Assembly: GCA_963681505.1 (NCBI GenBank)
Contig: OY811972.1
Coordinates: forward strand, 5,300,332 to 5,364,331
Direction: 5' to 3'
From: Eunapius fragilis
Lineage: Eukaryota; Porifera; Demospongiae; Spongillida; Spongillidae
Length of the DNA: 64,000 bases
The notes under the pieces were generated by a model. The model was not told the DNA's origin and ran no database searches. It saw only the letters and a program-made list of their open reading frames with translations. Below, piece after piece: positions 1-64,000 of this stretch (position 1 is its first letter; each line of letters begins with the position of its first letter). The translations under genes and the position numbers were made by a program.

Positions 1-480
1 CGGCCATCTTGACCTCACACACTTGGCATGGCCTCTGTAGGAGGGTGTAACAGATACAAATGTGAGGCTATACTGCAGTAAGACTCAGGACTCCTTTTAC
101 TAACTGCTCATGTACCTAACATCCAGTTTGAAACATCAGAGTTTCCACTAGCCATGGTCCACTTTGGTGATGTCGGCCATCTTGACCTCACACACTTGGC
201 ATGGCCTCTGTAGGAGGGTGTAACAGATACAAATGTGAGACTATGCCGCAGTAAGACTCAGGAGTGATTGTACTAACTGCTCATGTACCTAACATCCAGT
301 TTGAAACATCAGGGTTTCTACTAGCCATGGTCCATTTCAGTGATGTTAGCCATCTTGACCTCAGACACTTGGCATGGCCTCTGTACGAGGGTGCAACAGA
401 TACAAATGTGAGGCTATACTGCAGTAAGACTCAGGAGTGCTTACACAAATTGTTCTATTGTACTTCATTTGGAATTTGAT
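1..480. repeat. Satellite-like tandem repeat, period about 173 bp
   Basis: About 2.7 copies of a 173-bp unit are visible; the phrase ggccatcttgacctca recurs at about 3, 176 and 349. Units differ by scattered substitutions. The array begins at the window edge, so it continues to the left. The open frame across it (264-479) has no recognisable product and is taken as a by-product of the repeat. Confidence 0.85.
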
Positions 481-1112
481 ATTTCAGGCTGTGTTTACTT
501 GTGAATGCCCATCTTTACCTCGGTATTTTCACTCCAATAAGCTTTGATGAACACGCACAGTAATGAGATTTCGGTTCTGCTGATGGCTCTATGTCCCAGT
601 TGGCTTATAGAAAACACTTGCAACGTCAGGTTGTATTTGGTGCGCGAATATTAAAACAATGCGCACGCCGCTTTAATGTTATGCACTGTGGAAACCGCTG
701 GAATGTGCGGCTGAGGAATGTGCGGCTAACTTCTACGCGGTGACCTGTCATCTCCTCATGGGAAAAGTGTGATCAACGGGATCGACAAAGAGCTGTGCAC
801 GTTTTAATTTCATAGGCCTACGTCAGTGTAGACGACGTTGCGTAAACAATCCTAGCACTGGGAAGAGGGGCACGTACTGATGGCGGAGGTGGATATAAAG
901 AACGCTTACCGACAGTGGACTGGTACCACTCAAACGACAGTGCCTGTATATATATATCCTGACTGGAATCAATGTCGTACTGCTGATCCATGTAACGAGC
1001 CAGCTTGCCTTTGTAGTGGGCCCATGCGTCCGCCCTAGCCTAACACAGCACAACGGTATTTTTTAAAAACGGTATATATCTAATAGTTCATACTCGTCGG
1101 TGTAGAATTTAA

Positions 1113-1476
1113 TGAATAAGTACCTAACGCTAGGTAAACCTAGCGATCTTTGTGGGTAGATTAATCCACAGCCCTTGCTACTGAAATGGCGTCTTCTCGT
1201 GTGTAGAAGCAGGCTTTCACCGCCTCCAAGTGGGGGTTTGAATAGTATAGTTTTACAGAACTAGGTGCAAAGGTAGCAGTTAAAGGTCAGAGGTTGCGAT
1301 TGAAGGATGCATGCATTGATGCGCGCGTATGGCATATGATATAGAAATACAGGGGGAGGTAGTTTCAAAACCTAAAAAGAATACTAGACGGGTGAAGTGG
1401 CATTCAACCATCAAAAAACTCTAGGTTAACCTCGCGTTTTCGCTAGGTACACCTAGCGTTATTTTAGGAACTTATA
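1113..1476. mobile_element. Probable MITE with about 30-bp terminal inverted repeats
   Basis: The left end (around 1113-1145) contains taacgctaggtaaacctagc, and the right end (around 1440-1476) contains the matching inverted series cgctaggtacacctagcg followed by ttattttaggaactta. The interior has no coding potential. Target-site duplications are not clear, so the boundaries are approximate. The stretch between 480 and 1113 holds nothing recognisable. Confidence 0.5.
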
Positions 1477-1521
1477 GATTAAGTGAAGTACGAGGTAGAT
1501 ATAAAAGTAATACGTAATTAT

Positions 1522-1553
1522 ACCAGAGATAATATATAAAATTATCTCTGGTA
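1522..1553. repeat. Short perfect hairpin
   Basis: The arms accagagataat and attatctctggt are perfect inverted complements around an AT-rich loop. It may be the remnant of a small foldback element. The surrounding stretch from 1476 to 2153 shows no gene. Confidence 0.6.
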
Positions 1554-2153
1554 ATACGGATACGTATTTTTAATAACGAGATAGCTAACAAGGGTTATAG
1601 TGTGGGTGTTACGTTATTGGTAAGTTATTTGCATAATCGCACGCCGAGGGGCACGGTTCAACACTGATCAATTTAATGTAACAATGGCTTATATTTCCTC
1701 GTGGAAACAGAATAAACTCTCTCATGCATTTGCCACCAACACCAGGATGTACAATGTAATCCTTTTCGACCTTTTGTAACGAGAATGAAATATAGGATGC
1801 GTTACGTTTGCATAATGAAATCAATACGTATATACGTAATTTTTAACTCATCCAATAAATGAAATACGTAGGTTTTAAAGATTGGGCAAAAATTTTATAT
1901 ACTGATACTAATTCTATAGTATCACTATTCTTCGTTCAGCCAATTGGCACTTATTGCCAGTAATCAGTTATTAACCTTAGTAATAGATGGCATGACAGAT
2001 GTGCTTGTTGCTAGTTCCGTCGTTAGGTACCTATTCAAAGTCCAATTTGTACTGTCAAACGGCAAATACCTATTTTTGCGGTGGTCACGTCATTGGACAT
2101 GAAACGATAAGCACGAATGGAGGCGTGGGGCCGAGGTAGGAGTTTTAGAAACG

Positions 2154-5100
2154 ATGGATGTAACGAAAGAAAGTAAGCTACGGGAACCCGCTCGCTTGCA
2201 CTAATTGGTGCAAAAAATGTAACAGACTTTGAGTCTATACTACCGGACGTGGTATCTGCCATTGGGGGGTGCAGCTTTGTGGCTTTTGACTGCGAATTCA
2301 CAGGTGAGTCTTCCAGCCTGCCACGTGCGCACTCCCGTCTTCGAGGTGATATATGCGAGGGGTCCTACGCAGGTTTGACGGAGGGAAGGGAACGTTTCAG
2401 CCCCGTAGACACTCCAGACGAACGCTATACTAAGACTGTCCAGGTATCTGAACGCTTTTTTTTGTAAATAGGCCTATTACATTACTGAGACATTTTAACA
2501 TACGCCGCAGGGATGTTCCAGGTTTGCTGTAATGCAGTTGGGACTTTGCATATTCACCGAAGTCACTTCGGAAGACAAACCGACCACGTACGTATAATTT
2601 ACTGGGCGAAGGATTTGTGAACCCCAATTAATACCCTCTCCATCGCACAGTTACACCGCGTCACCGTATAATTTCTACATGTTTCCCGCCTCCACGAACC
2701 ACAAGCTGGACCAGAGGTTCATGTGCCAGTCCTCAAGTCTCGCCTTTCTAGCAACACACAACATGGATTTCAACAAGTGGATCAAGGAAGGTGTGTTCCT
2801 TCTGTGGGTACAAGATCACGTGAACTCACCGCTTTTATGCCCGTCCCACTCATCTCACAGGGATACCTTACCTCAGTGAAAAGGATGAAGGCTTCTTGAG
2901 CAAGGGGAACTCGGCTAGCCAGGTGGCACAGATGCTTGGCCTCTCTAAAGTGATCAAGGCCATCACAGCCGCTGTGAGTCTTGGTGTGCATTATTTAGGA
3001 AAGGGACACTACATGTCATGAATGTTGTCATGTGCCATGGCATAGCCCTGCCCTCTGTATATCAGAGGATGGAGCCTCTGATCTGGAACCCCTGTTTTTA
3101 CCCTGCAATGTTGAACGTAATTTTAAACCTGTTTACAAATAGATTCATTTTTTAAACTTCAGTGTTGTTCCAAGCTTCCAGCTTACCCTAAAACAAGCTT
3201 GCACTGCCCTCTGACCAATAATAGGCCTTTTGGGCCAACACCAACAGCCAATCGTTTTACCATCACAATAATTAAAAGCACATGATGATTGCTAAGAAAA
3301 TTTACCGTAAGCAATCCACAACTGCTCTGGCACTCCAACTTAGATGTTTTCAAACATGATGTAAGTGTTCCAACTTATAGACTGCATATATGGCAGTATT
3401 ATTTATAGCAACCTTCAATTAATTAAATTCATTTAGATTTGGCACTGTACTGAAGGCAGTGGGACATCATTGTCACATTCATTGTCCCTTTTGCAGATAT
3501 GAATGGTGTGTAGACATTCCATAGCCAATGGCATTCACGTGCAGTTTTACTCTTATGGACGTACACATGAATGCATGTGTGTACCATATGTACCATGGAC
3601 AGGGTCACACGTACACACACATACACACACGGATACGTATCCCGTGGTAATTGTACTCTTTGTGTCTACAGAAAGTTCCTCTGGTCGGCCATAACTCCCT
3701 CTTGGATCTGCTTCACCTGTTCAAGCATTTCATAGGTCCCCTTCCAGATGTGTGTGCGGACATAAATGGTTGGACCATATAGTGACTCAGTTCTTTCCTC
3801 CTCTCCAGACCCTGCCCAACTTCAAGACTGAGCTGCTCAAGCGGTTTCCATGGTGAGCTGGTATATTTTGTTGAAATAATTCATGAACAAGAGCAAATTG
3901 CAGTATCTATGATACCAAGACCATTGCGAAACATTCTGCATTTGAGGTACAAGGGATTAGAGGGTGTCCCCTGTCTGGTCCTGCTAGTGAGGCCCCGCCC
4001 ACTCTCTTTATCATTATTGCAGGAGTGCATCCTGTCTGATGGTTTGGGTGACCTTTTTGAGACAGTACAGGCTGAACCATTTGAGGAAGTGAAAGTGGGT
4101 AAGGTGTTCAGGCATGCCACCCTAAGGTGTTCAGGTATGCCACCCTAAGGTGTTAAGGTGTTCAGGCATGCCACCATAAGGTGTTCAGGCATGTCACCCT
4201 AAGATGTTCAGGCATGTCACCCTAATATGTTCAGGCCTATGCAGTAATATGTGTTTTGTTGATCACATTGCCTTGTTATGGAGCTCAACAAGACGCAACA
4301 GGTGTTTGGCGTCTTGCCCCACCCACCCCCCCATATTTCCTCGGACCCCCCACCTTCCTCTCTTCACATCCTCCCTCCCTCCTCCCCAGACTTCCCACCC
4401 TCCTGCTCGCACTACACCTCCAGTCAAGCTCACGAGGCTGCCTATGATGCTTACATGACTGGAGTCTCCCTCCTTCGAATGGCCAGACATCTTGGTGGGT
4501 GTGGGGTCTAGGTAATGTGTCCTGGGTCAATGATGAATGTCCTTCCCTCCACCCCCACCGCCACCCCTTCCTCATCCCTCACCATTTTAGCTAAATCAAC
4601 GTCTACAAATGGCAGACCAGCCATGGCCTCTGTGTTGGAACAGCTGTCGGCTCACAGGAACAAGTCTGTTGGCCATTAACACCCCTCCCTTGTTCCCCTT
4701 CAACCTCCTCCATCTGTCCCTCCACACATATGCCATTACAGAGTATACTTGCACCACTCAGTAGACATTCCATGGCTTCATCTAGACTGTGAGGAACGTA
4801 AGTGGTTCATTCACTGTTACCCTCATGTCACCTCTGTTACTGTACCCTCATGTCACCTCTGTTACTGTACCGTCATGTCACCTCTGCTACTGTACCCTCA
4901 TGTCATCTCTGCTACTGTACCCTCATGTCACCTCTGCTACTGTACCCTCATGTCACCTCTGCTACTGTACCCTCATGTCACCTCTGCTACTGTACCCTCA
5001 TGTCACCTCTGCTACTGTACCCTCATGTCACCTCTGCTACTGTACCCTCATGTCACCTCTGTTACTGTACCCTCATGTCACCTCTGCTACTGTACCCTCA

Positions 5101-6650
5101 TGTCACCTCTGCTACTGTACCCTCATGTCACCTCTGCTACTGTACCCTCATGTCATCTCTGCTACTGTACCCTCATGTCACCTCTGCTACTGTACCCTCC
5201 TGTCACCTCTGCTACTGTACCCTCATGTCACCTCTGCTACTGTACCCTCATGTCACCTCTGCTACTGTACCCTCATGTCATCTCTGCTACTGTACGTACC
5301 CTCATGTCACCTCTGCTACTGTACCCTCATGTCACTTCTGCTACTGTACCCACATGTCCCCTTTGCTAGTGTACCCTCATGTCACCTCTGCTACTGTACC
5401 CTCATGTCACCTCTGCTACTGTACCCTCATGTCACCTCTGCTACTGTACTCTCATGTCACCTCTGCTACTGTACCCTCATGTCACCTCTGCTACTGTACC
5501 CTCCTGTCACCTCTGTTACTGTATCCTCATGTCACCTATGCTACTGTACCCTCATGTCACCTCTACTACTGTACCCTCATGTCACCTCTGCTACTGTACC
5601 CTCATGTCAGAGTCACCTCTGTTACTGTATCCTCATGTCACTTCTGTTACTGTACCCTCATGTCACCTCTGCTACTGTACCCTCATGTCACCTCTGCTAC
5701 TGCACCCTCATGTCACCTCTGCTACTGTACCCTCATGTCACCTCTGCTACTGTACCCTCATGTCACCTCTGCTACTGTACCCTCATGTCACCTCTGCTAC
5801 TGTACCCTCATGTCACCTGTTACTGTACCCTCATGTCACCTCTGCTACTGTACCCTCATGTCACCTCTGCTACTGTTCCCTCATGTCACCTCTGCTACTG
5901 TACCCTCATGTCACCTCTGCTACTGTACCCTCATGATGTCACCTCTGCCCACAGCTGTGAGGAAAGTTGAACACGTAGTGTACATGACTTTTGACGAGAG
6001 AATGACCCTAGTAGACATCAAGGGACTATTTAGTCCTTATGGTTAGTCTTTGGGAGGAGGGACACTGCCTCCACCTCCACCCACCTGTCTCTGGGGTGTG
6101 GGTGGAGGCAGTGGTGTACTTAACCCTCTGTTGATACCAAACAGGTAGTGCCTATGTCACATGGATCAACAACACCAGTGCCTTTGTGTCGCTGCGTAAT
6201 AAGGACAGGGCTTCCGAGGGTGAGGGGGTGTCTTGAGTGGGTGTGGTCTTCTGAGGGGGAGGGGTAGAGGTGAGGGTGCCTTGGGGAGGGTGGTTTGAGG
6301 TGAGGTGTGGCCTTTTGTGTGCCTTTGTCACCTAGTCACCCTCCTGTGGGACCAAGAGTTGCTTGTTTACAACAAAATAAAAAAATTGCTTGGACATTCT
6401 GCCTGTTCACTCCCATAGCCCTGCGCTGCCTGATGGACAGAGGCAAAAGCCACACCATCCCTTACAGCGTCGTACCAGCCAGCGAGTACAAGAAACCACT
6501 GGGTAGGCCCCGCCTCCTTACTCCGCCCACTGTATAACACCCACCCCCCCACCCTCACCAGATGACAGACGGACCACCTCCCACCACGGTGAGGACGCTC
6601 CCCCCAGCAAGAAACCTAAGCTGTTTGCAGTGGACGAAGAATGGCCCTGA
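2154..6650 (+). CDS. PARN: PARN-family poly(A)-specific 3' exoribonuclease (17 exons)
   Basis: Predicted 435-aa DEDD-family deadenylase that shortens mRNA poly(A) tails. Exons: 2154-2172, 2226-2303, 2373-2443, 2511-2587, 2651-2790, 2861-2973, 3672-3749, 3809-3852, 3904-3946, 4023-4098, 4390-4494, 4591-4663, 4742-4797, 5955-6041, 6145-6219, 6419-6502, 6562-6650. All phases join. The start MDVTKENFESILPDVV parallels human PARN. The catalytic acids are present: D28 and E30 in FDCEF, the D of YDTK, and H and D of HEAAYDAY. Also visible are MCQSSS, GIPYL, VPLVGHNSLLDLLH and a C-terminal RRM-like segment (WINNTSAFVSL). The R3H insert of vertebrate PARN is absent: GIPYLSEKDEGF is followed within about 25 residues by the SKVIKAI/GHN region. 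PNLDC1 is the alternative, but the RRM segment and the acidic-Trp C-terminus (VDEEWP) favour PARN. Convergent with LASP. Confidence 0.93.
4810..5945. repeat. 25-bp minisatellite filling PARN intron 13
   Basis: About 45 copies of cctcatgtcacctctgctac plus tgtac, mostly 25 bp, with a few insertions such as those near 5292 and 5608. It occupies nearly all of the intron 4798-5954, and its last unit runs into the acceptor (cctctgcccacag). The unit has no stop codon in the three plus frames, which explains several long but meaningless open frames. Confidence 0.97.
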
Positions 6651-6926
6651 TGTGCCCCCCCCTCCTCCAATGTCCCCTGTTACCCCCCTCCCCCCAAATG
6701 ACATGTGTTCCTATGAAGGTACATGCCATCATCATATTTTCAAGACTCTGTTTTTTTATACCTCATAGCTACAAAAAGCCCTACATAGGCTAAACAGTAC
6801 TTTTAAAAAAAAAAGGGTGGGGTGGGGAAGGGAAAGGGGTGTGGCCTTTGGGATGGGGGGGGGAGTCAATGATGGAAAGGTGACTAGGGGAGGGAGGGAT
6901 CATAAGCCGTGATTGTTAATGTGGCT

Positions 6927-8804
6927 TCACATCTTTTGCACGTAGTTGGAAGGTAGCATACCGTATTGGCCCGTACGCTCAACACGGCCCTCCATCCAAC
7001 CATCATCGATGACAGTAGCTTCAATAATGGCATCACCTGAACACAGTGGTGGAAGGAGACGTAAACAACAAACGTATTCGGCAGACACATAAAGGACACC
7101 ACATCACCCCACATGTACCACCTCATATTTGACCTTCACTCACTCAAAGGACACCTCATCAGCACACCCTCACCTTCCACAAAGGACACCTCATTGCACA
7201 CCTCACCTTCCACAAAGGACACCACATCAGCACACCCTCACCTTTCGCAAAGGACACCTCATCTGCACACCCTCACCTTCCACAAAGGATACCTCATCAG
7301 CATACCCTCACCTTCCACAAAGGATACCTCATCAGCACACCCTCACCTTCCACAAAGGACACCTCTAATGCACACCCTCACCATCCTCAAAGGACACCTC
7401 TAATGCACACCCTCACCTTCCACAAAGGACACCTCTAATGCACACCCTCACTCCACAAAGGACACCTCATCAGCACACCCTCACCTTCCACAAAGGACAC
7501 CTCTAATGCACACCCTCACTCCACAAAGGACACCTCATCTGCACACCCTCACCTTCCACAAAGGATACCTCATCAGCATACCCTCACCTTCCACAAAGGA
7601 TACCTCATCAGCACACCCTCACCTTCCACAAAGGACACCTCTAATGCACACCCTCACCATCCTCAAAGGACACCTCTAATGCACACCCTCACCTTCCACA
7701 AAGGACACCTCTAATGCACACCCTCACTCCACAAAGGACACCTCATCAGCACACCCTCACCTTCCACAAAGGACACCTCATCAGCATCACTCGCGCTGTA
7801 GTCGTAGAGTGCCACATAGCGTGGGGTGCTTGGGGGTGGGGCTGGGGCCTTGGCAGACACCTTTGGCGCAGAGGGTTGCTGCGGGGGAGGAGGCTGCTGG
7901 ACGGCCACTGGTGGGTCAGGGGAGGAGGAGAGGGAGTGCGAAGAGAAGGGGGAGAAGGTGGTGGTATCAAATGGACAAAATAACTAACAGTGTATACACA
8001 CATGGAGTAAATACCAGCCGGGCTCCTCCCACACACCCCACCTTACAAGACCCAACAGGTAAAATGGGCTGGAGAAGAAAAGAACCAAACCTCCTCCTCT
8101 TCCCTCCTGCCACACATCCCTCCACCCCCACCCCCCCCCCCATACCCCAGCATCACGTTTGGAACAAGATGAAAATCATGAACTCCCTCCTCTCTCTCTC
8201 TCCCCTCCCCACCACCCCCCCCCCCCACACCACCCCACATAGCGGCATCACTGACTTGGAGGGGGCATGCGGCTGGGTGCGGGTGCAGGCTCCTCCCTCT
8301 CTTCCTCCCGCTGGGCGTAGGCGGCAGGACTGGCTAGTTTGGAGGCGGCCTGGGCCTGGCGTGTGGTGGCATCTGAAGCCACAGGGGTGAACTGTTTCAT
8401 GCTCTCCACCTTGTCCTTACGGTATTCTATCTGGAGCACGCCGTTGTTTTGAGGTTGGATGGGCATGGGGGGGGGGGGGGTGGAAGGACAAAAAAAAAAT
8501 GAACCAGCACACCGCCCGCTCCATATCATCGTCATGACAACGTATACACAACACAAGGACTGCAAAGATGCACGCGCACAATTTGAGACATCTCAAACAC
8601 ACACACACACTAACATGCACACACACATACTAACATGCACACACACACTAACATGCACACACACACTAACATGCACACACACACTAACATGCACACACAC
8701 ACACTAACATGCACACACACACACTAACATGCACACACACACTAACATGCACACACACACTAACATGCACACACACACTAACATGCACACACACACACTA
8801 ACAT

Positions 8805-8854
<50 letters not shown>

Positions 8855-9558
8855 GCATACAATGGTCAGGTTCCTCATACCTCAGTCAACTTCTGTTGAT
8901 CTGCAATGCGTCTGGACTCAGGGGTGTCAGCCACTTGGGTGAACTTAGTTGTTGGGTAATGCCTGTTGGTATAAAGAGAGATGACAGATGGCCGTCGATT
9001 GGAGCTGTGTGCGCGCAACCGAATATTAAAGCGCATTCTTTGGCAAAACATCTCACAATTGAATGAAGAGGGACTTTAGGAATGAAATACGAAGGGTTGA
9101 ATATTCCGGGTTTGACCATATATGGGCAAACAGCCACAGGGCGACTAACGCCTCCAAGAACAGAACACAAACGGGGGGGGAAAAAAGGCCACTAAGCAAG
9201 GACATGTACAGCGATAAGGCCAAACGATGCTTTAATAGCGTACGCAATCATACGCAAAACGATCGACGACCCGAAGGGGCTTACGTGGCGCAGTAAGGAA
9301 GCTTGTTGTATCCCTTGTAGGTCTTCATGGTGAGCTTCAGACCGCACGTCTCGCAGGTGAAGCACGCTTTGTGCCATGTCTGGGCGGGAAAAGGTCGGGG
9401 TATATAACGAAAAAGTGGGGGGGAAGGGATTTTTTAAAAAAAGTCGTTGATGGTGCTTTAGATGCTCAACAGTCCATGCCTTACAATACCTTGTCCAGAC
9501 ATGTCATCTTTTCCACCGGGTACACCGGCTTATTACAGCGAGCACACGGAGCGTTCAT
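6927..9558 (-). CDS. LASP1: LASP-type LIM and SH3 domain protein (6 exons)
   Basis: Predicted 225-aa actin-associated adaptor. Exons on the minus strand: 9490-9558, 9285-9379, 8881-8962, 8256-8430, 7761-7907, 6927-7036; phases all join. The N-terminal LIM domain (residues 2-55) begins [18 protein letters not shown] and continues FWHKACF-like [16 protein letters not shown] and [15 protein letters not shown]. Nebulin-like repeats follow (FTQVADTPE, then QFTPVASD), then an acidic/proline-rich linker, then a C-terminal SH3 domain ([18 protein letters not shown] ... [20 protein letters not shown]). Order and length match animal LASP (human 261 aa). Intron 5 carries a minisatellite derived from the exon 5 donor site. 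Divergent from MLX and convergent with PARN (277 bp apart). Confidence 0.95.
7138..7790. repeat. 35-bp minisatellite in LASP intron 5 that contains the 5' splice site
   Basis: About 18 units of 35 bp (some 4 bp shorter). Read on the gene's strand, each unit contains GATGAGGTGTCCTTTGTGGA followed by AGGTGAGG, which is the coding end of exon 5 plus its GTGAGG donor. The first, exonic copy ends at 7761. A block of about 280 bp is itself duplicated within the array (units starting near 7258 and 7538), giving a higher-order pattern. Confidence 0.93.
8595..8852. repeat. About 20-bp minisatellite plus (CA)n in LASP intron 3
   Basis: Roughly ten units of actaacatgcacacacacac run from about 8605 to 8805, followed by a pure CA run to 8852. 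It lies just downstream of the donor of LASP exon 3 (8881-8962). Confidence 0.9.
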
Positions 9559-10427
9559 AGTTGGTTCGGGAAAAACAAAACAAGTGACCGCAGGGACAAA
9601 CGGAAGTACACGGTGTTACGCGGTGTTAATTGAAGGTAGGTCGTGCTCCAATTACACGGAGCTACCGGCCGGACGTGGCAGTGCAGTACAAAAAAAAATC
9701 ATGCGCCAAGTTGCCATAATATTAATGAGTGTATCAACTATGTATGGGGCCGGGGCTCGATACAGCCCTAGCATGAGGGCGGTGGGGCCAGGCATTATAA
9801 TGATTGAGATATCATAATTGATATATCTATTTATCATCTCTGATCTCGGGTGGGGGAGAGAGGCGGGACAACTGAACGAGCGGGTGTTATTAAATATATA
9901 TGGGACAGTGTCTAGCAAAATCACCCTTTGTGATACTTTTTCAAATTTTCCAGAGAAAAGTAACGCTCGCGTAGAAATGTATGGCTAATTATAAATTCAG
10001 TGCAAAAAAACTTTATGATGGATAATCCAATTTTGGATGCTTTAAGACCATGTGATAGAAGCTCTTTGGAGTTCACGAAAAAAAAAAAGAAAAACTACCC
10101 AGAAAGGTGATTTTGCTAGACACGGTCCCATTTAATTATAGGGGCATGCAAAGGGTGCGTCCGAACGCACGTGATCGATAACTGCCATGCAGAATAGCGA
10201 TATAAACAGATTTGCGGCCGGTCAGGGTTCTAACACTAGCTCGCGAACGGGATCGGAGGTAAGAGCTTAATAAATCCCGAATTTTTTTTTTTGGAGGGGG
10301 GGGGGGGGGCACGCGAGTGAAAGAGATGTGCCATGTCCCACTGATTGAAACACAGACATCACCGGCCGCCTCACCCAACGAATCTTCATATAACCATCAC
10401 AATATACCACGTGACTGCTCATCTCTA
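9559..10427. promoter_or_regulatory. Divergent LASP/MLX intergenic region carrying a MITE
   Basis: The interval between the LASP ATG (9558, minus) and the MLX ATG (10428, plus) must hold both promoters. No TATA box or initiator could be called with confidence. About a quarter is a MITE (9901-10130), and there is a G-rich run at about 10296-10311. Confidence 0.5.
9901..10130. mobile_element. MITE (family A) with 26-bp terminal inverted repeats
   Basis: The left end tgggacagtgtctagcaaaa-tcacc and right end ggtgattttgctagacacgg-tccca are inverted complements with one or two mismatches. The interior is AT-rich and non-coding. Two related copies are at about 27930-28127 (truncated on the left) and 31908-32157. 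Target-site duplication is unclear; both flanks are TA-rich. Confidence 0.85.
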
Positions 10428-11819
<1,392 letters not shown>

Positions 11820-11981
11820 TCATCTGTTATTATTTATATCGCTCTCTTTATTTTAATTTTTTTTTTAAAACCTCAATTCAAACAAACGTCAACAGATGAC
11901 ATGGAAAAAAAAAAGGAGACAAAAGGAAGCAGAGAAGAGTCACAGACATGATGTACACACACACACGTTCAAATATGTGGT

Positions 11982-13082
11982 CTACAGAAGCAGACACTGG
12001 TTGTTCTCTGGTCCCTTCTCCATGTCTTCCAGCAGCCTCTGGAAGATTGTATCTACACCCTGCCAAAAAAGAAATGTTTGTTTACTGATGGGCCTAGGCC
12101 CTCTGCCAAAAGGCAGGGACAAATCCCCCCCCCCCCCCCCCCCCCCAAAAGAGAAACAGCGAATTCAAATTTATGTACCTCGTTTTGTTTTGCTGAGGAT
12201 TCCAAAAATTGCACATGATAGTCACTGGCCAGTTTCTTGCCCATGTCTAACGTCACTACCCTGCTATAGCATATCACATATAACACTGGTGGATTGTGGG
12301 GGAATTCTAAATCACGCTCACCTCTGCAGGTGAAGATCGCTCTTGTTGCCGACTAGTATGATAGGTACACTGGCGTACATATGGAGCAGATGGGGTAATG
12401 ATATATCAAGCTGATTTTCGGAACCGAACAAACAACTCACGCTCGCGTTCCTGTCAAATTCAAGATTTTTTCGTAGATGATTTTAACGACGTCAAAACTG
12501 CAGTGTGGGTGTGGTTAGGTGAACCCCCAAAAAACGAACCGTTGCAAGTATATATGCTCTTAAGCACGTGGCTAACACGTACCTTTTCATAGAAGTTACC
12601 GAGTACACGAGTACATAGCCGTCCAGGTCCATTGTATAGCTCTCCGGGAACACGGAGTATTCATCCTGCGCGAAGGGTCAAAAACGCATTCAGACGCACC
12701 GGCCAAAATGGTATGCTATGTGTGGAGGCGGGAAATAGGCGGTGAAATTACCTGGCCTGCTGTATCGACCAACTGAATGCGGAAGTCTTGACCGCGGAAC
12801 TTGGCTCGCTTTTCAAACGCTGAAGGGGGTGGGGTGGGGGGAGGGAGGGAAGAATGGAGGTGCGTAAGTGGTCACGTGAGGATTAAAACTTACTGCTCTC
12901 GATTGTAGGCTCGTACGAATCTACAAACTGCCCTTCCACGAACTGTATAACAAGGGATGACTTTCCTAGTCGAGCAGATGGCGGAATCAGGTTAATGTTA
13001 TGCCAGACACTACGCACTACTAACAGTACTCACCCACGGCTCTAAACCCCATCACGGCTATCTTCCTCGACTTGAGCGCCAT
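11982..13082 (-). CDS. RHEB: RHEB small GTPase (8 exons)
   Basis: Predicted 178-aa Ras-family GTPase, in other animals the direct activator of TORC1. Exons: 13034-13082, 12894-12965, 12752-12819, 12583-12665, 12441-12497, 12322-12369, 12179-12260, 11982-12059; phases join. Motifs: P-loop GFRAVGKSS (Rheb-type R before the V-G, where Ras has G12), switch I SYEPTIESTF, switch II DTAGQDEYSVFPESY, G4 VGNKSDLHLQR and G5 ESSAKQN. The C-terminus is NNQCLLL, a CaaX box ending in Leu, which in other proteins favours geranylgeranylation rather than the farnesylation of human RHEB (CSVM). Divergent from canopy with only 126 bp between the start codons. Confidence 0.95.
12123..12147. repeat. C homopolymer run in the last RHEB intron
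   Basis: A run of about 20 C bases lies between RHEB exons 7 and 8, close to the donor of exon 7 (12179). It reads as G-run on the RHEB transcript. Confidence 0.9.
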
Positions 13083-13208
13083 GCTGGTTATGTTCCGTAT
13101 TAATTTCTCTATGGTTTGATACACACATGACGTATTTCAGACGTATTTCATCCTAATTACCCGTAACTCCATCACGGTATTATTTATTAATATTAATCCC
13201 GCGAAAGG
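13083..13208. promoter_or_regulatory. 126-bp divergent promoter of RHEB and canopy
   Basis: The two start codons lie back to back (RHEB 13082 minus, canopy 13209 plus), so both transcription starts must fall in this short AT-rich interval unless 5' UTR introns exist. It contains an imperfect direct repeat gacgtatttc at about 13130 and 13140. No TATA box was called. Confidence 0.7.
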
Positions 13209-13968
13209 ATGCGCTTGGCGGTGTGGTGTGTGGGGCTCGCACTCGGCTTCCTATTGTCTCCAACACTCGCACAGAGGGACAGGCAAGCACTCTGTGGAGG
13301 TGACTTCATCTACCAGCTGCTAGATGCATGATAATTAAGACCTTGACTATTATTATTCCATCCACATCCTATCCCCACGTCCTTATCTTCGCCCTCACCT
13401 CCATCTGTCCCCAACAGCCTGTAAAGCGGTGGTAGACGAGCTTCACTATTCCGTGAGCAAAGAGGACCCGCACAAGACCCTGGAGACTGGAAGCTTTAGG
13501 GTCAACTCGAAAGGCCAACAGGTAGGAGTCACGAGCAAGAAGTACGCCGGCAGTGAGGCCCACCTCACCGAGCTGATGGAGAAGGTTTGCGACCTGATGA
13601 GCAATTACGGAGTGTCCACGGATACGAAGACGGGAGCGAAGAGCTACATACGCATCAACTCGCGCGCGGGGGAGACGATCACGTTGAGCAACGTCAATTT
13701 TAGCTCGGATGGTTCCAGGGAGCTTAGTCACGCAGTGAGTTTGCGCGCGGGTGTGTTGTGCATACTTTGTATGGGTGCATCGATGCAATGCATTCGTACT
13801 GTTGTTGCCTTATTTTTGGTTATTTGTTTCGATTCGCAGTGTACAAAGTTTGTTTCTGATTACGAAGATGACATCATAAGCCTTTTCAAGGGATCAAAGA
13901 AAAGTAAGGATTCATTGGAAAAGGAGCTGTGTTCGAAGATATGCACGAGACGTTCGAGTGAACTCTAG
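13209..13968 (+). CDS. CNPY2: Canopy-family saposin-like ER protein (3 exons)
   Basis: Predicted 178-aa secretory-pathway protein. Exons 13209-13299, 13418-13734, 13840-13968; phases join. A signal peptide (MRLAVWCVGLALGFLLSPTL, cut probably near LAQ) leads into the CxxC start (LCGACKAVVDEL), then GSFRVNSKG, SEAHLTELMEKVCDLM and IRINSRAGE, and ends KELCSKICTRRSSEL, matching the CNPY1/2 layout of spaced cysteines. Family members assist receptor folding in the ER. The C-terminus SSEL departs from the HDEL/KDEL retention signal of vertebrate CNPY2. Intron 2 (13735-13839, 105 nt) is a multiple of three and has no stop, so its retention would keep the frame. The symbol is the closest human match, not a proven orthologue. 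Confidence 0.9.
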
Positions 13969-14009
13969 TAAATTACTGGCACGTGACCGTATTAGGCAAT
14001 TATTCGTTT

Positions 14010-14015
14010 AATAAA
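14010..14015 (+). terminator. Canopy polyadenylation signal AATAAA
   Basis: AATAAA lies 41 bp after the canopy stop codon and only 56 bp before the start codon of the next gene on the same strand, showing how tightly the two are packed. Confidence 0.7.
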
Positions 14016-14070
14016 ACCCCTAACTATGTACCTATTATTATTAATATTACCTTAAAACTTCTCTTAAAAG

Positions 14071-16164
14071 ATGGAAGGAAATACAGTGGAATTTTTTGAC
14101 TTGTGCACGCACTATTTTGCCTCTGACGGGATACAAGTGGCGCTTCGCTACCCCGCTAAGTGGTCTTCAAGCGACCGTTTTCGGGTGTGGCTGTGCAGTC
14201 AGACAGTCGCTGACGACAGGTTGCTACGGGCCAGCGTGCGCTGGGACACGCCAGGAGACAACGACTCCGCCCCGTGGGTTCAAGCGACTCTGCACATCCC
14301 TCCAGCCGAACTGGAGGGTCTGAAGAGCGCCGAGTACTGGCTGCGTTGCGAGTGGCGGGAAGAAGACGGCGAAGTGATGACCGGTCGTTGCCAGCCCTTC
14401 GTTATATGCATCGAACCGCGTGACATCCCGTCGCCCGCGACCTCTGGCGACCATTCCGCGCTCGCTGAAGGTGGTGGTGGCGGCGGCGGCGGGCGACAGT
14501 CTCCAACGGCTTCGCTGGGGAGCGGCAGCTTCGTCCTAGTGGACGAGGAAGGCAACGACGACGAATGCTTGGGCGAGGGTAGAGGAGGACACGGTCCGCC
14601 TATTGAAAATGGCGAGCCCCGTGGTAACGATGCGGCAGAACACGAGGCTATCGCGGGGGGAGGCGTACCGCAGCAGCAGCCGCGAGAGGCCGTCGTCTCC
14701 GTTAGCGGTGGAGTGACTCTTGCTCCGACGGTGAACAGTTGCGGAATACAGACGCACGATGACGACAACAAAACTGAGTTATCCGAATACGGCACGCAGA
14801 CGGACCCAAACTCCGAGGAGCAGCTGGTGCAGTTAGCCAACATGACGGCTAGCTCGTATGTCAACACCCTGAGCGAGGCGGAAGTCGGTCTTCTGAAGAG
14901 CCACAACCGTGACCTGCTGGTCAAAGTGCGCAAACTCGCCGAGCGGGTTCGCCTCCTAGAGCAGGAGAAAGAAGCGGAAATGCAACGGGAAAGCGAGCGG
15001 GTTGAGCTGTCAGCCCGCCTCAAGGGGGCCGAGGAACAACTCCAGCAACTTCGCTCACAAATGGCGCGTAGCGACGCCGCGAAAGCCAGTGCGTTAGCGG
15101 AGCGGGACGACCTGCGGGCGGAAAAGGTCGTCTTGGAAACGGAGCGGGACGACCTGCGCGCGGAAAAGGCTGCCCTGGCCACGGAGCGGGACCGGCTGTG
15201 CGCGGAGGCGCTACGTCTCAGGGACGAGTGCGCGGGGCTAGCGGAGGGCAAGGAGGCGCTGGTGGCCGAGCTGCAGTGCAAGTTGGAGGAGCTGGAAGCC
15301 TCGGAGGAGAGGCAGAAGGAACTGGACAGCGTTGTGAAGAAGTCCAGCGCCGAAGTCAAGTGCTTGTTCGACCGCAACACCCAGCTTGAGGGGAGGCTTG
15401 TGTCCAAAGAGAACGAGCTGAGGGTCTCGCAGGAGGCTCTGTCGGAGAGCAGGAGGGAACTGAGCAAAGCCCTGGCGAAGCTCAAGTCGTTTGCCGCTGC
15501 CAATGAGGGTGGTGGTGAGGGGGAAGGTGGTCACAGGTCTGCTCATAACAGAGACAGGTCAGTGGGGAGAAGCGAGGAAACTCACAGTAGTGGCAATGGT
15601 AGGAGAAGGGCTACCTCCAGCGGCAGCAGCAGTAGTGAGGTCACCCCAGCCAAGCCGCTTCGCGTGCCGGAGAGATATGACGCCGGTGTACTGTTCAACA
15701 CTTACCCGGTCGCTGCTCGACCCAAGGACGAGTTTGTTACAGGCGTGGAACTTAAGGAGCCTATCCCCAGCGGGAGGAGTGGAGGAGGCAGGAGGGACCA
15801 GCCCCAGGACCACCCTCGGAGGCACCATCGCAGCAGTCGCCCACCTCACGCCCACCAAGGTACCGGTGGGGGTAGTTCCCAGACCTCTGGACCTCCTCTG
15901 GAGGGAGAGGGTGTCTCGTCATCCAAGGCAATGGCTCCGCCCACCTTATCCAAGAGGCAAGAAGGGGGCGCGTTGAGGCCAGTCGACCTTCCGCAGTTGG
16001 GAGAGACTCCCTTCACATGTCCGGTGTGCCAAAAGACGCTGTACTCAAGGGACACAGAGTTTGCTGCTACACTTCATGTAGAACACTGTCTCAGACAACA
16101 GGAGGCCATGAGCAATCCTGCCTGTCCCTTGAATGATGCCTACGCTCCTCCACCACATCAGTAA
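14071..16164 (+). CDS. SKICH-coiled-coil-zinc finger protein, CALCOCO/TAX1BP1 type (single exon)
   Basis: A 697-aa uninterrupted frame. Residues 5-115 align with the SKICH domain of CALCOCO1/NDP52/TAX1BP1 (VEFFDLCTHYF, FRVWLCSQTV, SAEYWLRCEWREEDGEV, CQPFVICIEPRD). A Gly-rich linker is followed by SFVLVDEEGNDDE (F154 to V157), an aromatic-x-x-hydrophobic motif with upstream Ser and downstream acid, as in LC3/GABARAP-interacting motifs. Residues about 255-485 form a long heptad coiled coil with near-identical repeats (ERDDLRAEK). The C-terminus (about 650-673) is one zinc finger, CPVC-x15-H-x3-C, like the ubiquitin-binding fingers of this family. In vertebrates such proteins are selective-autophagy receptors; that role is inferred here. 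It starts 102 bp after canopy and is convergent with WDSUB1 (186 bp apart). Confidence 0.87.
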   Translation: MEGNTVEFFDLCTHYFASDGIQVALRYPAKWSSSDRFRVWLCSQTVADDRLLRASVRWDTPGDNDSAPWVQATLHIPPAELEGLKSAEYWLRCEWREEDGEVMTGRCQPFVICIEPRDIPSPATSGDHSALAEGGGGGGGGRQSPTASLGSGSFVLVDEEGNDDECLGEGRGGHGPPIENGEPRGNDAAEHEAIAGGGVPQQQPREAVVSVSGGVTLAPTVNSCGIQTHDDDNKTELSEYGTQTDPNSEEQLVQLANMTASSYVNTLSEAEVGLLKSHNRDLLVKVRKLAERVRLLEQEKEAEMQRESERVELSARLKGAEEQLQQLRSQMARSDAAKASALAERDDLRAEKVVLETERDDLRAEKAALATERDRLCAEALRLRDECAGLAEGKEALVAELQCKLEELEASEERQKELDSVVKKSSAEVKCLFDRNTQLEGRLVSKENELRVSQEALSESRRELSKALAKLKSFAAANEGGGEGEGGHRSAHNRDRSVGRSEETHSSGNGRRRATSSGSSSSEVTPAKPLRVPERYDAGVLFNTYPVAARPKDEFVTGVELKEPIPSGRSGGGRRDQPQDHPRRHHRSSRPPHAHQGTGGGSSQTSGPPLEGEGVSSSKAMAPPTLSKRQEGGALRPVDLPQLGETPFTCPVCQKTLYSRDTEFAATLHVEHCLRQQEAMSNPACPLNDAYAPPPHQ

Positions 16165-16350
16165 TTCCCCTAAACCCAAACCCTTCTCTTCCCCCCATTT
16201 GACAGCCATGCATTTTTTAAATGTTAAATTAAATTTAAAAAAAAAAAAGACTGACTCAAACACACACCACCATATAAAATGACAGGGCTGTAACAACTAT
16301 ACAACCTGTTGCCATGGAGTCCAAAGGTGTAATTAAAGGGTGCAGGGGGG

Positions 16351-17956
16351 TCAAACAACAGGAGACCTTCCGACGATGAGAGCTTTGAGGTGTCTGTTGG
16401 GCACGAGTACAGTAGTGGTGAGGGGAAGGTTGGTGACAGGGCTGGTTCGCTGGCCCCTACCGAGCCACCCCATTATGGCCGAACGCTCGTACGTAAAGCC
16501 ATCTGTTGAAGGAGGGAGGCAGGCAAGTGATCAGGGAGGGTGGGAGGGGGTAAGGGGGCATACGTGCATGCAAACGGCATTGTTCACCACACCCAACATA
16601 CCTGAAGCTACAACAGGGTCTGTCATCGTTAGCTGAGTGATTGGACATTTGAAATCATCTGCAAAACAGAAAACATATGAACGTCAACACAAGGGGTTGG
16701 GAGGGGAAATGCTTTCTGGGCATCCCCCCAATTAGCAGCATCAGATGACCTTTAATGATGTCATCAGTTATGATGTAATGTGTTTACTATGACTATATGA
16801 TGTCATTGCCAATGTTGAAGTACATACAATAATGATGAGAACTAAAAGCCATATGTTTTGGTTGCCACAATTTATCACACAGGAAACGTTTCGTAATCCC
16901 AGAGCCAGAGGAGACAATGTGGCACCTCCCCATAGCCAAGATGGCGTTTATAAAAGAGTGTGGAGGTTAGTGAGTTTCAATAAAGAGTGTCGGGAGGAGG
17001 GACGGGTGGGTGGGTGCAATTGGAGGGCGCGTTCGGAGAGGGGGGTGAAAAGTTGAAGGGCGTAGTTGGCCTTCGGGGGGGGGGGGGGGGGGGGGGGGGG
17101 ACCTATCCTGCTTTAAGCCCTAATTTTTTCCTCTAACAATCACAGTTTGAAGACTGCTTATGTTATCCTTGGATTTTGATCCATGTTTTCTTATACCACA
17201 TCTAAAGATACTATGATAAGCCATTCCACCCTGGAATGAGAACACAAAACGTTTTTGTCAGTCTGCCTATGGCATTGGCTCAGTCATCACTCAGGCCTTT
17301 AGGGGACACTGCAATGCTTACCAGTTCCTGTTGTTGTGGTGCTAGGTGTGGCGGGGTCACCAAGGTCACCAATCACCTTTGCCAGTCTGGTAACTATTCA
17401 GTCACATGTTAGAAAAAAAGGGGGGGGAAAAATGACATCATTGCCATGTGATGTCTGACAACACAGGGGGTAGTTACCATGGAGAGGGAAATGATACCAC
17501 ACACACTGCACACACACACATGCACACACACACATGCACACACATGCACACACACATGCACACACACACATGCACGCACACATGCACACACACATGCACA
17601 CATACACATGCATACACACATGCACACACACACTCACATACCAGCCTCCCTATCAGCAGGGTGTACTGTGCTGTTGTTGCTGATCTGTCTTTTAACGGCT
17701 TCAGCCCACCCACACACATCANNNNNNNNNNNNNNNNNNNNNNNNNNNNNNNNNNNNNNNNNNNNNNNNNNNNNNNNNNNNNNNNNNNNNNNNNNNNNNN
17801 NNNNNNNNNNNNNNNNNNNNNNNNNNNNNNNNNNNNNNNNNNNNNNNNNNNNNNNNNNNNNNNNNNNNNNNNNNNNNNNNNNNNNNNNNNNNNNNNNNNN
17901 NNNNNNNNNNNNNNNNNNNNNTCTAAAGTCAGGCATGCACAACAGATACAAGAAAT

Positions 17957-17989
<33 letters not shown>

Positions 17990-20403
17990 ACGGGAGTCTG
18001 CCTCATTTGGATAATAACTCACATGCCCATCATTACTGAGTGCACAAGGTGACTGCATTTTTAAAAACAGTTTAAGGTACTTAAACCAAGTTAACTGATT
18101 TGGGTTGATAACTACCAGCGCATGTGCTCATCACGGTTGGGCACATACATATAAGTACCCTGGCATGCTGCCCAATTGAGCACACAGAGGAGCAGGGTAT
18201 GGTGGGTACACAGAGGAGCAGGGTATGGTGGGTACACAGAGGAGCAGGGTATGGTGGGTACACAGAGGAGCAGGGTATGGTGGGTACACAGAGGAGCAGG
18301 GTATGGTGGGTACACAGAGGAGCAGGGTATGGTGGTACACAGAGGAGCAGGGTATGGTGGGTACACAGAGGAGGAGGGTATGGTGGGTACACAGAGGAGC
18401 AGGGTATGGTGGGTACACAGAGGAGCAGGGTATGGTGGGTACACAGAGGAGCAGGGTATGGTGGGTACACAGAGGAGCAGGGTATGGTGGGTACACAGAG
18501 GAGCAGGGTATGGTGGTACACAGAGGAGCAGGGTATGGTGGGTACACAGAGGAGCAGGGTATGGAGGGTACACAGAGGAGCAGGGTATGGTGGGTACACA
18601 GAGAAGCAGGGTATGGTGGGTACACAGAGGAGCAGGGTATGGTGGGCACACTGAGGAGCAGGGTATGGTGGGTACACAGAGGAGCAGGGTATGGTGGGTA
18701 CACAGAGGAGCAGGGTATGGTGGTACACAGAGGAGCAGGGTATGGTGGGTACACAGAGGAGCAGGGTATGGAGGGTACACAGAGGAGCAGGGTATGGTGG
18801 GTACACAGAGAAGCAGGGTATGGTGGGTACACAGAGGAGCAGGGTATGGTGGGCACACTGAGAGCAGGGTATGGTGGGTACACAGAGGAGCAGGGTATGG
18901 TGTATGAAGCATGTAGATTGATAAGGATATGGTAGGGTAGGAACAAGGGGTTCCCAGGTGAGGTAATATCTGTAGACAGGATCTGCAGCTGTATGCATGT
19001 GTGGGCAAAAGGTCTGATGGCCTTTACATATAAGGTTGGTGAAGAAGTGTTACAATCAGTCTAAGCTTACTGTGCAAGACCATAGGCAGATCTAACCCTG
19101 TTTTTTTTTTTTTTTTTTCTTCACTACATAATGTGAGAGTGCTGTTAGGAGTACCTTATGGTGGCTTAAACAAGTTGACGCACAACAGTACAAGACTGAT
19201 GATGATGATGTGGCGAGAAAGTCTGCTGCACTTCATGAACAATTTGAGCACCTTGAACTCGGTTTTTCCCTTTTTAAGGTTTTTTTTCCAGGAGGAGGTG
19301 TGGGCCCACTTCCTCTAAATATAGTCAAAATAGTTGGCCCCTGCTCATGTGGTGGCAGTATGTGTAGTACATTGTGTACTGAATGAATGGATGTGATGGG
19401 CTAGTGCTGGTGGTGTGTCCTGAATGTATGGATGTGATGGGCTAGTGCTGGTGGTGTGTACTGAATGTATGGATGTGATGGTCTAGTGCTGGTGGTGTGT
19501 ACTGAATGTATGGATGTGATGGGCTAGTGCTGGTGGTGTGTACTGAATGTATGGATGTGATGGGCTAGTGCTGGTGGTGTGTACTGAATGTATGGATGTG
19601 ATGGTCTAGTGCTGGTGGTGTGTACTGAATGTATGGATGTGATGGGCTAGTGCTGGTGGTGTGTACTGAATGTATGGATGTGATGGTCTAGTGCTGGTGG
19701 TGTGTACTGAATGTATGGATGTGATGGGCTAGTGCTGGTGGTGTGTACTGAATGTATGGATGTGATGGTCTAGTGCTGGTGGTGTGTACTGAATGTATGG
19801 ATGTGATGGGCTAGTGCTGGTGGTGTGTACTGAATGTATGGATGTGATGGGCTAGTGCTGGTGGTGTGTACTGAATGTATGGATGTGATGGTCTAGTGCT
19901 GGTGGTGTGTACTGAATGTATGGATGTGATGGGCTAGTGCTGGTGGTGTGTACTGAATGTATGGATGTGATGGGCTAGTGCTGGTGGTGTGTACTGAATG
20001 TATGGATGTGATGGGCTAGTGCTGGTGGTGTGTACTGAATGTATGGATGTGATGGGTTAGTGCTGGTGGTGTGTACTGAATGTATGGATGTGATGGGCTA
20101 GTGCTGGTGGTGTGTACTGAATGTATGGATGTGATGGGCTAGTGCTGGTGGTGTGTACTGAATGTATGGATGTGATGGTCTAGTGCTGGTGGTGTGTACT
20201 GAATGTATGGATGTGATGGGCTAGTGCTGGTGGTGTGTACTGAATGTATGGATGTGATGGTCTAGTGCTGGTGGTGTGTACTGAATGTATGGATGTGATG
20301 GTCTAGTGCTGGTGGTGTGTACAATGGACGCAGTAACTAAACTAAGTTTCAATATGCCCAGATCCTTTGTGGGTGGGGCGCGTTAATAACAAAACCGGGC
20401 TGG

Positions 20404-20447
<44 letters not shown>

Positions 20448-20577
20448 TCCTCACTATAACAGCAAGGATATACCCAGCTTGGGGACCTAGTACCCTCTTG
20501 CAAACCTTTGCCTAATGGAGCGAAGCTAAGCAGAGCAACTGTTTTGCAGAGAAGTAAGCTAGTCACGTGTGCACCCA

Positions 20578-20639
<62 letters not shown>

Positions 20640-20861
20640 CAGTAGCAAACAATTACCATGTTTACAGTAATTGATTCACAGGTACAACCACAAGCTAACG
20701 GAACCAATTAGCTAAAAAAAAATTGCAGAAGGGAATGAATGGGATGCTTGGTATCCGTTTGTTAATATTTTTGAGTTAATAGAGGAAATGTACGTCTAAT
20801 TCAATATAGCAGCAGTTTTGCAGAGAGTATCAGTAATTTACATCTCACACATAGCATACTA

Positions 20862-20918
<57 letters not shown>

Positions 20919-22043
20919 GGCCTTACACTCACCCAGAGGCCAGCAGTGTGCCGTCAGGGGAGATGGCACAGCAGTGCACAGGGGCAGAGTGAGACGAGAG
21001 GATTGCCTTACACTGCAAGACCACCTTCCCTGGGAGGAGGGGTGGAGCATTAGTGAGGGGGTGGGGCATTGGTGAGGGGTGGAGCATTGGTGAGGGGTGG
21101 AGCATTAGTGAGGGGTGGAGCATTGGTGAGGGGTGGAGCATTAGTGAGGGGTGGAGCATTGGTGAGGGGTGGAGCATTGGTGAGGGGTGGAGCATTGGTG
21201 AGGGGTGGAGCATTGGTGAGGGGTGGAGCATTGGTGAGGGGTGGAGCATTGGTGAGGGGTGGAGCATTGGTGAGGGGTGGAATATTGGTGAGGGGTGGAG
21301 CATTGGTGAGGGGTGGGGCATTACAGTGAAAAAGGAGGGCTATGATCACAGGGGGGGGCGTAGCCTCATACTTTGTTGCACTGACACATTCCACAGTTTC
21401 AGGACGTTGTCATTCCCAGCAGTGACCATGACATAAGGCTGACTCTGCTCTCCCTGGGATGGCGCCATTTGGATAGCATTCACACCCAGGTCATGGATCA
21501 TGTGCTTTCCAACCATCGCTCCCGAGAACGCATCAGAAAATATAACCTCCCCAGTGCTCCCTCCTGTCACCAGCAGCCAGCCAATGGGAGCGAAGGAACA
21601 ACATACCACCCTGGGAAGGGGGGGGGGGCGGGAGGAAGGGGGGGGGGGGAGAAGGAGGAGTTAAAGAAGGGAGAGAAAGTACAGGAGTAGACAGGTGTAT
21701 ATTGGTGTGGGGTGTGGTGTTATGTAGGAACCCTCAGGGTTAGACAAACTAGCATATTTTGTGGAGTGATGGGCATGCTGCCAGCTGATATATATACAGT
21801 GTGTGTAGTGCGTGACACGCTCACGTGCTCTCGTGCTTGGTGGTGGTGGCGATGCATCTCATGGTGGAGACCTCCCACACTCGCACGCTCTCGTCGGCCG
21901 ACCCGGTCGCCAGGAGATTACCGTCCGGAGAGAACGAGCAACACCTAACGGAACCGGAGTGTCCGCTCAGAGTACCTGTGCGAAGCGAGCGACCGCGCGA
22001 ATTGAGAAGTAACGCAATTAAATGGACACTAGCTACGCCTATA

Positions 22044-22104
<61 letters not shown>

Positions 22105-22394
22105 ACACGCACACCTATTAGACTCCAGTTGGCCGTCGACCACAGCTTGACGCTCGTGTCGCTAGACGTCGTGACGAGGACGTCCCCGCACGGACTGAAC
22201 ACGCACGCGTTGACGTGCAGCGAGTGGGCGACCAAGGGGGAAGGCGGGACCACTTCCCGCCCGGCGGTCGCGTCCCACACGCGCAGGGACCTGTCCCCGC
22301 TGCAGGTGACCAGCCTCTGGTCGAGGGGGGACCAGCTGACAAAGTTCACGTCGGCGGTGTGTCCCCTGAACTCGCGGAGACAGGAGACCTCCAT
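16351..22394 (-). CDS. WDSUB1: WDSUB1-type WD40 / U-box protein, incomplete across a gap
   Basis: Predicted E3 ubiquitin-ligase-like protein. Supported exons: 22115-22394 (WD repeats 1-2, [34 protein letters not shown]), 21825-21975 ([26 protein letters not shown]), 21372-21610 ([25 protein letters not shown]), 20933-21029 ([20 protein letters not shown]), 17322-17386 ([19 protein letters not shown]), 16602-16658 and 16351-16502, the last two forming a C-terminal U-box ([49 protein letters not shown]). Phases join within each run. The last WD repeat and the SAM domain expected from human WDSUB1 were not found: they may lie in the N gap or in the repeat-rich interval 17.7-20.9 kb. A possible SAM-end exon stops at 17638 (frame ...ADREAG) beside the gap. 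Confidence 0.88.
17078..17100. repeat. G homopolymer run
   Basis: About 23 consecutive G bases lie in the WDSUB1 intron between exons 17322-17386 and 16602-16658. Similar C or G runs occur at about 12126, 17957, 54957, 56271 and 59410. Confidence 0.9.
17500..17640. repeat. CA-rich variable microsatellite (cacatg/cacaca)
   Basis: Interleaved acacacatgc units sit next to the assembly gap, in a WDSUB1 intron. Confidence 0.9.
17722..17921. other. Assembly gap of exactly 200 N
   Basis: Exactly 200 undetermined bases, a usual placeholder length, flanked by a CA-rich array on the left and a C homopolymer (about 17957-17990) on the right. It lies in WDSUB1 where the SAM-domain exons would be expected. 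Confidence 1.
18181..18903. repeat. 26-bp minisatellite with higher-order structure, in a WDSUB1 intron
   Basis: About 28 units of tacacagaggagcagggtat plus ggtggg. Variant units (ggtggtacac, atggagggt, agaagcagg, gcacactgag) recur in the same order near 18510-18655 and 18719-18862, so a block of about 210 bp was duplicated after the variants arose. The long open frames on both strands here are artefacts of the array. Confidence 0.96.
19375..20322. repeat. 41-bp minisatellite in a WDSUB1 intron
   Basis: About 23 units of actgaatgtatggatgtgat, gggctagtgctggtggtgtg, t. The main variant is gggcta against ggtcta, in an irregular alternation. The last unit ends in gtacaatggacg at about 20325. Confidence 0.97.
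20406..20637 (+). pseudogene. Isolated second copy of MLX exon 3 with its TG flanks, inside WDSUB1
   Basis: From gtggtcctcactataacag through the whole 91-nt exon (20465-20555) to gtgtgcacccaatg, this block equals 10774-10905 with two differences (cttgttacg against ctagtcacg), both in the intron just after the donor. Both copies are bounded on each side by TG repeats. Here it is antisense to the WDSUB1 intron that holds it, and no other MLX exon is nearby, so it should not be functional. A real duplication primed by TG repeats or an assembly error are both possible. Confidence 0.9.
20868..20914. repeat. (CA)n microsatellite
   Basis: A pure CA run begins just downstream of the donor of WDSUB1 exon 20933-21029. 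Confidence 0.95.
21047..21325. repeat. 18-bp minisatellite in a WDSUB1 intron
   Basis: About 15 units of ttggtgaggggtggagca, with a few agtg/attagtg variants, between exons 20933-21029 and 21372-21610. The period is a multiple of three, so it yields repetitive open frames that are not genes. Confidence 0.96.
22047..22105. repeat. (CA)n microsatellite at a splice donor
   Basis: The donor of WDSUB1 exon 1 (22115) reads GTGTGCGTG and merges directly with this TG repeat on the gene's strand. Confidence 0.95.
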
Positions 22395-22577
22395 GATGTA
22401 ATAGTAATAGTATTAGAGAGAAATTAAGTTTATTACCTGTAATTGGATGCGCAAAAATATATGTTCGCCTTACATAGATGGTGAATGTTGGTCATGTGAT
22501 GCAGTGGGGTCTCACTCCAAACTGCATGCAAGTACCTATGTGGCCCATTATAGTACTAAATGAAGCACCTTCCACCT

Positions 22578-22630
<53 letters not shown>

Positions 22631-23257
22631 CACATGCACGCATTTGTCTGATAATGACTGCGAATGACCATGACTCCCATAGTTGCTCTCCCTCCTGCCC
22701 ACCAGTAGCCGGAGAGCCATGCCAATGTCTCGTCACTTTAGCACTCTGACATCTTTGAGAGCACATGAGATATGGACAACACAACCAAATTCCCATTCAT
22801 TCAACTGACCCAATGAATTGAAAATCAACATCAATAAAGTTTTTAAGACACAATTATGCCAAAGTTGTCTTACAAAACATACAAATGTTAATGGACCACC
22901 ATCGGAAGAGGAAACGTGGAGCAGGAGGTGTGGCAGTTCATTGAAGGAGGCATTTGGATTGTGCTGTAGGAATGGGGACCATACATGTAGGAATGGGGAC
23001 CACACATGTAGGAATGGGGACCACACATGTAGGAATGGGGACCACACTTGACAAATAGACAGCTTCAGGATGTGATTATTTTGTAGTCCAGATGTGATGT
23101 CACCTAGTTTCATGCATCATGTCTCCATATGGACCACTATACATCTTTGCACATGATGTAAGAAACAAACGCCATAATTACTATTGTGACGTCACATCAC
23201 ATCAGGACCACAACGTAATCAGACCATTGAATTGGCCTCGCCAATACAACCATAAAT
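22395..23257. other. Intergenic stretch with microsatellite and a short 21-bp repeat
   Basis: It holds a CA run (about 22578-22628) and four copies of a 21-bp unit (gtaggaatggggaccacaca plus t) at about 22970-23045. No convincing gene was seen. It must include the WDSUB1 promoter at its left end. Confidence 0.6.
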
Positions 23258-23327
23258 TCAGAGTACGAAATTTAAACATCTGCGGGAGAGATCTAAAAAT
23301 GAATTATGTATGCCATGATCGCGAGGT

Positions 23328-23370
<43 letters not shown>

Positions 23371-24111
23371 CACCTGCACTCATGCAAGCGTACCATTGTG
23401 TGCAGGGGGTGGGGCGGCGGCATTGTGTGCAGGGGGTGGTGCAGCAGCCTGAGGCTTGGGACCTGAAATAACATACTTCATAGCTCCGTTTTTAAAATAA
23501 CCAGTCCCCAGGCCACAATCCAGGTCATCTTCGCTCAATCCCAGATCACCACATTAGTCCCTCTGCATGGCCGCACCCAAGCAACATGTGTTGTGTGTGT
23601 CAGTGTGCACATATGCATGCACACACACACACACGTGCACACACACACACACACATACATGCATGTGCCCCAGAGCACACACACTATGCACGCATATTTT
23701 CACACAACACAATACATCTTTGCGTACACACTTCCTTACTTGGTGGGGGTGGAGGCTTGGGTCCTGAAAATAACAGTATTTGCCATCAAATATCATGTTG
23801 TCATGGTTACCTCCATACATAGCATACTTACTAATGCAAGCAGTTGACTATAATGCGAGCAGCCTTTTTTGACCACTGACCTCACACTACGCACCTCCTC
23901 CTCACCTACACACCTCCTCACCTACACACCTCCTCCTCACCTACACACCTCCTCCTCACACTATACACCTCCTCCTCACCTACACACCTCCTCCTCACAC
24001 TATACACCTACAGCTGTCTCACAATATGCCAGAGAAGTGCACGGGTGCAATTTGTTTTCAGTGCTAATTAGTGCTTATTAACGTGTACACACACACATAC
24101 ACACACAGCAT

Positions 24112-24145
<34 letters not shown>

Positions 24146-25743
24146 CATGCACACACAAAACATACACACACACAAAGCACGCAGGTCAACTCACGGGGGT
24201 GGGCGGCGGCTATCCTCTTAGCCAACGCAGGGTTTCCACTCTGCTTAACGCTCACCACGATACCCTTCCAGCTAGGTGTCCCAAACTTCTCAGTCTTGTA
24301 GTCCTGGTTAAGCCACTTCTCCACCACGGCGTCCAAACACCTTGAAGGGTCCCCTCTCTGCCCCAGGTCTATCTCCTTCACGTCTGAGGGCATCAGGCCC
24401 AGCCCGTGAGCAAACGATTGCCACACCCCCACCAGGTCCTGCACCTCGCTTCTGATTGGCTGGAAGTCATCAGTGCCTGTTGCGATGTCACATGACATCA
24501 GGTCGTCGGTATAGACAAATTAAAGTACTGCAAAACTGAGCCAATGATTTTTTTTTTCATTGGTGTGACGTGTTCTGCTTTGCAAAGGCATTAACACAAG
24601 TACTCTACAGCTACATTCCACAGAAGATTTGTAAGTGTTTTCCACCTCCACATAGTAAAATAAACTTAAGTGTGGTGGCATGTTGGTAATGTGCATAGCT
24701 ATTCAAATTGCATCATGCAGCACACCACACATGTACACAGCGATAAAAAAAAAGTGCTTGTAGCATCACATACAGTCCTGGCCACACCTGTGTGATATGA
24801 GCTAACACAGCAAATTCAGCTCATTCAGCTCATCATAGACATGTGCAAACAGAAACCACTAGTAGCAAAAACCAGTAATATCTTGTCCTCTCCTCTCCCC
24901 TCTCCTTCTTCGTGTCTGAAGTGCAAACCTTACCCACCACTCCCTCCACCCACCACCCATGGTCCAAATAGAATGGAGGCACCATTTGTATGCTGTACCC
25001 AATGCGTGTTCATGGTGACATTGACATAGGCTATGAAGAGAGTGAATGAGCCTTCCCTCCTATCCTTCACCTATCCCACCCTCACTCCTAACCCCTTCCC
25101 TCCTATCCTTCACCTATCCCACCCTCACTCCTATCCCCTTCCCTCTCTAGCGACAAACTTGGAGACCAGTAATGAGGGGGAGGGGGCAGGGTGGGGGAGG
25201 GGGGAGGGGGCAGGGTGGGGGAGGGGGAGGGAGCAGGGTGGGGGAGGGGGGAGGGGGCAGGGTGGGGGAGGGGGGAGGGGGCAGGGTGGGGGAGGGGGAG
25301 GGGCAGGGTGGGGGAGGGGGAGGGGGCAGGGTGGGGGAGGGGGGAGGGGGCAGGGTGGGGGGAGGGGCATGGGGTGTTTGCCCCTTACTCACGCAGACTA
25401 TGGCTATACTTACTATGATTGGTGGTAAAACTTTAATAAAACATACAAGCACAAATTAAACTTTGGTAAAATGCGTCTATACAAGTTATACCAACTTTTG
25501 GTTAATAGTTATACCAGCAGTTATATTTGTTAGCGTGACCGCATACGTGTCAGGATGCAGAGGTGGCCCAAGCTGACATGTGCATATTACTAGACACTTT
25601 ATGGCGGGCAGCTCACGTGAAAACACGTACCTAGAAGCCTGTCGTCAACGTCAGTCAGAGAGGCGTCTGCAGGAAATAAAGCAAGGACCACACCCTTAAT
25701 TCAACAAACAAAAGATTCGTTCACGCCCCCCACCTTCTGCCAT
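23258..25743 (-). CDS. Death-domain adaptor-like protein with proline-rich tail (5-6 exons)
   Basis: Exons on the minus strand: 25734-25743 (10 nt, MAE), 25631-25666, 24195-24476, 23740-23763, 23394-23462, and perhaps a last exon 23258-23292 ending in a stop; phases join throughout. The start is MAEDASLTDVDDRLLGTDDF. The main exon is a six-helix death-fold: VGVWQSFAHGLGLMPSDVKE, RGDPSRCLDAVVEKWLNQ, then PSWKGIVVSVKQSGNPALAK. The W, the GL and the C-terminal W-x-x-IV/ALA-I pattern are typical of death domains in sponge and cnidarian proteins. The tail is RPKPPPPPSPKPQAAAPPPA, with a repeated APPPAHN unit. It should act as a cytosolic interaction module; the partner is unknown. The first and last exons are the least certain. 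Confidence 0.72.
23331..23368. repeat. (CA)n microsatellite in the death-domain gene
   Basis: A pure CA run lies just downstream of the donor at 23394. Confidence 0.9.
25177..25366. repeat. G-rich minisatellite in the death-domain gene intron 2
   Basis: About ten near-copies of gggggagggggcagggtg, strongly purine/G-rich on the plus strand, with many runs of four or more G that could form quadruplexes. It lies in the long intron between 24476 and 25631. Confidence 0.92.
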
Positions 25744-28700
25744 AGATACGTTATAACCGGTGGGCGGTGGCTTTGCTGTCAAAGTTTGACAGCAGAACTG
25801 AAGCAGTGCTCTCGCCTACCTCCAAGCAGCGCGCACGTGCACTATATGGACCAGTGATGCAAGGGGGGAACACAGCGTAATAATAGCCAACTATATCGAT
25901 TCGCACCTTTTTTGGACCTAAAGTAAAAACGCAAAGGGTAGCAACGTTAACCATAGCGTGGGTGGGGACATCCCCAGGTGGTTTTATTTATTTAGCCAGA
26001 CCTGCATGATGTATAATCACGTGATATTACATCATAAATATATTAAATCTGATACTCTTGGATTCTTGTATCCGCCAGCACGCACAACACACCTTATAAT
26101 CCCATACTGATGGACACATTGCTTGTGCTTTCCCAAGCATATCGTCATGCACAAAGAGAAATGAGAGGGAGGGGAGGAGGAGGTAAAGAGGGAGGGGAGG
26201 AGGGGAAAGAGGGAGGGAGGAGGAGAAAGAGGGACGGGAGGAGGGGAAAGAGAGAGGGGAGGAGGGGAAAGAGGGAGGGGAGGAGGGGAAAGAGGGAGGG
26301 CACTGGATAGACCTCCCTCCAACATCATGATGGACCTTGATCTCTATGGAAAGTCTTCAGATGTGCAACCATAGGGAACACATTGATGTAGATCAATCGA
26401 AGTTATGTCCAATCACTTCAAGCCTCCACTGATGTGAATTGCTCATGTTCGGAGCTACTAGCCTGTTCATGTATATGCCCGTTGGCTGTTGCATGTGACA
26501 CTTATGGTTGCTTGCTGTTAAAATATCTAGATCTCACACCATCATATATGGTATGCTGAATTAATTGATTCTCAGTTGTCGGAGCAAACGCAAGGGCACT
26601 GAATGCTAACATGAGAATGCGGTATCACAGCTCTGACATCCCATCTATAGGAAGAAATTCAGCGGGCCGGTCATGCCGCTACTATTGTTAATGTATTTAA
26701 TGTGCACTCATGTACTCATTAATAGTTATAGCGTATGTACGTACGCGTGCATTATTTTTCGTGTGGTGCAATGTGAAAGTTAATCTCATCAGTGTACAAA
26801 CAATAATAATTAGCGAGGGGTTTCGCCGTCTGAAGATTACCCTTTTCTCAAAACCTTGTTTCCTTCATTTTTACACCACCATTGCCTCCAATTCCTATAT
26901 CCCACCAACTTTCTCGTTAGAGAGTTCCTCTTTTTTAATTATCAATTTTAATCGATTATTAATACTGGCAAGTGACCGCCCCCCCCCCCCCAACCCCACT
27001 CCGCTTCAATTACCGTCACGAGCAGACGCCCGCTTTTGTTTAGGATCACTGTAAGGAACGCGGGAGAATTCTAACTCGTTGTCTCGTTGTTTAGTTCTCC
27101 TCTTTTGTTGCACAATTCTAAATATACGTAAATGTCGCCATGGGAACGCTTCTATTTAATACTGCGCATTACGTAATGATTACGTATGTCAGTTTTATGC
27201 TTTATTCATACATCTGATACTTGAAGATGTCCTTCCAGGAGATTCAAAAGCGATTGTTATAATTGGCGCTCTTTAAAACCATTAGTTATACTCACCCTAG
27301 AAGAAGAATTAGAAGACGGAGAAGAATTGGCGTGGGGACGAGGTAAAACTTCGTTCTCTTAAAAAAAACAGTTTGAAGACTAGAATAAAATGACCGCCTT
27401 TGCCTTCTGGATAGATAGGAACAAAGAGCTAAACTATCTGTTTCTTGGTACGCGAGCGATACGCGGGTCGCGGTTTTTAAAATGATATTCACGACCCGGG
27501 TCAATTCCTATATAGGTACCGTAGTTCCTGATATTTAGCACGTGTAAATGTAATATATAGAACCAAAAGAAGTGCTAATCATAGGATTTTTGTCTCATTA
27601 CCCTTTTCTCAAAACCTTGTCCCCTTCCTTTTTACACCATGCACCCATTCTTATATCCCACAAACTTTCTGGTTTAGAGAATGTTTTTCTTTACTTGTAA
27701 TATTATTATAATAATGAACCTGTACAAACACTGACAACAAACATGCCATTAACACCCTAAACCCCACCCACACACCAATTCACACTGTGAAGGCTACCTT
27801 CAATGCATCCTTGACCGGGAGAGCTAGGCTCTAGCATTGCATCGAACTAAGGTTATATGATGTATTATAATTATAATTATTGTAATGACAGAGTACGTCA
27901 AAACTAGTAGTAATAAGGACAGTGGTAGTAGTGGGTAGTTTTTCAAGTTTTCAAATTTTCCGTGAACTCCAAAGAACTTTTATCAAATGGTCCTTATACG
28001 CATCCAAAATTGGACTATCCATCAAAAAGTAATTAGGCAATCAATGTAAAATAAGCCATGCATTTCAATTAATGAGAGCCTTTACTTGTCTTGAAAAAGT
28101 ATCATTTTTGCTGTACACTGTTCCAATAATTATACCACAAATCCGTGTATAAGGAAGAAAAATCCCGTGTGCAAAATGCCGCGGCATTCGCGGGTGTGAA
28201 ATTAAGCGTGGTGGTGTGTGGGTGGAGCTGGCATAGCAGCATAGACACGCTATGCTATACCCGCTCGTTTAGCTACCAATGAACGTGGTTAGTTTAGTGT
28301 CACAATGACGAGATCCATGCAACCCAACTCTTAAATCCCAGAGATAGCAGGGAGGAACATACACACGCGAGGAATGTGCGCACGAAGCTAATGGAAGACA
28401 ATCATGCATATATATGTAATTATATATATATATTATAATTATAATTATATAAGCACATTCATGACACATGTTTGCATGCACATATGACTGACTCAGCTGA
28501 GTTGCATGCACGATGAATATATTGAAGAGGCCTTTGTCCTGCGCGGCTGCGCCACTGTGCGCATCACAACATATATGCAGCTGCTCCCCACTAGATGCGC
28601 AAGTCACCTCCGCTTGCAACTACATGGAAAGGATATTTAAGAGACGTATAATATTTAATGCAGACTGTAATCCGATTACTGTAAAGTAATCGCTTAATAC

Positions 28701-28932
28701 GCACCCCGCTTCCCCCCCCCCCCCAAGTGAAAAAAATGGCTCGCGTTTAATTATACTCCCTAATCGCGAAGGTAGCGCTTCGGAATCCGCGTATCTTTGT
28801 TTCAAAATTTATCATGTACGCGTCAGCACCATTTTACTTTGACATGTAGTAAAGAAATGTGCTGAGACATTCTCGGTTACACCCGGTTCCGGAGTTGCTC
28901 AATTGCGCACTTTTCAACACCTACGAGACTTA
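25744..28932. other. Intergenic region with MITE fragments, no gene recognised
   Basis: It contains a polypurine block of gggaggaggggaaagag units (26160-26300), two partial copies of the foldback family B MITE (about 26835-26945 and 27598-27705) and a truncated family A MITE (27930-28127). Short open frames inside it show no family resemblance. Confidence 0.6.
27930..28127. mobile_element. MITE (family A), truncated copy
   Basis: It shares the interior (gtgaactccaaagaactttt, catccaaaattggactatcc) and a decayed right end (tgctgtacactgttcca), but the left terminal repeat is missing or altered. Confidence 0.75.
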
Positions 28933-29033
28933 TTATTCTTTTTCCATATACATGGGGGCACGGTATATTAGAGGGGCGATGTGTATGGATCGAACGGAGC
29001 GCATTCTGTAGACGCGTTTAACTATCCGCTTAC

Positions 29034-29343
29034 CGTAGATATTTATGAGATTTTTTTGTGCAATCTTCAGGGAGTTTTCTTTGGCTAGCACTCGCAGGAA
29101 GCACGTGAACTCTTTTGGCGACACCCGCACGTTGTCCGCAACAGCGCTCAGAAGGCTTCGCGCGACGGACGGTTCGTCGGGTTGTTCGAAGCAGTCGTCC
29201 ATGGTGGACTGGGTGATGAGACTTGCTTCAACGAGGCTCTGCCCGAAGCGCTGCAAGTTGACGTCCCTCACCAAACTTTCAGCTATCTCCGTGGAGGCTC
29301 TTTTCAATGCGTCGAACTCTATGTCTGGACGTTTTTCGGCCAT
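29034..29343 (-). CDS. CARD/death-like helical-domain protein, first exon
   Basis: A 103-codon first exon starting at ATG 29343 and ending at a GTAAGC donor (TAC G at 29034). The frame also runs 5' of the ATG without a stop, but only the ATG start is natural. The sequence MAEKRPDIEFDALKRA continues FGQSLVEASLITQSTMDD, ARSLLSAVADNVRVSPKEF and FLRVLAKENSLKIAQKNLIN. The pattern of a short amphipathic helix, a LVxAxLIT segment and a PxxFxxFLxVL helix resembles CARD-like domains numerous in sponges and cnidarians. Downstream exons were not found, so the gene is incomplete; without splicing the frame stops at about 28933. Function unknown. Confidence 0.6.
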
Positions 29344-29395
29344 GATTGCGAGGATTTGTTCTTCCAAATTATTATAATATATTGCACTCACATGC

Positions 29396-29469
29396 TCTTA
29401 TATTTTCCCCGTATTCCGGTATGTGCATCGATGCAGATATATACCGGAATACGGGGAAAATGTATAAGA
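29396..29469. repeat. Near-perfect hairpin just upstream of the CARD-like gene
   Basis: The left arm tcttatattttccccgtatt-ccggtat (29396-29422) pairs with ataccggaatacggggaaaa-tgtataaga (29441-29469) with few mismatches; the loop holds the palindrome tgcatcgatgca. It begins 53 bp before the gene's ATG, so it may lie in the 5' UTR. It may equally be a tiny foldback element. Confidence 0.85.
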
Positions 29470-30315
29470 ACATTACATGTAGTGCCTATAGCTTAAATGC
29501 AGTATACCATTTTGCTATATATCCTTCCGTGGCATTTGCATAATGCATTTGTGTTGAGTAGGGATGCGGGAATTAAAATATGTTATGAACGACCACACAG
29601 ACTATTATACGAGTAATACATGATGTAGGGTTTTAACACATTGCCTATACATGGTCTCGTCCATGAATGAACGCAACGCTTTATCTAAAAGCGTTCATTC
29701 GTAGACGCCCTGCCCTGTTGGTATTATGCATGGGTGTCGGTGGTAATATTTAACAGGGTGTTACGCAATTTATGTTCAACAGCGTACAACTGTGTGTGTG
29801 CATGTATAACAACGCACACGCATTAATTATACAATGCAAGCAAACCTATATGTGCATGCGTATATTCAAGCATATCATGCACTAATTCAAGACAACTTTG
29901 CCATTCATGGTACAGACGACGCAAGAGGCTTGTTTACATATGGTTTGTCAGTGTTCCATTCCAGACCTTGTTGTTATAAACACGTATGCGCATGCACCTG
30001 AATATCTTATATGTGTGCCGTGCATATAGTATGTAGTAAGAATGTTGTTGAGCATGCAGTGGGACACATTAAAGGGTAACACGTCACCTGGTGTGCGAAG
30101 CCATTATATAAATTAACTGTACAGGGCAAATGCCCCTATCCAATAAGCATGCACGCATAAAAAATGATACCGAATCACCTATATATGAATATATAAATGG
30201 TGCAGCATTCAGCGGTTAAAATCTTATCTGACACTTCGCCCATGCAGAATGTAGTATGCGCCCCGAATGTATCTAATACGTTTGTGCAAACATGCATTTA
30301 AACGTGTGTGAGCGT

Positions 30316-30367
<52 letters not shown>

Positions 30368-30374
30368 TGTGTGT

Positions 30375-30430
<56 letters not shown>
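30316..30430. repeat. (TG)n microsatellite, about 115 bp
   Basis: An almost pure TG run with two internal TATG interruptions. Confidence 0.97.
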
Positions 30431-31907
30431 CCCCACCCCTATAAACTGCTAGTCGAGCTCAGGTGAATGTGTGTACAAAGGGCTTTAGATGACGTAAATG
30501 CATGACAGCTAGCCAACGCAGCAGGCTATAGGTCAGGTTGATGCCAGCAAGTAGTTGATACATGGCCACCTATATAAATAGTGAGTACTCCCTGTCACCT
30601 ATAGCATAGTACAGATCATGCACGTAGTCCAGTTTACCTATGCGCATACCGCGATCTATCTATTTATCCAGGGATATAATTGTTTTTAATATCCCTGATT
30701 TATCAGAACTATTATGTAATGGTTAGCGTGCTTCGGCTATATATACCGCTAGCACTCCTGCATGCAAATGAGAAAATAATAATAATAAAGGCTAGATTTT
30801 ACAATGTCAGCAATTGAAGTTCAATAACTGACAAGCAGTTTATTATTGAAAATGGGATCTTTATCATGTACATACCCAAGCGGCACTGATAGCAAAGCAT
30901 TCCCACGTTAATCCATGTGATGTCGGGCAATTAGAGTAATTCCTTTAGGAAATATAAATACGCGTCCTCCTTCCTTCCCATGTTAATGAATCCATATAAA
31001 TATAGCAACCATCACGCGCACGTAATGAATGTTTGCATGCATGAGGTTATTTGATCGAATCCTTTATAATGCATCGTGCAAGTATAAGCTTAGTATGTCA
31101 TTGACAGGTGACAATACTACTACTGTTTGTTCAAGGTTAATTGGGACACAGCTTCCTTTGATGCCACCCCATATGCCAGTCACCCTGAATGAGGCTATAT
31201 AGTGTTATCTGTGGGGGCTGGGAATGGCAGAAAGTGCCAGGATTTGGGTGGACATTCTCTCTCCCTAGCCTTAAAAACCTATGGAAACTACCCATTGTGT
31301 CTTCCCCCCCCCCCCCCTCCTACTTTCATCTTTGCTTCTATCAGCCAATCTGTCCCCAACCAATAATAGTAGCTCTCCTTAATAAGATATGAGGCAATGT
31401 CCATCATGGCATTGAAGTAGATCCATGGGTAATCTCCTACTGCACTATGCAATCTGAATACAACGTTACATAGCTACAGTAATACTGTCCTTCAATTACA
31501 TACAAACTTGAACAATGCTTTACAATACTTCATAAATGCTCCACCTGTCATAGGAAAATTGATCACTATTACTAGTATCCATTACACGCACTGGAAACAT
31601 TTCATTAGATGCTTTGCAAGCATTACTACGTACGAATAAACCACGTGTCAGGTGAGATACTCCAGCTACAGTGCCAAGCTAAGCATTATTTAAAGGACAC
31701 CTGTGTTTGTGTACACATGCATCTGCGTGTATACTTCTAGATATTAGTATCAACAACAATAGTGCAGATGCATGCCACCAAATATATAACTAATGGAAGG
31801 TATACCTCTGAATCAACGGGTGGGGGTATAAATATATTTTTTGTAACCCAACTGCATCATGTGTTTATGAGGTATGTCAACAATTACCTCTAATTAGCTA
31901 TAATGTG

Positions 31908-32157
31908 TTCATGGTGTCCAGCAAAATCACCCTTTTTGATAGATTTTCAAGTTTTCAAACTTTTTCAATTTTCGTGATCTCCAAAGGGCTTCTATCAAAT
32001 GGTCCTTACGCATCCTAAGTTGGACTATCCATCATAAAGTTATTAGGTACTGAGTTTATAATTAACCATACATTTCTATGTGAGAGTTACTTTTCTTTTG
32101 CTTGTCCTGGAAATTTGATAAAGTATCATAAGGGTGATTTTGCTGGACACTGTCCCA
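31908..32157. mobile_element. MITE (family A), second complete copy
   Basis: The ends atggtgtccagcaaaatcac and gtgattttgctggacactgt plus cccat mirror those at 9901-10130. The interior shares ccaaagggcttctatcaaat and ggactatccatcataaagtt with the other copies. Confidence 0.85.
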
Positions 32158-33333
32158 TATTCCTAACACTGCTGTATAATCAACATGGCTATATAACGTT
32201 TTCAGGGCTTTCATATAGATCCTTCATTTCATATCACTGACCTGGCATGCAAACCTATAAGGCACTGGATATTGATTTGTTGTATACAACTGAATTTCAT
32301 CACTAGAATAGTCTTTATTTGATTTGATGACTCAGAATTTTACTTCACACAAGGCCAAAATCCAGAAGGCCGTGGGAGGGTACATGGTTCAAATTGATAT
32401 GGACCACTGCATGGTTTCAGTCACGATTATCTTTCCGCGGGTCATTCTGCAGGGGATCAACGTATTATTGATGCCTTTTCTCGTTTGGATTTCGCTGCAT
32501 TATTTGATAGCGCCGTTATACGGTTTAAGTAATATCATAACAAGGCTGTGTGCGTATCGTACTGTACCGGTGGGTGCTAGTGCTAGAATTGTATGCAGTA
32601 TTGTATACGGCTACAGAGAGCATTAAGCATCCGCCATTAGACTCCTCGTGACTCATGTCCTATCCAACTTGAATTGGCACCCACAAACTATACATGGAGA
32701 GAGATTGGAAGTGCCTCGCGTGTCGAGCATGACAGTACGCTGATTAAATCCGGGCAGAGTTTCAGTTCTAAATGTGGTACCGTTATACATTTGTTAGGTT
32801 TCTTTTTGTATAGACTAAAAAGTGTGTTGATTGTAATAACAGCCTTGGTTTGCGCTACATATGTAGACGCGTAGAAATTTGTTTCTTGTCTCTCGTATGC
32901 CTGCGTACCTTTTTTTAATTACGGGTAATTCCCCAACTGTTCATTATATGTGTTTTGTCTGTTAAAAGAGACCATTTTGCAACGAGAGTTTAAATTTTTT
33001 CTTCTTTTAATCATCATCGGATCCAAATGCAGGGTAAAAATAAAAATTAATGGTAATGCAAGAACACACTTGCGTATACAAACACTATTCAATCATGCAA
33101 TGATTTTACAAGTAATCTTTTATAAAATCAAAATTGATAAGCTGTCTTTAAAAAAATAGATATATAGAAAAGTGGGACCTAGCGGATATTATAAAAATTT
33201 CCAGGAAGGAGTATCAAAGTCCACATGTGCAATAAAAATGTACGTGTAATTGAAATTCAGGACCCTGTAACTTCATGATGGACAGGCTAATTTCCAGTGC
33301 GTAAGAAAGAAGTTGTAGAGGTCTCTTTAAATA

Positions 33334-33518
33334 TGATGCACTGCGCCACAGCATTTAGTATGCAGAGCTGTGCAGGGTCTGCATTTCAACCGTATGCAGA
33401 CGGGTATCATTGAAGTGTTCGTATGCAGACGTCTGCAAACAAACACTTCAACAATACTCATCTGCATATGGTTGGTATGCAGACTCTGCATAACCTAAAT
33501 GCTGTGGCGCAGTGATGT
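33334..33518. repeat. Foldback element with about 70-bp arms
   Basis: Outer arms gatgcactgcgccacagcat and atgctgtggcgcagtgatg and inner arms (tatgcagag...gtctgcat; cacttcaa...aagtgtt) pair across the whole segment. It is non-coding and probably a MITE or hairpin. Confidence 0.7.
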
Positions 33519-33714
33519 AATTTGAAAAAATATGCGCTATGTCCCTTTTCGCTGCCTAGATCCCATATCGTGAATTACACCATTTATAACACAAAATATG
33601 CTTTGTCTACAGTCTGTAGAATTGAAGTCAGATGAGTAAGTTTGTCCATTTACTGTACAACGCCCAGATTGATCAATTCTTGGTTTTATGAAAGCATTGA
33701 CATAATTTAAGTTG

Positions 33715-33925
33715 GAGTTTATTTAGAGTTTAAATTTGAAATACAATGCTAGATGACTGCCGATGTATGGGCCATTTCTCCTTATGAGTTTTCAAAAGTG
33801 CCTGATGCTAGTCACGAGTAGACAGTTGAAATTTCTGGTGCCACTTTCTCTGGTAGGCACCTACAGAGTAATAATGCAACCAGCTTGCCATGATATATAT
33901 CTGATCATAGAACATGAAGCACCCT
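33715..33925. repeat. Interspersed repeat segment shared with about 46315-46515 and 47490-47530
   Basis: The run gatgactgccgatgtatggg, catttctccttatgagtttt, tagacagttgaaatttctgg and tctctggtaggcacctacag is repeated almost unchanged at 46340-46515, and a more diverged copy begins near 47490. No coding content is visible. Confidence 0.85.
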
Positions 33926-34083
33926 CGTGAATTCAATTCATGGGTTAACTGATTAATTACACTGAAACCATGCAGCAATACAGTGTAAGTGCAAACCCAC
34001 GATTACTTTAATCAATTCAAGGTATATAAACCGTTATGTGCAGGGTAAGGTCCAATTTCCCCCATTCCGCTTATAGGATGGTA

Positions 34084-37000
34084 CTAATTTCTCCTTGGTA
34101 AGGGGAGCTTAAGGGGTGGGTGTAGATAGGGTAGGATAGGTGGTGGGGTAGATATAGGATAGGGGGTGGGGGTAGATACATGTAGGATAACGAGTGGGGT
34201 TAGATAGGATAGCCTTCGCACAAACCGTCTTCCCTTCACGACCCAAAACCTTGACCGCAATGCAGTGAGGGATGACAGTGCATCATTGAGTCTTATCCAG
34301 AAGAATAGGATGCTCGATTCAGGTAGGTCCACATGATGCAATCTTCCTTTGCATCTCCACACACCATCCTCATCACACAATAGATCAAGTTGTTGAGGCT
34401 GCATTTATACATTGAACCTCTCATGATGCATGAAAGCCTGCCACAACTTGATCCATTTTAGCTCTGAGTTTGTGATATCAGAAAGCGCTATAAACTTTGA
34501 TATGAGAGCTGTCACCTTGAGCAGACGCTTGAGTGTGTTGAAGTCTTCACACCTAATGGCAAAATCAAGACGACAGGGTGCTTTAGTCAGTAAGTTGTGG
34601 ACGTCTCGAGGACGACTGTCAGTCTTTAGTTCTAGCAACCACTGCACATCAGGGACCACTCCGGAGCAGAGTCACAGTCTAATTGCTCTGGTTCACAGAC
34701 GTGATAGAATATTGTGAACCAGCAGGTAGGCTCAGTCAGCTCAGATAGATCAGCTCCTCTTGATAGAAGATCGGCCAGGTTCATTTCACTAGAGCAGTGG
34801 TGCCAGCACTTGATAGGAATTGAGGATTGTATTTCATTGACAGCAAAACCTCATATTGAGAAATGGCCCGTACATCGGCGGTCATCTTGCATTTTAGTTA
34901 GCACATAGACGACCAACCACATCAATTTTTTGTAAAGGTGAGTTATGTACAATTCCAAATATAGCCAGGTTGCTACATGCAGAAATGCACATGGTTACTG
35001 TAGTGACGAATGCTGCTGTTGTCTCAGGGCTAATTGAGGGGGTGGGGGTGGGGTGGAGGGATGTCTAAACAGCCCCCCTTGGGCCCAAGTTATTAAAATT
35101 ATGTCGCACATTACATAACAAATTAATATTAGGGAGGGGGGGGGGGCTCCTATTTTAAAGACGGTATTTATAACTTCGGCAATCCACTATTACTGTTGTA
35201 TAGCCTCATTTTCATAAGAACATGTGTGAGTACTTGATAATTACCTTTTAGAAACGAGAAGTGCCGGTGGTTGTTCTGAAACAAATCCATTGCAATCGTG
35301 CATCTAGTATATGTATTGCACATAGTCCTATCGATCCCTGGATTGCACTAGTGTGGCTGAACAAGAACTCGTTAGGGTTATATTATTGTGCCACAGCCAC
35401 TTTCATCATCACGATCAAAACAACCTTCAATAGTGTCCATGTACATTGACATAAAGACCCCTATACTTCTACAGACAGCTATATAGCCATGGTGTACTCT
35501 GCTAACAGACCGAACGCATCAGACTGATCCTTGATAGCAGCAGTCAGAAGTCATACATCACTAATAGACTCAGAGATTCTCTCAGGCTGCCAAGGGAACA
35601 ATCGCAAGCAGTCTCCATCAAGACATTTGGGTCTCAGGTTAAAAGGGTGGAGACCTGTGACATTGTGAAGCTCTAATTTAAGGCAAAACAGTAGCGGACT
35701 TTGCTGTTTGCAGTTTCCATGCATGATCTGCGAGCCACTATCTGGACAGCCAGTAAATTGGGCTGTTGAATGCTTTCCATATACCTACATGATATTGATT
35801 TGGCAGACATGTGTGACTACAAGAATGCGCTGGAGATGAGTATCTTGTTTGGGGAGGACCAGTACTGGACGGTTGTCACAGGCGGGATTCTTCATGGCAG
35901 TACTGAGCCTACAGCTATGGAGACAAAGTTAGGATGGGTTCTCTCAGGACCTGTTCCTGGACTCACTTATGATCCATCAATGGCACACCTGAGTTGCTTG
36001 CATGTCTTGAAGGTTGACACATCTGTCAACCCACTACCACAAGTTGCCTGATTGGAGAGGACACTGCAAGCGTTCTGGGATCTAGACACTCTTGGGATTG
36101 TGGATGGTGAAGACTCTGTGTATGACACGTTTGTCGAGAACATCTTATTTCAAGATGGTCGGTACTGCGTGTGGAAGGCACCATGTCCTATGTTCCCTGA
36201 CAACTTTGAACTAAGAGGTAATTCTTTAACCTGCTTAAGCCACATGTCTTGACTAATTATGATGCTATTATCAGAGAGCAGATCAAGAATGGCATAGTAT
36301 AAAGAAATGGTTGAAAACCCTCACAATGGACCGATTGGAGTAGCACACTGCATTTCGCATCATGCAGTCATTAGGGAGGATAAGCAGACCACCAAGGTGT
36401 GCATAGTATGCAATGTTTCTGCCAAGAGCACTGTACCATCCCTTAATGATTGCCTGTATGTAGGACCCAACTTAGGCCAAAAACATACTAGACATCCTCT
36501 TTCAATCCATGTTTTTCAGATAGCAGTGACCCCAGATATTGAAAAGGCGTTCCTGATGGTATTGGTTGCACAGGAGGATCACGATGTGCTGAGGTTCTTC
36601 TTAGTTGATGACATCATAGCACCACTACCCCGACTTGTCACCCTGCAATTTGCTCGTGTTGTTAGGAGTGTCTTCTAGTTTCTTTCTGCTTAATGCCACA
36701 ATCAGACGTCATGTGGAAGCTACCAAGCTGGCATTCCATTTTTCGTTGACAAGTTCATCTATTCAGTTCATGTTGATGACCTTACTTGTGGATCTTACAA
36801 CACTGAAGAGGGAGCTATTGACCTGTACACTAAGTCTAGACAGTGTATGGCCGAAGCAGGATTTAACCTCAGGAAGTTAATCTCCAACTCGCCAGCTGTT
36901 CAGGTTCACATTTCCTTTCAAGCATCCTCAACAACAGCATCTGGTGATGGTCTGGTTACAAATGATGATGAACCCTACACGAAAACACTCTTGGGGAACA

Positions 37001-37260
37001 TGAGCATTTGGATAGCTCTGGGACTGGGGGTGAAGTTGATGAAATCCTCATTTATGACCTCAGCAATCTTCACAGAATCACCTCCATGGCAGAACCCACC
37101 AAGAGGAATGTTATTGAGCTCTTTGCAAGGTTCCATGATCCCCTAGGATAGTTTCACCCATAACATTGCGTTTTAAGATGCTATTCTAGGACATTTGCAC
37201 TGCTAAGCTGGACCAGGATCTTCACTTGGATGAAGAACTACTGAGGAAGTGGACGGGAAA
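34084..37260. mobile_element. Broken BEL/Pao-type LTR retroelement fossil, parts in both orientations
   Basis: On the plus strand, about 35515-37250 keeps the order aspartic protease, peptidase A17/Pao region (the TKLGWVLSGPV motif near 35927), reverse transcriptase (HHAVIREDKQTTKV, PSLNDCLYVGP, DIEKAFL) and possibly the beginning of RNase H. On the minus strand, about 34084-34700 keeps the integrase-side linker and N-terminal part (DEDGVWRCKGRLHHVDLPES, LRSRFWVVKGRRFVRR). No long terminal repeats were identified. The element is clearly decayed, with more than five breaks, and is old and inactive. A short related piece lies inverted at about 46540-46640. Confidence 0.85.
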
Positions 37261-37319
37261 ACAGTGTTAGGTCCTTGACAGTCACAACCACTGTATGTTC
37301 TACCTTGCTACTTCCATGG

Positions 37320-37941
37320 TCTTGACAAGCCTAACCAGAGTTAGTGCTTGTGAACCACTGTGTTTTAGTGACCCAAGGATTGCACTATTTTTGATGAAAG
37401 GGAATGGAGAGAATTCATTCAAAACCGGTTGTTTTTTGGAAATTATGTTATTGGTGTGCTAAGAATAAAAGGCTATTGTAATTTCCATGTTTCAGTCTTG
37501 CTTTTTACACCATCAAATCATCAGATCTATATCAAGCTATCTCATTGTGAATGGTTATAGTTACTTGATTATTACTGAAGGATATACGGTAATTATGTGA
37601 TATGATTTACGGTGATTTAGAGTCAAAAGTAGCATGCATGTGGCATTGCATGACGAGAAATAAAAAACTTAAGGTTCCATATAGCACAATGTAGCCGCGC
37701 AGAGTGACTCATGGCTATTGAGGCAATCATCAACCTTATCTCATTTTGGCATGTTAATGGTATGTTGTAGAGCCTCTCTAGCCATGATCATGAGTCACTG
37801 TTGCGACATTATGGTGTGTGCTTATCAAGCCTCCTCTTCAGATCCTGTTTAGTGAAACCGTGAACAAGCATGCATCTTCAAATCCCACACCATAAAACAA
37901 TACAAATTATTTATGAATGAATAAACTCACACACACACACT

Positions 37942-37978
<37 letters not shown>

Positions 37979-37992
37979 CCCATTAAATAGCT
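37320..37992. other. Intergenic stretch with duplicated segment and CA microsatellite
   Basis: The segment 37797-37985 (gacattatggtgtgtgctta, aacaagcatgcatcttcaaa, then a CA run and agcccattaaat) is repeated, diverged, at about 47828-48062. No gene was seen. Confidence 0.65.
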
Positions 37993-38245
37993 CGGGTTTA
38001 ACAATTACGTGTATTAGCTAGATAGCTAGCTGGAGAGTCATACCTGGTGGAACCGTTTCCCATGCAGTAGCATGTGCATACCGTGGCCTGATGAACTTAG
38101 AAAGCGCTCATGGCATTACGTGGAACGCTGAATCAGCGAATAAGCATATAAATTATAAACTCACATTCACCTTCTTAGTTATTCAAGATCGTTCCACTGA
38201 AATTCCAATGTTTAGGAGCCTTACTGCAAGGTTTGTTCAGGCCCG
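37993..38245 (+). pseudogene. Duplicated 5' flank and first-exon start of the membrane protein gene, placed upstream of TRAF
   Basis: It matches 48977-49215 along its length: gctagctggagagtcatacc, cattacgtggaacgctgaat, ttccactgaaattccaatgt. It includes the start ATG and the first codons MFRSLTARFV of the gene at 49192, after which the two sequences diverge. The copy ends about 125 bp before the TRAF ATG, so it may serve as the TRAF promoter. Confidence 0.8.
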
Positions 38246-38370
38246 ACCAAAATTAGACACTGTCTGTCAGCTGAACAAATCGTGCGTGACACTACCCTCG
38301 CATGATGTGCATCCCACTAACGTAAAAGTTATTATTGTTCGTTACGTACAGTTGATAATTGACAGAGGTG

Positions 38371-39702
38371 ATGGAAAAAACCCAATCCGTTGCGATGGCG
38401 TGTGGGTATAACTGTGAGTTAGTGGACACCGCCCCAACCGTACTTGAAACAGAATGCTCCGTGTGCCTGCTCCTTCTACGAGAGCCCCATCTTACCAGTT
38501 GCTGTGGGCACAACTTCTGCCGCGATTGCATAGGGACAGTCCAAAACGACAAGCGCCCATGTCCGCTATGCCAGCACGTTGGATTTTCAACTATGCGCAA
38601 CAAAGGTTTAGAAAGGTCGATTAAAGACCTTATGGTGTGGTGTGAAAACAAGACTGTAGGCTGCAAGTGGACGGGTCAACTGAGCAAACTGGACGACCAC
38701 GTGGAAAACGTGTGCCCTTTTACTGAATTGTATTGCATGCATGGCTGTGATGCTGTTATGATTCGTCGAGATATTGCGGAGCACGAAGAAGCTTGTGAAC
38801 TTCGCCCATTTCAATGCCAACACTGCAAAAGTTACACGTCAACTTACAGGAACGTAGTCAATGAGCACAGCTCTACATGCATCAAGTACCCTGTCCCCTG
38901 CCCTAACAAGTGTTCAATGTTTATAGCTCGAGAGCACCTCCCTCATCACCTAGATAATGAATGTGAGCTCTGTATTGTGGAGTGTGAGTTCAGATACGCT
39001 GGTTGTACAGTGAGGTGTCCTAAGAAAGACTTGTCATCTCATTTGAAAAGCGATCTGTGTGCACACTTGTCGATGGTTTCATCAATGAACAAGCGACTGC
39101 TGCAAGAGAACAGTGAGCTGTCAAAGCGCTTGACTTATCTGGAGTCTATGGCGGTTGTGGGTGTGCGTATTGAACAGCAAGGTGAAGAATTGGCAGAACA
39201 GCTTAAGACAGTGCAAAAGGAGAGTAAAGCACTAGTTGCCCATCTGAGGGGAACAAAGGCATTGATAGGTCTACCTCCTATCGAAATTTCAGTTGACTAC
39301 TATACCATAATTCGTATGATGGATGAGCGTTATGACAGAACCGATGGGTTGGAGGTTTGTAATTTCTATTCTCATATTGGAGGATACAGAATGCAACTTC
39401 AGCTGCAAAACCAACTATTCAAGGCCTGTGTCCTGCTTCGAATATACATGGTGCAAGGAGAATGTGATGATGATCTTGAATGGCCTTTCAATGGAATTGT
39501 TGTTGTCATTATAAAACCTAGGCAACAATTGTATCGTGTTGATTTCCGCCGAGCTCCACTGAAGTGCAAGTCAAGAGTGGTAGGCGGATCTGTTGGCACT
39601 GTGTCGTGTAATGGATGGGGACCTTCAAAACCAATATTCAAAAATGATCTGATCGCAGCAGAAGATTGTAGCATAGTTATTGATGAAGTTATAATACCAT
39701 GA
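38371..39702 (+). CDS. TRAF-family RING / TRAF-zinc finger / MATH protein (single exon)
   Basis: 443 aa without introns, start ATG 38371 (a second in-frame ATG lies eight codons on). A RING finger of C3HC4 type spans residues 29-67 (C29, C32, C45, H47, C50, C53, C64, C67; ECSVCLLLLREPHLTS...CCGHNFCRDC). Four TRAF-type zinc-finger segments follow (KTVGCKWTGQLSKLDDHV, CMHGCDAVMIRRDIAEHE, PCPNKCSMFIAREHLPHHL, GCTVRCPKKDLSSHL), then a short coiled coil (LQENSELSKRLTYLESM) and a MATH/TRAF domain (FYSHIGGYRMQLQL, DDDLEWPFNGIVVV, GWGPSKPIF). TRAFs link TNF/IL-1-type receptors to NF-kB and JNK through ubiquitin ligation. Lack of introns suggests an origin by retroposition, or intron loss. A good AATAAA lies at 39856. 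Confidence 0.94.
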   Translation: MEKTQSVAMACGYNCELVDTAPTVLETECSVCLLLLREPHLTSCCGHNFCRDCIGTVQNDKRPCPLCQHVGFSTMRNKGLERSIKDLMVWCENKTVGCKWTGQLSKLDDHVENVCPFTELYCMHGCDAVMIRRDIAEHEEACELRPFQCQHCKSYTSTYRNVVNEHSSTCIKYPVPCPNKCSMFIAREHLPHHLDNECELCIVECEFRYAGCTVRCPKKDLSSHLKSDLCAHLSMVSSMNKRLLQENSELSKRLTYLESMAVVGVRIEQQGEELAEQLKTVQKESKALVAHLRGTKALIGLPPIEISVDYYTIIRMMDERYDRTDGLEVCNFYSHIGGYRMQLQLQNQLFKACVLLRIYMVQGECDDDLEWPFNGIVVVIIKPRQQLYRVDFRRAPLKCKSRVVGGSVGTVSCNGWGPSKPIFKNDLIAAEDCSIVIDEVIIP

Positions 39703-39855
39703 AGCATCATACAATTAAAATATAGACGTTGTTCCTTTGAAAGATCTGTATAAACATTATGCTTGTACTTACTAGCTGTGTAGGACCAAATTCTTGTGAC
39801 AATGTGTTCATTAGTCAATGAGATGTGCATGCATTTGTGATATTGCTATTTCTTT

Positions 39856-39861
39856 AATAAA
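39856..39861 (+). terminator. TRAF polyadenylation signal AATAAA
   Basis: AATAAA lies 153 bp after the TRAF stop codon in AT-rich sequence. Confidence 0.6.
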
Positions 39862-40122
39862 TTTTAAATGCTTCAGTAAATATTATGTTTTGAAATCATA
39901 GCTGGTATACTGAAAATGAAATACAAACAAGGTTAATAACATCACTTTTTAAAAATTGAATGCACAGTCAAAGTATTTTGTTTTCCCCTTCTCTATTGTA
40001 TACGCATTGATAAGACTAGAGCGATGACAGAGTACATAACATAATGAGCATGGTTGCGTGCAACCAAATTCAGTGACATGAAATAGCGTTAATAATTCCA
40101 TGTCCTTAAATCCAAACAGTAA

Positions 40123-40266
40123 CTACTTTATATTGTATCTCCATGTATGCAGCAGTTGCAGCTGTATTGTGAACCATATGCTATATTGCTACCACAAACA
40201 TGCATAGCAGATGGTTCACAATACAGCTGCAACTGCTGCATACGTCATGGAGGTACAGTATAAAGC
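40123..40266. repeat. Hairpin with about 53-bp arms
   Basis: Left arm gcagcagttgcagctgtatt-gtgaaccat and right arm atggttcacaatacagctgc-aactgctgc pair almost perfectly, and the outer flanks (tactttatattgta, tacagtataaag) also pair. The loop is about 30 nt. It could be a foldback MITE or a long-stem hairpin RNA. Confidence 0.85.
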
Positions 40267-40324
40267 AGTTATTTTATCTAATTATTAATATTTATACATT
40301 CTGCACGAGTGTGTTATAGTCAAA

Positions 40325-40905
40325 TTGAATTGCGTGCATCAAATTGAAGCTATGTTATTCTCACGGGCTCAGCTGCATTAAAAGCCAAGGTCGTTTTTCG
40401 AGGCATGCTGCTATCAATACCATCATACATAGGTCACTAGCAGCAATAAATGTACCATCAACACTAGGGCCCATCGGCCTATGCAGATCAGATGGCAAGC
40501 GACCTGATGGTTGTTCCATTGCCCCCTGTGACACCTTTGCAGCCTCAAACATATCTGATGCCACAAGGGAAGCTGGAGCTGTAGCCACAGCTGCTAAGCC
40601 AGGAAGGAGAAATATGCTCTGCTGTCCAAATCCCACCATTTTTTACCAATTGCCATTAAGACCTCAGGTGCCCTTGGCCCTGATGCTCTCAATTTGCTTA
40701 CAGATATCAGCAGGCGTCAGCAGAGCATGACACATGATCACCAGTCCCTCCCATTCGTTCTCCAGAGAGTGTCCATTGCACTACAGCAAGGCAATGCTGC
40801 CTCTGTATTTGGCATCACAAGTATACATGTAATTTATATAGTGTAACCCTGTGTATCCAGTACCACTTTCTCTTATATAAATAAATAAATAAATAAATAT
40901 ATATA
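40325..40905 (+). mobile_element. LINE-type retroelement, 3' terminal fragment
   Basis: The frame from about 40325 reads HGLSCIKSQGRFSRHAAIN, IIHRSLAAINVPSTLGP, CRSDGKRPDGCSIAP, CDTFAASNISDATREAGAVA, and in another frame LGPDALNLLTDISR and LQRVSIALQQGNAAS. This is the C-terminal, post-reverse-transcriptase region of a retroelement polyprotein common in invertebrates. At least one frameshift lies near 40670. It ends in an (aaat)n tail at about 40880-40905, as many LINEs do. The exact clade is not certain. Confidence 0.7.
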
Positions 40906-41106
40906 TGACGTTTTCTTGTGAACTGTCCCAAAGTTGTAATTATTTTATTCACGTAGATTAACTGGTTAAAAGAAAAGTCATAACTCAACTAAGTAATTAA
41001 TAATAATCAAATTCGTTAAAACGTCATGCTATGGAGCGTAAAGAATCCGAAAAATTACAAACTGCAATATTCTTGATCGTTCATCAGTTTTTACTAGTAA
41101 TTTTTC

Positions 41107-41195
41107 CAGGCCCTTTTTGCACCACTATTGCCTTCAAATCCAATATCCCACCAAATTTTTCATTGAGGATGTTTTACTGTTTATTAAAGGTTTCT
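41107..41195. mobile_element. Partial copy of foldback MITE family B
   Basis: ccctttttgcaccactattg and aatatcccaccaaatttt match one arm of the complete element at 58562-58845. Further partial arms lie at about 26835-26945 and 27598-27705. Confidence 0.65.
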
Positions 41196-41679
41196 AACCA
41201 AATGACGATTAAAGCACCGAAGTGTTAATACATTAATTTTGATATCTAATCATGTGTCTTACACAGACGTATAGTTGACAAATTAAATCATTTGCTACTG
41301 CTCCTGTAGTTTTCTTGTTTAGTCTTGACAATTCTATGCTTGTCAAGTACCTTGATTTGTATAGGTTAGCACGGTCCAAAAAATACCATCGACTATTCAT
41401 CACAGAAGGCACTCTTCCAGGCAATTCTGAAGCTACTAGTAATTTCCACTGTTTTTAAAGTGTTGCTATCTCGAGTTACGTGTGATCTTGAAGCTTTTAC
41501 TGGACTGTGAACGAGGACGGTCAGGACCCCCCTTTTTTTCTACGGGCCGCGTTGTTTTAACAAAACGGCTTTTCGTCTTCTGTTCGATTACAACAACTAT
41601 ACCTAAAAGCGATCGGATCATTCATGGGTCGCCATATCGTTGTACGTTACGCCGTGTGGGTCTGGGGACGAGACTATAG

Positions 41680-41785
<106 letters not shown>

Positions 41786-42009
41786 TATGAAATACAATGC
41801 AGCGTTCGCGCGTTCGCTGGTATTCTGGAAATTAATTACAAACCCTAGAGCATCAATATGGCCTCCACAGTGGCGGCAGATGTGGGGTGTAATGTCCTAG
41901 TCACTCGTTTAAGCCGCTACAAGATAGGTGAACATCTCGCTGCGTGACTGACTCAAAAAGTGATCATTCTTTCCCGCGCATGCGCTAACATATTACAATT
42001 GACACACAC

Positions 42010-42610
42010 ACACAATATATTACATTGGGTTGACAGAGTGGTGTACCCAGACGGAGACCAACAGCTACCCTGGTTGTGTGATCATCCATTCGCATGCCTA
42101 GGGAAGAGACATGCAACCAGGCCCCAGACTCTTTAGTGGCTGCTGCCAGTAACCCTGGCACGAGACCTGCATGCAGTCAGAGGCACCCTATAGGAGCGTC
42201 TCTTACGCGTGAGGGAGGTCCCATGCATGCCTTTTGTCTGGAAGATGAAGGAGAGACAGGAGGTGGATAGTTGTGACCCTTTCTCCACTGAATAACAGCA
42301 TCATCAACAGCTGTGCATGGAACACCAGAAAATCGAGCAGGCAAAATTTGGTTGATGAGGTCGTAGGAACCAGCAGCCGAGGCCAAGAAGGCAGAAGGTG
42401 CATGCAAGCAGAGAAGCTCTACAAAACCCATGCAATACCACCAAAACAGACTGGCAGAGTGGCCTGGGACCAAGCTGCATGTATGACTCGCAAGGAAAAT
42501 CGATATTCAGAACCTCAGCCAGAGTTCTGCGCAGTTCAGCATCATAAACCGCCAAGCACGGAGATGTGAAACAAGAAGCTGTCCTGAGGATGTACAAAAT
42601 CTTAGGGATG
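42010..42610 (-). mobile_element. LINE-type retroelement fragment (region just after the reverse transcriptase)
   Basis: Minus-strand frames read APSAFLASAAGSYDLINQIL, ARFSGVPCTAVDDAVIQW, NYPPPVSPSSSRQKA and, in another frame, LLAAATKESGAWLHVSSLGM plus RVAVGLRLGTPLCQP. This is the segment that precedes the part found at 40325-40905 in the same family, but here in opposite orientation. At least one frameshift and several stops interrupt it. Confidence 0.7.
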
Positions 42611-42619
42611 GCAGATTAG

Positions 42620-45300
42620 TAGCGGAGCAGAATCAAGGCATCCTGGCTGCTCAGGAGACTCTAGCTGGCGAGATTTCATTTTCCTGAGAGCTTCCACTTT
42701 ATCACATTTGCTATGCACTAAAAGTACTCTAAATCATGCTTAGATGTATGCAGTTTCAGAATTCGTATCATGTATCGTCCAAAATTCTGGGACCATAAAA
42801 TATGATATTCCATGCATAGATTGTGCAAAAAAAGTGCTAATTAAAACATTCAATTGATAATAATTGACTAACAAACGCCCTTGCTATGCTCTATAACCGT
42901 TCTAAAAGTATCCAACGATAAAAGTGTGTGAGTTGTGAAGATTTTGGGGACCATTAAAAAAAAAAAAAGTGAACCTGATAAGGTCCTTTCAGGTGCCATG
43001 TTCACATTTCGTTTCTATCTGTTGCCATAGATCTGTAGACCAATTCACGTGCCAACCGGTATGGAGGAGGAGAAGGAAGGGGAGGATGAAAAGGAGGGTC
43101 GGGGCGAGGACTGGAACACTGGCTACATTCACATTAAATTCTGATATTAGTAGAACAAAATAAGCTCTGATCTGAGTCAAAGACTGAGAAAACTAGATTA
43201 ATTACAAGATGTCAAATTTCACTCCAGCAAATACAATATGCGGCAATGCTGCATGTTTGGTGGTTTGTAATGATAGGCTAATAGCGCCCGTCGCGATAGG
43301 TCTCATTTCTGAATCCCATCACAGTAAACCCTTTCCACCCCAGAAAATCTTGTCAGAAAAAAAGTGAGAACCAATCTTTATTTAATTAATACTGTGTTGG
43401 AGTGTTCTTGTTCAGCCAATAAAGGATGCCTGTTGTCAGTGTCTGCCCTCATGTAGGTTACTAGCTATCAATGATCCCGTTCACTGCAAGGGACATGGGC
43501 TTGCACGTGGAGCCATTGAGTACCATAGTGTTGGCTGGAGTTGGACACATCTGTGTGCCAATTCTGCCCAGACAATCACTGGCTTGCCTCTGTCCCTACC
43601 AGTGATTAGTGTATCTACTGTTCTTGTATGGCTATGCCCTTCTCTGCACTGAAACTCCCATTACAGCATTATTGCATACGTCAACAACCACATTGTGCAG
43701 TCAGTTGGGGTGCATGGGGTGTTACCACATCTTCCCCATCACTGTATGGTGGCCTAGGGGGTGACTCCCCTCAAGTGCCATCCTGTCACCAGCCCTATTT
43801 ATATGTATTTATGTGATCGTGATATGCATGTGTTGTTGTGTATAGACGTTTGGTCTATAGATAGTGTGTGATTGAAGAGCCAAAGTTCTTCAATCACACT
43901 TACTATATTGTAGGCCATGTGAGACATAGTCTCAACTACTAGCTCACATTAGATCTAGCTCTATAAATGGTGGATCCTGCATTTTTTGAAGAGAGTCGAA
44001 TGGTACTACACAACACCCTCTTCAATCTTTGAAACACCTGAAATTATATAGTGATACATGATGCATGTTTTTGTTTCGATTATAAATGCTAAATAAATGT
44101 GTGCGTTTGTGAATCGTTCAGAAAAACCTATCAATTCAAATAACATTGAGTTGTTAAGCACAAATCCAATTAAAGCAAAACAGTTTAACTTGCATACACA
44201 ACCTGTTTAAAGAATAACATATAAGGTTCAGTGTTACACTTGTGCCACATCATTTCCTATCAATTGACACGGGTAGTGAAATCATTAAAAACGTATAACT
44301 CGCGTACCAAGAAACGGATAGTTTAGCTCTTTGTTGGTATGGAACAAGAAGGTAAGACATGCAGTCATTTGAATCTTTAGTTTAAACGGTGGTGTGTGGC
44401 TGGTGGAGAGTATGAGTTGGGTGTGTATGCTGATGGGGGAAGTCATATTGTTGTGTAGCGTACGCGCATGTTGTGGGTGAAAAATGTTATTCGATGTGTT
44501 GGGGGAGTAATATAGAATTGTGAGTGTGGCTGTGTGTTTTGTGAATTTTGGAGTGCACACTTGTTAGTATCAGTGGATTATGTGTTTGACGGTGTGTATG
44601 TAGTAATGAATACTGTTCAGGACAACATTAACTCACCTATATGCTTGATCACGTGGTGGTCATGTTGCTGGAGGTTTGCTTCGTACTAGCTGATGTTTCC
44701 CAGGTGTAATGAAGCTAGTACGCTATAACGCAAGCACAACGTAAAGAGGATAGCATACTAGTGGAATACATGTAAACTGATACAAATTTATTACGCCAAG
44801 AACTTCGGCAAGAAGCCACAAGACAGAAACAAAAAGTATATTCAAGCATTAAATAATTTGAGCCCCACCTTTCTTGTTATAAGCACAGATAAACTTGATT
44901 AGTATAGGCCTATACGTCAGAAAATATGCGCTCCTAACTTTTATACGACTATATGTGCAGTACTTTCAGACAGTACGAACAGGTTGATCAAAGTATGAAG
45001 TCATGATTGTGGCGGTATACTGCTGCTCCTGAATTGCAAGGGGGGAGGACGAATTGATTGGCTGAAGGGAGTGCAGTATGGGATCCGGCGCGGTCCCCGG
45101 CATCCATCGGTTACATGTAAGTGTAAACAACTAGTATTATGGTGAACGTGACGTGTTCTATACGTACGCATAGTACTGATGCATATCCGCCACTACTGTA
45201 ACAATATGCCATTCTGCACTTAGTAACTATATCCGCGATTGTGCATAACTCACCCAAAAAATGTGGTTGGTCTTCTATGTGCTAATTAATGTTCATTCAC
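42620..45300. other. Intergenic region, no gene recognised
   Basis: AT-rich sequence without supportable genes. A short inverted pair (tgtgtgattgaagagccaaa and gttcttcaatcacact) sits at about 43866-43900. Confidence 0.5.
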
Positions 45301-45304
45301 CACT

Positions 45305-46148
45305 AGGCCTTGGTAGACGATAGCCGACAATCGATCGCCTAAAATCTCATTGACGATTATCGATAAATATCGCCAATCGACACGTTTCCTGGAGGTGGAG
45401 CAAATAGTTAATTACATATAATCTACAATGGATTAGATCTTTATAAGACTGGAATAGTACTTCTGTGTAAGTAGGAAGAATGAGAAGATTAGTTGGCTTC
45501 CAGCGAAGAATCTTTCCCACCCTGTCCCAGGTAAACCTGTGGGGCAATGGAAAGTTCAATGGATAATACAGCGTGGAGTGGCTTTAATTAATTTGAGCCA
45601 TCGTACGATGAGAAAGGAAACTGTTCTCAAAGTACAGTATGTACTGCAAATAGAGATTGACTCTTGTCCTCTCGAATGGTGGAAAGAGCATGAGGCAAAA
45701 TTTCCTCATTTGAGCAGAGATGCACGTGAAATGTTGGCTCTTCTGCACCCAATCAACGAGTTTTTTTGCTCAAATTTACTTTATAATGAAAGGCTCTCAC
45801 TTGGTGGTGATGTAGCCAATGCCTGTTTATTTCTGAGCTTTAACTCTAAGGCCAACAGGAGGAATGAATTTGTTTAAACTTTTGTTATTCCGCCACGGAT
45901 GTAACGATTTTATATGTTATCTGCTATTATCAGTTGAACAATATATTAATTAAAATGCCCCATCCGTTTTAAATCAGAAGTACATCAGTCGGGATACTGC
46001 GCTGCGCTTATTTAAAAGGGTATACGTTAATAATTTAAATCGATGCGTGATATGACATCAACCGATTTACGATTCTCGATTGTCGGCTCATTTCGTCTAG
46101 ATAATCGATAAAAATTCGATATTCGAGGCTTATCGATACCAAGGCCTA
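45305..46148. mobile_element. hAT-like DNA transposon remnant with terminal inverted repeats
   Basis: The left end taggccttggtagacgatag-ccgacaatcg and right end cgattgtcggctcatttcgt ... tatcgataccaaggccta are inverted repeats. Flanks ttcaccac and tccatcac could be a decayed 8-bp target duplication, as expected for hAT. Inside, 45539-45877 on the plus strand retains part of a hAT C-terminal dimerisation domain (CPLEWWKEHEAKFPHLSRDA). The rest of the transposase is missing, so the element is an internally deleted, non-autonomous copy. Confidence 0.75.
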
Positions 46149-49100
46149 TCCATCACTTGTCGGACGAGAGGTGCATGCTAGAGTGGAAATGAGTTTATTA
46201 ACGAAATGCTAATGCTAGATAATTACTGCGATAGTAATGAAACTTTTGTCATGATGTTTGTATAATGTGGCTTAATTATAACAATTTGACAATTTGAATT
46301 TATACCTGTTATGAGTTTATTTAGAATTCGATTTGAAATACAATGTTGGATGGCTGCCGATGTATGGGCCATTTCTCCTTATGAGTTTTCAAAAGTGCCC
46401 GATGCTAGTCACGAGTAGACAGTTGAAATTTCTGGTGCCACTTTCTCTGGTAGGCACCTACAGAGTAATAATGCGCGCAACCAGCTTGCCATTATATATC
46501 ATAGAACATGAAGCAACCTTGTGAATTCAATTTTTTTTGTTTGTGATGCATGACTTCTGACAGCCGCTATAAGGATCAGTCTGATGACAGCAGCATCGTT
46601 GGGTCTGTTAGCAGAGTGCACTTGGCTATCGCTGTCTGTAGAAGTATAGGGGTTTTCATGTCAATGTACTGTTGAAGGTTGTTTTGATCGTGATGATGAA
46701 AGTGACGTGGCACAATAATATAACCCTGTTCTTATTCAGCCACACTAGTGCAAGATAGGACTATGTGCAGTATAAATACTAAACGCGCGATCGCAATGCA
46801 TTTGTCTCAGAACAAACTTCTCGTTTCTTAAAGGTAATGATTACGTGCTCACACATTACAATTAATAACTTTACAGACAAATGGTTTGAGGGGGACGGTA
46901 TTTATAAATTCGGCAATCCACTATTACTGTAGTATAACCGTTTGATCGCTTCATTTTCATAAGAACATGTGCGACATAATTATTCATACTTGGGGGAGGG
47001 GGGTCGTTAGTTCTCAAAGATCCGTCCTCTCCTCCCCCCCCCCCCCCCCACTCCTGAATCCGCCAGAGGCGGAAGCATTAAACAAGTTGAGCTTCACTTT
47101 AAGCACGGATCACCATATTAGGCCTATACGTCAGATAATATACGTATCCACGCACATCAGTCACTACAGTAACCATGCCATTCTGCACTTACCAATTTGA
47201 CTGTCCGGAATTGTACATAACTCACCTTTACAAAAATTTATGTGGTTGGTTGTCTATGTGCTATGCGCATCCACCCGTCGCGGATCGTTAATTTAATGGA
47301 ATGCACGTGGGGCTGGTAAAGGACTTTATCATCAAATTGCTGCTTATTATAGTTATTAAAGCTAGTGATAATACAATTAACTGCGATGGTAATTAAATTT
47401 TTGTCTTGCTTTTTGCATAACGTTGCTTGATTATAACGCAGCGAAATATACAAATTGAATTCAGACCAATTTTTAGTATTTTAGAGTAAATATAGAATTC
47501 CATTTGAAATAAAATGCAAGATGACCACCGATGTCCGGGCCACATCTCAATATGAAGCTTTGCTTATTTGTTGGATGTTATATTATTCGTGGGCTAAAAA
47601 TATAAGGGCTATTATTAATTTTCCATTATTTTTAGACAGCAGCTACAGTGTACCTTGCATTAATTTGGTATAGCACATTCATTAAAACACCAGCTCAGAT
47701 TTGCATGTGTTATGAGATAAGGTGTAGCAAAAATAACAAAATCCTTCTTTTGATGCAATACGGGTCTGTTATATTTCTGGTGTTGAATCCGTCAATATTC
47801 CCACAAATTTGTAACCAACTTTTCTTGTGACATTATGGTGTGCCCTTATCAAGCCTCCTCTTTAGATTCTCGTCAGTGATACTATGAACAAGCATGCATC
47901 TTCAAATCCCGCACCATGAACGAATTATAATAAAAATTTTAAAATATACGAATGAATAAACTTAAACACATTCAACACACACAAGCACACACATACACAC
48001 ACGCACACACATGTCACCCCAGCCACCCACTCACCCACCCCCCCACACGCACAGTCCATTAAATTTGGAATTTACAAACCACTTTAAATGACCGGTTTTC
48101 TTGTACCGTGTATATTTAGTCTTTAATCGCTAGCTTAATACAACAAAAAAAATGCAAAGTTTATGGCCATGCTGGTGAAATTTACAGTCCCTAGGCAGTA
48201 CAAGGAATCTCATAATGAATATTACCTTGAGTCCCTCAATCTGATAGGGGTACGGCAATTACAGAAACAACTGTGCCGCCAAGATTAGCACAGTGCTGTT
48301 ATACAAATGTCAAAGATGAACCTGACCAGTATGTGGTCATAAGCAGCAACTAGTTGAATGCAAAGTAGTTTAACGGAAGGTGATTTTTACATAACGTTGG
48401 TAAACTAACTGTTTCTATGGTTAGCCAGTTGAACACAGTTAATCTTAGTGAATGGATTCATGCAGAAACATAGCTGTCATATGAATTGATGGATTCACCA
48501 CATTCTGAGCGTGCAATATCTAACATAACAAAACATGAAAACCACATGTTGAAGAATTTATAACAATTACCACCGCCCAGTGGTTCAAAGTATAGTAAAC
48601 ACCTGCCACATGGAAACCATGCACAATTGATATACCACGAAATCATAACGAACACACGTACACTTAAGCAGAATGCTATATGCACATATATGTACACTGA
48701 TCATATCTGCGAGGCGTTATCTATAGGATTAATTCTTGCACTACATATATGCCCCCTCTCAATATACTACTATATACCTACACGTGAGCCTCCATCATCA
48801 CAAGACCACTCTCCTGTTGGCCAAACGGTGTTGTTGCTGAATAAGCGTAGCCCTTAGTGTACGCGATGCCGCCACCGTACCATCACAGGTAGAGTGTATT
48901 GTTGTGGGAGTTGTTTTGTAAAATGGGGTGTAGTGAGTTAAATTATAGTCCAACTGCATGAACTTATATGCGAGCGGGTATTAACAATCACGTGTGTGAG
49001 CTAGCTGGAGAGTCATACCTGGAGGAACCGTTATCCCAGGCACTAGCATGTGCATACTGTGGCCCCGATGAACTTAGAAAGCGCGCATGACATTACGTGG

Positions 49101-49191
49101 AACGCTGAATCACATTCATCCCGAATGAGCATATAAATTATAAAATCGCATTCACTTACTTTGTATGCAAGGTGGTTCCACTGAAATTCCA
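46149..49191. other. Patchwork of dispersed duplicated segments upstream of the membrane protein gene
   Basis: It contains copies of segments from 33715-33925 (at 46315-46515), an inverted copy of 35230-35560 (at 46540-46850), a direct copy of about 35165-35230 (at 46895-46980), a copy of 45184-45290 (at 47150-47262), of 37797-37985 (at 47828-48062) and of 37993-38245 (at 48977-49215). C-rich runs lie at 47034-47050. No gene was recognised. Confidence 0.7.
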
Positions 49192-50071
49192 ATGTTTAGG
49201 AGCCTTACAGCAAGGTTTGTTCTGGTTTTAATCCAGATTGGTATGGTCGTGCCTCGTATGTGTGACTACAAAGGTATTCTAGGTGAGTATATGAGCTCTT
49301 TAATACTTTTATAATCGTGGGGGAAGCTATAATTGATCGATCTGAAGCCATAAATGATTTCCTCTGCACGTAGATGCAGCAGAACTCAATCTGGCTGCTG
49401 TGACCGTCGCTGTCGAATGTTGCAATTCTGGCGAGGTGGAGGTAATGTGGTATGCATCGCCGCAGCATGTGCTCACGCTGACACTGCAGTACGCCTGTTC
49501 TGACCTTGAGCATACCACGCCTATAGTAAGCTTGATTCGTTGTGAAGTGCATGCGCATTTAATGTGAATGCATGGTACATATATGATATGCGGCGAAGGA
49601 GTACGGAGTTCTTCTGGAGAGCTCGAACGAACTTAGCGGCCGGAGAGAGATCCGCGGCAGTCTTTTACTGGGAGGAACCACTTGTTCCGTGTGGGGGTGC
49701 TTTGAATGGGACAACCCACTGCACATGTATCGTGACGTCTTAGTCGAGAATACCAGTTGTGTGTGGTTTCCACCGAGCCACACTAATACATGCAAGTTCA
49801 CTTTTTTACATGGGCACGCAAGCGTGCTACATATGCATGTTGCATGCGATATAGCATGCACATAGCATAACTGATATGCAAATCGATGTCAGGTTGTTAC
49901 ATACGCTTGTGGGCATGTGTCGTAAGCCTTAGGGCTTTAATGCCAACACGGTTATAATAAACAGCGCTTCAGGAAAAACAGCTAAAACGGCTATATACAA
50001 GCTGGCAAATAATGTAAAGCTATAAATGTGCCGAAAGTAGGTTATTATCAAGCTTCCAAAGTATGTAAATG

Positions 50072-50142
<71 letters not shown>

Positions 50143-50826
50143 GGGGGTTGTGGCAACACATGGTATCTGTGGCTAGCTTGTGTATACTATTTATCGTGCA
50201 AAATTCTACTCACTCAAATTACGCGCTTCATTCCATTCTGCCCCATTCTTTATAGCAGAGTCGACGAACAGTACGAGTACGAATCATGTACTAACTGTTT
50301 TGCAGCCAAATGCCACGTCACCTACAAGTGCATCATCAGACATCACCGCAGGCGGTAATAATTTGATACGATCATTTAGCAGTCCCCGGGAATTTAACGC
50401 TTTGCAAATCATTAGGACCAATCATGGCGGCAGCTCTGGTATTGACCTGCACATTTGTAGCATTTGTCATGGTGACTGTCACTATTGCATTGAGACCTCG
50501 CAAAAGGTAGGCTAATGCTGGTATCACGTGCTGTGTCGTTAATTAATCTAGTACAATCGTATCAATGATACAGGTATGAAATCCCACCGTCATTAACAAT
50601 GGGCAGCGCTTATTCAATAGAGGTGGATACTTCTGCGGCTGTCGACATACAGTCCATCGCATCTGATGACATCACATTTAGTCCACTTGATTTCACTGTC
50701 CCCTCCATTCAAAGTGCATTACAGATTGATCAAACGGACCGTATCATTCTCTTCTTTGAACCCCAGGCGGATGAAAAGGTGTCGCAGGGAGAAGTGTCTT
50801 CTTGCAGTTATGTTATGGTTGCATGA
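49192..50826 (+). CDS. Single-pass type I membrane protein of unknown family (4-5 exons)
   Basis: Exon 1 (49192-49282) encodes a signal peptide, MFRSLTARFVLVLIQIGMVV. Exon 2 (49374-49525) encodes an extracellular segment with four Cys (DAAELNLAAVTVAVECCN, VMWYASPQHVLTLTLQYACS). The next coding part begins at about 50306 (PNATSPT, an N-glycosylation site), crosses a short intron whose donor is uncertain (about 25 or 50 nt, acceptor ending at 50379), and encodes NLTLCKSLGPIMAAALVLTC followed by a transmembrane helix (LVLTCTFVAFVMVTVTIAL) and stop-transfer RPRKR, ending at 50506. The last exon (50574-50826) is an 84-residue acidic cytoplasmic tail with no recognised motif. Phases join. I do not recognise the family. 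Confidence 0.65.
50075..50140. repeat. (TG)n microsatellite in the membrane protein gene
   Basis: A pure TG run in the intron between exons 49374-49525 and 50306. Confidence 0.97.
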
Positions 50827-51620
50827 ATCCACTGTAAATATGTCAAGCATTGACTGATGGCGATTGATAGCATCATCGTCCATTATAGAACAATAGATGA
50901 TTTGGCTGTTGAAACGTAGGATCATTCAATGAACAACATTAGGCAAAACTGATCATATGAAATATAAAATATATAATTTGGTTTACTGAATACATTTTGA
51001 TTTATATGCATAGAATGAAATTCTGACAACGCACATCATGCAGTGTATGTCAATAAGAAACTCATAAATAGTACCCATCAAGTAACCTTTTGTTTTCACT
51101 ACAACCATTTATGAATTATTACGAATCGATGTATATAAGAGAAGTGGCCGTTTCCCCATGGTTTGATCGAGTTGGTTTCTTATTCCGGTAAAAGGAAGCG
51201 GTGTATTTCGATATCAACACCATGTTTTACATTGCATTGTGTTAGGTAAGCCTTTTCGCTTAGCGCAATTTCTATGCCTCAGAAATGTGGTACGATCAGT
51301 AATCTTTCATTCAAGTTAACTTAAAGCAGTTTTTTTTTAAAATTACTGCATCAATGCTTAACGCAACGCTAAAAATTGCAGTCAAAGAAATCTGGCTTGA
51401 CAACGGGTTGATTGACATTAAAATAGTTAAAATAGTTACGTAACTTGTATCTATTCGATTATGGCTGAGGGCGTTGGTTATTTTGTTGACAGAGAAAACG
51501 GTTCCTTTCGGAACCAACTGAAGCACTCATCGCATGCCGAGAAAGCCTGCTTGTCATGCTGTAATGTAAACTACTATGCGTAAAGAAATCTCCATCACTA
51601 AATACGCTTAACTTGTCCTC

Positions 51621-52590
51621 CTAATCCTGTAGCAAGCTGTATGGCACCTGTTTCAGGACTACAGGATACAGCCTCTTCAGAAGTTCCGCTGCTTGTCTTT
51701 CTTCTCCAGGTGTAAGCAATGGTACACATTCTTGTGCATCATATTCTACAGCTTTAACATCCCAACCACAACTTGTACAATGAACCAAAACATCTGATAG
51801 CAGCAGAAGTATAGCATTGAATTTCGATGCTGGTCTGATATGAGATGAAACAAGGGGGCCATCATCTGAGCAGAAAGGACAGTTCACAGAACCAGAGGCT
51901 GCTATCATATTAACTATGCACCTGGTGCATATGAGTGGACTGCATACAAGTTCCAGTGGCTGTGGGAGAATATTGGAACACAATGCACATTTCAGCTCCT
52001 TCAAGATTGACATGCTGTTTTTGGCTGCCGTTAGTGGACAAGGCTCATGTAGAACAATTGGAGGAGGGGCAATCTTCCACAGATGGGTAATGAGCAAGTT
52101 AAGAGTGATGCCTGCATGTTGTCCACTAGGTACTGTCGACCTTCTAACATGTCCATGTGCACACGTTTTGAAGTACTCACATACCTGCATAAACACTGTT
52201 ATTTCATATACATACATGTATATGATTAAGCAATAGTTCTACCTTGCATTCCTTTTTCCTCACGCTTAAGCCACTGAAATGGGATGACAGCACACTTGTA
52301 ATGCAACCCCTTTGTGATTGCGCTAATGTTTCTCTGCATAGAATGCTTGCAACAGATGCAGAAACTTTCTGGTGTATGCGGGCATCATTACCTGAGGTGT
52401 CCATGCTAAAGGCAATTTTCAGCTCTGCTGAGAAAACCTTGCAATGGTAGCAAGTATTTGGCTTCTCTCTGGTCTTCTTTAGCCTCAGACCACACACTCT
52501 GAAATGCATAGGCACTTGCTGGATGTGGTACTCCATTCCTATAATCATGTTCATGTACAATGCGTACGCATGAACTTTATCAATATTCAT
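51621..52590 (-). CDS. RAG1 N-terminal-like zinc finger protein (2 exons)
   Basis: Exon 1 52243-52590 and exon 2 51621-52184 give 303 aa. The layout follows the non-core N-terminal third of vertebrate RAG1: FRVCGLRLKKT (RAG1 LCRICGNSF), ELKIAFSMDTSGNDARIHQK (RAG1 KVFRIDVKADVDSIHPTEF), KKECKVCEYFKTC spliced across the intron (RAG1 PSCDICNTA), then a RING-like finger at residues 182-221 (LKCALCSNILPQPLELVC, CTRCIV, NCPFC) and ILLLLSDVLVHCTSCGWDV. The RING histidine (CxH) is Pro, and the HPxxFCxxC cysteines are missing, so some zinc sites are lost. There is no catalytic core downstream. Similar N-terminal-only genes are known from the N-RAG-TP transposon of molluscs; a fossil transposon gene or a host gene are both possible. 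Confidence 0.6.
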
Positions 52591-52599
52591 AAAATACGC

Positions 52600-53735
52600 T
52601 AGGCTTGTTTGTGGTATAGAGAATACGTCAGCGCTTCAGGCTTGTTTACTCCGATTGTCACACGCCTTCTCGTCATTTGTATTATATGCTTACCTCATAG
52701 ATCAGTACACAGAGTCCACGCTGCCGAGTTTCGTAACCACCCCTCGTAATAATGTACCGCGTGCTCTTATAAAAACGGCCTGCGCATACCATTATTGTGC
52801 AATTTGTGACTAGTGCTCTCAGTTGTTATCATTTATACATTAGCTGGTTCCTTTGAGTTATGGACAGCTTGAAAACATTGGGTGTCGTTAATTAACAGTC
52901 ATTTCGTTCACCATTTCGAAACCAATACCGTTTTAGTCTAATTATTAGCACAGTTTCCAGCCGCAAGCAACCATGTCGCTCTTAGTGGCAATCGAGCGAT
53001 ATCACATAGGAGAGCAGTTCTGCGTTGTTTCCATGTCATCAGACTGTGTACTATTAGAGAACAAAACTACTCGTCCCCATCGTCCGTACCCAGTCCTATA
53101 TATAATTCTCCTTCGTCGTCTTCTTCCTTCGGGGTGTGTGTGTGTGAGTGTGGTGTGTGTGATGTACCCGCCCACCCAAAACATCTTAGTATCATATGGT
53201 AGGTACATGTAGTAATAAAGCTTACTGCCTCTACACCTCTGTATGTTTATATGTCCCAACCCCCTCCTCCCCTCTGAAGGGCTTAGTCCAATCCTCTCCT
53301 GCACTAAGCCATTCATAGAGGAGGAGGTTGGGACACACAAAGTGCTTAGAGATGGAACTCACAACCATAGCAACCTTGTTACTGGCCATCCACCATCTGG
53401 TCAGTGCAGTTGTCAGTACGATATTTGGGTGGTCACAATAAGCATCTTTTCATCACCTAGCAAGCTGGGAGATACCACTTATCCGTGCAATAAAAAATTG
53501 AGACCTCAAAACAAAGACAAGTATCCCCCCACAATCAGAAAGGTAGGCAGCTGGAACAGACATATACATAACATAGGTTTTGGATATGAATATGCTATTA
53601 ACTAAACCATAGTTCCATAAGCTCAAAAACCATTTCAAAACGTACAACCTACTAAGGGCTCTTTACTTTGGATATGGCTTGACCCTTTGCCGCTATTGGA
53701 ATGTTTATCACACGCACAGGACAAATAAAAAGCCC
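52600..53735. other. Intergenic stretch with a short inverted repeat
   Basis: An inverted pair (tcccaaccccctcctcccct at about 53256, and gaggaggaggttggga at about 53318) encloses about 40 bp. The plus-strand open frame at 52973-53212 begins with a plausible peptide but ends in low-complexity sequence; it is not called as a gene. Confidence 0.5.
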
Positions 53736-54515
53736 TGTGAGTGTGGTGTACTTTCTAGGCATGTGAGGGGTTAAGGAGCATAACCGGCAAAAATGGTGGT
53801 GTACTTTCCAGGAATTGGAGGGGAAGTAACATAGCCGACAGAGAAGAGTCCTGGGGTGTGATGAACTTTCCAGGAGTGTGAGGGGTTAAGTAACATAGCC
53901 AATATAAAAGTGCCCTGTGGGTGCGGTGATCTTTCTGGTTTAAAAAGAATGGACTAAAAAGAGCCCTGCGGGTGTAGTGTTCTATCCAGGAGTGTGAAGG
54001 GTTAAGAAACGTAGCCGACAAAAAAGAGCTCTGTGTGTGTGGCGTACTTTCCGGGAGTGTGAGGGGTTAAGTAACAAAGCAAAATTAGAGCGCTGTGGGT
54101 GTGATGAACTCCAGGAGTGTGTCAATTGTGATTGTCGGCTATGTTCCTTAACTCCTCACACTTCTGGAAAGTACACCACACCCTCTTTTTGTTGGCTATG
54201 CCCTCACACTCCTGGAAAGTACACCACACCCACAGGGCTCTTTTGTGTCGGCTACGCTCCTTAACCCCTCACACTCCTGGAGAGTACAACACAACCACAG
54301 GGCTCTTTTTTGTCTGCTATGTTCCTTAACCCCTCACACTCCTGGAAAGTACACCACACCCACAGGGCTCTTTTTTGTCGGCTACGCTCCTTAACCCACC
54401 AAACTCCTGAAAAGTACCCACACCCACAGGCTCTTTTGTGTCGGCTACGTTCATTAATCCCTCACACTCCCGGAGAGTTCACCACACCCACAGGGCTCTT
54501 TTTTATCGGCTAATA
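53735..54515. repeat. Inverted pair of 65-bp tandem arrays (giant palindrome-like structure)
   Basis: On the right (about 54130-54515) about six units of 65 bp read ccttaacccctcacactcct, ggaaagtacaccacacccac, agggctcttttttgtcggct. On the left (about 53735-54120) about six units are the reverse complement of the same sequence, more diverged. The switch of orientation is near 54120. The whole could extrude as a large, imperfect cruciform. Confidence 0.9.
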
Positions 54516-54519
54516 AGTA

Positions 54520-56369
54520 ATAACATGTAGCGTGAGATGTACAAAATTACGCAATGGACTGGGAACGACATACCTGTCATTCATGCGTACGGTGCTTTTT
54601 ATATTCTACAAAACGAGTGTTTTCGCGATGAAAAATACAGTCTCATCGTTTTAGTAGTTACCTACAATGAGGCATTCTTGAAATCAGGGGAAAATAGTTA
54701 ATCAACAATTTGTCGTGTTGTCAAAGCATGAAAAAATTGTTGCAATCAGAAAGTTAATATTATTATCCTAACGTATAACTTACTATTCATGTCCTCAATT
54801 GCCGGCCTCGAAGCGGACAGCACCCCCACTCCACCCCCCACTATTCGTACCGGGCCTGAAGCGGACAGCAATCCTCCTCCCCATTTTGCGTATGAGGTCT
54901 GAGCTGAAAGTCCTGTATCCGCCCCTGGTACGAATGCAGCAGCGCAAGGGTAAAAAGGGGGGGGGGGGGGGGGGGGGGGGGGGATAGTATTTCAGCTTTT
55001 GTTTATTAATGAGGATAAAGGGTAAGCGTATCATTTGCGGATATGTAGGTATGATATTAAAAGCGTGAGCGTAGCGTTTGCGTAGGAATAACATAGCGTT
55101 TTTGGGAACGTAGCGTGCGATGTAAACATTACGCATACGTACTTCTTTTTGACCGCTACTGTATATGGGCCATTGCGTAAGGAATCTAGGTACATGCAAG
55201 TACCTTTTCACGTTCAAATACGCCCCATCTTATTTTACAGAGTTCATTAGACTAAATGGACATGCCCTACCAAGTTTTCGAGGTAAGCTTCACGATTAGT
55301 ACGGTTGACGTTGTTATTGTTACGGAATGGTCTCCTCTGCTTCGCGAACGTGACGGCTGCGCGCATGCACTCAAGATTTAAGGTCAGACATGCATGTCTC
55401 GTACTGTAACCTGTCCTTTCTTGATTTTCAAGTGTCTGAACCAGAGAAACAACCTGTTCGATCGTTCTAGCGTGTAAAGACATCTACTTTTCTTTATGTG
55501 TTCTTTATATGTTTTCTTTTACAATGAATGCAATTATAATTATGTGCATGTATGGTTTACATATATATATTAGAAACAAGAATTGAATAATTATCGGAAG
55601 TCGGATTAATATAACTAACCTATGCATCATGTTGTTGTATTTATTTAATTAAAATCAATTGAACCTGTTGTTGTATAGTCTATTAATATCAATTTATGTT
55701 GGGATCATCAATATACGAGATATTGTTACCTCTGTCAACACCCAATACAGTGTACTGGCTATACTTCAGGAGTGTTGGCTATAACACTCCTGAGTGGTTA
55801 CTACTATACCCCTGGGGGTGTCATTTTTAAACATGCGTAAAAACTAGTACGAACACCCCTAAGCGTGTTGCGGTAACACTTTTTTTAAAACAGTGTATCA
55901 AGTTTTTCTTTCCTACTATCAAGAACAGTACTTCAAAAAGACATACTAATTCAATCGGTTTGGGAGTGTGCATTTTACTTCACTCCGCTAAGATAACATT
56001 TACATCATTTAAAGTGCTTAATTGGAAATCATTTCATCCCAGTATTCAAACATCCACATCAAAAATGTGGCTGTTCTTACGAAGCTGCGAGAAGTAAGAA
56101 ATACTGACGTGTGATATCATGATAATTTTTTGTGACCGTTACTGGATATTAATCGTCACGCCGAATGACTTGCGGGTGACGAAAAGTAGTCTACACGCAA
56201 AGTATACTGAAGTCTTTACATAAAAGTGTGAAGAATTTGATCGAGGTTGGGTGTGCCTGTTTGGGAGGCGTGGGGGGGGGGGGGGGGGGGGGTTTATTGT
56301 AATGTGACAATCCTCGCGTGTTGCATGAGATGAAGGCATGCAGGACAACTCAATCCTCAACAATTCGCA

Positions 56370-56415
<46 letters not shown>

Positions 56416-57640
56416 TCACACATTTTTACTGATAGATGAATCCATGCAGCTGAATACTCTTGGCATATTCTAAGCATACCAAAGGATGTAGAACTATGCT
56501 ATTAATAGCACACCGGAAATGATTAAAATGCAAGCAATGCTCCGTTGACGATGCAATGCATGAATATTTTCCAATCAAATCCCATAATAGTTCTCGACAT
56601 GGCCAGAAACGTTTTTCAAAGCATCCTTGCAATTGTCATCTTCATGTTCGATTCACCAGTAGAACTGAGTCCACTAAAAGACTCCATGGATATGTAAGTC
56701 ACCTATAGTGTGCGATAACACCGCAGCGTTTGACCACCCACCCCCTCCCCCTCCCCGTCCCGTTTTAAAGTTACCTGTGAATTTCTGTGTATTCTAAAGA
56801 GCATTTGCTTCTGTGAGGTGTGGGAGTGTAAAAGGACTGAGGAAAGAGGCGAGGACAGGGCGTGTTCAATGCACCGTGTAAATTTAAACTAACGTGGGTT
56901 CCTATCATTGGTCCATAGTTTGATTGTTTATATTAGGTGTACGCACGTATTATCAGAAATCGTAGACTGTGAAGATGGTTTGGGACCAACTATCAAATTA
57001 CCATTTTTGTGGGTGGAGGTCTAACCGAATAGAAGAATTAATAAGCTGTTTGAAATTTGAACCCCCAGCTATCAGCATACCATATGCAGACGTTTAGACG
57101 AGTAACCCATGGGATAATTGAAGGTGTAGATCCAATACAACATTGATTCTATAAAGAATCATAGTGAGGACCAGGTATAGAGAGCTAGCGCACAATATAC
57201 ACATATACAAAGATGCATGGTTCAAGCATGCGCGACGCTGGAAACACAGAGGACTAAAGTTTCAGCATACGTACGCCGGCGCACGGATGGACAGTCCTCT
57301 CAGCTAATAGAATATGAAGCATTCAACGCCCTCCTTGGTTCCCGAGGTAGGGTGCCCATAAAACATTCACGCGTGGCACGCCTCCTTCCGTTGCGGATAA
57401 CTTCCGGAATTCACCAGGGAATTACGATTCTGTACTTAAAACGATTGTGATGAAGTTTACTCGTAAGCATAACGACAATTACATGACAAAAATCAGTGTG
57501 GTTAACTATTCTTCCACTGCGCTAAATGCCACTGTCTTGAATGTAAGTGTGAGTTTAGCTATTAATATGCCTGGGAATAAGTTTAGTCACGCTTTGTGCC
57601 TAACCAGCCAGAGTGATATGAATAGTTCACAACTATTATT
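54520..57640. other. Intergenic region, no gene recognised
   Basis: It holds G runs (about 54957-54982 and 56271-56292) and a CA microsatellite (56370-56411). The frames at 55247-55483 (minus) and 57217-57450 (plus) are free of low complexity but show no family resemblance and no clear splice context. Confidence 0.5.
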
Positions 57641-58060
57641 TCATTGATGCCTGCATCATTTGGATGAATGCTTTAGGGATCCAACACCTTATCTGGGCAG
57701 AGGGCACAATGAATACCCTCAGCTGTGTCAAGCCCCAGTCACTACTTCAATGCTGTCTGGAATACTGGGGGGTCTAAGTGCAAACTTTGACGTTCAGATG
57801 GAATAGCCGTCCACCACGAAAAAGTATGTGGGGAGGATGCTGATAAAAGGCGAGCTCTGTCAGCAATAGACAGAGAACCCAAGAGAACATTGCATAAATG
57901 ATTGTCCAACATATTGGAAAGAGCCTTCTGGGAATGAAACTTTTCAAGTAAAGAGCTGCTAGTAACAACATCTTTTCGGCCTGTACTATGAGACTTGAGA
58001 GTGAACCACCACAATAACGTTGCTTTAATTGTGATGGCCTGTATAGGCATGTAGGTTTTA
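57640..58060 (-). mobile_element. LINE-type retroelement fragment
   Basis: The minus strand reads ARLLSASSPHTFSWWTAIPS, LHLDPPVFQTALK and LGLDTAEGIHCALCPDKVLD, the post-reverse-transcriptase region of the same broad family as the fragments at 40.3 and 42.0 kb. In-frame stops interrupt it near 57748. Confidence 0.65.
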
Positions 58061-58561
58061 TGGCAAGCATGGTCGCTAAGTACGCGTTGCTATGTACTTT
58101 TGTGTTGGAGGTGGTCGTTCCTATTGGTTGCTAGGTACGCGTACATACCTCGCAACCAATAGGCGCTAGGCCGAGTATATAAATGAGTTACGCGGACGAA
58201 CGTACGTACGTTGGGTAAAGCATGGTTCACAATATGATGCAAGAGCCCGCGATGCGTCGCGATGAATGAAAAAAAGTTCTGCACTGGGCTCTGCCGTCAC
58301 TATTTTATAACGTACCAGTATCGGGCGTGGTTTAGGTGTGGTTTATCGCTGCGACGTCGCATCGCGTCGCAGTGATAGAAATTTTTTCTACTCCTGCGAC
58401 GTCGCATCGCGCGGAGTCTTGCGTCAATTTGTGAACTAGGCTTTAGATGCGCTGTTTGAAATGTGTGTATAATGCCAAAGTTGCTTACGTCAATTTGGTC
58501 ATGTATTGTGGTGCATGGTTTATCTGATTATAGCGTGAGATCCACCAGAAAAACATAGGAA

Positions 58562-58845
58562 ACAAGTAATAAAAACATTCTCTACACGACAAGGTTGGTG
58601 GTATATTGGAATCAAAGGTGATGGTGGTGTAAAAAGCAAGGGAACAAGGCTTCTGATTGAAAAGGAAAAATGAAATTAATCTATACTAGCACGCACATTT
58701 AAATATGACAACATGCTGCTAATATAGGTCTATTTAATTTTTCCTTTTCAATCAGAAGCCTTGTTCCCTTCCTTTTTACACCACCATCACCTTTGATTCC
58801 TATATACCGCCAACCTTCTGTGTAGAGAATGTTTTTATTACTTGT
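58562..58845. mobile_element. Foldback MITE (family B), complete copy with about 115-bp arms
   Basis: Left arm acaagtaataaaaacattct ... ggttggtggtatattggaat ... gggaacaaggcttctgattg and right arm caatcagaagccttgttccc ... ctatataccgccaacctt ... agaatgtttttattacttgt pair along most of their length around a loop of about 60 bp. Partial relatives are at about 26835, 27598 and 41107. Confidence 0.92.
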
Positions 58846-58849
58846 ATAA

Positions 58850-60010
58850 TATATTCCTTACAATATACATGCATAGAAGTAACGAAGAAAGAGAAACTGG
58901 CAATACTACAGAACATGAATATGCGTTTTGTGCTTCGTTTTCTTTCATGTCACGTGTCCACCTCCTGCTGTATTCTAGCGGTTATGATGCCGGCAACTAT
59001 TTAATAATTGTACTGTTTATTGTTGCTATATACTCTTTTAATTTTCATCATAAAATCTTATTAGTCATGCTTGATAGTTTGTGGACCTTAGAGACATAAA
59101 ATGACGTTTTAGCCATAGCACTGTTAGTAGTGAACACTTTCTATCGGAAAATGTGTTGACTATCGCCATGCCTCCACCGGATGTAACTAGTCTGTAGCGT
59201 TCATAATACACTACGTTATTATCCATTGACATATATAGAACTATAATTAAGGATATATTTGTGCTTCTATGTGACCCGCCCCGTGGGCTACTGGTACTTT
59301 CATTAGACAAGTATAGCTTCTGCAAGTTGAAAGCACCCATGTGACATTTACATGTACAATAACTGGTGCATCAGTCTTCAAACATTTCTTGAAACTATTC
59401 CCACAATTGAGGGGGGGGGGGGGGGGGGGGGGGGGGTTGGGGGTTGGGAGAATCTTCGTCAAAAAATTGGATGCTTGGCATGGGTGAGGGGCCTCATTAA
59501 CTTAAATACCCCGGGCCTCCGTGCCGCTCTCAACGGGCCTGTTCACAGTCAGCGATTATGAGTCTGGCTTTATCTTTTTTTACAGTGGGCACGTCTAGAA
59601 CATCATTCCATGGTAACAATATTAAAGTATTACGAGACCCAAAACGCGCATAATTAATTAAAAAACTGTACATTGCCCAAACCGTTCTATAGTAACTTGA
59701 GCACCAACATTTGAATACGAATTGGATTAACCTCATTGACAAATGAATTTCATTATATTAATTTTCATTGTGATCTTTGATGTCACATGAAAGGGGTCTA
59801 TAGGAAACATATGATATCACTGCAATTTTTGATAGTTTGTACACGTTGACTTATGAGCGTTTATAATGAACATGAAGGGTGCCGGGTTTTAAGACTAATG
59901 GTCATTATGGTAGGAGTATATTAGCGTAGGGGTGTTATGGTATTCAATTGTAATATGTATAGTGTTAAGAGTTAGTATATTTATCATCTCTATTATTGTA
60001 CGATACATTA
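58850..60010. other. Intergenic stretch, no gene recognised
   Basis: It includes a G run at about 59410-59437. No supportable coding or RNA feature. Confidence 0.5.
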
Positions 60011-60015
60011 CTATT

Positions 60016-60283
60016 ACCGTAAACTATCTGTTAAAAACACCCCCATCCGCCCCCAAAGCGCGAGATTGATACTTTTTATAACTCAGTAACCATTAGCGCT
60101 AGCGCTTACCTTTCTCAAACCTTTGTAGGACTGCCATTCCTTTCCAGGCAGTCTGAAAAAGGTAAGCGCTAGCGCAAATAGTTACTGAGTTACGGTGATT
60201 TTAAAAAGTACCCATCTTTTTTTTTCAATCTTTTTTTTCAATCTCGCGCGATGGGGGCTGATTCAAACAGGTAGTTTACGGTA
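60016..60283. mobile_element. Foldback MITE (family C)
   Basis: The ends taccgtaaactatctgtt and aacaggtagtttacggta are inverted repeats, and inner blocks pair too: actcagtaaccattagcgct with agcgcaaatagttactgagt, and aaagcgcgagattga with tcaatctcgcgcg. The palindromic core gcgctagcgc appears in both arms. Confidence 0.9.
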
Positions 60284-61154
60284 CATATTCCTAGTGTCAA
60301 ATTTCATACGCTAAAGGGTAGGGCATAGCAGAATTGACTGAGATGGCATTGGTAAGACATACCTTAAACTACTAACAGCTGATATTAGGTGGATACTCTC
60401 AGCAATGTGAACGCACGATGAATGCAGAAGCATGAAGAGAGACAGAGCAAAGGCCTGCACCAAATTTCAGTCCAAGCACTGTCTGGCACAATCCACATTG
60501 GGAAATGGGCATAGTGGCAAAGCATTGATTCACATCTTAATCAAAAGACCTCAGGGTATCAGAGCAGCTAGGGCAGAATGAGGCGAATCTTGGTATTATT
60601 ATCAAGCATATGAATTGACTTAATGTGCTCTGCAGGCTCCAATGCCTTCCAACTCCAACATTTAGATAATTGTGCCAATTTTCCCTAGGCTGGGAAAGGG
60701 GTTTCAGATTTCTCTTCATGTTCAGTTGGATATTAAACTGATGATAGAACAGCATAGATAGGTATCCATGATTTCAGATACTGTATGAGCAATAAAAAGT
60801 GCAGTCCTCTAAACGATGTCTTTGTGGATGTAGCGTCCTCAGCCAAAAGAGCTGAATGTGTTAAATGGGTGGGCATGGGTAGACCAGTCCCATCATCTAA
60901 GACAATACTACCTCTTACGCACAGATGTATGGCGAATGCTATTCTGGCTCTTACGCATCCCGTCACTTCACTTCGTGGTTTTTCCCAATTTTTTTATCGT
61001 AAGCAACGCTGATATTGGTCCTTAGCCACTATCGAAAACGCTCAAATCGCACCTTTTGTTGATTTTGGTATCAACATTTCATGTATAAGGGTTCGCGATT
61101 AAATAACGTACCTACGTCTATATGAGCATATGCTTTATTATGATCTCACACTTA

Positions 61155-62000
61155 GGGTCAATATTCGTTCGCTACGAGAGCAATTCACTCCGTGCTTTAA
61201 AGCTGCAGACTGCTATCCGGTTGACCTTAGAAATTCAACAGCGCCTAATGAGTACATCAAATGTCAAGACTACTATTGCATTTGTAGCAGCAATTGTTTC
61301 AAATTGAATGGATCCTCTTGTGAGTATTCGGTGTGTGGCCAATACAATACAACTACGAGCAACTGCACTGCAACTGCAGACGCCAAAGATCAGACGACTG
61401 CATTCTTGTTGTCCCTGTTTTTGTCATCGTTTGGAGCTGCCAATTTTTACATTGATCGCGATGATCTAGGTAAGAAGGTGATGTACTGTATTAACAGTAG
61501 AATTTTACATTTGGAAAGAGCAGGCTAACTAGAGTACATGCAGTTGCATGTCTGATGTTATTATCGAATGAACGGCTTTATTTATGTTAATGTTAATAGA
61601 ATAAATTAAGGTAACTTTACATGACTAATTTGGTTATCCTATTCCCCGCAGCTCTTCCCCAGTTGATTATGATGGTGGTATTGATTGCTATTGTAATCGT
61701 GCTTCTAACGGTATGGTGCATTTTCTGTATGTGCCAGTCGTCGTCTGCAGGTGGTCACATGGGTGGTGTAGGTAAGCCAGTTAAAGTAACTAACACATAG
61801 TAATGTTTGACTTGCATCTTAAACACCTTGCAGGTGTGGGGATAGATCTAATATTTCTGATGTTGGCTTCACTACCGCTTCTCATCATTGGTGTAGTACT
61901 TGCTCTCATCGTGTTAGCGTGGTGGATAGCTGATATGGTGATATTCGCGAACAATGATAGGACTGATGGCAATGGTTGTCCACTGATTGCAAGTCTCTGA
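61155..62000 (+). CDS. TM2-domain-type multi-pass membrane protein (3 visible exons)
   Basis: Exons about 61155-61469, 61652-61771 and 61834-62000 join in phase and end at a clear stop. The first visible exon encodes a Cys-rich luminal part (CFKAADCYPVDLRNST, YIKCQDYYCICSSNCF, CEYSVCGQYN) with several N-glycosylation sites (NST, NGS, NTT, NCT). Then AFLLSLFLSSFGAANFYIDR plus DDLG matches the TM2 pattern (hydrophobic helix, FGxxxFY turn). A helix (LPQLIMMVVLIAIVIVLLTV) and a final helix ending AWWIADMVIFANNDRTDGNG complete it. The ATG-bearing first exon is uncertain: the frame is open from ATG 61130, but an acceptor (cacttag) at 61154 suggests an upstream exon. AATAAA follows at 62076. Function unknown. 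Confidence 0.72.
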
Positions 62001-62075
62001 ATTATGAAAGACATCAGGAGCTATTAGAGATACTGATGATGACAGAGCTATTTTAAATGCAATGGACAGTTTGTC

Positions 62076-62081
62076 AATAAA
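62076..62081 (+). terminator. Polyadenylation signal AATAAA of the TM2-type gene
   Basis: AATAAA lies 75 bp after the stop codon at 62000. Confidence 0.65.
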
Positions 62082-62421
62082 AACAGCCTGCATTTTTTAG
62101 GTATGGGCAATGGTATACAGTACGCAGTTGAAGTGCAGCATTGAGCTGCAATTCTAACTAATGTACAAGTATTTCGTTCAATGCTGAGTAAATCGGTATT
62201 ATAACTATTGTGTTGCAAAAAAATATCTGAGTTGAGTATAAATGTCTGTAATAAGGATAGTTAATATACATATCGTATTATATCGGTAGTGTTTGGTCAT
62301 GCGCTGGTGGATGTATGAAACCCTGTATTGCCATTTCAGGCCAGTCTGCTTTGTAATTTTATATTTGCTATAGACTCTCTGCAATAGCACTACACGTGGC
62401 GTAGTCGGCAGGATGGCGAAC

Positions 62422-62595
62422 CACAGGAAAAAATATCGTATTCCCAGCCTGGATTTTGTACAACGATCCCAGGTTGATAACGACTAAATCAACTGTTAAT
62501 AGCCTATCAACCTGGGAAATTCTGGGATCAACCTGGGATCGTTGTACAAAACCCAGGGTAAACCCAGGGCTGGGAATACAATATCTTTTCCTGTG
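62422..62595. mobile_element. Foldback MITE (family D)
   Basis: Left arm cacaggaaaaaatatcgtat-tcccagcctgg and right arm ccagggctgggaatacaata-tcttttcctgtg pair, as do tgtacaacgatcccaggttg and caacctgggatcgttgtaca. Non-coding. Confidence 0.9.
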
Positions 62596-62699
62596 AACGA
62601 GAGCGAAGTAGTGGAGTCACTCGGGCAACTCAGCTCGAAAGGGTTGCCGCGAGCGTTATCGCTTCGCGTTTCGCCTGATTCATTCTCAGATCTAGTTGT

Positions 62700-63425
62700 C
62701 AAGTTGGGCTGAGTGGATAGACCATTTCGAATCCGCTGCTTTGTTGAATGGTTGGGACGACGAAAAGAAGCGATTGTGGTGCCTATGCGAATTACAGGAT
62801 AAGCACAGACAGCGTGGAAGCGGAAACCAAAGGCAAAGATAACTATGCGAAGCAGCGAAGGAAGGTTTCAAAACTGTTTCGAGCCAGACAGTAAGCGAAA
62901 GTTGTATTTTGTTGATTTTCAGGCCAGGAGATGCGAGTCGAGAGTTGAGTCTTGAAGTGATTTCGCAGACGAGCTACAGGTCCTGGCTGAAAAGGTTTTA
63001 CCAGAGCTGGATGATAAAGCAAACGAATTGTTTGCTCTCGAAAGATACCTGGGTGAAATTGATAACCCTCAGGTTGCATGTGCTGCATGTTCGACAGAAG
63101 AGCCGAAGACCGTCGACGAAGCCGTTGTCAGAGGCATTAATGACTCCCAGGCATAAATGACTCCCCCGGTCATTTACGCCTAAGGTGTAAATGACTCCTC
63201 CTAGGCATATAGGACTCCCCACGTGAATTCCATAAGCCACGTGTAGTTGTTGAAGTGAGAAAGCTCGCTCACATGGACAAGGACGAATTCAGTGTTGTCG
63301 AGGATTACCTGCGTAGGAATCAATATCCTGAGGGAATTTCGAAGGGAGATAAGGCCAATCTAAGGCGCAAATGCAAAAACTTCAAGTTCGACTGTGGAGT
63401 GCTCTATAAACCAAGCGTTTCAGGA
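62700..63425 (+). mobile_element. LTR-retroelement fossil fragments (Gag-like and integrase-side pieces)
   Basis: About 62700-63130 shows Gag-like segments (WDDEKKRLWCL, VLPELDDKANELFALERYLG); about 63240-63425 shows a piece like the region before integrase in Ty3/Gypsy-type elements (YLRRNQYPEGISKGDKANLR). Both are short and decayed, with several breaks, and no long terminal repeats are visible. They lie directly before the Helitron and may be unrelated insertions. Confidence 0.5.
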
Positions 63426-63429
63426 TACA

Positions 63430-64000
63430 TTTGATATGCACATGTAGGCTGCCAGAATGTCTGTGGTGTCCCAACCAAAGGAAAGGTGGTCTGGCAATCT
63501 TTAGTGGATATCAATGTTGTTAAGGCAGCTTTGGTTAAACTTAAAGAGATAAATTGGCTTTACAAGAATGTCGATGACGAATCCCTTGAAGAGGCTACAA
63601 AGAAGGTTGTCGAAACAATTGATAACACGTCTAGCATCATGATAGAAAAGGCTACCAAAGAAGACATAGCCATGTTCCAGTCGTATACTACACGTTGATT
63701 GGACCAGCACAATTCCATCAGTCCTGACATTGATCAGTACAAAATGTTGAACTTGAAAGAAAAACCACTTGACAATAGGCAAGCATATCTTGATGTAATG
63801 TGTTTTCCCAATATGTTTCCTTCGGAACGTTTTGGTGAACGACACACACGAGAAGTGCCCATTTCATCATCTGAATATGCCAAGTGTAGACTCCTGAACA
63901 AGGACTCTCGCTTCAGAAAAGATGCACCATACGTGTTCTTTCTTTTGTCACAGCAGCAGATGCGCCAGATAGCATCTGGCATCTATAATCTGTTGAAATG
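63430..64000 (+). mobile_element. Helitron-type rolling-circle transposon, N-terminal coding part, continues past the window
   Basis: One reading frame runs from about 63430 to the right edge: CGVPTKGKVVWQSLVDINV, KEINWLYKNVD, then after an in-frame TGA at 63696, YLDVMCFPNMFPSERFGERH, SEYAKCRLLNKDSRFRKDA and QQMRQIASGIYNLLK. The CFPxLFPxGxFGexH and SRLLNKDSRFRKxxxYVFFLL patterns are characteristic of the Helitron N-terminal (helicase-like) domain. The Rep catalytic motifs and helicase would lie beyond the edge. The single stop suggests a recently inactivated copy, or read-through. Confidence 0.8.

Follow-up and report, generated by a model that had tools for sequence, protein, structure and literature searches.

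The two-exon gene fragment on the minus strand of the window, that is, the whole stretch of 64,000 nucleotides of Eunapius fragilis DNA analysed here, is with high probability (around 0.92) the 5' third of a dead cut-and-paste DNA transposon of the Chapaev type (CMC clade), an assignment made from published hallmarks, with described Chapaev proteins being compared by description only. The original prediction had presented this locus as a RAG1 N-terminal-like gene without the recombinase core. This lead of a free RAG1 N-terminus has proved false: the window holds a truncated, frameshifted copy, and fuller copies carry a DDE-type core. It is replaced by a resolved transposon family, which in one genome comprises several diverged lineages, one uninterrupted copy, and internal-deletion derivatives that can be matched to their parents in two lineages. 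To judge from its sequences, the family joins a RAG1-type N-terminus to a Chapaev-type core and includes deletion copies that mimic an N-terminal-only element.

The predicted joining of two exons across an intron has been confirmed on the minus strand, where a 58-bp intron with GT-AG borders (52242-52185) separates them. The features of the locus are the following:

51592..52975, minus strand: probable 5' fragment of a Chapaev-type DNA transposon, 1,384 bp; the 5' terminus of the element is 52975, and likeness to full-length copies ends at 51592
52952..52975, minus strand: 5' terminal inverted repeat, in gene sense CATGGTTGCTTGCGGCTGGAAACT; siblings have CACGGTTGTTTGCGGCTGGAAACT
52243..52536, minus strand: exon 1, starting at the methionine that aligns with relatives; N-terminal zinc segments of the RAG1 type, the 3' part frame-shifted
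~52257..52374, minus strand: out-of-frame stretch between two compensating 1-base indels (six siblings aligned; positions approximate)
52185..52242, minus strand: intron, 58 bp, GT-AG
51621..52184, minus strand: exon 2, with linker, RING-like finger and following zinc segment
51621-51623, minus strand: stop ending the exon 2 frame, reached through a 1-base deletion near 51674 that shifts the frame
near 51824, minus strand: 6-base in-frame insertion in exon 2, relative to six siblings
51870..51989, minus strand: RING-like finger CALC...CPFC, without the histidine of C3HC4, as in 7/7 aligned relatives
51109..51591, minus strand: end of a different repeat family, abutting the transposon fragment at 51591/51592

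The window intron has a counterpart in the relative L016, in which the sole in-frame GT-AG join of the first junction falls at the same protein position; no in-frame join at this position was found in L013 and L018 with the anchors used. The search for terminal inverted repeats advised in the original prediction located the 5' end of the window copy, which reads CATGG, and both ends of ten relatives. No match to the 3' terminus was obtained anywhere in the window with up to three mismatches allowed, and a tblastn search with a 937-aa relative against the whole 64 kb recovered only pieces from 52536 to 51672.

Searches of the genome (218.9 Mb, 24 contigs) for other copies, which had also been advised, returned at least 49 DNA matches to the 51592-52975 piece, itself included (40 of 124 candidates scored), and at least 151 matches to the exon-2 protein (150 of 625 candidates scored). 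Thus, the window gene is one copy of a repeat. The best-scoring 22 other DNA matches share 88-93% identity with it, and 15 of these begin exactly at the base equal to 52975. Taking the 23 close copies (at least 88% identity and at least 1,196 of the 1,384 query bases spanned, window copy included), at least 19 are followed within 6 kb on the same strand by a core exon, a lower bound since core-exon hits were picked by place among the matches listed; the window copy is one of the four without. Hence, the claim that no catalytic core follows is right for the window copy, as the tblastn search of the 64 kb showed, and wrong as a property of the gene. The same arrangement appears at the level of Pfam families. 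When RAG1_imp_bd hits at E up to 1 are counted, DUF1280 follows on the same strand within 5 kb in 50/126 among the matches listed (median distance 1.3 kb), none of the 126 has it upstream on the same strand, and three have it on the opposite strand. Among these same matches, 76/126 have no DUF1280 within 5 kb downstream, and 19 of the best 50 (E below 0.001) have it downstream.

The window copy has no core because the element ends where another repeat begins. This abutting repeat, which runs from 51591 to about 51109, has at least 52 other pieces in the genome with 67-87% identity, and among the matches listed 18 of the 52 begin at the base equal to 51591. Nine inverted pairs of the repeat, 2.2-3.4 kb apart and counted by eye among the matches listed, suggest a transposon with long terminal inverted repeats. 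Its insertion, or a recombination event at this repeat, probably removed the rest of the window element.

The full-length relatives measure about 4.5 kb and have CACGG...CCGTG termini. In them the gene runs on past the RING exon over nine more exons, giving a total of 11 short exons and about 940 aa. The uninterrupted copy, L016 (locus positions 3906-8435, contig C1), has a spliced frame of 937 aa, in a model built from genomic sequence with predicted splicing, in which 5/10 junctions allow a single in-frame GT-AG join and the shortest of two to five was taken at the others. Its 98.8% sibling, L014, has one frame change and three stops. All 11 exons were found by tblastn in 12 of the 13 loci examined, some pieces having stops (the remaining locus, L020, has five exons), and they were also found in L047 and L048.

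An alignment of the core from six lineages reveals the invariant residues D175, D245, H571, H576, E593, and E597. The aspartates sit in GGD and GD, and H-x4-H and EQGxE are likewise invariant. In terms of motifs, D, D, H(4)H, and E are present in 6/6 lineages, C(2)C in five (missing as aligned in L024), and LH in four (LQ in L019, missing as aligned in L013). Pfam DUF1280 matches the core in all six, with a best E of 2.4e-13. In addition, each of the ten copies in which both ends could be located, a count that leaves out copies with one end or none found by the patterns, is flanked by a 4-bp target duplication: CTCT (L010), AGGT (L013), ACTA (L014), CCCC (L016), GGCA (L017), TATG (L024), TGGC (L025), CCGC (L037), TGGT (L040), and GCCC (L047). 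The window copy has no 3' end to compare. In citing the N-RAG-TP transposon, the original prediction had pointed in the right direction, since the full-length relatives are DNA transposons with 4-bp duplications.

PMC4079192 (2014) describes Chapaev elements as ending in CAC...GTG, with duplications that generally measure 3-4 bp, and as encoding a DDE core in which the motifs C(2)C, LH, and H(4)H occur. The family has 4-bp duplications in 10/10 copies, CACGG...CCGTG termini in ten copies (CATGG in the window copy), and the DDE core with C(2)C/LH/H(4)H across six lineages, this core being absent from the window copy by truncation. In PMC4411706 (2015), two Chapaev subgroups are described in which a RING comes after a Chapa zinc domain, the kind found at the N-terminus of RAG1, a combination said there to occur in no other known transposable elements. 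The same order, zinc region and then RING, is found here, with RAG1 models standing in for the Chapa domain. Compared by description with what is accessible on the RING-bearing Chapaevs, the family shares with them CAC...GTG ends, 4-bp duplications, the RAG1-type zinc region with RING, and the DDE core with C(2)C, LH, and H(4)H, and differs in its host and in the RING histidine, missing here in 7/7 sequences. On these partial descriptions, the family is one of RING-bearing Chapaev-type elements, a kind already described. Among the titles listed on Chapaev in sponges and on RAG1 in Amphimedon, none dealt with this element, which is no proof of absence.

To go by its exon order and motifs, the full element, with its ends of the CACGG...CCGTG type, encodes one predicted protein in which the RAG1-type N-terminal zinc region, the RING-like finger, and a DDE-type core that contains C(2)C and H(4)H follow one another. 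This protein presumably binds the terminal repeats and excises the element, which would then be reinserted with a 4-bp staggered cut, by a chemistry like that of Chapaev and other DDE transposases. By analogy with RAG1, the N-terminal zinc/RING part may aid dimerisation, DNA binding, or regulation. The window copy most likely does nothing, because it has lost the 3' two thirds of the element, ends at another repeat, and contains frameshifts.

The RAG1 N-terminal resemblance of the family is real by profile comparison, and it is settled by the relatives rather than by the window reading alone. Built from seven N-terminal sequences of this genome, profile A2 has vertebrate RAG1 as its best PDB match (E 8.3e-14), aligning in one match to RAG1 101-376, which takes in the zinc segments, the RING-like finger, and the following zinc segment. 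Further matches of the profile are 1rmd (6e-9) and 21wb (3.5e-7), an entry for the RAG1 N-terminus, and among the best 60 rows non-RAG1 proteins match it only within positions 137-250. Pfam RAG1_imp_bd was found in 6/7 A2 members, with a best E of 9.7e-10. One RING model was found in 7/7 members at E up to 1, and in the one member inspected the RING models score below Pfam cut-offs.

The 303-aa reading of the window behaves differently: at E up to 1 Pfam assigns it to no RAG1 family, and against the PDB nine RNF168 sequences come ahead of RAG1 1rmd, which is tenth (E 8.9e-5) with a match restricted to the RING and the zinc segment that follows. Although this reading alone fits RNF168 better than RAG1, an unrelated RING protein is ruled out by the A2 match over the whole N-terminal region. 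The RAG1-like zinc segments and RING in RAG1 order that had been reported are thus found in the relatives, and are not demonstrated by the window protein alone. The identification of a RAG1 N-terminus holds through the A2 profile and RAG1_imp_bd, and the profile searches that had been recommended led, for the family, to RAG1 and not to some other RING family. The loss of the RING histidine makes ubiquitin-ligase activity of the RING-like finger doubtful.

The window copy is decayed, being both truncated and frameshifted. With respect to six siblings, exon 1 has lost one base near 52374 and gained one near 52257; apart from these and the two indels of exon 2 listed above, four further indels all lie outside the coding part. 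The frame change in exon 1 is also directly visible when tblastn is run with a relative, and the copy shares about 92% identity with its siblings in the search table, or about 95% when gaps are left out. Some zinc ligands are missing because the correct frame of exon 1 is lost from one of its two indels to the other; another, the first cysteine of 'CRVCG', is replaced by F through a substitution. The absence of ligands in this copy is thus partly due to frameshift and partly to substitution, and to this extent the suggestion that it reflects decay was correct, as was the suspicion of decay itself, evident in the indels and in the end at another repeat. It does not extend to the RING histidine, which is replaced in 7/7 aligned relatives, so that its loss is a family trait.

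The genome also has core-poor copies. Of the N-terminal hits that combine a long frame with the lack of a DUF1280 hit nearby, seven were fetched, and the last core exon (exon 11) is retained in all seven. They belong to the 76 RAG1_imp_bd hits without nearby DUF1280 and were chosen for having an N-terminal hit plus a long frame, a choice that says nothing on how often deletions keep the N-terminal part. L037-L041 have no exons 3-8 and keep an open N-terminal/RING frame of 286 aa, L038 being a 100% duplicate of L037 that includes part of the flank. L042 has no exons 3-7, and in L043 the only exons seen were 1-3 and 11, together with one hit at chance level. In a further lineage (L017, L020, L023) exons 3-8 are absent, apart from a chance-level hit. 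When compared with the full-length L047, L037 and L040 show 93-97.5% identity either side of a 1.6-kb gap, and L042 shows 94-96% either side of a 1.4-kb gap when compared with L048. L037/L040 and L042 are internal deletions of full-length elements, because both flanks of the gap match L047 and L048, respectively.

Taking these copies into account, the window feature is very unlikely to be an N-terminal-only element comparable to N-RAG-TP. Such an element would agree with the N-terminal part being all that the window copy has, with the open 286-aa frame that copies without exons 3-8 retain, two of them (L037 and L040) with both ends and 4-bp duplications, and with the Aplysia element, which is composed entirely of RAG1 N-terminal-like sequence according to the available text of PMC8355894. 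However, the window copy has no 3' end, at least 19/23 close copies run on into core exons, L037, L040, and L042 are the deletions just described, and even the core-poor copies fetched keep a core exon in every case, so that N-terminal-like sequence alone is found neither in the full-length copies nor in these. N-RAG-TP (Panchin and Moroz 2008), as far as its accessible description goes, is a mobile element with a RAG1 N-terminal-like protein, and the core-poor copies here are alike in outline; in this genome, in contrast, the N-terminal-only form derives from a fuller transposon, by truncation in the window and by internal deletion in L037/L040 and L042.

A host gene domesticated from the transposon, with the N-terminal zinc/RING part kept, is even less probable, for the continuous reading over both window exons that would speak for it is set against one lost cysteine, an end at another repeat, a 5' terminal repeat still attached, and three single-base indels by which its coding part differs from siblings. 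Stand-alone and domesticated genes alike were rejected on the indels, the copy number of the repeat, the repeat boundary, and the lack of a core elsewhere in the window. The changed role that had been proposed beside decay receives no support either: for the 286-aa frame, pN/pS values of 1.14, 1.35, and 0.90 were obtained in the three pairs formed by three core-poor copies from a different lineage. These values show no sign of selection, but the test is weak, as each pair has only two to six synonymous differences.

A remnant of a RAG1-like (ProtoRAG) or Transib element in place of Chapaev is equally improbable. It would account for RAG1 being the best fit of the N-terminal profile among solved structures. 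In vertebrate RAG1/ProtoRAG the N-terminal zinc region and RING come in the same order, and the core here agrees by eye with the motif order D, D, C(2)C, LH, H(4)H, E, which we take to be that of RAG1. Nevertheless, the target duplication is 4 bp here in 10/10 copies, against the 5 bp reported, in the sources as available, for Transib and RAG-like elements, and the core shows no significant similarity. Searched against the PDB at E up to 10, the core profile yields neither RAG1 nor Transib. Its hhalign score against the RAG1 core segment, an approximate query, is 18.6, compared with 11.9-19.7 for 20 shuffles and 22.1 for the reversed segment. The RAG1 core family PF12940 has no match over its cut-off in the genome, and its single weak match (E 0.0066) is on another contig.

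This match, L029 (G000:C20:1601751-1601978), is the only one for PF12940 among the matches listed; it contains '...LGSLSEEPLEHNNKNLRRYRES...', resembles by eye the RAG1 C-terminal catalytic region, and perhaps belongs to a different Transib/RAG-like element or gene. No RAG2-like gene was recognised by eye in the frames listed. The 5' end of L026, which represents one lineage, begins CACAGTAG, similar to the V(D)J heptamer CACAGTG, a likeness possibly due to chance.

With the window feature read as part of a Chapaev-type transposon, the question raised by the original prediction, namely when the RAG1 N-terminus and the core were joined, remains a fair one. The locus does not show them apart, and in this family the N-terminus is joined with a Chapaev-type core. 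In the portions available, PMC4411706 and PMC8355894 differ on the origin of the RAG1 N-terminal half, attributed to a Chapaev-like transposase or to a separate donor, and the family provides material to test which of the two it came with. By analogy with the deletion copies, and as far as the description at hand permits, the N-RAG-TP of Aplysia may be of the same kind. The general form of this idea, in which the Aplysia element and other 'N-RAG' N-terminal-only transposons are internal-deletion derivatives of RING-bearing Chapaev, is tentative, and we would give it somewhat less than an even chance. If true, a single protein would already have carried the N-terminal region of RAG1 together with a DDE core at an early point in animal evolution. 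The separate N-terminal transposon of the separate-donor idea, for which the Aplysia element is the basis, would then be unnecessary.

Some other features of the genome and the window can be mentioned. A search for silicatein, a diagnostic of demosponges, recognised six cysteine-protease active-site stretches in the genome, all of which have the cysteine, and none in the L035 and L036 pieces. On the plus strand of the window, an open frame of 447 aa (38359-39702) looks by eye like a TRAF-type RING/zinc-finger protein, and another of 698 aa (14068-16164), with a long coiled coil, looks by eye like TAX1BP1/CALCOCO. Large minisatellite arrays, with periods of 25, 26, and 41, occupy positions 4813-5935, 18182-18902, and 19373-20322, and coincide with stretches of strong GC skew.
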